The notes below the pieces were generated by a model. The model was not told the origin of the DNA, did no database searches, and saw only the letters and a program-made list of their open reading frames with translations. Source: Tetraselmis striata (taxonomy: Eukaryota; Chlorophyta; Chlorodendrophyceae; Chlorodendrales; Chlorodendraceae). Taken from it: DNA of 64,000 nt. Of the stretch, positions 1 through 64,000 are shown one piece after another (the stretch's first letter is position 1; the number at the start of each line of letters is the position of its first letter). The translations under genes and the position numbers were made by a program. The stretch lies in the NCBI GenBank assembly GCA_006384855.1, contig VCJN01003306.1:1-64000 (forward strand). Reading direction: 5' to 3'.

Positions 1-15
1 ATGTGCGCGCGCAGC

Positions 16-61
16 GTTGTGCGGCGGTGTGCGGCGGTGTGCGGCGGTGTGCGGCGGTGTG
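16..61. repeat. 10-bp short tandem repeat
   Basis: About four head-to-tail copies of a unit close to TGTGCGGCGG sit directly before the larger satellite. Nothing coding is visible here. Confidence 0.8.
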
Positions 62-181
62 CACCGATGTTAATATAGTGTGAATATTATATCGGCCGTA
101 GACGATCAGGTCTGGCAGCACCGCCCGTGCTTGTAAATAAGCGACAATGGGTCTAGTCTCCCGCTAGTCTGTGCACCGCAA

Positions 182-1340
182 GTGCACTCCGCAAGCCTCG
201 CCTCCATCCGCGTCGGAACCGGTAGCGCGCTAGTAAGTGTTGTTGTGTGCGCACATCGTGACAACATTACACGGTGGCAATTGCAATTATTAGCGGTGGA
301 TAATGTGAAGGCGTTTTCGAAATCGACAGAGAATGAGGCGGTGCTGGCGGAGTGCATTGGCGGTGCACATAATAGCGTGTTGCTGGGGTTTTGGCTGCAT
401 CGGACGCCGTATTCCCACCCATCCGGCACGGAATGTCCGGTTTTCACACATTTGTGTGTTAATAAAGCAGTGTGAATATTACGCGTCTTTTACGCCGGGT
501 GGATGGGCATCCGGCGTCCGATGCACCCCAATTATTTGCAGCACGCTACTCTACGCACCCCCAACGCACTCCGCAAGCCTCGCCTCCATCCGCGTCGGAA
601 CCGGTAGTAAGTGTTGTTGTGTGCGCACATCGTGACAACATTACACGGTGGCAATTGCAATTAGCGGTGGACAATGTGAAGGCGTTTTCGAAATCGACGG
701 AGAATGTGGCGGTGCTGGCGGAGTGCATTGGCGGTGCACAGAATAGCGTGTTGCTGGGGTTTTGGCTGCATCGGACGCCGTATTCCCACCCATCCGGCAC
801 GGAATGTCCGGTTTTCACACATTTGTGTGTTAATAAAGTGTGAATATTACGCGTCTTTTACGCCGGGTGGGTGGGCATCCGGCGTCCGATGCACCCCAAT
901 TATTTGCAGCACGCTACTCTACGCACCCCCAACGCACTCCGCAAGCCTCGCCTCCATCCGCGTCGGAACCGGTAGTAAGTGTTGTTGCGTGCGCACATCG
1001 TGACAACATTACACGGTGGCAATTGCAATTACCGGTGGGTAATGTGAAGGCGTTTTCGAAATCGACAGAGAATGAGGCGGTGCTGGCGGAGTGCATTGGC
1101 GGTGCATAGAATAGCGTGTTGCTGGGGTTTTGGCTGCATCGGACGCCGTATTCCCACCCATCCGGCACGGAATGTCCGGTTTTCACACATTTGCGTGTGA
1201 ATATATATAGTGTGAATATTACGTAGGCGTCTTTTACGCTGGGTGGATGGGCATCCGGCGTCCGATGCACCCCGAATCTCACCAACACGCTACTCTACGC
1301 ACCCCCAACGCATTCCGCCAGCCCCCCCTCTTTCCGCGCA
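182..1340. repeat. About 370-bp satellite, roughly three copies
   Basis: Near-identical units begin at about 471 and 839, each with GTGTGAATATTACG near its start. A partial copy precedes them (182-470), and a shorter diverged piece follows (about 1209-1340). Units share the segments GGCGTTTTCGAAATCGAC and GGAATGTCCGGTTTTCACAC and differ by scattered substitutions and small indels. Reading frames on both strands recur with the unit and drift in frame at indels, so they are by-products of repetition. It could be a subtelomeric or dispersed satellite; the window edge prevents telling. Confidence 0.9.
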
Positions 1341-1424
1341 GGTCCTACGTTCCATTGTATGTATATACATACGTACATGTATTGCTCCGAAACCAGCCCA
1401 AACTTTATGAGTGCACAAGTGTAA

Positions 1425-1543
1425 ATGGGGGGGGGGGGGGGGGGGGGTGGGGGGGGGATGTGGCGGCGGGGCATCCACTCACACATACCCCGGCGATGCA
1501 TGACAGATATTACATGCCGTGGCGGGTCGGCGGGCCGACCCGG

Positions 1544-1574
<31 letters not shown>

Positions 1575-1575
1575 C
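1425..1575. repeat. Paired long poly-G tracts
   Basis: Two interrupted runs of G (about 1425-1457 and 1543-1574) flank about 85 bp of mixed sequence. They are among the longest of some thirty G or C runs in the window. Lengths of such runs are error-prone in assemblies. Confidence 0.9.
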
Positions 1576-2456
1576 GTCTATTCAACACGTGCGACAGTGT
1601 CGTTTCGTGGAGCAGTATATGTGCCCGGCCTCATTTATACCGCCCCCCTACCTGCGCTGCATGGTCTACCCCTAAGAATTACTTAGCACAAACCGCCATT
1701 ACTTAATAGGAACCTAGCACAGCCAGGCTTATATGCCCGCTTTCCCGATCAACTTCTACGCACTTTCCGTCCCTCAACCGCCGGACATGGGGGTTAAGCC
1801 GCCAGCCTCGGCAGTTGCTTAGCCAGACTTGGCATCCCGTACCGTGTCCATGGCTTCGCAGCTCTGCCGCTGGCACACGCCGAGTCCGGCGCTTGCTGCC
1901 GCGGGGTTGCGCACGCATGCACGCACGGTAATACGCCGCCGACGCCGCCACGCTTACTTCCACCACCTTCGCCAGCCGCAGCTTCGCACGCCTTTCCGCC
2001 GACATACGAAACGCACGAATCCCCCCCCGTCCCCGCGTCATGTATATTATATTCGAGGCGACTATGCGGGGCGCAGCACACGCCGCGGCGTGGGTCGGCG
2101 GAGCGACAGGCGGCGGGAGCCCTAATGGCCGGGCAGTATCCACACCCACACAGGCACCGCCGCTCACCTCCGACGCGGATGAACCGCCTCCCAAAGGAAA
2201 CATGCCGGTTGGTGGTAAGCCCAGCAGGCGTGGAGATTTGGCGCCGGTACTGGTGCGACGGAGCTGTCGCGTCAGGAACCGCACCGCATGTGGAGCAACA
2301 CATGGCGGTGCCGGCCCCACCTATGTCTAGGGCCACCTCCTCACAACACCCCGCCACGACGGCGTCGGCCACCGCCGACGGCGCCGTTGCGGGGGGGGCG
2401 CCCTGCCAGGCGACGATGAGGCGCCTGGTGCGCCGCGTCAGGAGGCGGAGGAGGCC
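1576..2456. other. Spacer without a recognisable gene
   Basis: Several overlapping open frames exist on both strands (for example 1703-2546, minus). They are Ala/Arg/Pro-rich, mutually overlapping and match no family I recognise, as expected by chance in GC-rich DNA. Confidence 0.5.
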
Positions 2457-2930
2457 GTGGTCGAGGCGACTGATCGGGCTGAGGGGGTTGTCGAGGCGAG
2501 CGAGGCTGCGCTCGCGCCACCCGCCCCGCAGCCACCTGCGGGACATGCCGACTTGCTCGTCGCCATGTTGACCGGAGCACTACGAGCAGTGGCGGGAGGC
2601 GGCCACATGCACTATCATGTGCGTGTCCTGGCCGGACGCCCGTCATGCGTGGACTGCGGCCAACGGACGGACTGGGAGTGTTGCTGCGACGGCACCCCGG
2701 CTTTGTGCGGCCCCAAGTACCCATGCATGGCGACCCATCAGCGGGAAGTCCCCTGCCCGACCACGGCCACGGTGAGGGCGGAGTTCCGCCATGTCAGGGA
2801 CGCGTTCCACGACGCGACTCGCGCCGCCGTGTGTGAGGCTTCCGAGAAGGCACGCGCGGCTGGTAGGGTGCGCAGGGTGAGGCGGCGGACGGCCCAGGAG
2901 CTGAAGGAGAGCGAGACATGCCGTCAGTGA
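2457..2930 (+). pseudogene. piggyBac-like transposase C-terminal Cys-rich fragment
   Basis: An open frame ends with a Cys/His pattern, CVDCGQRTDWECCC followed by LC, a further Cys and TH, spaced like the RING-like Cys-rich domain at the C-terminus of piggyBac transposases. A basic tail follows (RRVRRRTAQELK) and then the stop at 2930. No upstream catalytic DDD core is readable in this frame, so this looks like a remnant or a last exon. Assignment rests on Cys spacing alone; another zinc-binding fold is possible. Confidence 0.4.
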
Positions 2931-2956
2931 GGTCGGGCGCAATGTCATTGGGTGGG

Positions 2957-3105
2957 GCACACGGACGTGTAAAACTTGCACTTTGCGCGTACTGCTGGGT
3001 TACATCCAGGCTGCGTCACACTATGCAACCGGAAAGGCTGCGTTGCTACTGCAAACAATGCGACGCCTCACTCTGTAGCAACCGCTGCCGCGCCTATCCC
3101 ACAGC
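2957..3105 (+). pseudogene. Second piggyBac-like Cys-rich fragment
   Basis: The frame reads RLRCYCKQCDASLCSNRC followed by AYP, a C-x-C-x2-C-x4-C-x3-C order resembling the second half of a piggyBac Cys-rich domain. It lies just downstream of the first fragment and inside a local duplication whose second copy (3161-3283) has lost the frame. Too short for a firm family call. Confidence 0.35.
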
Positions 3106-3283
3106 CGCTGCCCCCCCCCCCCCCCCCCCCCGCGCGGGATCCCCGCCATCAGCAGCTTGCACTTGCACTTTGCGCGTACTGCTGGGTTACATCCAGGCGG
3201 CGTCACACCGGAAAGGCTGCGTTGCTACTGCAAACGATGCTACGCCTCACTCGGTAGCAACCGCTGCCCCGCCCATCCCACTC
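2974..3283 (+). repeat. Local direct duplication around a poly-C run
   Basis: Sequence from 2974 (ACTTGCACTTTGCGCGTACT) recurs at 3161 and continues similarly to about 3283, with an internal deletion in the second copy. A C run at about 3113-3131 separates the copies. Confidence 0.85.
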
Positions 3284-3344
3284 GGGATGCTGAGAGCAGC
3301 TAAAGGGCACCGGGGGCGGGGCAAGAGGGAGCAGGGCCAATGAT

Positions 3345-3880
3345 TGTGGAAGAGCGGGGACCCGCTTGCATGCCATCGTATAATATCTTGCACAATATCT
3401 GTTGCTGCACTCATATCTCACATCACTAGCTTAGCTATAGTGATCCCCCCCCCCCCCCCCCCCCCCCCCCGCACCGCGTACGCACAAGCCTGGGTATACG
3501 CATCAACTGCCCGCCGGGATGAGAAACTGGTATTGGTAGTGTGTCTGTGGGGTGGAGGGGGGGGGGCAAAAGAGCTGCCAATTGCTGCCAAGCTGGTGCG
3601 TTACATTGGGGCAGGCGCTGGGCAGACAATTGAGGCTCGCTTCAGAGCATTGTCTAGTGCCTATGCGGCTGCGCCGCCTCCGCCGCATGCAGACTCTGCG
3701 GGCTCACCAGCACCGCCACCTCAGTCATGCGGCCCTGCATCCCGCAGCCCGCCGCCGTCAGCCAGATCAGAGGTATCCAGAAGCCAGTGCTGGGGTTGTT
3801 GCGGCATGACCGCATAGTTTTCAGCGGCTGCCGTCCACAGCTTGTAATGCATCCCTTTCCGCCGATTCCGCTGTATGCGC
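3345..3880. other. Spacer, no gene seen
   Basis: Contains a C run at about 3446-3470 and a G run near 3559. Open frames are low complexity and not family-like. Confidence 0.5.
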
Positions 3881-4503
3881 TGTCTTGGCGCCGCGCTGCC
3901 CCGGCCGCCGCTGTCTTGGCGCCGCGCTGCCCCGGCCGCCGCTGTCTTGGCGCCGCGCTGCCCCGGCCGCCGCTGTCTTGGCGCCGCGCTGCCCCGGCCG
4001 CCGCTGTCTTGGCGCCGCGCTGCCCCGGCCGCCGCTGTCTTGGCGCCGCGCTGCCCCGGCCGCCGCTGTCTTGGCGCCGCGCTGCCCCGGCCGCCGCTGT
4101 CTTGGCGCCGCGCTGCCCCGGCCGCCGCTGTCTTGGCGCCGCGCTGCCCCGGCCGCCGCGCCTTGGCGCCGCGCTGCCCCGGCCGCCGCGCCTTGGCGCC
4201 GCGCTGCCCCGGCCGCCGCGCCTTGGCGCCGCGCTGCCCCGGCCGCCGCGCCTTGGCGCCGCGCTCCCCCGGCCGCCGCGCCTTGGCGCCGCGCTGCCCC
4301 GGCCGCCGCGCCTTGGCGCCGCGCTGCCCCGGCCGCCGCGCCTTGGCGCCGCGCTGCCCCGGCCGCCGCGCCTTGGCGCCGCGCTGCCCCGGCCGCCGCG
4401 CCTTGGCGCCGCGCTGCCCCGGCCGCCGCGCCTTGGCGCCGCGCTGCCCCGGCCGCCGCGCCTTGGCGCCGCGCTGCCCCGGCCGCCGCGCCTTGGCGCC
4501 GCG
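3881..4503. repeat. GC-rich minisatellite, 31-bp then 30-bp units
   Basis: About nine 31-bp units beginning TGTCTTGGCGCC are followed from about 4161 by about eleven 30-bp units beginning CCTTGGCGCC. The switch is the replacement of CTGT by a shorter joint, after which the new unit was amplified. One unit near 4261 has a point change (CTCCCC). All three plus frames and one minus frame stay open because the unit lacks stops, so the Arg/Ala/Pro-rich open frames here are not evidence of genes. Confidence 0.95.
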
Positions 4504-4575
4504 CGGGGTATCGAGTCCTCCCCTCCCTAGTGAGCGCGTCCACCTGCGCCTTGCGCTCGGGGCCGTCCTCCTCCG

Positions 4576-6137
4576 TCACCACATTCTGCAACCCCCACCG
4601 CGTAACGAACCACGCAGCTCCTTGCATGCGCTTGTACATGTGCCCAAGCACCGCCTAGGGACGCGAAGCTCCTTCTCGGTCATGATCGCCTTCACCCGGG
4701 CCTCCTCGAGCAGCGGACCGGCGTTAAGAATGGAAAACGTTTCCATGTGGTGCAAGCAGTCCTCCATGACCCAGCCGGACTGCACCGTCACCTTGCCTGA
4801 CCCTGCAGTCATGGAGGGGAATGCCGTCACGCCCACGCCCACGCCCACGCCCACGCCCGGGGGGGGGGGGGGGGGTTACCTTTCGATTTTGGACACTGCA
4901 AACGAAGGGCGCAACCCGCGTTCAAAGTTGCTGGGTATCGGGACTAAAGCCTGGCGCCGGTCTTCCTGCTTCATAGCTCGGAATCCAATGTGGCCCTGCA
5001 CGGTGACAAATTTCCTCCAGAAGTCCCTTCCCAAGCCAAAAAAAAACAGGTGGAACGGCGCGAGGGGGAAGAGGTTGATCATGTTGACATAGCCCAGGAC
5101 CACATGCACATGGCACACGCCATGGCAGCCAGTGTTCTGCTTGGCCTCCGCCAGCCGGGTTGTGTTGAACGCACGCCGGGCAAGGTGCGTGATTCACTGG
5201 ACATACAAGTCATCGCCTTGATGGACGGTTACCAAGCGAGCCTCCCCGTCCGCATCCACAGTGGGGTGCTCCTGGGCAGCCGCCATAGCCTCCACAACCT
5301 GCCACGCCGACCGGGTGGGTGCGTGTGATTCCATACAACCGCAGGTGAGTGGTGCCACCAGCACACAGGCCGGGCCCACTCACCTCTGAACGCAGAAGGT
5401 CCACAATGTCACCGTCCTCGAAAACAGCGCGCCACTGGGTCGCCCCGCCGTAGTCCTCCAACACCCACTCGGTAACGACGCCGGTTATCACGCCGTAGTG
5501 CCATACTCCCCGGAACTTCTTGGCGATGACCTTCATGTAGAAGTCGCCGGGATCGCCTTTCCATATCACGCCCTCATCGCGGGTTCGACGCCCGCCGGCG
5601 GCCACGAGGCGCGTCGATGTCCATACCGTCTTCGCCAACGGGGTCCTCCCCCACGCCCATCACATCGTCCACCTTCGAGCCGCCGTCGTCCGAGACCGGC
5701 GCCGGCGGGCCGTTTCCGACGGCTGCAGCTACTCCTGCTGCCGCGCTTGTTGCTGCTGTTGCTGCTGCTGCTGCTGCCGCCCCTGCTGCTGCTGGTTGTG
5801 ATATGGCGGCCTTGCGGCGCAACTTAGCCGCACGCTTCAACGAGTGGCTACAGTTCGGGTATTTCCGGAAGTGCCGCTCTCGCGCCGTCCTTTCACTACT
5901 ACCCGTCACGATGCCGTGGCAGTGCTTGCATGTGTACACGCCATCCTTCGACACACTCGCTATCCATCCCTTTGCCGGCATGCCTGCTGCCGCGCGCGGG
6001 GGGCGGGGGGGGGGGGGGGTTGAGAGTTGGGGTGGATGTAACCCACCACCGGCAGGCAACACAGATGCGAGTGCGCGGCTGTCCGCGCTTGATTCAACGG
6101 TGAGCGGCGGTGACCGTGAGGCGACCCCGTACTTCAT
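4576..6137 (-). pseudogene. Broken transposase-like gene with Zn-finger and Tudor/chromo-like segments
   Basis: Read on the minus strand, three conserved-looking blocks follow one another. First (about 5990-5830) is a Cys/His block, YTCKHCHGIVTG then H and YPNC, of BED-finger type. Second (about 5570-5390) is GVWHYGVITGVV followed by FEDGDIVDLL, resembling a small chromatin-reader-like barrel. Third (about 5080-4880) is FHLFFFGLGRDFWRKF, reminiscent of the D/H-x-LLGL segment of large eukaryotic transposases, followed by VTVQSGWVMEDCLHH in 4800-4740. The blocks lie in different frames separated by a frame change near 5600 and a poly-G at 4860. That suggests introns or decay. The whole could also be a host gene; the family is not established. 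Confidence 0.35.
4827..4875. repeat. Hexamer repeat CACGCC and poly-G
   Basis: Five or so copies of a CACGCC-type hexamer run directly into a G tract. Confidence 0.85.
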
Positions 6138-6179
6138 GCGCGTGCTGGGGCGTTACACAATCATCAGCAGTTAGGGCGG

Positions 6180-6577
6180 CTGCATTAAAACGCGCACCTA
6201 CGAACACCACCTACCGCCTACCACCTACCGTACCACCTACATCCGCCCACACCTCCGCCCGTCGTGCCGCACATCGCGGCACACCGCGGGGTCAGCGGTC
6301 AGCGATGTGCGGTCAGCGATGTGCGGCGATGTGCAATGAGTGCGTACATCCGCCTGTACTTAGCCCGGGTGCTCCGCGTCGGCGGGCGACACGCGAGCCC
6401 GCGTGCGCATATCAATTTGATGAAATTATGGAAACGAGAAATTCATATAGTACTTTACAGGTCGCGCGCGATAGTCGTCGCTACTGGGTATGAAATCCAC
6501 GTCCCTCGTCCGTCCCGTATCGTCCCCGTATGTCGTCGTTCGTCACCAGTAGGGCACATTTACGTCACATCTGAATC
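6180..6577. other. Spacer downstream of the MULE gene
   Basis: Short direct repeats occur (CACCTACCGC-type near 6200 and GGTCAGCGATGTGC near 6295). I searched by eye for MULE terminal inverted repeats shared with 9915-10400 and found none that convinced me. Confidence 0.4.
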
Positions 6578-9500
6578 TCACAGTGTCCCACGCACAACGT
6601 CAGGGTTCAACACAACAGAAGCGGAAGCGCGACTCAGCACGTGGCCTGACGCGTGCATCGAACCGCCGCCCATCTCAGTCGGTGCAGACGCGAAGCCCTT
6701 CAGGGCTGAGTACAACCCCTCGTGTGCGTTGGTGTCGATAGCTCGCTCGATTGCCTTCTTAGCCTCGCCTAGCAAGGTACCCCATAGCCGCTTGAGTGTG
6801 AGATCCTTAGCGAGCTGCGTGTTGCTCTCCTCGTCAGTGCCGGAGGCCGTCTGTGGACAATCGGTAGGACTGGGGTAGAGTAGACGCTGGCAGGTGAAAT
6901 GCACTTGGGGGCTAGCAGGGTTGTCGAAGGTGTGCAGCCGTACCGACGAGGGACTGAGTGGTTGTGCTTGCTTGAACCAGAGGTCGTTCACCAAGCCCCT
7001 GTGGAAGGTGGCCGCTGTGCTGCAGCACAGCACTGCCCAGTAGTGCCGGCAAGGTACTCCACAGCGCACGCCGGACCCGCAAGTGCAAGTGTGCGCCTGG
7101 TAAGCATCCCGGCCCTGAAGCTTGTCGTGTAGCATAACGAAGTGGGGGTTGGTGGGCTTGTCCGTCACAGTGTGCAAGATGCCAACCTTGAAGCATCTCA
7201 GGTCAGCATGGTGCTGCGCAGGCACAGCTCCTCGAAGGTCTGCTGCGGTCTGGAACCGAGGGTGGTCAGCGAGGTCTGGGTCAATGGACGGAAATGGCCG
7301 GAGGTCGGCCGTAGTAGTAGTAGACGGATCATCCACCAAGGTGAGGGGCACCTCTGTAGCCATGTAGTTTGCACCCGCCATCATTTGTTTCTGCATCATC
7401 GCCATCCCGTAGCCTGTGAGTGCCTCCTTCATCTCCTCCGTGATTGCTGGGTAGCAACTAGCCGCGTATGTTCTCGCGCTCGTTGCATGCACCTGCACAC
7501 CGCCATTGTTCATCAAATGAAAACAAAATAGGCTACACGAGTATCGTGTCAATCAAGCACTTCTGGTATACAGCATATGTGCGGGGTATACCTCATCCTT
7601 GGCTGAAGCAACAACTAACTTCGCTTCTTCTCGCGCCTCCTTCAGTAGCACTTGATCAAACAACTTGGAGAGTGGACTCTGGCCGGACAAATGTGCCTTG
7701 AAGTGGCGGTTCAGACCCTCGCCACGTTGTGTTGACACAGCGCCGGTGGAAAACCTGTTGTGCCTAAAGCCTGCCCAGTACCTGACATTGGGAGTAAGGT
7801 GGTTGTCAAGGTACGGCGCTGCCTTAGGCCAACGTTGTTTGAGGGCATTGTACTCCTCCCAAAAAACTGTCTCCGACATGTATTGCTGGCACTGCTTGAA
7901 TTCTGAAGAGAAGTCATGGTAACTGCCGGCCAGCGCGGACATGAGATGCTTCCGAAGATTCTGGTGGAGATGCCATAAGCACCACAAGTGCAAAGCCAGC
8001 GGGAAGATAGATGCCACGGCCGCACAGACTCCTGGATCCGCATCTGTTAGGAGTAGCTGTGGAGGAATTCCAACTGCTTCAAGGTAACACTGTAGCTGCC
8101 ACTCATAGTCTGTTGTGGCCTCCTTTGAGGAAAGAGCAATAGCAAGCAACACTGTTTGACCATGCCTGCACACACACAAGATCACAAAAGGGGGTGTAAC
8201 TTGCCAAATTGCGGCGCAGCGCGAAAAGCGGGGATGGATGGAGCTGAGCGGCGACGGCAGAGCTGCTGGGTGTGGGCGGCGGGAGGGCTGGCGCGACACA
8301 AGGGTAGCGCCATATACCACCGCGCATTGGGGTTGGAGAGTGGGGGGGGGGGGTAAAGGTGACACATGACATCGGGCAGCGCCAACATGAAACGTGGCTG
8401 GAGGAAGGGTGCACACCGGTTAGGAGCTGAGAACAACCCGCATGGTAGCTTGAAGCGGTTGGTCTTGTAGGTGTTGTCATGGATGATAACTTGATAAAGG
8501 TCATAGGCCATGTCTCGTTGCCTCGGGCTCATCCAGAAGAGATGGGTGAGTCGATTCGTCACGGGGTCGACTTTGAACCTGCATGAATGAGCATGTTGGA
8601 TCAGTTTGCGATCCAACTGCATCATCGTATTTGTGTGATCATTTGTTGGCGCGATTACCTCACAAACCATCTGCCATCCTCTTGCTGCAAACGCAGGAGC
8701 TCCTGCAGCAGCAGACTAGCATCCATACTCCCCCCGCCTGTTGGAGTTCTTATGTTGACAACGTCTTTCACAGTGATAAGCGGGGCGTTGGGAAACTTTT
8801 TCCTGAAGCATGTAAGGACGTCCTCCGGGGCAATTCCTGCGTTAGCTAGAGAAGTGATGAATTCCTGCATGTCTACGGTAAGGTTGGCCACCCGGTTTTG
8901 GTAGGACTGGACCAACTCTGAAAGTGGTCGGTGGTTGTGCTTCATGTTTGTTGTAGCCAGCTTCCACAAGCCATCAACCTGCCGCCGGACGTTCAATCTG
9001 GACAGCACAAACATATAAGTCGCATGTTGTAAAAAACACTATTTGCTAAGCATTTGGTATGATTTGAAGCCTGACTGGACACGCACAAATAGGGGAGGAG
9101 GGAAGGGGGGGGGGGGGCTTTCCCACCTGAATGGGCACATATCTTCCCCGGGAAGAGCATACTGGTTGCCCTTAGCGCGTCGCTGGGATGGGTTGAGACA
9201 GTTGTCTCCCGCTTTTCCGGATGCCTTCCTCCCTTTCCGCCTGCACACGAAGGTGGCCTTCCCTTGCTTGAGGTCGGCACTTTTTTGAACGAGGTTGAAC
9301 CCGCAGGCTTTGGCCCACTCTTGGCACTCTCCTCTGCAGATTTCGAGCGTGGTGGCGCGGGAAAGGTCTGGCGCATCGGGGCAACTAGGCCCATACCACT
9401 CGTTCGCAATGTCATTCGTTTCAGTTTGGGGATATTGATCGGTCCTTGGGGGGCACTCGTCTCGACGCTGGGGAGCCGAGTCGTCAACGGGTGCACAGAT

Positions 9501-9839
9501 GACCGGCGTTGTGCGAGGGTCCGTCCCGTCGACGAGTGCGTCGTGCGCCGCCTCCCTTGTTTGCTGGTCAATGACGAGATTCTTGTTGCAACCACAGTCA
9601 TTGACGTCCTCGCTGCCGTTGACAGTCGCGGCGCACATAGCGTGGAAGTGGCCGCCGCAAGAACGACAACGGTGCTGAGAGGTGCCCACCTCGATCAGAC
9701 GCCTCACCCCGCAGGGCCGGACACAGCAGCGCTGCTGGTCTTCAAACGGCGGGACCCCGTCCACGTCCTCGTCGTCCCAAAATTTATCCTCCTCATGTTG
9801 CCCGGGGTCGTATGGTTGCGTCGTCGGCAGTGCCTCCAT
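6578..9839 (-). CDS. MULE (Mutator-like) transposase, apparently intact, five exons
   Basis: Exons (transcript order) 9839-9127, 8997-8659, 8578-8417, 8165-7592 and 7492-6578 join in frame to about 900 codons. An upstream in-frame ATG at 9914 would add 25 residues; 9839 has the better context (CACCATGG). The N-terminus has a Cys/His zinc-binding block (CCVRPC, then CRSCGGHFHAMC). A FAR1/WRKY-GCM1-like DNA-binding segment follows, ending NMKHNHRPL. The MULE catalytic core shows candidate acidic residues in IIHDNTYKTN, LLTDADPG and RGEGLNRHFK. A SWIM zinc finger follows, CTCGSGVRCGVPCRHYW. All introns have GT-AG ends. This enzyme would cut and paste DNA in the nucleus. Absence of frame damage suggests a recent insertion or domestication. 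TIRs were not found. Confidence 0.85.
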
Positions 9840-9914
9840 GGTGAGTGAGGAAGAGCGTGGTGGTGGTGGTTTCGGGGGGGCGGGGGGGGGGGCGGGGGAT
9901 ATGGGATTGGTCAA

Positions 9915-10846
9915 AGCGCAACTCAGTCACTGGTGCTGTGTATGGTACTCGGCCGGGCGCGGGCACGACGCGCCGGCGGGAGCCGCGCGTACTCGTACGC
10001 GTACGTGCCGTACAGGGGGGATGCACATCCTGGGATGAAGATCCCCAGGATCGGGATAGACAATTCCTAAATATAAGGCTTTCTGATGTCGTGCGGCCAA
10101 GTCGCGAGGATTTGTACAGTACATCAGTTACCAGTACCTGGTACCATCAGATAGCGCCGAATGCTGACCCGCCTCATGCCCGGCCATCATATGAATGAAC
10201 ACAGTCGTCATATGTTATCAGGTCCTTTCGCCAGAGATCAGAGTAGAGCGTGCCAGTAACGATGGCCTGAGATAGCAGTCGCTACATATTTTGTCGTGTA
10301 GTCGCTAGTAATCGTTACCAGGGCTGCCCTGCGACGGAGGCGAGGACAGAAATAATAACTACGCTGCACATGCGCGCAATGGAGGCAGCGAATTCAGAGG
10401 GCAGCGCCGCGGCCATCCGCCACCGCACTTGCCCGTCTTGCCTGTCGCTTCGTCGTTTGCCAGTGTAAACGTATCCGGCTAGCAAGTCGCTCTATTTGTC
10501 GGGGACGGCACGCCTGTTCCAACTCAGTACAGCTTGCCGGGGCGAAACCCGCGCGGGCCTTCACTCGGAAGGCGGGAAGGGTTATTAGCACGCACCGCAT
10601 GCCGCCCTGTTAGACGCAGCGGGCAAAGCCGCAAGCCGCAGGACCGGTTCGCCCCCCCCCCCCCCCCCCCCCCCCCCGACCCCCCTCCGGCTCATCTCTT
10701 CACATACATAGCAGCTACCTGTCTCCCTTTCCGACTCAGCAGGTGTGCCTTCGGCATAGGGGGTTGTCCGGCCTCAGCTCGGGGTACGGCGGCGGAGCCC
10801 CCGCTAGCGGAGCTTCGCCCCCCCGGCGGGCTGCGCCTCGGCCGCC
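9915..10846. other. Spacer between MULE and SAXO-like gene
   Basis: Holds one TAGTCGCTA motif (10299-10307), a near-match at 10276 and a C run at about 10653-10677. No gene recognised. The shared promoter region of the divergent genes is expected here, but no clear element can be pointed to. Confidence 0.4.
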
Positions 10847-13800
10847 ATGCCGGCCAGCGAGGCGTCGTACAGCGTGCTCTCGTTCTCGAAGCAGCCGTCA
10901 CGGAGGAAACCCAAGCCGGATGATCGAATCAGCCTCCGAACCAGTACGCAGAAGGGCCGCTCTCAGGTGAGGCAGCTGTAGTGCCGCTACCGGTGGGCCT
11001 CGAGATGGCTCCGCGATGGCCACGCACCGCCTCACGCACTGTATGTCCGATGAGTATTATATAAGGCTTACCGCCCGGTGGCCCAGCTCAGCACCGTGAT
11101 GTCGTGTCGTGTCGTGCATCCGTTCCATTCGCATCCGCAACGGAAGGAGCAACGCCATGCGGCATTTGTTTCCCCTGATCGAGTTGACGTTGGCAACCCC
11201 AGGCCTGAAAGCTGATCCCCCCGCCTCCCCCCCCCCCCCCCCCCCCCCCCCCCCTCACACACCCCCCACCCCTCCCCAAGGTGGAGATCGCGGACGACCT
11301 TCCTCTCGGCCCCTTGTTCGACACCAGCTATTTTGAGCAGTAAGTCTTTGCCACCCAGCTCTGCTCATTTATATCGCGCGGAGTTTCCGTGTCTCAGTTG
11401 CACGGAGAGCCTTGCAGCTGAGTGACGGATGTTGCTCTTGCAGTTACCCTGCCAAGGTAGGCATCAACACCAATTCCCGCGTGCTTCGTGGCTCTGTGTG
11501 TAAGACCACCTCCCTCGTCGACCTCGATGATAAAGAGACCGGCAGTGACGTGTTCCACAGCACAACCAAGGCGAGCTTCCTGCAGCCCCTCCCTGCTGCC
11601 TCCCCTTTCTTTATCCCCGCACGCCTGTCATGCATAGCAGGAAACTCACCGCAGCCTCGTTGTGGTGCTCGCAGGAAGCACACTACAATCATGGGAAGAC
11701 CCGAGAGAAGGTGATTTATCCTTATCGCAACGCCAGTCAGGTCGAGCTTGGCAAGGACTCGCTGGACTACGGCTCCACCTCTCATCAGACCCATTGCTTA
11801 GCAGCAGACAAGGCCAAGGTGCACCCATACCCGCGCTGGCACGATCATCTGCAAACCATCGACCACACGTGCAGCCGCATACGCGCATTTGCCATGTATA
11901 CAGCATCCTCACTGAATTGCCTCGGCGCTCCCTTCGCATGGCAGTACTTGCGGCCAGAGAGGACCTCCGCCGCAAACTGCCGCACCAAAAGCAACGTCAA
12001 CCTTAGCCATGCAGACCACACGCCGTACATCAAGGGGCTGCCACTGATGGCGCTGTCCATGCCGGAGCTGGACCCCAACAAGCTGCGTGGCAGGTGTGGC
12101 TGCCATGTCACCGGCATGAGCCCCGCTGCCCTTCCTCTGGCTGTCTTGTCATACCCTGTGCGCCTCTCTCATATTGTGCATGTTGGGCGGACAGGTCCTC
12201 CAGGCCGGGCACCGGCATGAGCAATGCTTCGTCGGTGCGGGTCGGCAGCAAGGCCAAGCTGGGCGGCAACGCCGACGTGAAAGTGATGTCGCCGCTGATG
12301 GCTGCCGCCCATCGGCAGACGCTTGAAGAGCAGGTGAGCCAAGTGCACCAGGCAAACACCGCTCGGTACAGTAGCACCGTAGCGCGTAAGGACGACCCTG
12401 TCTGGTGGGGTCATGCGACGACTGCATGAGCGCCCCCCGTCGATTTCCTCGCCGGCCACTGCGGCATTAACACCCAAGCTTACTGGTGCTTAGATCCGCC
12501 GTCTACCGTGGGCCACCTGCAACACGGTGGTTGCGTCGACCATGCGCGCCCGCCAGCGCCTGATGTAATTCCACAAACGTAGACTTTGTGGAGCGGCATC
12601 ACCGGCACCATTCTTTCTTCCCAAGTATTTGCAGTTGCAGGCATTCCAATGGTTCAACACTGCAGCTGTAGCCTGGCCACTCTTGCCGGCAACACCTGGG
12701 TGGTCTCATGGGGGTGGGGCACTGTGCATGCAGTCACATTTGGGAGGAAATTGGAGAGAGTGTGTGTGGGGGGGGGGGGGGGGGGGGAGGGGGTACCCTG
12801 CATCACCATTTCACATACAAGAAGACATCAGCAGCTTGTCACTCAGCTTTGTTCGGCCCCCATGTTCCGCTTGTCAGGGGATCGCAGAGCTTGCGGCAGA
12901 GCGGAACGCGCGGCTAGCGGCGGAACGAGAGCTGCTGGAGCAGCGGGCCGCCCTTCTGGAGCGCGTCGCTGCCGCTGAGAATGCGGACGGCGAGGTGCGC
13001 CCCGCCTCGATGACGTAAGAGGAGAGCGGTGCCGGAAGACTGGTGACGTCGCATTGACATGTGCCTGTGCCTGTGCCTGTGTACTGCTCCCTTTGCCTCA
13101 AACGCAGGTTGGGGAGGGGGATGAGGAGGAGGCGGAGGGAGGGGAGGGCGGAGAAGGGGAGGGCGAGGCGGAGGAGGAGGAGGAGGGCTCCGAGTATGAG
13201 TACACAGATCACCACCACCTGGATCCGTTGCTCCCCTCTACAATGCCGCCGAACGCAATCCCCTTCAGAGCTACCCCCGAGCGGGTTAACTATGTAACCT
13301 CTCCCCCCACCCCCCCCTGCACCCCTGGTCCTCGCCCTTGTGGCTCTCTCTTCTTCATTCCCCAAAAGTAGAGGAGACCTGGCATGCATACACTCTCACC
13401 CGTTGTCCCACTGGCCGTTGAGACGGGCCCGGTGGTTTGTTGTTTTTGCAGAGCCGAGGGAGCGTCAACAAGATGGAGTCCCAGATCAGGATTGGCTGGA
13501 CCACCGAGCCGCCGCTGTACGTCTCGCACGAGCACTCTGCCTTCCAACAGCAGGACGTGAAGAAGTACAAGCCGGTGGGGCACCAGATCACCAAGTCCAA
13601 GGTGAAGCTGAAGTACCAGCGCGGGAGCCCGCAGGACTACGTCTCGGCCACGCATGAGCACTTTCCGGACCGCAGCGCCACGGTGAAGAGCGACCGGGAA
13701 AGTGGGGAGCTCGGCACACGCATCATGGGCGACAGGCGGCAGCGCCACACGGTGCCCCTCCCCCCCCCCCCCCCTTTCTCCCTCTTGTCTCCCTGGAGCC

Positions 13801-14756
13801 ATGTCCTCCGGCAAGAGAGCATGCCTGGATAGCATCGGCGGCAATATGGCGCATGACACATCACATTTCCGTCTGTTCGCAGGTTACTGTGCAGCGCGGG
13901 GACATGGATGGGCCGTACTCACGTAACAACAAGTACTTGGAGGACTTCCTGGACGTGGACACCGGCGCGCACGCCCCGACCCTCATCCGCAAGGGCAAGG
14001 TGCGCCGCTGCCGCGCTGGCCGGGTCTTTGCCTCTGGACTACGCAGCTTGGTGGCCACAGCCGACGCAACCGCCGGGCTGACTTGTATGGGTGCTGGCCG
14101 TGGGTGTTGCAGCAAGGAAAGACGCTGTCGCAGCTTGAGCTGGACAAGCAGACGGAGGACGATCCGTGGGAGGCGGACCCCAAGGGCATGTACGCCACGA
14201 CCGCGGAGCGCATGCATGGGGCGAAGCACCTGGAGCCGCTGTGGCGGCAGGAGAAGGATTTCAAATTCCGCTCGCAGGTTTGTTTCCAATATGATATCAC
14301 ACGCGAAACACGCTGTTGGCATTGAGGGTGGGATGCGGTCTCTATGAGAATAAGATATAAGGACAAGGTAAGGATACTGAATAAGTTGGTATAAGGAATA
14401 AGGAAGGAAAAAGATAGGATGAATAGGATGGGATAGGCATAGGATGGGGGATAGGATAAAGATGGGATGACTAGGATAGTAGGATAAAGGCAGAGATACC
14501 GGAAGGATAAGATAAGAGAATAAGGCAATGCGCAGATAAGATGAGGATACTTTCCGGATTGCAGCGTGCGGTGTTGTGTCGATTGTGGCAGCGTCGGTGG
14601 CGGGTCGCATGCGTTTGCTGACGCGGGCCACCTGTTTGGCAGGTGGAGATGAAGCACCCGATTCGAAATAAGCACAACCAGATGAAGATGTACGTGCAGA
14701 GGGAGAAGCGGCTGCTGGCGGCCCAGCAGGCGGCCGCGAGGGCGGAGCAGGCCTAA
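10847..14756 (+). CDS. Axonemal microtubule-associated protein, SAXO4-like candidate
   Basis: Twelve exons join exactly in frame to 575 codons: 10847-10966, 11281-11339, 11444-11570, 11675-11818, 11945-12093, 12195-12333, 12878-12994, 13108-13284, 13452-13751, 13883-13999, 14113-14277 and 14643-14756. The ATG sits in GCCGCCATGC. An N-terminal FDTSYFEHYPAKVG and later DVFHSTT, DYGSTSHQTH, LYVSHEHSAF and DYVSATHEHF repeat a tyrosine-serine-histidine pattern resembling PPP1R32/SAXO4-type proteins that line ciliary doublets. The middle has a short Ala/Glu coiled segment and a Glu/Gly-acidic stretch (about residues 260-325). The C-terminus is basic and helical (YVQREKRLLAAQQAAARAEQA). One intron (11571-11674) is GC-AG. 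The gene structure is strong; the family call is from pattern resemblance only. Confidence 0.65.
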
Positions 14757-15478
14757 CTACATGCCGAAATGAGCTCCGCTGCCGGTCCGAGTCTGCCTCC
14801 GGCTGGGCTGTCACGACCCTAGCCGCGGGCGGGGTTGCTAAGCCTGTGAAACGAGGGGGGTGTTGTCCGCTGGCGCAGTGGCTCTTTCTGCGCCGATGGC
14901 GGAATCAACCAGCTCTGCGTGCATGCTGTGTAAGAATCCAACCATTCTCAACATCCGTGGGACAACTGGGCACCGCTGCAGCAGGAGGTCACACGGTCTC
15001 CACTACCCCTGGATGGACGCTCTTGTGTACGGATGCCGTCGCACTTGTAAGAAACTGGTAATACAGGACTCTTTCAGGGGTGCCTGTCGGCACTTTCTTA
15101 GTTTCGTAATGCGTTGGCCATGAACTCGTTTGGCTTCCGGAGTGCGAGCGGCGGGCGCCTGCTTATAAATGCTTTCTAGCAAGTGCGTCGGAGCCCGTAA
15201 ACATTAATCGAAATGCGGGACGTGGTGAACCAAGCGCACCGGTTGATGTTAACAGTACCCGTATGCCTGCCGCTTTGGCTTGCCATCGCGGGCCTGAGAA
15301 TCCTTTACCCAGTAGGCCTGCCTCGTCTGGATTCCGCCCCCTCCCAAGACAGCCACCGACAACGCATTGCGTGGCCAAAGCTGCTGTAGGTCTCTACGTC
15401 CGTGGGTTGTACACTTGGACCCTCTCTAGGGCTATTGTAGCTAAACAGCCGGTCGTGCCGCCCGGGTGGACCGCGCGC
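14757..15478. other. Convergent spacer, no gene seen
   Basis: 3' ends of the SAXO-like (+) and GST-like (-) genes face each other. Apart from TGTAA motifs nothing stands out. Confidence 0.5.
14929..14933 (+). terminator. Putative TGTAA poly(A) signal of the SAXO-like gene
   Basis: TGTAA, the usual green-algal polyadenylation signal, lies 173 bp after the stop codon. A second copy is at 15046-15050. Confidence 0.4.
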
Positions 15479-17700
15479 TCAGTACGCCCACTTGTGCTCC
15501 TTGTTGGCGACCTGCTCGAGGATGCCCAGCTTGCCCCAGCGGTCGTTGTCCGCCCACGTCTGCAGCCCCTCGTCGAGCTCCGCCTTGACTCGCCCGGGCA
15601 CGGCCTGGCTGCACAGCAGCTTGAACCACGCCTCGCATTTCGGCCGGCGGTGGAAGATTGTCTCCCACCTTCGCGCGCACGCGCACCCATCCAGACGTTA
15701 GATCACACGCATATCATGTCAACACGTGAATGTGTGGACAAGTGTAGCCCAGAGGCAAAGCAAAGGGAGGGAGGCATGATGCACTGAACAAATGCGAGCT
15801 GCATATCGCTCAACGCTTCAAATGCATTGATGACAAGCCTGGCCTAGCTTTGGGGGCGGGGCAACATGCGGCTGAGATGTGGGCGCACCCAAAGTACTTT
15901 GTCAGCATGTGCTCCATGAACACAAAGGTGGGAAACAGAGCGCAGTCCGCGGTGCTGATAAAGTGGCCGGTCACGTAGGGCCCCATCACGATCTGGGGAA
16001 ACAGTCCGGCAGGAGCGTCAGGCCCGTGCGCTGGCAAAGCGCCGAAATGGGCGTCCACGCAATGTGATGTGCCGGGGCAGAAGGTGGCTGTGGGGGCAAT
16101 GACACCGGGAGAGGGCTGCCCCGGGAGGGGCCGGGGGGCGGGGGGGGGGGGGGGGGGGGGGGTTGGCGTGCCTCCTCCAGCACGTCCAGCTGCTCGTTGA
16201 GGGCGCCAATCATCTCCGCGCGCGCCTTGATGTCCATCTCCTTGTACATGGCGCCCTGAATGGTGGTGATGTAGAGGTCGTGGAAGCGGATCGCCAGCTG
16301 CCCCCGTGCCCGCAGCTCCGGGCTGTGCGGCGTCAGGTCCGGCTTGACCTCGTTGTACTTGTCAGTCAGGTAGTTCAGGATGACCTTGGGAAGGGGAGGG
16401 GTGCCGAGGAGAGCAGGCCATCAGCGGCCAGTTCCATTGCATCGCCCTGGAAAGGTGTGACCATAGTGCCGTGGATGTTGCCGACGAACACGTGGGATGC
16501 TGTGGACCCGGGTACTTCATTGATGCAGGGCGACCGCGGGGTGCGGGGAGGCCGGGGGGGGGCGGGGGGGAGGGGGGGGGGGAGGCACGCCCACCTCGCT
16601 CTCCGGCAGGGACATGCCGTCAGGCAGCACCAGCACCGGCATCTTGGCCTGCCGCCCGCAAGGTACCCAACCGGCCACGCGCTGTCAGTGGCATAGAAGA
16701 CTGTACACCGGACCATTAAACTTGGGCTGTGTCTCCAATACAACAATGACTTGTCTTGCAGCATCAAATCCGAATATTTGTGCGGCTTTCGGGCTGTGTT
16801 CTGATACATTTTTCAATGGAAACAAATGCTGTTTCTCCTCTTGGCGCGAGCCCCCCCGGTGGGGGGGGGGGGGGGGGGGGGCATAATACATTGGTTTGCT
16901 AGTCTAATGGCTTATTTACAAATCAAAAGCGTTGCAAAACACGGACAAAGCAAAATAGGCTGAGATGTGAGTGTGAAGTGTGTGTGTGTGTGGGGTGTGG
17001 GTTGGGTGGTGGTGGTGGTGGTGTGTGTGGGCGGGTCGGCGTGGGGGGGGGGGGGGCGGGGGGGGGAAGGCAAAGGGGGTGGAACCACCTGAGGATTGAG
17101 TGCGCAGTACTCGGGCGACTTCATGCCGCCCACGACGTCCGGCGACACTATGTCGATCTCGCCCTCCAGCTCCTTCAGGTAGATTAGCATGCGCACCTGG
17201 CGTGCCGGCGGGCGGGTGGTGAGGTGCCCGCTGCCATGCTTGCCCCGCTCTGCCACCCCCCCCCCCCCCCCCCCCCCAACCCTCTCTCTCCCGCGCCCAC
17301 CAACCCGCAGCCGCATGCGCAACCAGCCGCCCACACAGAAGGCAACAAGCCCAGGCGACACCCAATCCGTATCCATACCGTACGATGCAATTGCATTGGC
17401 GGATCCAAAACAGTAATGAATTCTATTAAGCATCGAGTTGGAAGATTTATGGTGTATTCTGATATATTTCAAGATAAGTTTTTTTCTCTCCATGGGGCGT
17501 TGGGGCGCCGGCGCCCCACTAAACGCGCGGGGGGGGGGGGGGGGGGGGGGGGGGGAGGGGGGGGGGCATTGCGGCCGCACCCGGGCGCCGTGGTTGGACA
17601 CCGGCTTGTCCAGCAGCGTTGGCTTCTTGAATATGGGGACTGTCGCCTTTTTCCGCTGCGACATGCTCCGCGGCAGCGCGCCAAGCTTTGGCGCCGACAT
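15479..17700 (-). CDS. Glutathione S-transferase-like protein
   Basis: Six exons join in frame to 262 residues: 17700-17581, 17196-17089, 16648-16595, 16384-16172, 15992-15889 and 15668-15479. A 35-40-residue Ser/Lys/Arg-rich N-terminus could be an organelle-targeting peptide. The thioredoxin-fold half follows: ARVRMLIYLKELEGE, then MKSPEYCALNPQ, then MPVLVLPDG with the cis-proline, and LPESE where the Glu-Ser pair normally grips glutathione. The all-helical C-terminal half includes NYLTDKYNEVKPDLTP and ISTADCALFPTFVFME. This is the standard GST order, and length is typical once the extension is removed. The position before ARVR reads NHG, so an obvious catalytic Ser/Cys/Tyr is not visible there. 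Intron 4 appears to be GC-AG (donor at 16171-16170). Substrate class cannot be assigned. Confidence 0.85.
16139..16162. repeat. Poly-G tract inside a GST intron
   Basis: Lies just inside intron 4 on the transcribed strand as poly-C. Other long runs in this gene's introns are at about 16860-16881, 17257-17277 and 17530-17568. Confidence 0.9.
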
Positions 17701-18948
17701 GGTGCCCTGTGCCAAGCCGCCCGGGGAGGGAGGAAGGGGGGTAGAGGGTAGAACGTTGGGAAAATCAGGCACCCCCTGCCAGCGGCAGTCTGATGCGGAT
17801 GTGTGGACGTTGTTTGTGCGCCCCAACACAGCCAAAGCGAGCACCCACAAAAATCCCTATCACGTCATATTGAAATGCAAAAAGCAAAGCAAAGCAAAGC
17901 GCATGCCCGCATGGGCAGACCAGATACATAGATGTCGGCATCCAATACGCCACATGCTGAGTAGCCCAGCATAGCCCCGTTTGCGACAGAGGAAACCGGG
18001 GGTAGACTGGGGGTGGGGGGGGGGGGGGGGGGGGGGGGGGGCAACCGGGCAAGTGGCACTCTCTGCCAACCGGTGCGGAGCACTGTTATTGCGCCCAACA
18101 ACAGCCACAATGGTTCCCCCCGCCCCCCCAATGAAAAACAAAAAGACGAGAATGATGAAAAAAACGCGACCCAGACGGCACGCAGATGTTGACATCCGAC
18201 AATGAAACAATGCGTCGCCTGCTGAGTTGCCCCACAAAACCACGTTCGAGAGGGAGGACAGGGGGACACGCACAAGGTGCGGGAGAGGGATGGCCGCTGG
18301 AGTTCGCGACCTCACCTGGCGAGGGCGGCGAGAGCTAGCAGCTGGTTTTGGGAGCCCGAAACCAGGGCGGATGCTCGACAGCAGGCGGCTGGGGCGGCTC
18401 GCGGGCGGGTTGGCTGTCACGGTGGAGAGGCGAGCGGAGGTGGCGGCGAGTGGCGCAGCGTTCATTCGTCACTTGGGTGCTCAGCGCACGGTATGAACTC
18501 GCGACAGACCGCCCGCGGCGAAAGCAGCAGGCCTGGAACGGACGAACAGCGGCAGAGCAAATAGGAACCCGCGAGTCAGCAGCATGCGCGCGGCTTGGCA
18601 GCATCGTCAGAGAACATCGTCGCGCATCGCCGCATCGGCATGTCACTCGATCTGCTGAGCAGCCTCGGCTCGTCATCGGCCCTCGCGCGCGCGCCCGAAA
18701 ACAATAAGGAAAACCAAGGCACGGGAGAACGGGGCAGTAGTAGACTGGTAGCAGCAATTTGCTTGATGACTGTAACGGAGCGTCGCCTACCCAGGGCTTT
18801 CCGTAACTGGATTGCTGCCTAAACGGCCGTCGTAGAGACGCTGCAAGGGTTTCACTGGTGCCAGTCCTGTCCCGGGGGCGGAAAAAAAAAGCAGCAGGGC
18901 ACGACAGGAGGTACCGTACGGTACGTTTGAGGGCCCCGCGAAAACAAC
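17701..18948. other. Spacer upstream of the GST-like gene
   Basis: Includes a G tract at about 18017-18041. Open frames at 18227-18757 overlap on both strands and are unconvincing. No gene assigned. Confidence 0.5.
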
Positions 18949-18950
18949 CA

Positions 18951-19005
18951 CATAGTCGCTATATATCGTATTTTTATTTAATATTACATGCATGTAGCGA
19001 CTATG
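18951..19005. repeat. Inverted repeat (hairpin) ending in TAGTCGCTA / TAGCGACTA
   Basis: CATAGTCGCTA at 18951-18961 is followed by about 32 bp of AT-rich sequence and then TAGCGACTATG at 18995-19005, a perfect 11-bp inverted pair. A nearby palindrome GTACCGTACGGTAC is at 18911-18924. It could be the collapsed ends of a small transposon. Confidence 0.8.
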
Positions 19006-20418
19006 TACCGCCTGTAATTGATCCGTAAGTAATCCTTACAGTGTACATGGTACCTCATTTCGACGAATTGTCACCTAAGATTAAGCACCGCCCGCCTCAT
19101 CCCCCATCCCCATCGCGAAAGCTGCGGGTCCAACGGGCCACTAGGGGGTACTATCCACCCTGCTATGGGCGACATATTTCCCACTGTGGCTGTAGACTGA
19201 GCGGCGCTGGTCGTGGCGGCGCCGATGGCATTGAGCTGGGGGTGCTGATTTCGTCGGCAACTGATTATTGTTCTTAGGGTATTAGAGGTTTAGGGTAAAC
19301 AACCCCAAAACCCTGGTAGCCCTAACAGCCCTAAAACCAGTTTCCCCACCCGCGCTGTGACGCTGTCCATGGCGGGGCGCGAGGGCGCGCGCACCAGATG
19401 CCCATTGCGCGCGCGTACTGCGCCTTGCCAAGACGACCGGTCCGTCAGTGCGGCCCTGCGACGGTCCTGCCTCGCCCCAGCACCGACAGTACGACAGCGC
19501 ATCAGCTGACCTCCTGCGACGGGAGCACGTCCAGACGCGGCCAGCCAGGCTCGGCCCCACTGATGCTGGGCGCAGCGATTGCGCAGCTTGGCCCTGCCCC
19601 GGCCGAACAGGTATCTGGTACGCGCAGACTACGGGTATTACCGGTACGGGTGCGCAAGAAAGCGGGTAGTGGTGAAAGCCAGACGACACCGGCGATCCTA
19701 CCCGTCACGTGAGCGCCCTAACGCCGCACCCGGAGCTTCTCCCCCTCCCCTCCTCCAGCCCTTGATGCAGCGGGGCGCGCAAGGTCGGGTCGTGTTTTTT
19801 CTCGCTGGCTTCCCCAAAGCTCCCAACCGGTTGGGGGGTGGAGCGGGGGAAGAGGGGGGACTTGTGGTAACCCGAGCCCGGCAAAGTCGCTTCCCAGCTG
19901 CAAAAAAGCCCGAGCAGGAATGGCCAGGGAACGGCTGTCGAATCACGGCACTGTTGCTCGTCCCGCACTCCAGTCCTCGAACAGTTCAGCGCCCCTACCC
20001 AGCATCTGCTCAGGGCTTAAAGTGGCCAGGTCAAGCTAGCTGGAGCATGGCAGGCACATTGCACAGAGAGGGGGCGCTGGCGCGGTATTTTATTCGCAAT
20101 GCCGACAGGCCTGCTGCACTGCTGTGAGAAGAGGGCCGTATAAGCAGGATGGCGAGAGGGGGGGGGGGGGGGGGGGGTGCTATGTGGTGGTGTTTTGTGG
20201 GGGCGGGGAGGGGGGGGGGTCGAGGGGCAACTCCCAGGCTGAGACAATGGAGGATGCTGGGTTGCCACTTGCACCCTCTGGCCAGCACACTGCATTTGGC
20301 GTGCTGGTAGGAGCAGGCTGAAGGGATTTTGCTAGGCAGGGGCGCTGATGCTGTCCCCCTGATAGCGTGCCCGCCCCCCCCCCCCCCCCCCCCCCCCCTT
20401 CTCCCCCAGGCGACAGCA
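19006..20418. other. Spacer upstream of VPS53
   Basis: Contains a degenerate TTTAGGG/CCCTAA-like patch (about 19270-19340), a G run (about 20158-20177) and a C run ending in CTCCCCCAGG just before the VPS53 start. That last feature could be a 3' splice site of a 5'UTR intron. No other gene recognised. Confidence 0.45.
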
Positions 20419-21556
20419 ATGGACTTCAAGGACATGTCCCCCGAGGACGGCAGGGATGCGGAGGGTGGCACCCGCGGGGGGAGCGCTGGCTCTGGCGGCG
20501 TCGCCACCAAGCTGCCCGCGATCCCAGACAGCTTTGACCACCGCAAGTTCAACGCGGTGGAGTACATCAACAGCCTGTTCCCCACCAAGGAGAGCCTGGT
20601 GGAGCTGGAGCCGCTGATCAAGGAGCTGCGCCGCAAGATCCGGGTGGTGGACGGCGAGATCCTGACGGCCGTGCGGCGGCAGAGCAGCTCCAGCACGCGA
20701 TCTAAGTAGGACCGCCCCGCCAAGCTGGGGCCGGAATGGGGGGGGGGGGGAGGTGGGAGGCTCCTAGGCGACAAGTGCGCGGCTGAGTTGGACCTTGGGG
20801 ATCCAACGCAGGTCGATTGTGCTCGACGTATCCACGCGGGGCTGCCCGCAGTGTGAGGTCGCAGGGTCCCCAAGCGGGGGAGGCCCGCACGGATCGCAGC
20901 ATCCAACCTAAGTGTGGCGCTGGGGGGACAGTGTGTTTGGGGGCTGCGCTGTGTACGTCGAATACACACCGCAAATGCGGCATGTTGCGCCGGTTGCAGA
21001 TCTGTCATTCCATGTCCGCGACGTGGATGCAGTGGCCGGGGGATTCCCCTCGGATATCGCGGCAGATACGCGTCACGTGACGCTCTCAGCCGCGGAACGC
21101 GGCGACCGCGTGATTCGGCGACTGCGCCTGCTGCTTGCCCCGCGCCGCATTATGGCAGCCGGGCGTTTGGGTTACCTCCAAACAGTGCTTTTCAGTGCAT
21201 CAGCTGGGCTCGTGTGTCTGAGGGCAGCGGGCACCGGCCCTCCGCGGCGGCGGCGCAGGCAGGACCTGAAGGACGCGCAGGCGGCGATCCAGGAGCTGTT
21301 CCGCAAGATCAAGGAGATCAAGCGCAAGGCGGAGCAGAGCGAGGTGATGGTGCAGGAGATCTGCCGCGACATCAAGAAGCTGGACTACGCCAAGAAGCAC
21401 CTCACGCACACCATCACCGCGCTGCGCCGCCTCTCCATGCTCGTCACCGCCACCGACCAGCTGCAGGTGCGCGGCGTCTGGCTGTCTGGTGGTGAGGGTG
21501 GTGGTGGTTCTCTGGTTGGGGGCGGGCGGCGACAGGAAGGGAGAGGGTGGGGGTCG

Positions 21557-21634
<78 letters not shown>

Positions 21635-24600
21635 CTGTGTGGCGGTGTGTGTGCCTGTGCGGAGGGGGGCTAGGGGGGTGAGGGGGGTAACAAAGGGCCT
21701 GATGGAGCAGAGACCGAGTACGCAGGGTGGCCACGGAGGGGGTTCCTCCTGCACCAGGCGTTCAGGGGTTCCTCTTGCACCAATACCAATGGGGTGAGGT
21801 ATGCCGCCAGCAACATACCAGTGCCTACAGGTGGGCGTTGCAGGCATCACCGCAGTTTTCCATTTATGTATACAAATGATTGTCAACGTTTATTTGCTTG
21901 ACCGCTTGCTAGACACCCGTCATCACATTGCTGCCACAACCCATTGCTGCGCTCAACCCAGAACAGCGCTGGGCCGGCTCCATACTGCGTAACATGACAG
22001 TTGTCCACAACAGGGGCATCGCGACCGGCAGTGCTGACGGCTGTCACTGAAACGTGGAGGGCCGAAGGGGGGGGGGGGGGGCATGGTGAGAAGGTATGTG
22101 GATGGTGGTGTTGGTGTGGGTTTGTTGGGGGGGGGGCGGGGGTGGAGAAGGTATGTGGATGGTGGTGGTGGTGGTGGTGGTGGTTTGGTGGGGTGGGGGG
22201 TAATGGAGCGCTTGATGGAGCAGAGGCCCCGCAGGGAAGTTGGCTCACGCGACACCGTCTCCCCTTTCCTCCCCTCCGCGTGCGCACAGGCCACCGCGGA
22301 GGGGCGCAACTACCGCGAAGCGGCCAACCTGCTGGAGGCGGTGTCGCAGCTGTCGGCCCACTTTGCCTCCTTTGGGCAGGTCCCAAAGGTGCGGCGCCCA
22401 CCCCGCAAAGGGGGAACGGGCGGGAGCGCCGGGGGGGGGGGGGGGTGGTGGTCGTCAATCTCTTCGCTTAACCCTTCCTTCCTTCCTTCCTTTCTCTCGA
22501 ACTCTTTTTTCCTCACTAGTTCCACCCCCGCTTGAGTCTGGAAACCCCGGAGCGGAGCTTCACGGACGGTGCGCGGGCAAGTCGCCATGATCCATGAGCG
22601 CTTCACTGCATGAGAACCCAGATGTCAGGCCGAGGTCGGGGGCGACGACTGCTGGGTAGATGACAGTGCAGCCTGACGTCAGTCCCGCCGGCATCGAGTC
22701 GCCACACCGGCGGCTGGCTGACCTGGAGGAGGGCTCTCCTACGGCGGCCAAGGAGTGCACACATACAAAAGCAAGGGGGGGGGGGGGGGGGGGGTTATGC
22801 TAGGGTATCAGGCAGATCCCAACAAGGGGGGGTGGGGGTGGGGGGGCGACGGATAGCGCTCCGTAGCTCAATACGAGCCCCTCTTTGGGCTGAACTTTGG
22901 CCGAAACTCAACGCGGCTCCTCATGGTTTCAGTCGGACGTGTCGCCTTGCGCGGCCATGTATGGTTCGACTGGTACTAGCTCCAGAGTTGCGTCCTGTCC
23001 GCCCTGCTTGTGCCCGCCGTGGGCCGCCACCTTGCGGGAGCTGACGCGGCCGGGCGGGCGGGGGGGCGCCAGGTGGCGGAGCTGCGCGGCCGCTTCAACA
23101 GCATCAAGGGCAGCCTGCGCTCCTACATCTTCGAGGACTTCAAGCTGCTGCACCTGCCCAACACCGACAACGCGAGCAACCCCGAGGTGCTCAGCCGCCT
23201 GCAGGACGCGTGCCTGGTGGTGGACACCATCGACCCCCAGGTGAGCTGGCCGGCCCGGCAGCCCTCGGCAGGTTGTCAGTTCATCCGGAATTCCTGTTGG
23301 GACCGGCCTGAATCTAGAGGCATTCGGCACTGACTAAGTCCTGAATTGCAACAAGGTGGGTTTTAGGGTTTGGCCTAAAACCCTTAACAGGTAGGATCGC
23401 GGCGGTGGAACTCAGGGCTGAATCCCGGGCATGAATTCAAGGATTCAGCCTCAATTTGGTCCTGAGTGTCTCGCAGACACTGGGGATATGAAATGTATAG
23501 TGAGAGTACAGCCAGCAGGACTCACTCAGGCCTGGATTCAAATATGGATTCATATATAAATTCCGCTGAATTCCAGCCTGAACTTAGGATTTTAGCATTT
23601 GTTCCGTCCTGAATTCACCTCATCACTTTCGGTATGGGGTGTGTTGGGTTCACAGCGGCATGTCCTGGGCTTGAACTCAGGCCAGAATTCTGCTAAAATC
23701 TCGACCTCGGCGGATTCCACTTCCCGCAAAAAAACTCTTGAAAATGGCCTGAACTGATTTCAGGCCAGAATTCTGCTAAAGTCTCGACCTCGGCGGAATC
23801 CACTTCCCGCAAAAATCCTCTTGAAAATGGCCTGAACTGATTTCAGGCTAGAATTCAGCTAAAGTCTTGACCTCGGCGGAATCCACTTCCCGCGAAAATC
23901 CTCTTGAAAATGGCCTGAACTGATTTCAGGCCGGAATTCAGATCAGGTTCAGCTGAATTCTGGCCTGAAATCAGTTCAGGGCATTTTTGAGAGGATTGTC
24001 GCCGGTAGTGAATTCCGCTGAGATCGAGACTTCAGGCTGAGGGGGCCGGGACTGCGGAGGTGTCAGCGCTCCGGGGTGTCTGAGCCCCCCCCCCCCCCCG
24101 CCCCCTTTCCCTGGCCACGCGCGCTGCCGTGGCGCCCAGGTGCGCGACGAGCTGGTGAACTACGTTTGCAACAAGGAGATGGCGGTGTACACGCAGATCT
24201 TCAGCGGCACGGGGCAGGTGGCCAAGCTGGAGAAGACGGAGCGGCGGTACCACTGGCTGCTGCGCATGCTGCGCGACAAGGAGCAGGTAGCCCCCCTCCC
24301 CCCCCCCCCCCTCCCCCCCCGCCATCCCCCCGGCGGTGTTGCGTGTGAGGAGGTGTGGTCCCGGGGGGTGGAGCTCAAGACGGAAGGCGTACCTGCAAGG
24401 CGCCCCCTCTGGGGAGGACGCGGGCCCCGGGAGGACGCCCGCAGCTGGGCCGCTTCGCCCCACACACGCTCCACCCCGGCCAAGATGATGCCATCGGGGG
24501 ACCCCTGCGACGTCCCCCACCTGAGACGGCAAGCAGCTCCGCAGCCAGTGCACCGCCTTGTGCCGCAAGCGATGAGCGTTGAGGGGCGTTTACCCCCCGA

Positions 24601-25399
24601 TTAGGGCGGTGAGCACGGGATTCCCGGATTCGCTGCTAGACGGGCATTGCTGGGGAATGCTGTCAGTCTGCGAGATGGCCTTATTGGCTACCGGTTGTAT
24701 GCGAGCTAAACACGGCTGAGCCCATGTACCCCTCCCCCTCCCCTCCCCTCCCCCCCCCCCCCCGCCTGCAGGTGTGGTCCATCTTCCCCAAGCACTGGCG
24801 CGTCACGCGCATCGTGTGCATGACGTTCTGCTCCATCACGCGAGCGCAGCTGGCGGAGATCCTGGACCACCAGGCCGGCAGCCTCGACGTGCAGGCGCTG
24901 CTGCAGGCGAGCCCCCCCCCCCCCCCCCCCCTTCCCTCCCCCCCCCTTGCCTCCCTTGCCTCCCCTTTCCAAGCCCAGCAATGTCCCTTCCTGGGCAGGC
25001 CACACTCACCCCCTCCCCCCCCCCCCCCCCCTGCTCTGTATCTCCCATTCCTTGGTCTGTCCGTGGGCTCGCCCCCTTCACACACACACACACACACACA
25101 TGCGCGCCCTGTTGCACACTATAACCTGGCCCCTCGATGCCCGTGCCTTAATCCCGACCACCCCCCCCCCCCCCCCCCCCCCCCTTTTCAAGATAAGCTC
25201 TGCCTTGTCGTCTGGTTACGCCTGGCCGCGATCTGTGCATGTAGTGGGATATACCCCCATTTGGATATGCCCCCATTCGACCCTTGGTCCCCCCCCCCCC
25301 ACCTTTACCCCATCTTTCCTCTATCGTTCCCTTACCCTTTCCTGCCTCCCTTCCCGGCCCCGCAATGCCCCTGCCTGGGGAGGCCAAGCTTGCTCAATC

Positions 25400-25430
<31 letters not shown>

Positions 25431-28400
25431 ATCCTCATTCATCATCCCGCGCACGTTAGTTGGCAGCTAACGTGCGGCAATGCACGGCCTCGCAGCATAT
25501 ATATTGAAAGCCCTTCTGATATACAGCAGCCACAAAATATGTACATATGCTGGCAGCCGCCACTGCTATATATTTGCGGATATCAGTAACCCAGCCTGCC
25601 CCCGCAAGCCCCACCTGCTATGCCTCTCCTGTGCTCTCACTCAATTGCACCCGGCCGCCTGCCCTGTTCCGCAACTCCCACAGGCGCTGCACCGCACGCT
25701 CGAGTTTGAGCAGGACCTGGCGCGGAAGTTTGGCTCCTCGGATGGGGAGGTGATGGACGAGGCTGCGAGCGTCGTGAATGCTGCTATGCAAGGCGCGGCA
25801 TTTGGGAAGGAGGGGAGGGGGGGGGATTTGTGCCGTGGGAGCCGGCGCACCGATTCAACCCCGGCGATGCCTTGTTGACAGTGAATTGGGCTCTGGGGTC
25901 CCAATTAACACTGCGAGTGTGTTGCGGGGTCTACTCGGTAGGTCCGGGTGTATAATTCTAATAAGTAAGGATATTACTGTTATTATTATTGAATTAGGTA
26001 CTATTGTTATTAGCAAATCATATCATTATTTAGCATATTCATTTGTTTCCCTCTTCGCGGGGTGGGTCAACAGCGCCAGTTCTGTTATATTTGCGGAGAA
26101 CGATAGGTGCGTGCGGGACATTCGCTATGGTCCGGCTGCCGCTTTGTCCATGGTCGGCCTCTGGCGGGTCGGGCGGGGTCTTTGTCGCAGTGGTGTTGTT
26201 ACCATGCCGGCACCCGTATGGCGGCTGTTCCAAGCGGTGGCACTTGGTGGTTGGGGGGGGGGGGGGGGGAGGTTACCATACCATACCATACCGTACCATA
26301 CCATATTACCTGGTAGTGTTCTCATAGGGACATTGCATCCGCTGCCTATGGGCTAAAGTACATCCGACCTCGGGCTGGCGGGCCGGCGGGTCGGCTTCTT
26401 GTGTTGGCCGGGGGTGCGACTGACGTACGGCGGCGGCGGTGGTGGTGGTGCAGAGATCACGGACCCGGAGCACGTGCGCGGGGAGACGGCCTCCATGGCG
26501 GCGCGCTCCGAGTTTGTGGGCTCCATCTCAAGCTGCTTCGAGAAGCACCTGCAGTGCTACGTGGACATGGAGGAGAAGACGCTGATGGGGCACGTGGAGG
26601 AGCTCATCAAGGCGGAGACGTGGACGGCGGAGGAGGGGCACGACGTGACGGTGCTGACATCCTCCACGCAGCTGTTTGCGTACATCAAAAAGTCGCTCAA
26701 GCGCTGCACCGGCCTCACCAAGGGCCGGGCGCTCTTCTCGCTCTACTGCGCCTTCCAGCGCGTGCTGCGCGCCTACGCCGCCAGCCTGCTCGCCCGAGTC
26801 CCCAAGACCGCCACGGGCCAGACGTCAGGCATCGCCACCAACAGCACGACCGACTGGCAGGTGGGGCGGGGAGCCCCCCCCCCCCCCCCCCCCCCCCCCA
26901 TCCCGCGCCCCCCTGACTCTGCGATGTTGCGATTTGCCTCGGCCCAGTGTGCCTCTCCGACTCGCGGCTGCCGTTCCACCCCCACCCGGCCCCGCTCCCC
27001 CCCCCCCCCCCCCCCTCTGTTTGCGCCGTGCAGATCAAGCTGGACAAGAGCGAGGAGCCCGTCATCTGCCTGATCGTCAGCACCTCGGAGTACTGCTACG
27101 AGACGGTAGGCGGGCTGGCGGAGAGCGTGGCCAACACGATCAACAAGGAGCACGCCGCCGACGTGAGCCGCCCGCTCGACATGTCATGGGACGAGCCCCG
27201 TGCCTGGCCGCTCCGCTATCAGTCAGGGCGGATGTGAACCGGCAATGTCGAGCCCCCCACTGGCTGAGCGGCTGGGGCGCGCAGGTCAACTGCGAGGCGG
27301 AGCAGGACGACTTCGGCAGCACCACCACCGCGTGCCTGGGCGTCCTCGTCCTGGGCATCGAGACGCGCCTGGACGACGCGCTGCGCAGCATGAGCAAGAC
27401 GGCGTGGGACCGCACCGAGTCGGTGGGCGACCAGTCGGACTACGTCAACACCATCACCGGCGTCCTCACGGATGCGGTAGCAACCCCCCCCCCTCTCCTC
27501 TGCCTGCAGCGGCATAGCCGGAGGGCTTCCCGACTTTTTTATTCTGCATTTGCCGGCACTTGCGAGCAGCCAGTCTTGCCTGCGGAGCTTCCGGGCCGGA
27601 CTTGCGTACAGCGACCTCGCCGCGGGCCCGCGGCTGAGCCTGTGCGCGGCCGCTGGGGTGGCGCCGCAGGGGCACTCGCTGTCGCCGCGGCTGTCGGACA
27701 ACCACTACCAGTTCTTCTGCGAGAAGCTCGCCGCGTCGTTCATCGGGCGCTTCAACGACGCCATCCTGCGCTGCCGGCGCGTGGGCGAGATGGCGGCGCA
27801 GCAGATGCTGCTGGACACGCAGGTGGGGGCGGCCGCCTCACCGTTGCTCCCCCCCCCCAGCGGATGCCGGAAGTGCCCCCCCCCCCCCCCCCCCCGGCAT
27901 TCATTGATTCCAAACGTCTTGTATCCAAACCTGGACTGATGCGTGGACCGCGGCTGCGCCAGGCGGTGCGCGCGGTGCTGCTGGACCTGCCAGTGCTGGA
28001 GCAGTCCGCCGCCCCGCCCGCCTCGTACACCAAGTTTGTCTCCGCGGAGATGGGCCGCGCCGAGCGGCTCCTCAAGGTGTCCGCTCCCACCACCCCTCGC
28101 TCCCGCCTGCCGGCGCTGGATGCGCTCGCCCCCCTCCTCCGTGAGATTTGCCCGTTACGCCCGGCTTCTGCTGTCGGCGCGCGGCTGAGCGGGTTAGCGG
28201 CGCGCAGGTTGCGGGCACGCGGCCGGAGACGGTGCTGCACACCTTCACGACGCTCATGCCGGAGGGCACCGCCGCGGAGTTTGGCGCCATTCTGGACCTC
28301 AAGGTGCGGGGTTGGCCGCGCCCCCCCTTCCGCGTTCTTTTCCTGTGGGTGGTGGTTATGTGCTCCGAAACCATATTCCGAACACCGCACGCCGCTTTGT

Positions 28401-29342
28401 CTGATGACGGCGATGGCCGTGCTGGAGGTTGGGGCTCCCAGAGTTTCCTCTGAGCGTATCCATGGGGTGAAGGATGCCTCGACCTGCATGACACGTGACG
28501 AGAACTCGAAACCGCGTCTGGAGCTGTGACGCGTTGCCGGATATGGGGCGCCTGTGATCGCCGCACTGCCACACGGAGGATGCTTGCTGGGACGATGCCG
28601 CGACGGCAGCATGCCGCGCTCGGCGCTCGATGACCGCAGCCATCGGTGACAGAGTTATCATGACCAACCGATAACTGGCATGCACTGGCACAAGTGCCAT
28701 TGGCCCGGAGCACTCGTACAGGGATGCGTCAATTGTTGCTCAGACGATGGGCGTAGCGTGATCCTACTGGAACGACTATTAGGCTTCATTAGCAGTCTTC
28801 AAGTCCAGTCATTCGGCCTGCCATATTCTGCCTCAGGGGCACTGCGGCTGCTCCGGTGCGGGGCTCACGCGTAGTCCGCTGTGGCCCTTCCACAGGGCAT
28901 GGGCAAGGCGGACAAGCAGCAGCTGATGGAGAGCTACGAGCGGCTGCGGCGCGGGGCCACGGGGGTGGACAAGCCCGCGGCCGGCGGCGGCGGCAGCGGC
29001 GGCACCGCGGTGCCCATCACGCCGTTCGGCGCCGCCTCGGGAAGCTCGAACTTCTCCTCCTTCACGTCGCGCATGGCGGCGGCGCGCTCAGGCGCGCGCG
29101 CGTCCGTCGCCGCCGCGGGCGGTGCCAACTTTTCGCTGCAGAACCTCAAGATGGGCGCCTCCAACTTCATGTCCTCCAAGAGCATGTCCTCCGAGACCTT
29201 CGACAAGGCCAAGAACGTGTTCGGGAAGGCCAAGTTCGGCATCGGCTCCTTTGGCATTGGCTCCTTTGCGTCGCGCGACTCTGCCGGCGGGCATCCCGGC
29301 GCCGGCGCGCCCTCCCCAATCAAGGAGAAGCCGCAGCAGTAG
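20419..29342 (+). CDS. VPS53: Vacuolar protein sorting-associated protein 53, GARP/EARP subunit
   Basis: Fourteen exons join in frame to 896 residues: 20419-20705, 21259-21466, 22290-22388, 23073-23240, 24140-24286, 24772-24906, 25684-25792, 26454-26860, 27034-27162, 27285-27476, 27670-27822, 27963-28076, 28208-28303 and 28896-29342. VPS53 is a rod-like subunit of GARP, which with VPS51, VPS52 and VPS54 tethers endosome-derived vesicles at the trans-Golgi network. Diagnostic stretches are [34 protein letters not shown] followed by [16 protein letters not shown], and [16 protein letters not shown] in the N-terminal half. The C-terminal half has [34 protein letters not shown] and a final exon beginning [17 protein letters not shown]. 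The last about 120 residues are a Gly/Ser/Ala-rich tail ending in an [14 protein letters not shown] to KEKPQQ segment, longer than I would expect. Introns 6 and 7 use GC donors in this model. Confidence 0.93.
21559..21633. repeat. (GT)n microsatellite in VPS53 intron 2
   Basis: About 37 uninterrupted GT dinucleotides followed by GT-rich degenerate sequence, near the 5' splice site of the intron. Confidence 0.98.
23350..24020. repeat. Repeat cluster in VPS53 intron 4
   Basis: A roughly 85-bp unit containing GACCTCGGCGGA and CCACTTCCCGC is repeated about three times between 23690 and 23930. Each unit joins GGCCTGAACTGATTTCAGGC to GAATTC. At about 23935-23985 the motif appears inverted (GCTGAATTCTGGCCTGAAAT), so the array can fold back on itself. 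It begins near a telomere-like patch (GGGTTTTAGGGTTTGG, 23357-23372). The intron is unusually long for this gene. Confidence 0.85.
24907..25683. other. C-rich VPS53 intron 6
   Basis: Holds four or more long C runs (about 24912-24933, 25018-25032, 25159-25183 and 25403-25430) and a (CA)n run (about 25080-25100). Proline-rich open frames across it are products of these runs. Confidence 0.85.
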
Positions 29343-29888
29343 GTGGCTTGGCCTGTACACAACCCGCGTGGAGTGCCGATTGAGTTGTATGATAGTGCAG
29401 CGGCCACACATTCGACCCACTCCTATCGACTCCCTTCACATGTGTCAGTCTGGCGGTGGGATGGGTCATATCGCTCTCATTGCAGCTCTGAAGCATTGGT
29501 GCATCATGGGGTAAGACTGCTGTCCGTATTCCACCACATATCAACATTCTGTCATTCCATCCGCCCCGAACCACCATCTGGGTAGGCGGCGCATCTATGC
29601 CAGGCAGCGGCATTTTATCGGTGTCGATATATGGACATGAATCATTTTCGTATGCATATGACACCAAAGGACCGCCAGAGGACCGCCTTGTCTTTTGCAC
29701 CGAGTGCTTGGTGTGCACCGTGTTTGTACATTGACATGCACTTGCTAGGCATGGTTGGGCAAGAAGTAGTACATCGTGCGCATAAACACAATTACAATAT
29801 TGACAGTAGCATAGCGGCAGCGCATGACTGCCGCTGCTGCTGCGGCCTTCACTCTTAGTCACCTGCCTCGACAACATGACCCTTAACA
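29043..29888 (+). repeat. Source copy (A) of the duplicated VPS53-tail module
   Basis: The last 300 bp of VPS53 plus about 545 bp downstream. Related copies are at 34938-35788 (same orientation) and about 47640-48505 (inverted). Only here is the VPS53 frame intact and joined to the rest of the gene. Confidence 0.85.
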
Positions 29889-30600
29889 ACTGCTTGCCAG
29901 CCAGGTATGTGCCAGTGCCTCTTGCTTATACTCGTACTCCACCACCCATGAGGGATTGAGGGCTGGCCACGCTGACTGCTGTTGGACCCACCGCAAGATG
30001 GGCACATAATCCTGCGCCACCCAAAGACATACTCGGGGGAGGGGGGGGGGGGCAGCCTGCCCTCTGCCCCCCCCATCAGCCCCTCGAGGTGCCCCTTATT
30101 TGGTGGCTGCAAAGAGGCACATCCTGGCTGCCCAAGGGCAGCTCTGCTCCCTCAGCCGCTGCAGCACCTCCAGGTGACCGCCATCCACAGCCCCGGGGAT
30201 GATGACGCGGTGCCATTCATGGCGATCCATGGACGCGCCCACTTCAGCACCTCCAGGTGCCGACGAAGCAGCAGCCGTGCTCGTGTTTATTGCAAGGGGC
30301 AGCCGTGCGCCTTCACCCACTTGAGCACATCCAGGTACCCTCTTTCGGCCGGTGCCCAGATGCCGGCAGTGTCTTTACTCCTGGGGCAGCCCTGCGCCCA
30401 CTGCAGCACCTCCAGCTGCCCCACTCTGGCGGACCAGCGGCACATCCTCTCCGCGCCGGGGCGGGCCATCATGCGCGCTACTTCATTCATCGCTGTAGGG
30501 ATCCATATTCCGTATCTCAATGGTGCGGAACGACATCAGCGCGGTCATTGCCTATCGCGTGCACGGCGGTGCAAGCCATTGGCTGGTGGCATGGAGTAGA
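29343..30600 (-). pseudogene. Ankyrin-repeat gene remnant convergent with VPS53
   Basis: On the minus strand three ankyrin-type helices are readable: GQLEVLQWAQGCP, GYLDVLKWVKAHGCPL and GHLEVLQRLREQSCPW, then GHLEGLMGG. These match the GHLEVLKWAREHGCPW repeat common in algal and protist ankyrin families. A stop at 30287 and a frame change near 30100 break the frame. Downstream a further minus frame (about 29880-29590) reads HDVLLLAQPCLASACQC and SGGPLVSYAYENDSCPYIDT; this frame is also readable in the inverted copy at 47640-47910, supporting past coding use. The 3' end runs into the VPS53 3' UTR. Function unknown beyond protein-binding repeats. Confidence 0.6.
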
Positions 30601-30984
30601 AGTCGTGTCAATTTGTGCTTCGGTGGCAGGCGCCTGTGGCGACGTAACCGGCATTAAGGCGTGTGAAACGCATCAATCATCCAGCCCGCTATGCGTATTT
30701 CTGGAAAATCCTGCTGGCCATTATTAGTAGGTGTTAGTTATCTAATTTTGCCTGGTTAGTAGGATTAAATGCAATTGATGACAATATATTTCATACAATT
30801 GTATTTCTACCCCCTGGTCAAATGCGATGAAATTACAATTCTACGGCACTACCGACATATTGCCAAATGTGGTTACAATGACTTACAATGGCACGTCCAC
30901 ATTTCGATGCGGAGGGGACAGCCCCAGCAAAGGATAGTTGATGTGCGCAATTGCTGCTGCTACAGGTACGCGTGGTCTATCCCT
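30601..30984. other. Short spacer, no gene seen
   Basis: AT-richer than its surroundings. No repeat or reading frame of note. Confidence 0.5.
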
Positions 30985-31759
30985 TCAAGAGCCCATCCAC
31001 CCCGGGAGCTGCGGGGCCTCACCCCCCTGGTTGTTGGAAAGCCTCAGTTGAGTCTGGTGGTTTTCCTCTGCGATATCGAACGCGGCGAGGCCGGCGGGTG
31101 CGGTGGGGTCGGCGGCAATACCAACGCTTGCCAAGCGCTGCACTTGCAGGGAGTCGCCCCGCGCAGTGATATTTTGCACCATCCAGCGCTCCAGGGTCTC
31201 CACCCTGACTTGCAGGCTTCTGTTGTCGATCTTGAGGCCCTCGACCTCGGCCCTCAGGCCCTCATTCTCGGCCCTCAGGCCCTCATTCTCGGCCTTCAGG
31301 CCCTGGACCTCGCCCCTCAGGCTCTCATTCTCGGCCTTCAGACCCTGGACCTCGCCCTTCAGGCCCTTGACCTCACCCTTTAGGCCCTCATTCTCGGCCT
31401 TCAGACCCTGGACCTCGCCCCTCAGGCTCTCATTCTCGGCCTTCAGACCCTCATTCTCGGCCTTCAGACCCTGGATCTCGCCCTCCAGGCCCTGGACCTC
31501 ATCCTTCAGGCCCTCATTCTCGGCCTTCAGACCTTGGACCTCGTTCCTCAGGCTCTCATTCTCGGCCTTCAGACCTTGGACCTCGCCCTTCAGACCCTGG
31601 ACCTCGCCCCTCAGGTTCATAACCTCGCCCTTCAGGTCGTTGTTCTCATCCTTCAGGCCATTGACCTCGTCCTTGAGGGTACCGACCTCCTCATGCAAGG
31701 CCTCAACCATGTCAAGGCTCGCGAGGGCCTTCTCGAAGAGCGGGAACCACTTCCCTGCT
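30985..31759 (-). CDS. Heptad-repeat coiled-coil protein (C-terminal exon or whole gene)
   Basis: From ATG at 31710 the frame encodes 241 residues. About 20 seven-residue repeats of the form (V/N)xGLKxE, such as VQGLKAENESLRGE, make an uninterrupted parallel coiled coil over about 165 residues. A short tail (VETLERWMVQNITARGD, then Pro/Gly-rich) ends at 30985. The frame extends upstream of the ATG as KWFPLFEKALASLD to an apparent 3' splice site (AAGCAG at about 31754-31759), so this may be a downstream exon. The repeats are also near-perfect at DNA level (21-bp multiples), indicating expansion. Similarity to any named protein would be coiled-coil bias; no function is assigned. Confidence 0.6.
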
Positions 31760-32249
31760 TAGCGAGCGACGAAGCCATAGTCATAAGAAAGTGTGCAATG
31801 GCGGTGGGTAACGGATATATAGTAGAATGACTATTTGGCTTTCCTGATAATTTCAGGTTGCCTCTGTGACGCATTTCTGGTTCAGAATTACAAATGGCGG
31901 GAGCCTGAAGCACTGGAAGCCGCGTTCTGGATAGATAGTGATTAAAGCCTGTAGAAATGTAATAGCTACAGCATTGCCGAGTTGATGGTGTCCGTATGAC
32001 ACTTTATGCCCATCAACTTTGGCAGTATTAAGCAGTCTAACAGTTTGAAGCCTCCCTCCCGTCTACGTCGCGGCACCGCTGTATATTCAGACGCTCGACG
32101 AAGTCCAACTGCGGCAAACAGTGGTAGTCGGAGCTACAGATACGGTACAGGCTAGACGACTGTGCGTGCGCGAGTAGCGACGGGCGGTCTGGATACTAGC
32201 CCGGTAGCATCTATGTACACTGTAAAGGCGAGTGTCCATCGGAGCCTAC
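31760..32249. other. Spacer or intron between two minus-strand reading frames
   Basis: No gene recognised. It could be an intron joining the frame above 32253 (GTGAGT donor) to the coiled-coil exon, but the phases I tried (2 into 1) do not match, so the link is unproven. Confidence 0.3.
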
Positions 32250-32612
32250 TCACAGCAGCCGCTTGTCTGAAGCTCGTCTGGAGTTAGGGGCAGTGGGCCA
32301 CGGCGGCACCGCCGCAGAGGCAGCATATGTCTGACGGGACACCGCCAAGCGCTTACCGTCCTTTTTGCCCGTGAAAACGACGCCTTCGATCCGGGCGGCA
32401 TAGCTGTTCTCCTTGTCGTGCAGCCTACTCGGCTCAAGCGGCCCAGGAGACACGACACTGTTCTGCCGGCCGGGGTGAGTCGAGAGGCTGCGCTTGATTA
32501 CGTCGCTACCCTTCGGCTTGCCGCTTCGCTTGGACACCTCTCGCACCTCGGTGGAACCCTGCGAGTCTGGTGATGCAGCGTCGTGGCTATTTGGGCTGCC
32601 TGTTGTCGCCAT
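32250..32612 (-). CDS. Unknown Ser/Lys-rich reading frame
   Basis: From ATG at 32612 it encodes 120 residues: a Ser/Asp/Lys-rich start, then SRLHDKENSYAARIEGVVF and TGKKDGKRLAVSRQ, ending at a TGA that overlaps a good 5' splice site (CTGCT then GTGAGT). It may therefore be the first exon of a longer gene. I recognise no domain; the ENSYAARIEGVVFTGKKDG stretch looks less random than the rest. Confidence 0.35.
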   Translation of the reverse strand: MATTGSPNSHDAASPDSQGSTEVREVSKRSGKPKGSDVIKRSLSTHPGRQNSVVSPGPLEPSRLHDKENSYAARIEGVVFTGKKDGKRLAVSRQTYAASAAVPPWPTAPNSRRASDKRLL

Positions 32613-33205
32613 GGTGAATCTGCAAGCGGCAAACAAGGGCGGTCGGGTGGTTAGTGGCAGTAAAATAATTTGGCCTTCGTGCCGACGAGCCGGGCAGCCG
32701 GCTCTGACGCTTGCCAGGATGCTGCTGTGGTCGAGACGAAGAGGCCCCGCTTACATTCAAACTAGTAAGCAGGATAAGCTCGGCACATACGCGTCAGCTA
32801 GGTTGCTTTGGGGCTCACTAGCAGGCGTCCAGAGCCAGCAGCTGGTGTAGGCTCGATGACACTGAGTGCGGGTCTCGGCGTTGCGTGGGCTGATTCAGAT
32901 ATGTGCTGACGGGCAACGGCGTAATCCGTAGTCCTCGTGGTGAGATCCGCCCGCGCGTCCGCGTAGCGGTTGGTCGGGTAAGGGAGTGCGTAACAATAAC
33001 AGGCAAATGCCGCCAGGCAAGCAAACGACCGAGCTGTCCCGGGAGGTATTTGTGTGCGTACCGGGTGGGTGCGAGGGGCGGTGTCTGGCTCTACGGGTAC
33101 TGCGAAATGGTGACCGGCCGAACTCGGGCCCTGCGGCTGGCGGGCATCTTAATGTTCGCGGGCTGTCCATAGTCAGGTACAGGTACCGGTACCGTGGCAC
33201 TGATG
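32613..33205. other. Spacer, no gene seen
   Basis: Ends with a short KpnI-like palindromic stretch (GGTACAGGTACCGGTACC, about 33176-33194) immediately before the 3' end of the truncated RT element. Confidence 0.45.
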
Positions 33206-34735
33206 TGAATTACAAAAAGGGCAGTTCCCCAGAATTAGAAAATCAACACAGCAAGCCGCCTAAAAGCGGCCCGCATCCATCCCGCATGAGGCGGGATGGA
33301 TGAGTGATGCGCACACGGTTCAGAGTCCGGGCCACGCGTGCACGTGTGTGTGTGGGTGATCCTCGGACGTTCTTTGCAGCTTCAACAACGGGATGGCAAA
33401 CGAATCTGCGCCGTTTGATGAGGCAGCGAGCGCGCTCTCGAGCGGCCACCAAGCTCAGGACCCCGAGGAAATCTCTTGCGAGCAAGGCCTCCTGGTGAGC
33501 CCGGGTGATGCACCGAGTGCCCCGCGATGAGAGGGCACCCCGATCCGTAGCCAAGCATGCGATACCATGCACTGTGCGGCGCACCCCCTTGCTCACCTCA
33601 CCCACTGTGCCGAAGACAATGCCCGTGTACTCCGACATATCCAGGATGTCTCGAAGAGGACCCTTCTGTCCGGGCTCCGTGTTGTGCCACGCCGCATCCC
33701 GCGCAGCCAACCCCCGTTGTATGTCGCCCAACAGGGAGCGCTCAAACCGATCCACAGCCGTCAGTGGCCCGGGGCACTGCAGTGTACTTGTCAGTCCACC
33801 CCGTACCGCATATATAGTCTTGAACTACAAGGGAGAGCTCTGCGTCCGGCACTAGGTCCTTGAGTTGATCCCTGGGTACGGTATTGCCGAGAGGCACTGC
33901 CTGCTGGAACAAGTCATTCACCTCCCGCCGTACCGCGACACCTAGGTCATGAACACATTGATCGCGGAAGGCATCTGCGATAGCGTCGTGCCGTACACGC
34001 CAGTGAGCGTCTTTAGGCGCCGGGAGGTTCATGAGCGCGTCGCCGTATAGGTCAACAGTGACGGGGTTGTGCTCCGTCGAGGGCAGAATGATCTGGCTCC
34101 CAACCACCGGGGCCAAGCACGGGCTAGGCAGAAGGAAGTACCCGACAGCGATCTCCCGCAGCTCATGCGGAGTCATGGCTGTCCGCGCGGTGGGGATGGC
34201 CACTGTCCACATGCTGCCTGACGCCGCGTCGAGCTGGTTGAACAAGACCCGTTCCCTACATGTGGCAGGGAGAGCGCACACCTCATTTCGAAGCGGAGAG
34301 TTGTTGGCATGGTCTAGAAAATAATGCCGTCAGCTCCTTTTGCGAGCCCGACGCATTCTCCACTTCCCGCTCCATCTGGCGCGCATCTGCGTCGCCGAGA
34401 TGGCCAGCAGTAGCCGCTTGGAGGCGGCCCCACGCCTCGCGCATCTCCGCGGCGTAGCTGTCCGACTCATGAGCATCGTTGAGGAAGTGGTCATACTGGC
34501 GGGCGGAAGAAGTTGCGTTGAAGCTGCCTCGACCAAGCACGGACCCGAGCTGTGGGTCGAAGAAATCAGGGGTGGGGGTGTTGGTGCCGGAGTTCCTAGT
34601 CAGGAACCTTGGGAGGATGGCATTCATGCAGGCGATGAAGGCGGCATCACGAACGGTAGCGATGCGGCGGATGCCAGCTCCCTTCAACCGAGTGCGGAGG
34701 TGAAGCCTGCTGCGCGCCGTGGCCACTGCATCCAC
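33206..34735 (-). mobile_element. 5'-truncated copy 2 of the RT element
   Basis: Highly similar to 58431-59980 but starts within the post-RT part of the frame (TRLKGAGIRRIATVRDAAF). The frame is broken, for example near 34300 and 33820. The shared 3' end (GTGAATTACAAAAAGGGCAG on the plus strand) marks the insertion end at 33206. 5' truncation with a fixed 3' end is typical of target-primed LINE-like insertion. Confidence 0.85.
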
Positions 34736-34937
34736 CGGAGCACTGATATGTATTACCTCTAGAGGAACTGTAAGCCATTAGCGACTATGATAAGGCTTCT
34801 TCTTGTACCGGACCGCAGCCGTAGTTGTAAATAATATGATGTATACTACGAGTAAGGGAAATCCGTACGAATCGCAAATTTCGGCTTTTTACGGCTGCAG
34901 ACGGCCGCGACGCATGCGGTCTGAACCTTGGCGGAGC

Positions 34938-35788
34938 AGCTCCAACTTCTCCTCCTTCACGTCGCGCATGGCCGCCGCGCGCTCGGGCGCGCGCGTCCGT
35001 CGCCGCCGCGGGTGGTGCAAACTTTCTGCTGTAGAACCTCGAGATGGGCGCCTCGAACTTCATGTCCTCCAAGAACATGTCCTCCGAGACCTTCGACCGG
35101 GCCAAGAACGTGTCCGGGAAGGCCAAGTTCGGCATCGGCTCCTTTGGCATTGGCTCCTTTCACGCGACTCTGCCGGTAGGCATCTGGGCGCCGGCGCGCC
35201 CTCCTCCATCAAGGAGAAGCCGCAGCAATAGGCGGCTTGGTTGAACACAACCCGCGTGCAGTGCCGATTGAGTTGTATGATAGTGCAGCGGCCACACATT
35301 CGACCCACTCCTATCGACTCCCTTCACATGTGTCAGTCCGGCGGTGGGATGGGTCATATCGCTCTCATTGCAGCTCTGAAGCATTGGTGCAGCATGCATT
35401 ATTGATGCGACTGCTGTCCATGTTCCACCACATATTGACACTCTGTCATTCCATCTGCCCCAAACCACCATCTGGGTAGGCGGCGCATCTATGCTTGGCA
35501 GAGAAATTTTATCGGTGTCGATATATGGACAGGAATCATTTTCGTATGCATATGACACCAAAGAACCGCCAGATAGATGACCGCCTTGTCTTTTTCACCG
35601 AATGCTTGGTGTGCACCGTGTTTGTACATTGACATGCACTTGCTAGGCATGGTTGGGCAAGAAGTAGTACATCGTGCGCATAAGCACAATTACAATATTG
35701 ACATTAGCATAACGGCAGCGCATGACTGCCGCTGATGATGTTGCCTTCCCTCTTAGTCACATGCCTTGACAGCATGACGCTTACAACC
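34938..35788 (+). pseudogene. VPS53-tail duplicate B
   Basis: Matches 29043-29888 across the VPS53 C-terminal codons, the stop region and about 550 bp downstream, with small indels that destroy the VPS53 frame. It starts abruptly in mid-exon, so it is not a full retrocopy. Loss of similarity on both sides is sharp. Confidence 0.9.
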
Positions 35789-36800
35789 ACGTCAAGCATG
35801 ATGACCGGCGTCTGCATGCTCAGGAGGAGTACCTTTGGATAACGTGTTTTGGTGGCCACATGGATATTTTCGTGGCCCTCGATGAGCTGCTACCGTACGT
35901 CGTGTCGCTAATCAAGACTTCAACCCCTACCTCGCGCGCGCCCGGAATCACGCCGAGGCCATCGACAAGCAAGGCGTTTCGCTTTCGTCTAGCCTTCCTG
36001 CGAAGGTTGAACGAGATCAAGCGTGTGCACGGTGACCAACATGTGCTTGACGTACTGCGGGCCCGGCATTATTAGCCTGCCGCTAAGCATTTGGGCTCTG
36101 AAATTTTTCGGGAACCTGATGAAGGATTACGAGCGTCGTGTCTTCGAGGCGACGGTTGCGAGCAGCGCAAAAGCTATCGCTACTGCTTGGGTGGCGGCAG
36201 CGCCGGCTAGACGACGTGGGCGTGGTGGAGGTCGGGGACGTGGCCGCGAAGGTGAGCACGAATGACGGCGTGGGGCGCCTTTCGTCGGAGCTGTTGACGC
36301 TTGTCGGGGCCAGCGTTCGGTGACCGCCGCACAACGAATCTTGGCAGCTCAACGGCGGGATGATCGCCTTGTGTCCGGACCGGATCCCCCGATTCTACAG
36401 AATTCATTTAGACCTTCTTCGGTGCGGAGCTTCTTACAGCCACAGCCGAGTGCGCCGGCTCTACCATCCGCACACTTGCACCCAGCGGCTCAAACACCCG
36501 CCTCCCGTACCGTCTCAGCACTGCGTCCGCCGGTGGTTACACTGCGTGTTACAACAGGTTCGCAACCACCATCTTTCGCTCGTGTACGTTACGCGCGGGG
36601 CAGGCGCTACGAGCGCGACCGGGCGCGCGGGGCGGCCCTTCTGCCTGAACCTTGCCCCACAAACCCGTACTGGTGCTCTGCCTCACCCGTCTAGCAATTA
36701 ATGCTCTAACCGTCGGCAACCTAACCGCCGCAGCGTTGTACTTTGCTGAAATGAACCGGCCCCATATTACTCCGTCGGTCTAGCTTCGTAGCTACATAAT
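35789..36800 (+). other. Unassigned region upstream of the tyrosine recombinase
   Basis: Plus-strand frames at 35860-36075 (ending LDVLRARHY) and 36320-36694 (Pro/Arg-rich, then FARVRYARGRRYERDRARG) are open. They could belong to the same mobile element as the recombinase, but I recognise no domain. Confidence 0.3.
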
Positions 36801-36839
36801 TGACGAGCCCGGAGTTGTCGGCCCCTGGGCTGCTTCACT

Positions 36840-38043
36840 CCGATCCCGTCAGCAAGAAGCGTTCAGCTCAGACGAGTTGGGACAACGGGCCCACGACCTA
36901 TACTCTCTAGTTCCCTCACCGCCAACACGCTCAAGAGCTACGCTGGCAAACAAGCTGTCTCAGTTCGGGGACTTTTGCCACGACTATGAGAACATCAGTC
37001 GGCTGTAGTAGGCGACCACTGCCATTGTCGTCCGGTGCGTCGCTTGGATTGGTGAGCGGGGGCACATTGGGCCTAAGTCGCTACAACCCTACATGTCAGC
37101 AATCAACACGTTCTTCGAGCTGCACAAGATCGACCCCATCGCTAAGGACAGCTTGCACCTCACCGCCGCACGTCGTGGCATGTTGTTGAGGAAACGCCGC
37201 ATGGAGGCTGCCCCTTTGCTAGTTTCGCTGCTGCTGATGTCGCTTACATGCAGCTTCGTCGAGCGGGCCGAATCGATTGTGTATGCTCTCCCCCCCACCC
37301 CGAGTAGCAGTACGACTTCCGGGCCTTCATGGCCTCGGTTGTCCACTTCATGTTCTTTGCCAGGGGACTTACAAGCGTAACCTGCCGAGTGCGGGACATG
37401 CATGTTGCCTATAACATTAATCTGCCGGTGTACAGAGAGAAGTAGGGGCGTGCCGGACGGCGCGGTCCGGCCCCGACGATTTACGTGTGCTACTCCTTCC
37501 GGTGTCGGAACACCCACGCGTCTCGCGTCTCCTGTAACATTTCATCGACAAAGTACAGTCCGCCCCCATGGCCCATGCTGCCTTGGCCGAGACAAACTTC
37601 TGGGCGGTAACCTTGAGCGAGCAGTCCAAAACTTGGACTGCGCTACGATGTCTCGCTGGGTCTCTGCGGCCGTTCGTCTCGTTGGTGTTGCCCCTCCTGC
37701 CGGCACTCATGGACCTCGCACAGCCTTCGCAAGGGTGTAGGCCTCTGCTGCTAACGCCATCGAAGCTCCGCTGTCCCACATTAGCCCTCAAGGCGGGTAG
37801 GCCACAATAAACTCCAGCGTCGTTCGGGACTACATCGACCCCAACGTCCTCCCTTCACATGGCGCGTGGTTCTTCTTTGGTCACATCGCGCCCCATCGCC
37901 ACTTCCAAGTGCAACAAGACTCCGCAACTGTGGCCTTCCCGGTGCCCCCTTCGCAACCTGGCGCTACCCCTTCTTCATCAATCCACTGCTCTCTCCGTTC
38001 GCTCATCACTGGCAAAACCATCCTCAACTCTGAAAATGATCTA
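36840..38043 (+). pseudogene. Decayed tyrosine recombinase (YR element remnant)
   Basis: Successive plus-strand segments in shifting frames resemble a phage-integrase-type recombinase of algal YR elements. They are SQFGDFCHDYENI, VAWIGERGHIGP and LQPYMSAINTFFELHKIDP (SAM-like N-terminal domain). Next come LTAARRGMLL, VHFMFFARGLTSVTCRVRDM (start of the catalytic domain) and near 37830 DYIDPNVLPSHGAWFFFGH (end of the catalytic domain). Stops and frame changes near 37010, 37240, 37445 and 37600 show it is dead. Crypton, DIRS or another YR class cannot be separated without the missing parts; no RT was found next to it. Confidence 0.6.
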
Positions 38044-38940
38044 AAGTAGTTTTTGGGTGTTTCCCTCCTTTCCTAACCGCTTTTTCCGGCTAGCGTTGCT
38101 GCAAAGTGGTACATGTTGCTAGTTCACCTGTTGTTGCGCCCTTTTGGGTGCAGCAACAGCAAACATAAAAGCAGCCGTAAGAGCTAAGCCTGCCATCTTC
38201 CAGTTTCGCTGCGTTGCACGCAGCGCCCCCCCCCCCCCCCCCCCCCCCCCGACCCCGTTTTCCCTCGCTCTCCACATTTTCACTACCGGTAACCTTTCTG
38301 CCAATATTTCGGCTCTTGTCCATGTAAAACAGCCTGCACTACCTTTTTGGCAAGACTCAACCTTGAAGCCCCCGATTCGCGCGCTTGCGCGGCTTCCTCG
38401 TACAGACGCTAGAGGGCGCGCGCCGAAGCGTATGCCTGGTCCGGAATTTTTTTAATTTCTTCCTCCAGAAAAGTTTTTAAAATTTCCCAAAAAATTTCAC
38501 CCCTCAATTATATATATTTTCCCCTGTAAAAGTAAAGTAAAGTTCGGCGCCCCGGACATCGGCCGAAGCCGCCCCAGCACTTGACCTCGTGCGCCGAACT
38601 GCAGTCGTAGGTCTGGCATGGCCCGTAGACCATTGCCTCATTCGAACCCCGAAGGGCTAATGCATCAACCGAGTAAACCCGGGACACGCCAGGCCGATAT
38701 TTTCCCTGTGTTAAGAAATATATTCGTTTCAGTACATCACACCGTATCGCGGCCTCGCGGAGTCGCGGCCCGTACTCGCGGGACAGTAGTGTAGTCGTAG
38801 TTATAGACTAAAACAACGCGGACCGGGCTACATGTAGTCGCTACTGGCCATTTGGCACCGCCAAGGTGACGACAGTGCGCGATCCCGTGCCGATTGGAGG
38901 CCGGAGACGACCGATCTCCGCGAGCAGGTCCGCAGTAGGC
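38044..38940. other. Spacer with poly-C and one TAGTCGCTA
   Basis: C tract at about 38226-38250; TAGTCGCTA at 38835-38843. No gene recognised. Confidence 0.5.
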
Positions 38941-38957
38941 CCGCAGGTAAGCGTGTT

Positions 38958-39188
38958 GTGAAGCTATTGTACTGCTACGTGAACATGCGCTTGCTGGAGA
39001 ACGTTGATGAGGAAGTGATCAACATGCTAGATGATTCCCTCGCTGCGGCCATTGAAGACGCCGATGCCATCGCGGCCGGTGCTGCGCCCGCCTCTAGCTT
39101 GGATGAAGATGAAGTAGAGGTTGCTTACCACCCCCCCCCCCCCCCCCCCCTCTTGGGCCTTGGGCCCCAGGCGCCCCGCCCTGAATAA
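38958..39188 (+). pseudogene. hAT-like transposase C-terminal fragment
   Basis: The short frame reads LLYCYVNMRLLENVDEE followed by an acidic tail, matching the last helix and tail seen after the hAT dimerisation domain (NxRLL near the C-terminus). The preceding conserved W and YP elements of that domain are not seen, and a poly-C run interrupts the tail. Confidence 0.3.
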
Positions 39189-40264
39189 ATTTTCACAATT
39201 TCCATGACAATTTTTCTAGGAAAAATTTTAAAATTTTTTAAAAAATCCCCCCCCCCCTAAAAAATAAATTTCCGGAAATAAACCAGTTGTAGTTGCGACC
39301 GAAAGTAGGATGTCACTTTATTCGCGTGGCCGGACGTAACCCTAAACCGCGTCAGAATCTGCGGCGGTTCGTACGTTCGTAGGATAATAAATCAGTACCT
39401 GTAGTCGCTAGTACCCGATGAATGATGATTTAAGATTACTGTCATGACGATATGAGTTGGGTTAAGCTACCGGTAGCGACTACTTCCATAAGGAGGCAGG
39501 TAGGCACTCGCTAGGCACTCGCTAGGGCACTCGCTAGGGCACTCGCTAGGCAGGTAGGCACAGCCAGTTTTGTCTTGCCAGGCCTCACCTCAGCGCCGAT
39601 GTAATTTGGACCGACTCTGGTCCTTTGGTTTAGGGTTTTCAACAAGGAAGAGCACAAGGGATGGACTGTGCCGAGTCCGTGTCCCGCCTGAATAGCAGGT
39701 GCTGTCGAAGGGTCGAGCTGCTGCCACCAACCCTCCGGTGCCGGGGATTCCAGTGGCCGTTGTACGAATCGGCGCAGGAAGATTCCGGAAATTTCCGCAT
39801 AGTAGCGCCGATTGCACACGGCAGACTAGGGCTGGCACCGCTAGTCGCTATAGCTAAGGATAGGGGCATCGCTTGTCGTAATTATAACAAAAGCTTTTAG
39901 GATGACTGCGGCGGTTTTACATTTCAAAAAGGCGGCAGGTTTATAATCACTGAAACCGAAATGCGGCCTTACCCCCCCGCGCCCCTTCCTGCCGCCCGTA
40001 GTCGTACTTTGCCTTGGCCCGACCCTACCTCATGTGATCAAACCCATCGTGAAGATGTGTGTGTGTTGGTTTATACATGGATGTTGCGTGTAGAGAATGA
40101 ATAGTCGCAGCATCCGTACTAGCAGTGCTTCGGCGCGCGGGGGGGGGGGGGGGGGGGGGGACGCGTATTGCGACTCTCTGGCGGTGACGCACACGTGCCA
40201 GGACCGCTGATATTGGGCTGCGTCGGCTGTCACGCGCAAGGTCAGCCTGGCGGAGGTTCGGGGC
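39189..40264. other. Spacer with short repeats and TAGTCGCTA motifs
   Basis: TAGTCGCTA at 39402-39410 and 39842-39850, and the inverse TAGCGACTA at 39474-39482; the first and third form an inverted pair 81 bp across. About four copies of a GGCACTCGCTAG-type 12-mer lie at about 39500-39555. A G run precedes the next gene (about 40140-40160). Confidence 0.6.
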
Positions 40265-43200
40265 ATGGGGAGCAGGCAGGCCGGCCCGCCGCTGGGCGCG
40301 GCGTGGCGGGCCCGGACCCAGGCGCGGCTGGTGCGGGCGCAGTGCAGCGCCCTGCTGCGCAACAGGCACGACTCAGCTGTGCTGCTACTGGGTGCCGGCG
40401 CGGTGGTGGCCCTGGCGGTGGCGGAGGTGGGGTACCAGCTGGGCGGCCACCCGCCCCCCGGCTGTGCCTCCCTCGCCTTCCTTACCGGTCTCGGCGTCCC
40501 GCCGGGCTGCGAACCCGCGTTCCGGGTCTCCGTCGCCCTCTTCGTCGCACGCTGCCTCGTAGGCGGCGGCTGCCTGGGGGCGCTCTGGCTGCTGCGCGTG
40601 CTGCACATCGTTGCGCGGCAGAGGGCAGAGGCTCACGGTTCGGCGGGCGGCGCGGCTGCGCGGCTGATGGAGCGGCGGTGGGGGCCGGCGGCGGTGGCGG
40701 CCGAGGAGCCGGCGGCCCAGCGGCCGGGGCGAGCAGGCGGCGCGGACCGACAGCGGTGGGGGCTGTCGGACGTGCACGACTGGAACAGCGGCACCGCGGG
40801 CTGGGCGTTTGCGGCCAGCAAGGAGAGCTGGCTGGAGGCGATGGGCGCGGTACGTAGGCAGCCGGGCGCCTAGGCCTGCCCCACCCCGCCCCAAGCCCCC
40901 ATCAATAGAACATAAACAAATAAACATCGCCATATATATACACTGCCAGACTGCGTACTCGTGAGGAGTGGCCCCTGTCACCAGTGTTCACCCATGATAG
41001 CAGGAGGAGCATCCACGAACATGAATGGGAATCCTGTAGGGCAATTACCGCCAATATACGGCTTCTCATTTTCCACCCGTTGATAGGGTGGGTCCTGGTG
41101 CGCTACCATTGCGCTTTCCACCGAGTCGCCAAGTTGCCCTGTGTGCTGGGATTATTATGAGGAATGCGTGCAATGGAGATGGGCATATCTGGACCGGGAT
41201 CTAAAAGTGCTAATCCTTGTGGGGGACGAGACAGAGTCACAAGCCAGTCGCTGCTACGGAAGGAGGTGGGCCCGTTGCTCTAGCGAAGCGAGTAGTATGC
41301 GAAGTAGTACACTCGGGCTGTTATTAGACCAAACCTCTGCCTCATGCTAGCGTCGCACCTAGCCCTCTGTAGCTGTCCGGGGGAGGTTGAGGCCTCACCA
41401 AGTCGGGTGCAGAGCACTCAAGGCCTTTGAAGCGTTGCGCACTGTGACCTGATGGGTATATATCAAACCTGAACTGGCGCGCTGGCCGTTCCAGGTCGTG
41501 CCTACCATATGGCAGATTGCGGCTGCTTTGCAGGGAGGAGTGATACGGGGCTGGCTAAGGGGGAGGGAGGGAGGGAGAGAGAGAGAGAGAGACGCATATT
41601 ATATAAATCGATTTACACCAGTTAAGAAACTGATATGTCCACATGTCGTATATTATGTATGTATACTTATATATTTTAATATGTATGTATATATGTATGT
41701 ATACATATATATGTATGTATATTTGTATGTATATATGTCTATATATATATATATACATACTATGGCTACAGCCGGGCACCCGATTGGGGCCGGGTGTCGC
41801 CCTTCAGCCACCCCCAGTCCTCTGGGCTGGGCACGGTCAGCCATACCGTAGTATACCATATAGACTAGAAGATGCGAGTACCCTTTCGTATGGAAGCGAT
41901 TTCATAGAACGGAGGTTGTATGAACAGAATGACTGACGGGCCCACGGCTGCTGTGGGGCCATCCTAGGTGCGGAGCAACGCCATCCTCTTTCTGGGCACC
42001 ACGCTGCTGACTACCGCCGCCGGTGTGGTGGTTAACCTGCTCATCGCGCTGACAGAGGACGGCTTGCGGGCGGGCGCCTCCTGGGAGTATGCCTGCCGGA
42101 CGTGCGCGGCTGGCGACGACCCCGCGGCCGTGACGGCGTGCATTGCCGACGGCGGGGCGCCCCTCAACGTGTGCTTCGCCGCCTGGCACGGCCGCGCCTC
42201 TATTTGCTTTGTGCAGGTGGGGCAGATCATATCGCTCGGCCTGATCACGACCTTCACCTGCCTGCCGGTGTGGTCGCCCCTGTCGGTGGCGGCGGGAGAT
42301 GCCACCGGCCTGCGCTGGCCCGCCCGCTGGCGGGTCCTCCACCTGCTGCTCCTGCCCTGCGTCGCGCACGTGGCCTTCCCGCTCGCCGCGCTCGCCGCGA
42401 TCGAGCTGTGCACAGCGCCGCGAGCCATGGTGGTGGCCTACGGCTGCAGTGGCGCGGCATTCATCGCCATACAGGGTGCCCTCTGCGTGTTTGCGCTCAG
42501 CGGCGGCGCTGCGGGCGGCGGCAGCCCTCGCCCGGTCACGCCGTGGGCGGCGGCGGCCGGATGGGCCGCGTCTCTCGCCCGGCTACCGTTCCGCGTTTAC
42601 CGCGCGTACATGTACGAGTCCGCGTCGATGCACAACAAGCGCATGTTCCTGCTCGCACTCATCACACTCACCTACGGCGCGAGCAACACCACCTACGGCG
42701 CCGCCTACTACGCGTTTCTGACCGTGATGCGCGCCGTCTGGGCGCTCGTCTTCCTGCTCGCCGCGGACCGGCCTTGCAGTTTTGCCGACCTCAAGTGCGA
42801 CCCGCATGGCGCCGGCTTTGGGCTGGTCGTGGACGCGTGCATGCTTCGCGAGGCGCTGCGGCGCCATCTCGCCGGCTATCCCCCGCTCGAGCACCTGCCA
42901 ATGTACAAGGCCACCGTGTTCCGGATGGAGGCCGCTATGACGGGTATGTTTACATGCCTACAACCCCCCCCCCCCCCCCCCCCCCCCTCCCCCCCGCGCC
43001 CCGGACTCGATATTACCTGCCACAAAATGCCAGCCTGATCATAAGGGAGAATGACAGTACCTAAACATTATGGCAGAGCATTTGAGAGCATAGAGGCTAG
43101 CCGCATCTCTACCTCTCGCCCTCTGCTATTCACACGAGTTTCTACAATTATGGTCACCTTGCATTTGGGTGCTGGTACTACACACATGTCATCTCCCTGC

Positions 43201-45450
43201 TGCTGTCCACATATGGCATATATGGATACCTGTGCGCCCGCCCATGCCCGTACAACTGTTTGATACTAGCAGCATGTTAATGCGCGCCTGCTGATGTAAT
43301 GTTATATAATAGCAAGGAAAAGGCAAGCTTCTATTTGATTTGAAACATTTGTTGAAATCTTCAAACGAGCTGCGAAGTGTAACTTTGCAATGTTTGCAAC
43401 CAAGGCCGGTTTGGTTCGAATTCATGGGCGCTAACGGGCGGGTTGTCACCCAGTGTCGTACCGCTGGCAGGGCGCGAAGGCCTGGGTCTGCCCAGGGCTT
43501 GTCCTCAACATGAGCTGCTGGCAGATGGAGGAGCTGGTGGAGGCGCTGGGCGACACCTCCTGCTTCTACGTGTGGATCGACCGAGTCAGCGTGCCGCAGC
43601 ACGAGTGCGAGCTGCAAGACACACTGCTGTCGCGCATGATGGCCACGTACGCCCTGTCGCGCGAGACGCTGGTGCTGCGCTCGCTGGAGCTGCCCAGCAG
43701 CCGTTACCACGAGCGCGCCTGGTGAGCCGCGCTTGCCACACGCCCGCCTTGCCAGCCTCCGCTGGCAAGCATAGATAGAGCGGATACATACACGCAGGAT
43801 GGGGTGAGATTATCTGTGTAATAGATTGCGGTTTAGTGATATTCACAACCTGTAGAGATGTTTGAAATGACGAACTATTAATGGCGAATGGCGTTGCTGT
43901 AATCCCTGTGTATTAGTGTTTCATTACAAAAAAATCCCATTTTCGATTTAGATTCCGAGGGAACGAGCCGAACTTGCATGGCAGCGTTGTTGCGTTAAGT
44001 TCAGGAGGAGAAACATGCGTTACATACAAGTAAATGTTGTAGCGAAGAGGTTCTGCTGCCGCTGCATCGGTACACACGGCTGCAGTTGGTGCGCGTGTGG
44101 CGGACGGCTCCACTCGCTAAAGTGTCGAATAACACGCTGTGGTGTGTGTTTTCGGGGACGGCGGCCCGCAGGACGCTGCCGGAGTTTGCATGCCCAGCGT
44201 CGCAGCGGATATGCACAGAGCTCTGCGCGCGGACGGGTCGCGCGGACGAGGCGGCCGCCGCGTGGGGGGAGGCGCCGACGGCGGTGACGGCGACAGAGGA
44301 AGCGCAGCTGGCAGAGGTGAGCCCGTTGACGACACTCCCAAGCTGGTGCGGGTGTCCCTATCGAAACGGACACGCCACATCTCCACAAAGCGGTGACCAC
44401 GGTCCTACCAGGGTCTTCTCCTAGTACTACTGATGTGCTACGTGGCGCTCGGAAACGTTGCGCGGTGATGCGTGTATCTTCCGGTACTTCAATCGCCTGT
44501 TGAAAGCTTCATATTATGCCACTTACAGGAATAGCAATGACAACAGAGTCTTAGTCAGTACTGCAAACTTAAAGTAATAGCAATGACAGGCGTCTGGACT
44601 GCACGGCTAGAACACCACCGTGTCGCAAGGGGGGGGGGGGGGGGGGGGTTCTAGGTTGAGCGTCGCTCAGGGTCTGCACGTTAAGGACATGGCGCGTTTA
44701 GAGAGTGTGTGTGTCCCCGCATGAGAACATGGGGTTTTAGGGTTGTGAAGTGTTTTAGGATGTAGGGTTTGTTAGGGTTGGGGCGTCGCTGTTCAAGCTA
44801 GAACAGCTCGGAAGCGTTGCTCTTGGCTGCCCCCCGGGCCAACCGAGTTCACACCCGCCCCAGATGAAGCCCATTGGGGGCGCTTCGCAAGCTGGTGGTT
44901 TAGGCTGCGTCATTGGCTGCAAATGCAGGTGCGGCAGCACTTCCTGACCTCCGTGCCGAGGTGCTGGCCGATGTGGCTGAGGCGTGAGCCCGGGGAGCTA
45001 CGGCTGGGGTGTGCGCTGTCGGCGGCGTGGGGGCTGTGGGAGCGCATTGGCGAGCGGCTCAACTGCTCCGTCCCGGAGGACCGCATCCGGGCGGTGTACC
45101 CCCTGCTCTTCTGCACCCCGGTGGAGAGCCACGAGGAGCTGGCCAGCCTGGTGGACGCAGTGGCGACCGCGCTGGAGGCAGAGGCGCCGGGCTCAGAGCG
45201 CGCCTGCAAGGCGCGGCGGCATTGGCACGAGATCGTGGGCGCTGCGGTGTGCGACCCGGTGGAGGAGGCAGTGCAGGGGCAGCGCCCGGGCGCGGGCGGC
45301 CCCTCTTTGCTGGGCTCCATCCGCAGCCACACGGCGTCTGCGTTCGCCTCTGCTATGCGCATCGCTCGCAGCTCGCGGATGCCGCTGGTTGACTCCGCCC
45401 GCCGGAGCACGCTGGGGGGGCGCTCCCTGTACGGAAGCGTCGACCTCTGA
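40265..45450 (+). CDS. Multi-pass membrane protein with HET-like cytosolic domain
   Basis: Proposed exons 40265-40849, 41968-42943, 43454-43721, 44043-44316 and 44929-45450 join to 874 codons. Exons 1-2 encode about eight hydrophobic helices (for example SAVLLLGAGAVVALAVAEV, AILFLGTTLLTTAAGVVVN and LALITLTYGASNTTYGAAYY). Exon 3 holds VSYRWQGAKAW and CFYVWIDRVSVPQ, then LLSRMMATYA, the motif order of heterokaryon-incompatibility-like domains frequent in green algae. Exon 5 is helical and ends Ser/Arg-rich. Fungal HET domains mediate non-self recognition; the role in algae is unknown to me. The start of exon 4 is the weakest join: it uses a TAG acceptor at 44041-44042 and gives RAC rather than the expected RAW. 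Introns contain poly-C and poly-G runs. Confidence 0.6.
41570..41762. repeat. GA microsatellite and TATG-rich tract in an intron
   Basis: (GA)n near 41574-41592, then about 120 bp of TATGTATG/TATA sequence (41640-41762), in intron 1 of the HET-like gene. Confidence 0.9.
44730..44783. repeat. Degenerate telomere-like repeats in an intron
   Basis: GGGGTTTTAGGGTTG, then TTTTAGGATGTAGGG and TTGTTAGGGTTGGGG. TTTTAGGG is the Chlamydomonas-type telomere unit, here in the last intron of the HET-like gene. Confidence 0.6.
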
Positions 45451-45678
45451 GGCCGATGATCCTCTGAGACGGATGATGCTCTGTTGTCCCGCGAGCCTTT
45501 GTGCCGGTTGTGGATAGGCTGACTTGGGACAAGGATATAGCCTATCCTATCCATCGGCTTTCCGAACATGGGCTTTAGTCGCTAGTGCCTCGGGCAAATA
45601 TGTTGTATGGCATAAATACGGCACGAGTATACAACACGGGTCGCGTCGGCATCATTAGCGGATTTCAATTACATACTT
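45451..45678. other. 3' flank of the HET-like gene
   Basis: Contains TAGTCGCTA at 45576-45584. No gene. Confidence 0.6.
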
Positions 45679-46652
45679 GTTGAGATATCAAGCTCGAAAA
45701 AGACGCCGATCGGACTTGGATGTCATCATCTGGGATTTCAGAGCTGGTATACCCGTCTGAACCGGCCCGAGGACCACACCACAGGACTGTACGAGGTACT
45801 CACTGTACCAAAACACCCCTCCTGGTTCCGAGGAGAGGGAGGACCGGAAAGTCTGGGTAGAGATCCTATGACCTGAGCCATAGAAGCCGAATCATCCGCA
45901 CTTGAGCCTTGATGTAGGAGAATTTCTGGGAATTGATGATCGCGTCACCAGAAGCTACGAATTGGTCCTACCAGTACAACGGATACAGCGGAAGAACGAG
46001 AACCCATGAAATCTTGAAATGCTTCAAGAGGGAGTCAAACCCGGGTGTTTTGCCATACAGGCTCGCCACCTTAGCTCCAAAACCATGTTGAGATATCAAG
46101 CTCGAAAAAGATGCCGATCGGACTTGGATATCATCATCCGGTATTGTAGAGCTTGTATGTATACCCGTCTGAACCGGGCCGAGGACGACACCACAGGACT
46201 GTACGAGGTACTGTCCCAACACCCCTCCTGGTTCCGAGGAGAGGGAGGAGCGGAAGGTCTGGGTAGAGATCCAAGGACCTGAGCCATAGGAGCCGGAATC
46301 ATCCACACTTGAGCCTTGATGTAGGAGAATTTCTGGGAATTGATGATCGCATCACCGGCGGAAGCTACGAATTGGTCTCACACCGAATATAGCGGAAGAA
46401 GGAGAACCCGTGAAATCTTGAAATGCGTCAAGCGGGAGTCGAACCCGGGTCGTTTGCCATACAGGCTCGCCACCTTTGCTCCGAAACCATGTTGAGATAT
46501 CAAGCTCGAAAAAGATGCTGATCGGACTTGGATATCATCATCCGATATTGTAGAGCTTGTATTTATACCCGTCTGAACCGGGTCGAGGACCACACCACAT
46601 GACTGTACGAGGTACTGTCCCAACACCCCTCCTGGTTCCGAGGAGAGGGAGG
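45679..46652 (-). repeat. About 405-bp tandem repeat with tRNA-like / primer-binding-site-like core
   Basis: Units begin (plus strand) GTTGAGATATCAAGCTCG at about 45679, 46087 and 46491; the third is partial. Near each complete unit's high-coordinate end, the minus strand reads TGGTTTCGGAGCAAAGG, then a TGGCGAGCC A-box-like stretch, and then GGGTTCGACTCCC, a good Pol III B-box. The TGGTTTCGGAG stretch is what the 3' end of a tRNA (ending CTCCGAAACCA) would pair with, and it follows CAACA. The unit may be a tRNA-derived SINE array or LTR/primer-binding-site units of a retrotransposon. Confidence 0.7.
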
Positions 46653-47200
46653 ACTACTACTACGCGGGTCACGCTCGTAACGAAAGCGTCGCCCTCTAAG
46701 ATGGTGTAGCTCGCTGAACAAGCATCACACCACCGGTTCCGGTCAGGGCACTGCGGAGGAGCGACCATCAGCAAGCAGCCGACCAGGAAAGGCGGGTCTT
46801 GAGGTACGGAGTTTGGGTACGGGGAGGGTTGCCCGGTAGCGGCCTAGTCCGTGCGGCGGTTGATGCCGTAAACCGCGAGCTCATGGGCAGTCATGTGGCA
46901 GTGCCGGCTCCAGCAGACGACGCCCTTGTGCCTCTTGCTCGGGCTGCACAGAGAAATGTCGCAGTCCGGTCACTTATAGGACGTCCAACCCACATTGTCG
47001 TCGTCCATACGTCACATAGTGGAGCGGGCTTACTTGGTGGCGTTGTCGTTGCCGGGGCGTTTGCCGAGGTGCATGATGCTGTGAGGTGGCTCGTTGGTGA
47101 TGTCGGGCAATGCGCGCTGGGTCCTGCGAGTCGGCTCCACCTCCCCTGTCAGCCCGTTGTAGATCAAGGCCTTGCACATCAGGTCGGCGAAGTTGAAAAC
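46653..47200. other. Spacer, no gene seen
   Basis: Open frames on both strands are weak. A minus frame reading FNADL-like start and TNEPPHSIMHLGKRPGNDN (47170-47030) looks non-random, but I cannot place it. Confidence 0.35.
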
Positions 47201-47912
47201 GGCTGAATCTTTGAGTGGGTGGTGCCTCGGGAGGTGGTGCTTCAGGACGGCTGCTGCAACGTGGCGGCCACCGGAGGGCATCTGGAGGTGTTCATGTGGG
47301 CGCGGCCCCCGGATCGCCCGGATGACTGGGACCGTGGCATCATGCTCGGGGCTGTGGAAATGGTAACATGGAGGTGCTGCAGTGGCGGAGGGAGCATGGC
47401 TGCCTCTGGGCGGACATGACGTGCTTCTTTGCCTCCCCATCAAAGGGCACCTCGAGGCGCTGAAGTGGGCCAGAGGGCAGGGCTGCCCCTGGGGCGCGCA
47501 GGTGTGCATTTTGATGGCTTAGAAGCATGTGCCCATCTGGGAGTGGGTCCAACAGCAGCCATAGTGGCCCGCTTTCGTGGAGGAGTATTAGCACTGGCAT
47601 ATATCTTGCAAGCAGATGGTAAGCATCATGTCATCAACCACTCTGGTGAATAAGAATGAAGGCCACAGCAGCAACGGCAGCTACGTGTTGCCGTTCCGCA
47701 AGTGCCCACATTGCAAGCGAGCTCATGCGCAAAATGTACTACTTCTTGCCAAGACATTATTACTAGCACGTGCATGTCCATATAGACATGTTGCAAACCA
47801 AGCACTTGGGGCACGCGACATGGCTGTCTCGGGCGGTCCTTTGGTATCATACATACGTAATGAAAATATGCCTGTCTGTATATCAACATCTATAGAATGC
47901 CACTGTCTGTAA
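47200..47912 (+). pseudogene. Inverted copy of the ankyrin-gene remnant
   Basis: Plus-strand frames read GGHLEVFMWARPPD, MEVLQWRREHGCLW and GHLEALKWARGQGCPW (ankyrin helices), in different frames. From 47616 a single frame reads CPHCKRAHAQNVLLLAKTLL and SGGPLVSYIRNENMP, similar at protein level to the minus frame at 29880-29590. Order and orientation mirror locus A: ankyrin then, convergent, the VPS53 tail. Confidence 0.65.
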
Positions 47913-48261
47913 GGCTTCTGGTCACCTAATCGAGAGGCGATGATGCCCTCTGACTACCTACAGCTAAGGTCTCTCTCTCTCTCCCTCCCTCTACCCCTGC
48001 CTGGCATAGATCTATGCGCCGCCTACCCAGATGACGGTTCGGGCTGCAGATGGAATGTCAGAATGGCAATATCTGTCAGAATAGGGACAGCAGTCTGACC
48101 CCATGATACCCGAATGCTTCAGAGTTGCAATGAGAGCGACATAGCTCACCGCCAGAGTGGCATGTGTGAAGGGAGTCGATGGGAATGGGTCGGATCTGTG
48201 GCCCCTGCACCATCATACAACTCAATCGGGGCTCCACGCGGGTGATGTACAACCAAGCCGC

Positions 48262-48505
48262 CTACTGCTGCGGCTTCTTCTTGATTGGGGAGGGCGCGCC
48301 GGCGCCGGGCTGCCCGCCGGCAGGGTCGCGCGACGCAAAGGAGCCGATGCCAATAGAGCCGATGCTGAGCTTTATCTTATCGAGCACGTTTTTCTGGCCT
48401 TGTCGAAGATGTCGGAGGACATGCTCTTGGAGGACGCCGATTTTGAGGTTCTGCAGCGAAAAGTTGGCGCTGCCCGCGACGGCGACGGACGCGCGCACAC
48501 CGGGT
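48262..48505 (-). pseudogene. VPS53-tail duplicate C (inverted)
   Basis: The minus strand reads [11 protein letters not shown], then SFASRDPAGG and a KKKPQQ end with stop at 48262, matching the VPS53 C-terminus with a deletion or frame slip in the middle. The downstream sequence (48245-47640, minus) matches the VPS53 3' flank. Confidence 0.85.
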
Positions 48506-50178
48506 TCCGCTGCAGCTTTTGTGCGACCGTGCTGGCACAGTACCGCACTGCCGCCGGGTCGTCGGATTGGGAGAATGAGATTGGTGGACTGCGGCGACGC
48601 TTCACGACTCCCTGCCAGTCGATCGCATAATTCTTGCTATGAGAACCTGTTGGTGCGGCAGTCCCTTATAACTGGTTATCAAGTATACCAAAGCGAGGGC
48701 GAGGACGACATCGCTTTCTCTTAGGTACAGGGACTGGGTCTTCAAAGGACTGCATGCTGCGGGCATAGCCGACCCTATGCGGGTTCATGTAGTCGGGCCG
48801 TAAGGTATGTGACCTGCTGGTTCGGTCAGGAACAAATTTGTATTAATAATTAGTACTAGAACTAGACGTAACACTTTCAATTTCAATTTCAATGTCAATT
48901 CGGACCATAGCCCTCTACCACAACATTTGCCCTCTGGAAATCTGTCGCAGCTAGCGCCAACAACATCCACACGCTAGGCGGTGCCGCGGCAGAGTGACCA
49001 ACCCACAGTCTGTCATTACTACCAGTCATGCTCGGCTCATCGGCTGTTCTCAGCGCTGAGTATGGCGGCTAGCGCACCGTCCAAGGCACCCCTCCTACCG
49101 CTGGTAGTCAGGGCGGTTGCCACCCGCTGCCTGCGCATGCTCCGACACACTCTTCCGCACCTTGGCGCAGTCGTTGACAGGAAGGGCTTCCCCGACCATA
49201 TCTTTGAAACGGCTGCTGGCATGCTTGACTTCGGGTAGCGGTCGACTTAGGCTCGAACTAGGGAAGCGGCGCCTCCCCGACGGTGTGCATGGTCTTGTCG
49301 CGCACCATACTTGGCAAGCGGCACCGGCGCGCCAGCTCGTTGGGCTTAGCGCCATACAGCAGGTCTGCAAATTCACCCATACATTTTGATCAGTCAGATG
49401 CCGCAACATTCATCAAAAAACCGGGCTCGCGGGTCCGAAAAACTTTATGAATTGTTCCGCAGTCGGTATATCCGTGTGCGCTGGCAGTATTCATGGTGTA
49501 CTACATGTAGGCATATTTCGACGGAAACAGATATATTTCAAGATGAATGTAATGGTTCCTCTCCTCGCGAGCAGGGCGGGGAGATCAAAAACTATAATGA
49601 TAAACGCAAACCCATTCGGTATCAGTATCGTGGCTACAGTATCAGTATCGCGGTTACAGTTACAGTTCACATCTTCTGACCGCACAGCTAATTACCATCT
49701 CGCATCGAATTCCTCTCACAGTGCTCTCCTGTGAGGCCACTCTCGCCTGCTCTACCCCTTCGATAACCCCAAACCACTATAATACTGTCATCGTGTCACC
49801 GTTACCCTCTCCGTGGCGGTGGTATACTGCTGATGGGAGTTTCTGCGCATTGAAGCGCAACATGTCAGCGGCGTGCAAGGTCCGCCTTGATCATGCCGCG
49901 CGGCCCGGCCGCGATGATTGTGGTGCGCCACGAATGCCGAGTCCACATGTAGTTGCTTGCCCCAATACATGCACATGCCATGTCGTGCCGCCATCGGCAG
50001 CGGCATCGCCAAAGCGCTGAACGGGAACCGCGGAAAGGAAGGTAGCGCAGACGTGGACGCGGGGGAGCGGTGCGGGTGGCTGTGCTAATCGGAGCGGGCT
50101 CGTGGCCGGGTGGGCCGAAGGCATGGCATGTGCCGCAGGTGGGAGACAGTACCCCAACACGTGTTTGGGGCGGCTCTG
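48506..50178. other. Spacer, no gene seen
   Basis: Mixed composition with a short TTTCAA run (about 48869-48890). Frames at 49095-49409 overlap on both strands and resemble nothing known. Confidence 0.5.
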
Positions 50179-51752
50179 TCACGTGTCGCCGCGCCGCAGC
50201 CGGGCGGCCACCCAGCCGATGTAGACGACGTGGAAGAGTGCCCAAGAGGCAGCCAACGCGGCGCCGGCGTAGCGGTCCACCGCGCCCGCCGCGGCTGCGT
50301 CCTTCACCAGCGCGGATGCGGCCATCTGCACGGTCAGCAGGAACACGAGGGCGAAGCAGGCGCTGACGTAGAGGTCCAGCTTGGTGAAGTACGGCACTTT
50401 CGGCAGCATGTCCGCAACCACAAACTTGAAGGCCACCGCGGTGAGCAGGATGGTGAGCAGGATGCCGGCGCGGTCTGCAAACTCGGCGGCGGGCAAGCAG
50501 TAGGCAGTGACGGACAGCACAGTGATGAGGAACATGAGTCACAGGACGTTCTGCGAGTAGTAGGCGTGCTTCCGCCGGATGGGAATCTGAAACCCGAGGG
50601 CATCACCAGCACACAAAGGGGCAAAGTCAGCGGCTCTGCCTTGCCCATAGGGACGTTGAATGTAAGCGGGCCTAGGGATGCTACATGCCATTTGGAAATG
50701 TTGCAGGCTGGCTGTGAAGAAGGGAGGGAAGGAGGCGGCTCGGCGTATCGGAGGGTTTGCCTGGTAATGCATGGCGGAGCGGTCCTCCTCCACGTGACTC
50801 TCATCCACCTCCAGCTCTTGCGCAATGCTCCACTCCGGCAACGACACCTGCGCTGCGGATGTATTGGTGAAGGCCCTGGTTCCCGTTCCCCACCGGTGCG
50901 ATGGTAAATGGCAAATAGGGCGGGGGCCAACCGTGGGGGGGGACTCGCCTGACCCTCGATCAGCGTGAAGCCGCTGGCCGCAAAGGTCCGGCTGCGGTCG
51001 TTGCCCGAGTTCATACTGATCTTGACGGCCAGGCGCTGGCGGTCGAACGGGAAATCGTGCAGGTCGAAACTCTGCGACAGCGTGCCCGAGTACTTGTGCG
51101 ACAGCTCCAGCACGCCCGCGTCCACGTCCACCACCGCCAGGCGGCCCGCGTCAACCAGCTCCACGTCCACGCCGTTGATGATGCTAAGGTGCGGCACGCC
51201 CGCCTTGTACAGCGACTCCGTGTCCTCTCCGTAGTCCAGCTTGAAGCCGTTGCGCAGGGCACCGCCGGGGCCCAGGTGCTCTCTGATGCGCGCCACCAGC
51301 GCGGGGTCCGCCCACGCCATGAACACGCGGAAGCTGCAGTGAAAGTGCCCCTCGACGGTGTCAATAGACTTGAGCTCCCAGACCTTCAGCCCGATGGACA
51401 CCACGCGCGACGGGTTCTTCTGCGCCAGCGCCTTCCGGGCTGCCCCCTCTGCTCCATACCTTACAAGGCAGGGCCTGGTCGTCAAGGGGTTGCTGCAGAT
51501 ACGGGGCGGCCGGGGTGGAGGGGGGGGTCCCTGCCAGCATTAACACAGAAGCCTATAACCCGAGTGGCTTCCCTCGCACCTATTGTGCTTGTCGTTGATG
51601 GCCTTGTTCAGCTTGGTATCTTTACAGGCGTGGATCAGGTCCAAGGTGGGGTTGCCGCCCTTCGGCGGCGCCACGCGCACACTGGTCTCCGCGGTATCCG
51701 GGTGGACCGCATGGTGCATGCCGAACGCGGGGGTGCTCACATGCGCGATCAC
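50179..51752 (-). pseudogene. Cys-less pentameric ligand-gated ion channel gene with in-frame TGA
   Basis: Exons in transcript order: about 51752-51580 (5' end incomplete; preceded by an acceptor-like CGCAG), 51459-50949, 50847-50761 and 50586-50179. The extracellular beta domain ends in SFDLHDFPFDRQRLAVKI, the conserved loop of pLGICs without its two cysteines, as in prokaryotic members. Then come LPEWSI, pre-M1 IPIRRKHAYYSQNV, and M1 with MFLITVLSVTAYCL. M2 follows (DRAGILLTILLTAVAF), then LPKVPYFTKLDLYV, M3 and M4, ending RLRRGDT. A TGA (50541-50539) interrupts M1 between QNVL and LMFLI, with no splice site that removes it without removing M1. Otherwise the frame is clean. Nonsense allele, assembly error (TGG or CGA to TGA) or recoding are the options. 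Two donors read GC. Signal-peptide exon not found; a frame starting near 51998 is a weak candidate. Confidence 0.8.
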
Positions 51753-54036
51753 TGCGCCGGGGAACGCAGGGGGTGAACCTGCGAGGCAGCTATTGCTTTA
51801 CATCTGGAGTATTTCACAGACCCAGGCAGCCGACACGTTGCAGGAAACAGCACCTCTATCGACCCTCCGTCGGTCTGCAACCCTCAGAAGGAGCAGTTCT
51901 CTTTGCCTTGACGCGACTACATCTGTCGGCATTCTGTTGCGGAACGCGAGGAGCAGAAGGCACGAGGATGAAACGACCGCGGGGGCGCGCGCGTGCATAA
52001 CGACTCCTGTGTGCTGATGTTAATGATAACAGTAATATAAAAATGCTGCAGCGAACGAACAACTTGAAAAGTGATGTATAAATATAGCGTATAAACATAA
52101 ATATATGAGGCGCTGGTTTAGTGCAGCGCCGCCCGGCTGCCGAAGAGCAGTAACCGCGCCCAGAGTAGGGATACTGGTATATAACAAAAAATATAGTCGT
52201 AGTATTTGATTATGATATACTATATTATGTACAGATGACAATTGAATAATCCATACGCGACAACATGTACTTATTACAACCGGTCACACATCTTTGCTAT
52301 GTTGTTGTGATGGACAGGTCAATTATAGCTATGCCTGCTATGTGCCTGCTTCGCCTAGTGGCTAATAGTAATTGATACACACTTCTCGCAAAAATCATGC
52401 CATTGCAAGCACCCGTGATCGAGGGTACTGGTGCTGTGCTAGGGTGAATGCCCGCAACGTGACTTGTATGAAAGCGTAGGTGCGCTGGGCAGTTGTAATG
52501 TGGCCACATATCACTAGCAGTGCAGCCAATACGCAGGTGGTCGTCTGCAAGACTACAACAAACAGGATGTGGTTGGTTCGAATTGGTGCTTGACACGCCC
52601 ATGTATATGATTGACATGGACAACAACAAGTGTTTTTCTTCAATTATCCGCCACGGCCGCCGCAAATAGATGTAATTATGCACGCAATGCCTACACACAG
52701 TATGGCATGCTGCTCCTCAGCCACGTGCTTTGGGGTATGTGGTCAGCAACCAGGGTGCATATTTGACATGATCGGATTGCCTTACTTGTATTGGCTCCTC
52801 GACCTGCAGAAAGATGTGAACTAAAATTCACGGGAAACTCTGCTCCTTGCACGAGAAGCGGAGATTTAATAGTAAGATTACTCAAAGCAAATATAGTGTA
52901 AGTTTCTGAAAGCCCAGGACGACCACGCGGGTTACTGTACCCTTGGAATTGGCATGCTGAGTGCGCAAAAAGGCATCAATGCTTAAAACGCGCGAAGTTA
53001 CTACCCCCTTGACTGGGATATCAACCATTCGGCTCGTAGAGGTTGTGGCGAGCGAAATGGGGCATGTAATGGATCACTCCCACGACCGTGCTCGCAGCTG
53101 CGGGGACCTCTTGGTGGGTGTTAGAGCTCTACGCCGTGGCCGGTTAGCCACTATACTATTGGCTATAACCTCAGCAATGGGTCGCGCCGGGCGACATGTC
53201 CCACATGATCAGCATATGTCTACAGACTTGCACTCATGATTCGTCGGAGGCATCGATGAGCGGGGCGAGCCAGCCGTGCCCAGGCAGTCCATGGTGCAGG
53301 TGGTGTTAGGCTATAAGCATGATTACACGTGCAGTGGGATCGAAAACACTATGCATTTTATGTATGTGTGTGCGTGACTGAGTGTTCATCCTGATGACGC
53401 GTTGCTCTCGTACAATGGCGCTCGTCTAACTAGCGATGCACCTAGCAAAATTCATTGCCGGTCATTGATGTGCCGCCTGCAGTGTATTTTGCATCGACAG
53501 TAATGCGCATTGAATCGGACCGATTTCCGACGGTCGTGGCGGCGTGCGTTGCTTGGGCTCATGCGCACGAATGCATCGTATAGTCCAGAAGACAACACAT
53601 GTCCGCACATACATCGGCGAGCCGGATCGCGCATGCACTGGAACTTCATGTACAGCGGTGGCCGCACCCCCGACTTGTTGTTGCTCTCCCACTGCCACGA
53701 CCCGTGTATTCACCGCCTCTGCTGAAATTTCTAGGAGTTTCGCCCTTATTTATATTTGATAAAGAATGCCAAAATATACACTGGAATATAATGCTATCAT
53801 TTAATATCCAAGTAAAATTTACGCAAATATGATAATAAAAATACATTCCCCCCCTCCGAATGCCAAAGGGCCGTATTCGGAGGAAACAGTCAGTTTCTCA
53901 CAACACGCGCCGGAGGCGTGCATGGTTGCATACACGTGCGTGCAATGCTCCTTCACTAGGCAAAACGCGACATGGCGCATCGAGCGAGTACAAGAAGGTG
54001 AGAATGCAAGCAGTGGATTTCTACTACTCATAGTGT
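51753..54036. other. AT-richer spacer, no gene seen
   Basis: Composition shifts to AT-rich from about 52020. Possible upstream exon(s) of the channel gene may lie at 51790-52000. No repeats or coding signals stood out in 52000-53820. Confidence 0.5.
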
Positions 54037-55700
54037 GAATTACAAACAACGCTATTAACATATTCACCGCTAATAGCGGTACTAGGCGGTGATAAACACA
54101 AGCTGCTCGTGAGCGGCCCGCAATAACCCGCACGAGGCGGGACGGATGAGTGATGCGCGCCCTATTGAGAGTCCGGGCCACCCATGCACTACGTGAGTGC
54201 GAGGGTGATCCATGGCTGCGTTGTGTGGTTGCGGGGGCAACGGGATGGCGGACGAATCTACGCCGCCGGGCGCGGGATATGAGGCAGCGTGCACGCTCTC
54301 GAGCCGCCATCAGCACGCTCAACACACCGACGAGATCTCCAGCGATCAAGGCCTCCTCATGAGCTCGGGTGGTGCACCAGCAAATGTCCCCTGATGAGAG
54401 GCCGCCCCGATCCCCTGCCAAGCATGCGGTTCCACGCACCGTGCGGCGCACCCCCTTGCGAACCTCACCCACTGTGCCGAAGAATATGCCCGTATACTAT
54501 GACATGTCCACGATGTCTCGGAGTGCCCATGCTGTCTAGGCTCCGTGTCCAGCATCCCGCATTGCCAGCCCCCGTTGCATGTCGCCAAACATGGTGTGCT
54601 CGAACTGATCCATAGCCATGGCCCGGGGCAACTATAATGAGTAGTACGCCCCCCTTCATTGTAATTACGAGAGGTGTAATACCGTAATTACACACGTAAG
54701 GAAAAGTGCTCCACTCTGGCAAGCCTCGTATGACCGCATCGACATTCGTAAACACGAAGCTTTTTCCGACGTACTTCAATAGGACTATTCACGTGCTCCG
54801 GCAGCCTGGATATCAGCGTTCTAATCACACCCCCGACCTGTGGCCCAGGCACCGCAGGGCATAGGGCCTCAAGCTGGGGTGTATCGTACCCTCCGATACA
54901 GCTGGCCGCGCCCCCGACACGGCCCTGGCGCCCCCGCTCGTTAGTACGGGCGTACTTACCGCTGCCCGTGGAATTTCCGTAATTACACACGTAATTACAA
55001 TGAGGGGGGACGTACTACTCATCATAGCGGGGCAATGCAGTGTACTTGAATGCCCCGTTCCGCATGGTCTTGAACTCCAGTAGCGTGTCCTTCAAGCTCC
55101 AGGAATCATAGTTCCCGCCTCCTGGTAATACCGACATTAAACGATGGGTGGAAGAGTCAGCAGCTCTGCGTTTGGCACCAAAGCACCATATCCTTGAGTT
55201 CATCCCTGGGTCTATGCATTGTTGACCAGACGCACCGCCCACTGAAACAAGTCGCCCACCTCTCGGGGTACATGGTTGCCCAGATCGCGGACACAGTGAT
55301 CGCGAGGGGCGTCTGCGATAGCATCCGTCGTGATGCACACGCCCCTCAGCGTCGCCGGGTTCTCGGAGGTTCATGATGAGCGCATCGCCATGGAGGTCGA
55401 CAGTGACGGAATTGTGCTATGTCGAGGGCAAAATGATCTGTGGCCCCCAATCACTAGGGCTAGGACTGGGTTCGGCAAAAAGTACCCGGCAGCGACCTCC
55501 CTTAGCTTCTGTGGGGTCACGGCCGTCCTCGCGGTGGGGTTGGCCGCCGTTTACATTCCCGGCGTCATGTCGAGCTTGCCTAACAAGATCCGTTCCCTGC
55601 AGCCAAGTGACAGACTGCGCCGGGTTTCTTCTACTCGTACCTGCAAATTCCCTACTCGTATACCCTGTAGTGGCCGCGACGATGAGTAGTCGCTAGCAGG
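54037..55700 (-). mobile_element. Old copy 3 of the RT element, split by a TIR transposon
   Basis: Flanks 54037-54631 and 55028-55700 resemble the 3' third of the RT element at 58431-59600 with many substitutions, small indels and stops. The 3' end again begins GTGAATTACAAA on the plus strand. The TAGTCGCTA at 55687 lies at the outer edge of detectable similarity. Confidence 0.75.
54632..55027. mobile_element. 396-bp non-autonomous DNA transposon (MITE-like) with 8-bp target duplication
   Basis: Left end CTATAATGAGTAGTACG and right end, reversed, CTATGATGAGTAGTACG form an inverted repeat of about 37 bp that continues through a C run and TCATTGTAATTACG. The 8-bp CGGGGCAA occurs on both sides (54624-54631 and 55028-55035) where the homologous RT copies have it once. 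Subterminal GTAATTAC/CGTAATTAC motifs recur. An 8-bp duplication fits the hAT superfamily. It has no coding capacity. Confidence 0.9.
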
Positions 55701-56484
55701 ACTCGCGTATCGTTGACGACCTATTTGAACGTATGGGCGGTAGTAGTGGGTGCGTAGTATCGGTATGCAGGCACCTGTGCAGGTAGTTGTACCAGCACGC
55801 GCGCAGCAACGGCGCACATCACTCCGCTACTCGGTGCGCGCGCCGCCTCAACTTCGCCAATAATAATATCCCGTGGTAAGTGCAACGAAACATTATGGCT
55901 GCCTTCCTACTAGGGATACTGCGCTGCAGAACTCGTCGCACTTTGAAGTGCGAAGTGTGAACAGGTTGGCTCGCAGCGGACTGGGGGGGGGGGGGGGGGG
56001 GGGGGGGGTTGTCTGAAAAATAGTAAAGGCGAGTCGAGACTATAACCCGCTATTCCAAAACAAAATGGCCACTCATGGGCATCTCCAAACTAACAGTACA
56101 CGCGGTTGCGATGAATGCATACACGCCACGCTGCATGTGACGATAGTTCCTGCTAATGGATATAAGCGACGCAGCTGCTGAGTGATCTTACAGAGCCTGC
56201 TCGATAATGATAGAATGGATGCAGCCAGCATGACGATGAGGAGGGCGGGCAAGCAGCCCAGGGGCAGTGCAGCCCATGGTATTGTTCGTTCTGATATATG
56301 CCATACTTCAGTATGTTTTCATTGGAGTATCATGCGCCTGTCTCCTGCCTAAAACCTCCTGGATGCGGCATTACCAGATATCTAACGGTTTTCCGGATTT
56401 TTCGCTCGCCGATGGCGCCATACTCCACAGGCGCTATGTTCGTTCACCGAGCAGGCATCCGAATCACTGCCAGTATGTCAATGG
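55701..56484. other. Spacer with poly-G
   Basis: A G run of about 25 at 55984-56008; no gene recognised. Confidence 0.5.
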
Positions 56485-56489
56485 TTACA
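56485..56489 (-). terminator. Putative TGTAA poly(A) signal of the 154-aa gene
   Basis: TGTAA on the minus strand 108 bp past the stop codon at 56597. Confidence 0.4.
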
Positions 56490-56596
56490 CCTGCCAGCTG
56501 CAACAGCGACGATGCCATCGTCTCAGATGGCACTGTTTATTTTCAAATGGCCATTCCAGCCGGCTGTACCTACGGAGCGGATTCTGGCGGCACCAG

Positions 56597-57515
56597 CTAG
56601 TACTTCTCATAGATGCCCTGCTTCTTGTGCATGATCTTTGCCACGTCAGAGGCAATGCCGGGGTTCACGAGCCCCACAGTGTTGAGCGCCTCGGTGACCT
56701 CGGAGAACACCTGGTTGGTGGTCTTCCATGGCTTGTTCGACTCGGGGTGGCTGTCCTTCATGGCGAAGTGGCTCATGCCCTTGTACGTCTCCGTCCTGGC
56801 AACACCGGATGGCAACGCAAGTCAGGCCGTCAGCGCATGCACTGAAACGCCTACACTCAAGGCTCGCAGCAAGTTCAACCAAACGCCAGTAGGGGCGATA
56901 GCTTACTTGCACGATGCAGGGGTGCCGTATCGCTTGCCAATGGCGTTCTCCATCTGCACGCGGCGATAGAAAGAATCAGCGGCGTACATGCTGTCGCAGC
57001 TGGAAAGAGCGCCATCCCCTGGCAGCCAGAAGCTCATTACTTTTGGCTTCATACATTTTGTTCATGTGAAAGCTTTCCACTGTGGCACAGGGAGCGCGCA
57101 CACATTTCCTCTGCATGGATGGTTGGATCAGGTGCTGGGGAGGCGCACCGTCTCCTTCGGCCGGTTGCGCGGTGCGTTGTGGTGGTATGGCGCCAGCTTC
57201 TTGTCCTTGTTCATGGTCTCCCCAGCAACTTTGATTCCCTTCTGGAAATGGCGGTTCGTCCTGCATTCGAGGAAAGTATCACCGCCTCAGTTGGTGCCTC
57301 AGGACCCCAAGCATGTGGTGACGAAGCGAGCACGCCGCAATGGTGGTGCATATGTTCCCAGTGGTGGTGTGTGAGACTGAGATCCTGCTGTCAGGCAGCC
57401 TCACTCACGTATCATTCTGGAAGACGGGCTTGGCTCCGTAGGCATTCGGGGCCTTGTAGCCAGTCTTCTCCGCCTTGAAGCTGTACGCCACCAGCTCGCC
57501 TCCCATCCTCACCAT
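56597..57515 (-). CDS. Small unrecognised protein, possibly cilia-associated
   Basis: Four exons, 57515-57409, 57260-57149, 56953-56907 and 56795-56597, join exactly in frame to 154 residues. All introns have GT-AG ends. The sequence is basic and rich in Tyr/Asn/Lys, with short motifs such as TGYKAPNAYGAKPVF, NRHFQKGIKVAGETM, APYHHNAPRNRPKET and NKPWKTTNQVFSEV, ending KIMHKKQGIYEKY. The spaced aromatic-basic motifs and small size recall axonemal microtubule inner proteins, but I cannot name a family. A second ATG four codons in is an alternative start. No membrane segment or signal peptide. Confidence 0.65.
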
Positions 57516-58430
57516 CCCAGTACCGGTGCCAAGTCCGCTGGCGGGGACAAGCAACCACGGGCAGGGCTTAAGGCTAACCCAATGAACAACACAGCACGCC
57601 CGCCGAAGCCTGCCCCTGCCCCAGCCACTTCTTGGCTTTGCTATTCTTCTTCATCGCATTGCAGGGTTTGGTGTAGAATCCGCCTAAAGGGGACTAAGAA
57701 GGGATACAGTTTGAAGTGCCACCGACTGTCGGGCGGTGGAAACCACAAGAAGGGAGGCCCAACTCATAAAGTGGGGGCGACTGGATTGGGCCAGGGCGCC
57801 TCTATCATCCTCCGCCACCTTTGCTGCGGTCAAATTCGGTGGGTAAGGGGCTGGGCCAACGGGAGGCGTCAGCGGCGGTGCGCATGGCTCCGCCGGCTGC
57901 CGTCTACCGCTCGCCGTGCTCAGGACCCCGGCCGGCCCACTGTGCACATAAGCAACACGCACAAACCCAGCGCAGCGGGACTAGCCGGCCTAATTTTGAC
58001 GAAGGGGGGGAAGGATGGCTGGAGCATTCACCACTTGCGCATTCCCTTCTCAGTTCGCTCGTCGCGACCCCTGCACGGCATGGTGGCTGTCCCCGGCATG
58101 CTGGCTGTCGCACGGTAGAGCACCGGCTGGGCGCTCTCGCGGTTGACGCGCTGGGGTGCACGGAGCGGTCGGGCGGCGGTGTATCCTCCCCCACGAGGAA
58201 CTCTGAAGCTGCGGGGTTGGGCACTCTGAAGATTGCTTGTGAGTTGTCAGGCAGGTTATGCGAGTGGCCACATGTGGGAGTGGACTACGGCAGTCCTTTG
58301 CACCGCGCCGTGTAGGACTGCTCGTACATATAAGCGAATAAATGCCCCTTTTAAGCGGGGCGGCATGGATGCTGCCTGTGCGCAGCTGTGACCGCCTAAG
58401 TCGCATACAGTACTACCAGTACAGGTGTGA
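57516..58430. other. Spacer, no gene seen
   Basis: Promoter side of the 154-aa gene. Open frames overlap on both strands and lack domain features. TTTTAAGCGGGGCGGCATGGAT near 58350 partly echoes the hairpin in the RT element's 3' end. Confidence 0.45.
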
Positions 58431-61400
58431 ATTACAAAAAGGGCAGTTCCCCAGAATTAGAAAATCAACACAGCAAGCCGCCTAAAAGCGGCCCGCATCC
58501 CGCATAAGGCGGGATGGATGAGTGATGCGCACACGGTTCAGTCCGGGCCACGCGTGCACGTGTGTGTGTGGGTGATCCTCGGACGTGCTGTGCAGCTTCA
58601 CCAACGGGATGGCAGACGAATCTGCGCCGTCTGATGAGGCAGCGAGCGCGCTCTCGAGCGGCCACCAAGCTCACGACCCCGAGGAAATCTCTTGCGAGCA
58701 AGGCCTCCTGGTGAGCCCGGGTGATGCACCGAGTGCCCCGCGATGAGAGGGCACCCCGATCCGCAGCCAAGTATGCGATACCACGCATTGTGCGGTGCAC
58801 CCCCTTGCTCACCTCACCCACTGTGCCGAGGACCATGCCCGTGTACTCCGAAATATCCAGGATGTCTCGAAGAGGACCCTTCTGTCCGGGCTCCGTGTTG
58901 TGCCACGCCGCATTCCGCGCAGCCAACCGCCGTTGTATGTCGCCCAACAGGTTGCGCTCAAACCGATCCACAGCCGTGGCCCGGGGCACTGCAGTATACT
59001 TGACCCCGTACCGCATAGTCTTGAACTCCAGCAGTGTGGACTTCAAGTTCGGGGGATCACAACTCCCGGTCACGACGTTGAACGCCGGAAGGGAGAGCTC
59101 TGCGTCCGGCACTAGGTCCTTGAGTTCATCCCTGGGTACGGTGTTGCCGAGAGGCACTGCCTGCTGGAACAAGTCATCCACCTCCCGCCGTACTGCGATA
59201 CCTAGGTCGTGAACACAGTGATTGCGGAAGGCATCTGCGATAGCGTCGTGATGTACACGCCCGTGAGCGTCTCCAGGCGCCGGGAGGTTCATGAGCGCGT
59301 CGCCGTATATGTCAACCGTGACGGGGTTGTGCTCCGTCGAGGGAAGAATGATCTTACTCCCAACCACCGGGGCCAAGCACGGGCTAGGCAGAAGGAAGTA
59401 CCCGGCAGCGACCTCCCGCAGCTCATGCGGAGTCATGGTTGTCCGCGCGGTGGGGATGGCCAGTGTCCACATGCCTGACGCCGCGTCGAGCTGGTTGAAC
59501 AAGATCCGATCCCTACATGTGGCAAGGAGAGCGCACACCTCATTTCGAAGCGGAGAGTTGTTGGCCTGGTCTAGAAATGCCGTCAGCTCCTTTTGCGAGC
59601 CCGACGCAGCCTCCACTTCCCGCTCCATCTGACGCGCATCTGCGTCGCCGAGATGGCTAGCAGTAGCCGCTTGGAGGCGGCCCCACGCCTCGCGCATCTC
59701 CGCGGCGTAGCTGTCCGACCCATGAGCATCGTTGAGGAAGTGGTCATACTGGCGGGCGGAAGAAGTTGCGTTGAAGCTGCCTCGGCCAAGTACGGACCCG
59801 AGCAGTGGGTCGAAGAAACCATGGGTGGGGGTGTTGGTGCCGGAGTTCCTAGTCAGGAACCTTGGGAGGATGGCATTCATGCAGGCGATGAAGGCGGCAT
59901 CACGAACGGTAGCCATGCGGCGGATGCCAGCTCCCTTCAACCGAGTGGGGAGGTGAAGCATGCTGCGCGCCCTGGCCACTGCATCCTCGCTCAAGGTAGC
60001 CACCTCCGCTGCCATGGGGTCGGGGTCGTGCAAAAGCTCCGCCAAGAAATCGGTGACAACCGGATTGGTGTCGGTGCCGTACGTGGAGGGATCAAAAGAG
60101 ACCCCTAGCACCCGTTCGACCGCCGCGAAGATGGTGGCATCCACCGCCTCCGCAAAGGCCTCCAGCTCGGACGGAAGACAATTGCGGAGCCAATACCCCG
60201 CCTTGTGTCGCATGCAATGCTTGAGCAGGGCCCATGCGTGGTGATGCAAGGCGTGGATGTACCGACGGCTGGGCTTGGCAGACAGAAGCTTGCTCAGGCT
60301 AGCGTCCACCTCCTCTCGTAGCTCCTCCGCCTTGCCGCGCATGTACGCCTGCACATACTCTAGCGATCCGAGCGGCACGTTGAAGACCGCGATGCCGTGA
60401 TGGCCATCTAGCTCGGGCCACTCGATGTCGGCCGGAGCCTCACGCCGCGCGGCCTCCATGTCTGCGTTGTACGCCTGCATCTTGTCGAAGCGCACCTCAA
60501 GCCCCACGGACGCCTTGATGGACGTGCGGAAGGCGTGAAGAGCCGGCCAAACGTGCTCCGGAAGGCCCACCCAAAATCCATCGTCGGCGTTGAAGCGCGC
60601 CGCCCCGTCATTGACCTCCAACGTGGTATCACCCTGCTGCACCTCGGGGTGAATCGCGACGCAAAAGGAAGTCGTGGCCAAAGGCGCGCCCTGTTGTACG
60701 CCGTCCTCCGACCGCAGAGGGGCGGACCGGTCGTCCACGACCAGATACGAAGTGGAGAGAGAGGCTAGGAGCGCAGGGATGACAGGGTGTAGTGGAGAGC
60801 AATCGATGTGGCGTTGGACGATGGTGCGGCGCCATGCCTCGTTGTAAGCGTTGCGAAGGTCTGTGTGGACGATGACGGCACGTGGGCCAAGCTTCTCGGC
60901 GATGAGCCGGACGCCGTGGATGAGCACAGAGTCGCCCGCGGGAATGCCAACGCCGAGCTGAGATGGAGCGAGCACCGACACGTATGCCTCCTTCATGTTG
61001 TCCACCACTGCCCGCTCCGCTGCGCGCCGCTCCGCCTCCCCGACTGCCACAGGCCTCACGTCCATGGCCCTCCCCTCGCCTAGCTTCTTGACAGGTGCCA
61101 CGAGCCTAGCAGAGGCGAAGAGCCGGTTGAACCACCCGGGCAGGCGACCTTGGAGGTACATGAAGGCAACCTCCGACATGGCGCGGACTGCCGCGGGCCC
61201 GGACGCCGGGGCGTATTCGCCCACCAAGCAGCGGAGATACTCGTTGCGCATGCCTGAGGGCCCCGCCGCCACGTGCTGCTTGAGTTGCTGGTACGGCACG
61301 CGCATGTCCACCGTCAGGGCGGCCTCGTCCACCGAAATGTCATACGCGGCGTCTGGGATCGGGTGGCTACGGGACGGGTGCTTGTCGCGCAGCTGGGCGA

Positions 61401-61836
61401 GGATAGAAGGATCGGATAGGTCGCCCATACCCTTAGAAGATAGTCGGCCCGCCGCTCGGGAGAGCTCTCCGTCCTCCACCAACGCCACAACGGTGTCCGC
61501 GGTGCCCACGAGCAGCGCCGCAAAGAGATCGGCGTCCGTTCGACGTTGGCGGGCATGTCCGGCGTAGAACGCCTCAGTGCGCGCGTCGTCCCATGAGCGC
61601 ACGAGTTCGGTCATGCGCCTCTCCGCGAAAGCGCGGAAGCGCCACGCCAAGGCTAGTAGCCGCCGCCGTCCGCCTCGGCTCGGGGCCCAAAGCAACAATT
61701 GCGGCAGCAGGTACTTCCACTTCAACGCCCTATCCAACACCACGGGGTCATCGGCCTCCGCCGCCGCCAAAAAACCCGGTACAGTTATACCGTATTCCTG
61801 GGCTGCGTTCCCCCCCTGCTCGTCAGTAGTTCAGCT
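58431..61836 (-). mobile_element. LINE-like RT element, longest copy
   Basis: The element's 3' end (plus-strand GTGAATTACAAAAAGGGCAG) is at 58431 and the single long frame opens at about 61836. No endonuclease, RNase H or LTR was recognised, so the element is either incomplete at its 5' end or a minimal RT lineage. The 3' end carries two adjacent potential hairpins (GCCGCCTAAAAGCGGC at about 58479-58494 and ATCCCGCATAAGGCGGGAT at about 58497-58515). Confidence 0.8.
58465..61770 (-). CDS. Reverse-transcriptase protein of the LINE-like element
   Basis: A 1,101-codon frame that opens with TTG; the first ATG is around codon 53, so the true start is uncertain. An N-terminal LKWKYLLPQLLLWAPSRGGRR stretch is followed by the RT core at about residues 160-450. 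It contains QHVAAGPSGMRNEYL, DVRPVAVGEAERR, HTDLRNAYNEAW (first catalytic Asp, about 303), DGVQQGAPLATTSF and the FNADDGFW box (about 394-397). There the usual Tyr/Phe-x-Asp-Asp reads Asn-Ala-Asp-Asp. The thumb and a long C-terminal region without a recognised domain follow. The frame has no breaks, suggesting recent insertion. Confidence 0.8.
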   Translation of the reverse strand: MAAAEADDPVVLDRALKWKYLLPQLLLWAPSRGGRRRLLALAWRFRAFAERRMTELVRSWDDARTEAFYAGHARQRRTDADLFAALLVGTADTVVALVEDGELSRAAGRLSSKGMGDLSDPSILAQLRDKHPSRSHPIPDAAYDISVDEAALTVDMRVPYQQLKQHVAAGPSGMRNEYLRCLVGEYAPASGPAAVRAMSEVAFMYLQGRLPGWFNRLFASARLVAPVKKLGEGRAMDVRPVAVGEAERRAAERAVVDNMKEAYVSVLAPSQLGVGIPAGDSVLIHGVRLIAEKLGPRAVIVHTDLRNAYNEAWRRTIVQRHIDCSPLHPVIPALLASLSTSYLVVDDRSAPLRSEDGVQQGAPLATTSFCVAIHPEVQQGDTTLEVNDGAARFNADDGFWVGLPEHVWPALHAFRTSIKASVGLEVRFDKMQAYNADMEAARREAPADIEWPELDGHHGIAVFNVPLGSLEYVQAYMRGKAEELREEVDASLSKLLSAKPSRRYIHALHHHAWALLKHCMRHKAGYWLRNCLPSELEAFAEAVDATIFAAVERVLGVSFDPSTYGTDTNPVVTDFLAELLHDPDPMAAEVATLSEDAVARARSMLHLPTRLKGAGIRRMATVRDAAFIACMNAILPRFLTRNSGTNTPTHGFFDPLLGSVLGRGSFNATSSARQYDHFLNDAHGSDSYAAEMREAWGRLQAATASHLGDADARQMEREVEAASGSQKELTAFLDQANNSPLRNEVCALLATCRDRILFNQLDAASGMWTLAIPTARTTMTPHELREVAAGYFLLPSPCLAPVVGSKIILPSTEHNPVTVDIYGDALMNLPAPGDAHGRVHHDAIADAFRNHCVHDLGIAVRREVDDLFQQAVPLGNTVPRDELKDLVPDAELSLPAFNVVTGSCDPPNLKSTLLEFKTMRYGVKYTAVPRATAVDRFERNLLGDIQRRLAARNAAWHNTEPGQKGPLRDILDISEYTGMVLGTVGEVSKGVHRTMRGIAYLAADRGALSSRGTRCITRAHQEALLARDFLGVVSLVAARERARCLIRRRRFVCHPVGEAAQHVRGSPTHTRARVARTEPCAHHSSIPPYAGCGPLLGGLLC

Positions 61837-63140
61837 GCGCATAATCGAGGCGGATACTGTGGGGATACATATGAAAACTACATATGGACTGTTTTTTTTC
61901 TTTTGGATGGGATCCTTGTGGTCCTGTCAAATATCATACTGAATAATAAAGTGGCAATGTAATCGTGCGCGAGCGCCTGCGCGGAATGCGCGCGCGTCGT
62001 ACATCGCGCTCGGCGGTACGGTGCAACTACGGGCTGCGTGTTTCCAGCACGTACGGGGCCCAAGCCGCAGGCGTCGTAGCTCTACCGCTGCGCCATACAT
62101 AAGTTCTAGAGCCAGGACATGTAACGCCAAGTGTGACTTGCGCGTGGATGTATCGGTGCCAGCCCGTACCGGTATGTCATGCAGTTGCCAAGGACTACCA
62201 CGATACAACCCAAGCCAAGACGTCAAGATGACATAGCTGGTGTTAGTACTTTATAGTATTTCAGTGATTACGCGCGCAAAGCCGTACGAGGGATGGCAGC
62301 CATGTATCCTTGACGCGCGACGAGTGGCGCAATATGTTTTGCAGTGTTGATGTTGACTGATAGTATGTTATGACTTGACCATGGTCTAGTAATCGTCACG
62401 CGGCCAGTGTGCTCGCCAATACCCGCGCACCGCACGGCCGACCGGACGATATACAAGGGGGGCAGTCAGTCGGTCCATTTGCCTTTTTGTCTCTTGTTAT
62501 TGCCTGCGAATTGCCTTGCATCAGTTGTCGATAGAAGCGACTTGGCAAGCACCTCGCTGCCCCCATCATTGTTTGACACTTGTTAACATTATTGTTTGAC
62601 CCCTTGTTGTGGCCGATACCGTGCCTGCCGTGCGACCTTGCTTGCGAATGTCAATGCATCTGTGGGCCAACGTGTCGGGTAGGTGTGGCAACGTGACGTA
62701 ACTCGATAGTTGCGTGTTGCTCATAAAGTGTGTCGAATATATTTGATGCCATTGAACGAGGGTATACATGACAACCCTACACGAGTAGAAAGACAAGGCG
62801 TATGAAGGGGTAAGACAAGTAGTATGTGGCAGACGACTTCTACTTCGAATGGGGGGGATGGATGAAGTCAAGATATGTGTCCAAACGTGATGGAGTTTTT
62901 GGAGACATAAATGCCTATGTATCCCTACTAACCGTTACCTCATTAAGAAAATATTGTATGAGCTACATGATACTTTCGGGCACCGAGCTGTTCAGAGTAC
63001 CTTGGCACGTGACTCGGATCGTTCTTGGTGGACTACGCGTATACGTCATGACGTGAAAGCCTAATGTGATAAATGTCCAACCTGTAGGCGGGTACGTTCT
63101 CGTCCACAATCGGCAGCACCGACGCAGCCGCCACAAGTGC
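61837..63140. other. Spacer, no gene seen
   Basis: No domain recognised on either strand. Composition becomes AT-richer from about 62470. Confidence 0.5.
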
Positions 63141-64000
63141 CACCACGTCCATGGCATTCGGTCGGTTTGGATTTCATTACCGATATTTACTTGTGAGCAA
63201 TGGTTTTGATGCAATGTTGGTTGTTGTATGCCATTTAACCCGTCAAGCACATTTTATTCCGACGATTAAAACTGTGACTGGTGAGTAGTTAGCTGAATTA
63301 TTTCTGAAGGAAGTATACATGCTGCGTGGTTTCCCTAGGGTTATAATTTCGGACCGTGATCCGACATCTATGTCGTCTTTTTGGCAGACTTTGTGGCGTC
63401 GCCTAGGCACTAAACTAAATATGTCTAGGCCAACATCCTGAAACGGATGGTCTGAATGAAAGAATCAATGCCATTGTCTGTGAATTGGTTCGAGCGCGTT
63501 TTGTTGCTTTGATGGCACCAATTGGGTTGATCAATTGCCGTTGACGGAATTTTCGTATAGCTCACATCGTGCACTTATTAGTATTGAGCATACACCGTTT
63601 GAGGTTAATTACGGATTTGATCCTGAAACACCTCCTGACTGATTGTTTGACATAAGGTCAACAATACTTGTATCAATCAGTGCTCAACAAAAACCCAGGA
63701 TATGAAAGAAATCCATGAAATCCATAGTCAAATATATTTTGGCAATTTATAAGGATGAATTGACTGTTCGTCCTACGGAAAGGCAACAAATGGATGTTTC
63801 CGTTTTTAATGCTGGAGATAAAGTGAGTATCGTAACTCGCTTGCTGAAAATCAAAGGCCAACCTAACCACAACTTAATGGATACGCAGTTGGGTCTTTTG
63901 CCGATTATTGAGAAAATTGGCAACTATAGTTTCCGTTTGCAATCAATTGCCTCCAGGGATGAAGTTGCATCCGGTTGTCCATGTGAATATTTGCGGCCAT
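63141..64000 (+). pseudogene. Decayed Ty3/gypsy integrase, continuing past the window
   Basis: Plus-strand segments in shifting frames resemble a gypsy-type integrase: DFITDIY near 63160, then CHLTRQAHFIPTIKTVTG, then FPRVIISDRDPTSMSSFWQ. TDGLNERINAI near 63440 supplies the glutamate of the D,D35E triad. After more breaks a C-terminal module (GDKVSIVTRLL, then LLPIIEKIGNYSFRLQ and LHPVVHVN) ends at the window edge. Stops near 63285, 63540 and 63640 make it inactive. Its low GC contrasts with the rest of the window. Confidence 0.8.

Follow-up and report, generated by a model that had tools for sequence, protein, structure and literature searches.

We examined a 64,000-nucleotide stretch of DNA from the green alga Tetraselmis striata (hereafter the window), which carries a gene that reads as an ion channel on its minus strand; the first-pass annotation of the region had given no strand. 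Our predicted model has four exons. Exon 1 (51580..51719) is probable: read directly, it opens with an ATG at 51719, encodes MHHAVHPDTAETSVRV...NDKHN and ends at a GT donor (AATAG/GTGCGA), and additional exons upstream of it are possible. Exon 2 (50954..51492, predicted boundaries) encodes a ligand-binding domain with an FPFD Pro-loop and without Cys-loop cysteines. Both of its ends are ambiguous, the 5' acceptor lying at 51492 or as much as about 43 nt further on, and the 3' end at either 50954 (GT donor) or 50949 (GC donor). Exon 3 (50761..50852, predicted boundaries, starting at 50847 or 50852) encodes VSLPEWSIAQELEVDESHVEEDRSAMHYQ, and is followed by a last intron (50587..50760) of 174 nt, a stop-free multiple of three with a GC donor and the acceptor TTTCAG. 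Exon 4 (50179..50586), read directly, encodes the pre-M1 segment and M1-M4 and ends in a TGA at 50181-50179. It opens at 50586 with IPIRRKHAYYSQNVL, after which an in-frame TGA (50541-50539) precedes LMFLITVLSVTAY. The first-pass annotation had placed a TGA at 50539-50541 within M1, and we confirm it there, on the minus strand and in frame with both flanks. About 515 nt below the terminal TGA lie two TGTAA motifs (49654..49664, minus strand), a possible polyadenylation signal if TGTAA is, as we assume, the algal poly(A) signal. Their position suggests a 3' UTR of about 0.5 kb. The motif is not significantly enriched in the sequence L002 (7 occurrences against 3.5 expected, a count reached by 13 of 200 shuffles).

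Profile and structure matches, together with hydropathy, bear out the pentameric ligand-gated ion channel (pLGIC) landmarks listed in the first-pass annotation, namely the FPFDRQ loop, the pre-M1 segment and four helices. The membrane-domain profile (Neur_chan_memb, PF02932) matches the 119 codons between the in-frame TGA and the terminal TGA above its curated cut-off (E 7.7e-10), while the ligand-binding profile (Neur_chan_LBD, PF02931) matches the extracellular exon below its own (E 0.00099; 19 bits where 26 are required). When the exons were joined with an X at the stop, the product matched solved pLGICs, best of all the 5osa chimera (E 2.6e-16) and also GABA-A subunits and the Gloeobacter channel. 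This match spans the Pro-loop SFDLHDFPFDRQRL in exon 2, which has the form aromatic-Pro-aromatic-Asp, and a hydropathy plot of the product has four peaks. The places of the Cys-loop cysteines, read directly against the GABA-A row, are taken by Gln and Leu, which sets the protein outside the Cys-loop subgroup and agrees with its earlier assignment to a Cys-less class. The gene is clearly of pLGIC ancestry, but whether it functions normally is less clear. The frame that runs unbroken from ligand-binding domain through M1-M4 in a pLGIC is interrupted here.

Cys-less pLGICs of Chlorophyta have already been reported, in the grouping used by Jaiteh, Taly and Henin (2016, PMC4795631; so cited in PMC11085791). 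The present gene resembles these channels, as that paper describes them, in being algal and Cys-less, and its own features include an FPFD Pro-loop, pre-M1 arginines, an LPKxPY M2-M3 loop and four hydrophobic segments. Unlike the chlorophyte channels as that paper groups them, it carries a TGA in M1, a Leu at the M1 proline and a GC donor before M1. The match to GLIC-type prokaryotic and GABA-A-type metazoan pLGICs extends over both ligand-binding and membrane domains, although it is distant (the E value above is the best for the whole query), and the present gene differs from both types in its interrupted frame and from GABA-A in its missing Cys-loop cysteines. Using the membrane exon as a query against IMG/VR and GTDB contigs, we obtained 22 and 363 pattern matches, respectively, none of which was confirmed as a relative.

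We next considered the surroundings of the TGA. The first AG after it begins 55 nt downstream, beyond LMFLITVLSVTAYCLPAA, and splicing to that AG would cost almost all of M1; we therefore rejected removal of the TGA by splicing, in agreement with the first-pass annotation. In-frame translation of the intron ahead of the TGA yields no hydrophobic helix that could serve as an alternative. An altered genetic code was rejected as well, given that all three standard stops seem to serve as terminators: TGA in the channel gene and its paralogue on contig C427, TAG in the C2846 paralogue, and TAA at six light-harvesting loci.

The first-pass annotation had described everything apart from the TGA as intact. 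This holds for most of the landmarks, but not for two features that it missed and that sit close to the TGA: the very next codon, which lacks the M1 proline, and the adjoining intron, which has a GC donor. The codon is CTC (Leu, 50536..50538, minus strand). The corresponding column is Pro in all five paralogous loci aligned (counting C1889 and C1837 as one) and in both PDB-derived rows, whereas the column of the stop itself holds Ala (C2846), Leu (C1889), Val (C1293), Leu (C427) and Leu (C2783). The M1 proline is described as present in all pLGICs (PMC9607081), so that the present gene departs from the class at this position. According to the same source, a glycine receptor with this proline changed to alanine (GlyR P230A) works with reduced potency, and ELIC is said to be unchanged by the equivalent substitution (PMC9607081). 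Directly after the Leu codon comes an ATG (50533..50535, minus strand), 3 nt past the TGA and in the frame of M1-M4, a possible restart codon.

The GC donor was placed by homology: HYQ/IPIRR, with the exon junction at the slash, aligns with DYQLRISRQ of the 5osa chain, which puts the exon end at CAG/GCAAAC (donor dinucleotide at window 50759-50760). GC donors occur naturally. When donors were probed at eight sites in other genes of this genome, seven could be read as GT, several of these placed only by where similarity ends, and the remaining site (L003) showed no exon end. Within the channel gene, the exon 1 donor is GT and that of exon 2 can be read either way.

To place the gene among its relatives, we searched the 224 Mb assembly (2903 contigs, with the channel gene on contig C2668). 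The M1-M4 exon gave seven matches, comprising itself, C2846, C1889, C1837, two on C1293 and C2783, and the PF02931 profile added C427, so that the family has at least six distinct members in this genome. Of these, C1889 and C1837 are possible alleles, sharing 96.6% identity across about 3.2 kb. A stop in M1 is absent from the paralogous segments of C2846, C1889, C1837, C1293, C427 and C2783; the TAA and TGA triplets within the C1889 and C1837 matches lie beyond the last conserved residue and belong to the donors GTAAGT and GTGAGT. In C2783 (C2783:26563-29694; 1436-1554 of the reverse complement), the frame changes between M1 and M2 across at most 35 nt, too short for an ordinary intron, and this break is either an indel error or a second frame lesion of the family. 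A frame change in C2846, confined to 154 nt of its extracellular part, could reflect an intron or a frameshift. PF02932 has four matches in the genome, among which the exon past the stop scores best (38.1 bits versus 34.7, 34.4 and 23.2), both 34-bit matches being shortened by an intron.

Several contig pairs with near-equal matches (among them C1889/C1837, C872/C1507, C553/C2374 and C1057/C2075) suggest that both haplotypes were assembled in places; the pLGIC stretch is without a partner. The extracellular exon and the DNA of the gene are single copy in the assembly. A search with the 2 kb upstream of the gene found no partner contig, its four matches being the window itself and three of less than 260 bp at 70-72% identity. 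Collapse or absence in the assembly might thus conceal an intact allele. A DNA search that included large flanks was dominated by a dispersed repeat of ~444 bp (window 46800-47243), which made up 38 of the 40 matches listed, at 83-90% identity; this number is a lower bound on its copies.

The assembly carries many chlorophyll a/b-binding genes (63 profile matches with exons counted apart), which point to a green alga. One of these genes, used as a query, aligned along most of its sequence with chlorophyll a/b-binding chains in solved structures. Twenty-eight matches cover at least 150 of the 162 profile positions and 26 of these are free of internal stops, the other two being one on C2375 and a frame-shifted copy on C617. 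The C617 copy (C617:116500-118069) lies at a contig end and is either a pseudogene or a contig-end error. A search with the pherophorin profile PF12499 gave no match, and its controls were likewise silent, so that it carries no information on lineage.

The genome also supplies internal controls for selenocysteine (Sec). It holds two tRNA-Sec genes with a TCA anticodon, and its selenoprotein genes include two GPX copies (L021 on C872 and L022 on C1507), with a TGA at what we take to be the catalytic position, and two Rdx-family genes with an in-frame TGA (L017 and L018). The alga thus plausibly decodes Sec; a survey of 137 algae counted 42 selenoprotein families (PMC7539508). We scanned for SECIS elements under strict criteria (quartet, helix II, and unpaired AA or CC). 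Three of the four control loci were positive (L021:2225, L022:2244 and below the L018 gene), L021 and L022 being near-identical copies and L017 giving no strict match. The same scan found no candidate in the 3.5 kb below the TGA (50538-47001), a range that extends well past the suggested 3' UTR. Across both strands of the whole window it found four, none of them on the gene strand within those 3.5 kb. A looser scan of the 1.5 kb below the terminal stop returned one candidate, at -1.7 kcal/mol, against best energies of -20.3, -20.3, -28.0 and -20.9 kcal/mol for the four controls. The looser scan is unspecific, with candidates in 47 of 60 segments of 1.5 kb drawn at random from the window, ten of them at -20.3 kcal/mol or lower; we therefore base the conclusion that a SECIS is absent on the strict scan and on the near-absence of candidates in the target. 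Rfam detected no SECIS at the target and was uninformative, as it also missed the GPX elements and found that of L018 only below threshold.

With these controls in hand, we asked whether translation might pass or resume beyond the TGA. The first-pass annotation had offered a recoded stop as one option, to be examined by a SECIS search below 50179, while regarding Sec in M1 as unexpected. A host with tRNA-Sec and an in-frame TGA are what the channel gene has in common with the GPX genes of the same alga. It differs from them in that no SECIS was found below it, that its paralogues have Leu, Val or Ala and never Cys at the stop column (five loci aligned), and that it is not a redox enzyme. Recoding of the UGA as Sec is thus unsupported and, in our view, very unlikely indeed. 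Somewhat less remote, though improbable, is stop-codon read-through or termination and restart, which would yield a soluble ligand-binding domain together with either a distinct M1-M4 polypeptide or small amounts of the full-length channel. The TGA is followed by a C, and according to the title of a work cited in PMC7440625, the UGA read-through signal of Sindbis virus involves one C after the stop; the in-frame ATG (TGA-CTC-ATG) stands 3 nt beyond the stop, and a stop-to-ATG spacer of 6 nt has been used in C. reinhardtii (PMC7440625). Against this, the leaky context shown for that alga is TAG-CAA-TTA (PMC7440625), from which TGA-CTC differs, and no stimulatory structure was found downstream, the 106 nt there folding less stably than shuffles (z +1.54). 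The codon past the stop is the one without the M1 proline, and the break falls inside M1, where every paralogue read is stop-free. As to restart, three in-frame ATGs were counted in the part upstream of the TGA, and out-of-frame ATGs there are not depleted (1 seen versus 1.2 expected). Bicistronic translation in algae is described as leaky scanning in which upstream ATGs suppress the second frame (PMC11291117), and the missing depletion led us to reject a bicistron of that kind. Read-through or restart is thus without positive support, a low level being conceivable. A split receptor, in which one mRNA encodes the soluble ligand-binding domain and also supplies, through read-through or restart, some full-length channel or an M1-M4 pore polypeptide, we consider less probable still; if true, this would mean a pLGIC that an alga naturally makes in two parts, and a new way of making a receptor of this class.

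The two remaining origins that the first-pass annotation had proposed, a recent nonsense change and an assembly error, carry nearly all of the weight, and we favour the former. In our reading, the gene is probably a young pseudogene or a null allele within the Cys-less pLGIC family, its inactivation being very recent; we infer both that the TGA is real in the DNA and that function is abolished. The main rival is that the TGA, and perhaps the Leu codon with it, is a base-call or assembly error in an ordinary working Cys-less pLGIC, which we consider possible though clearly the less likely of the two. It gains from the presence of most other channel landmarks, and from broken copies elsewhere in the assembly, namely the frame-shifted C617 light-harvesting copy and, on a contig of 32 kb, the C2783 paralogue, either of which could be an error. 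The C2783 break would fit decay within the family equally well. Weighing against error, internal stops look uncommon in conserved genes, judging from the light-harvesting matches, and the TGA lies inside a 122 kb contig, away from its end. In addition, the stop, the lost proline and the GC donor would not all be explained by one mistake. Loss of the M1 proline and a GC donor in the intron just upstream would fit relaxed constraint, and it is the conjunction of these two with the stop that tilts the balance toward decay over a lone base-call error. Apart from these three features the protein looks functional as far as its sequence can tell, which speaks against inactivation.

If the gene was inactivated, its coding appearance suggests that this happened recently. 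GC3 is 0.92 in exon 2, 0.83 in exon 3 and, in exon 4, 0.93 before the TGA and 0.90 after it; coding character is thus kept on both sides of the TGA, and the exon past it remains the best PF02932 match in the genome. In a neutral simulation of 972 nt, with indel rate and effect assumed, the probability of acquiring no further stop or frameshift was 0.36 at 1% substitutions, 0.12 at 2% and 0.01 at 5%.

Under inactivation, translation would end at the TGA, about five residues into M1, and splicing as modelled would give a ligand-binding domain alone, with the pore (M1-M4) not made. Such a pore-less product would most likely lack function. Should the GC donor fail, the retained 174-nt intron would remain in frame and stop-free, and the same TGA would still end translation. 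Junction-dependent decay of an mRNA depends on the position of the stop relative to the last junction; the TGA lies in the last exon, 45 nt past that junction, and such decay need not apply. The predicted truncated product would resemble acetylcholine-binding protein, which is a soluble ligand-binding domain.

In sum, the gene encodes an otherwise unremarkable algal relative of nerve-receptor channels, and its in-frame stop most likely marks a recently disabled copy or an error in the sequence, with recoding the less likely account. Algal pLGICs are, in our judgement, little characterised, and here at least six family members occur in one green alga, two of them with frame lesions in the assembly. 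If real, these lesions would offer a small, datable example of pLGIC loss, of the kind proposed to be frequent in unicellular organisms (PMC4795631). The same genome also offers internal controls for distinguishing Sec codons from plain stops. Elsewhere in the window, a MULE/Mutator-type transposase domain lies on the minus strand at 7556-8419 (PF10551, E 1.1e-13).
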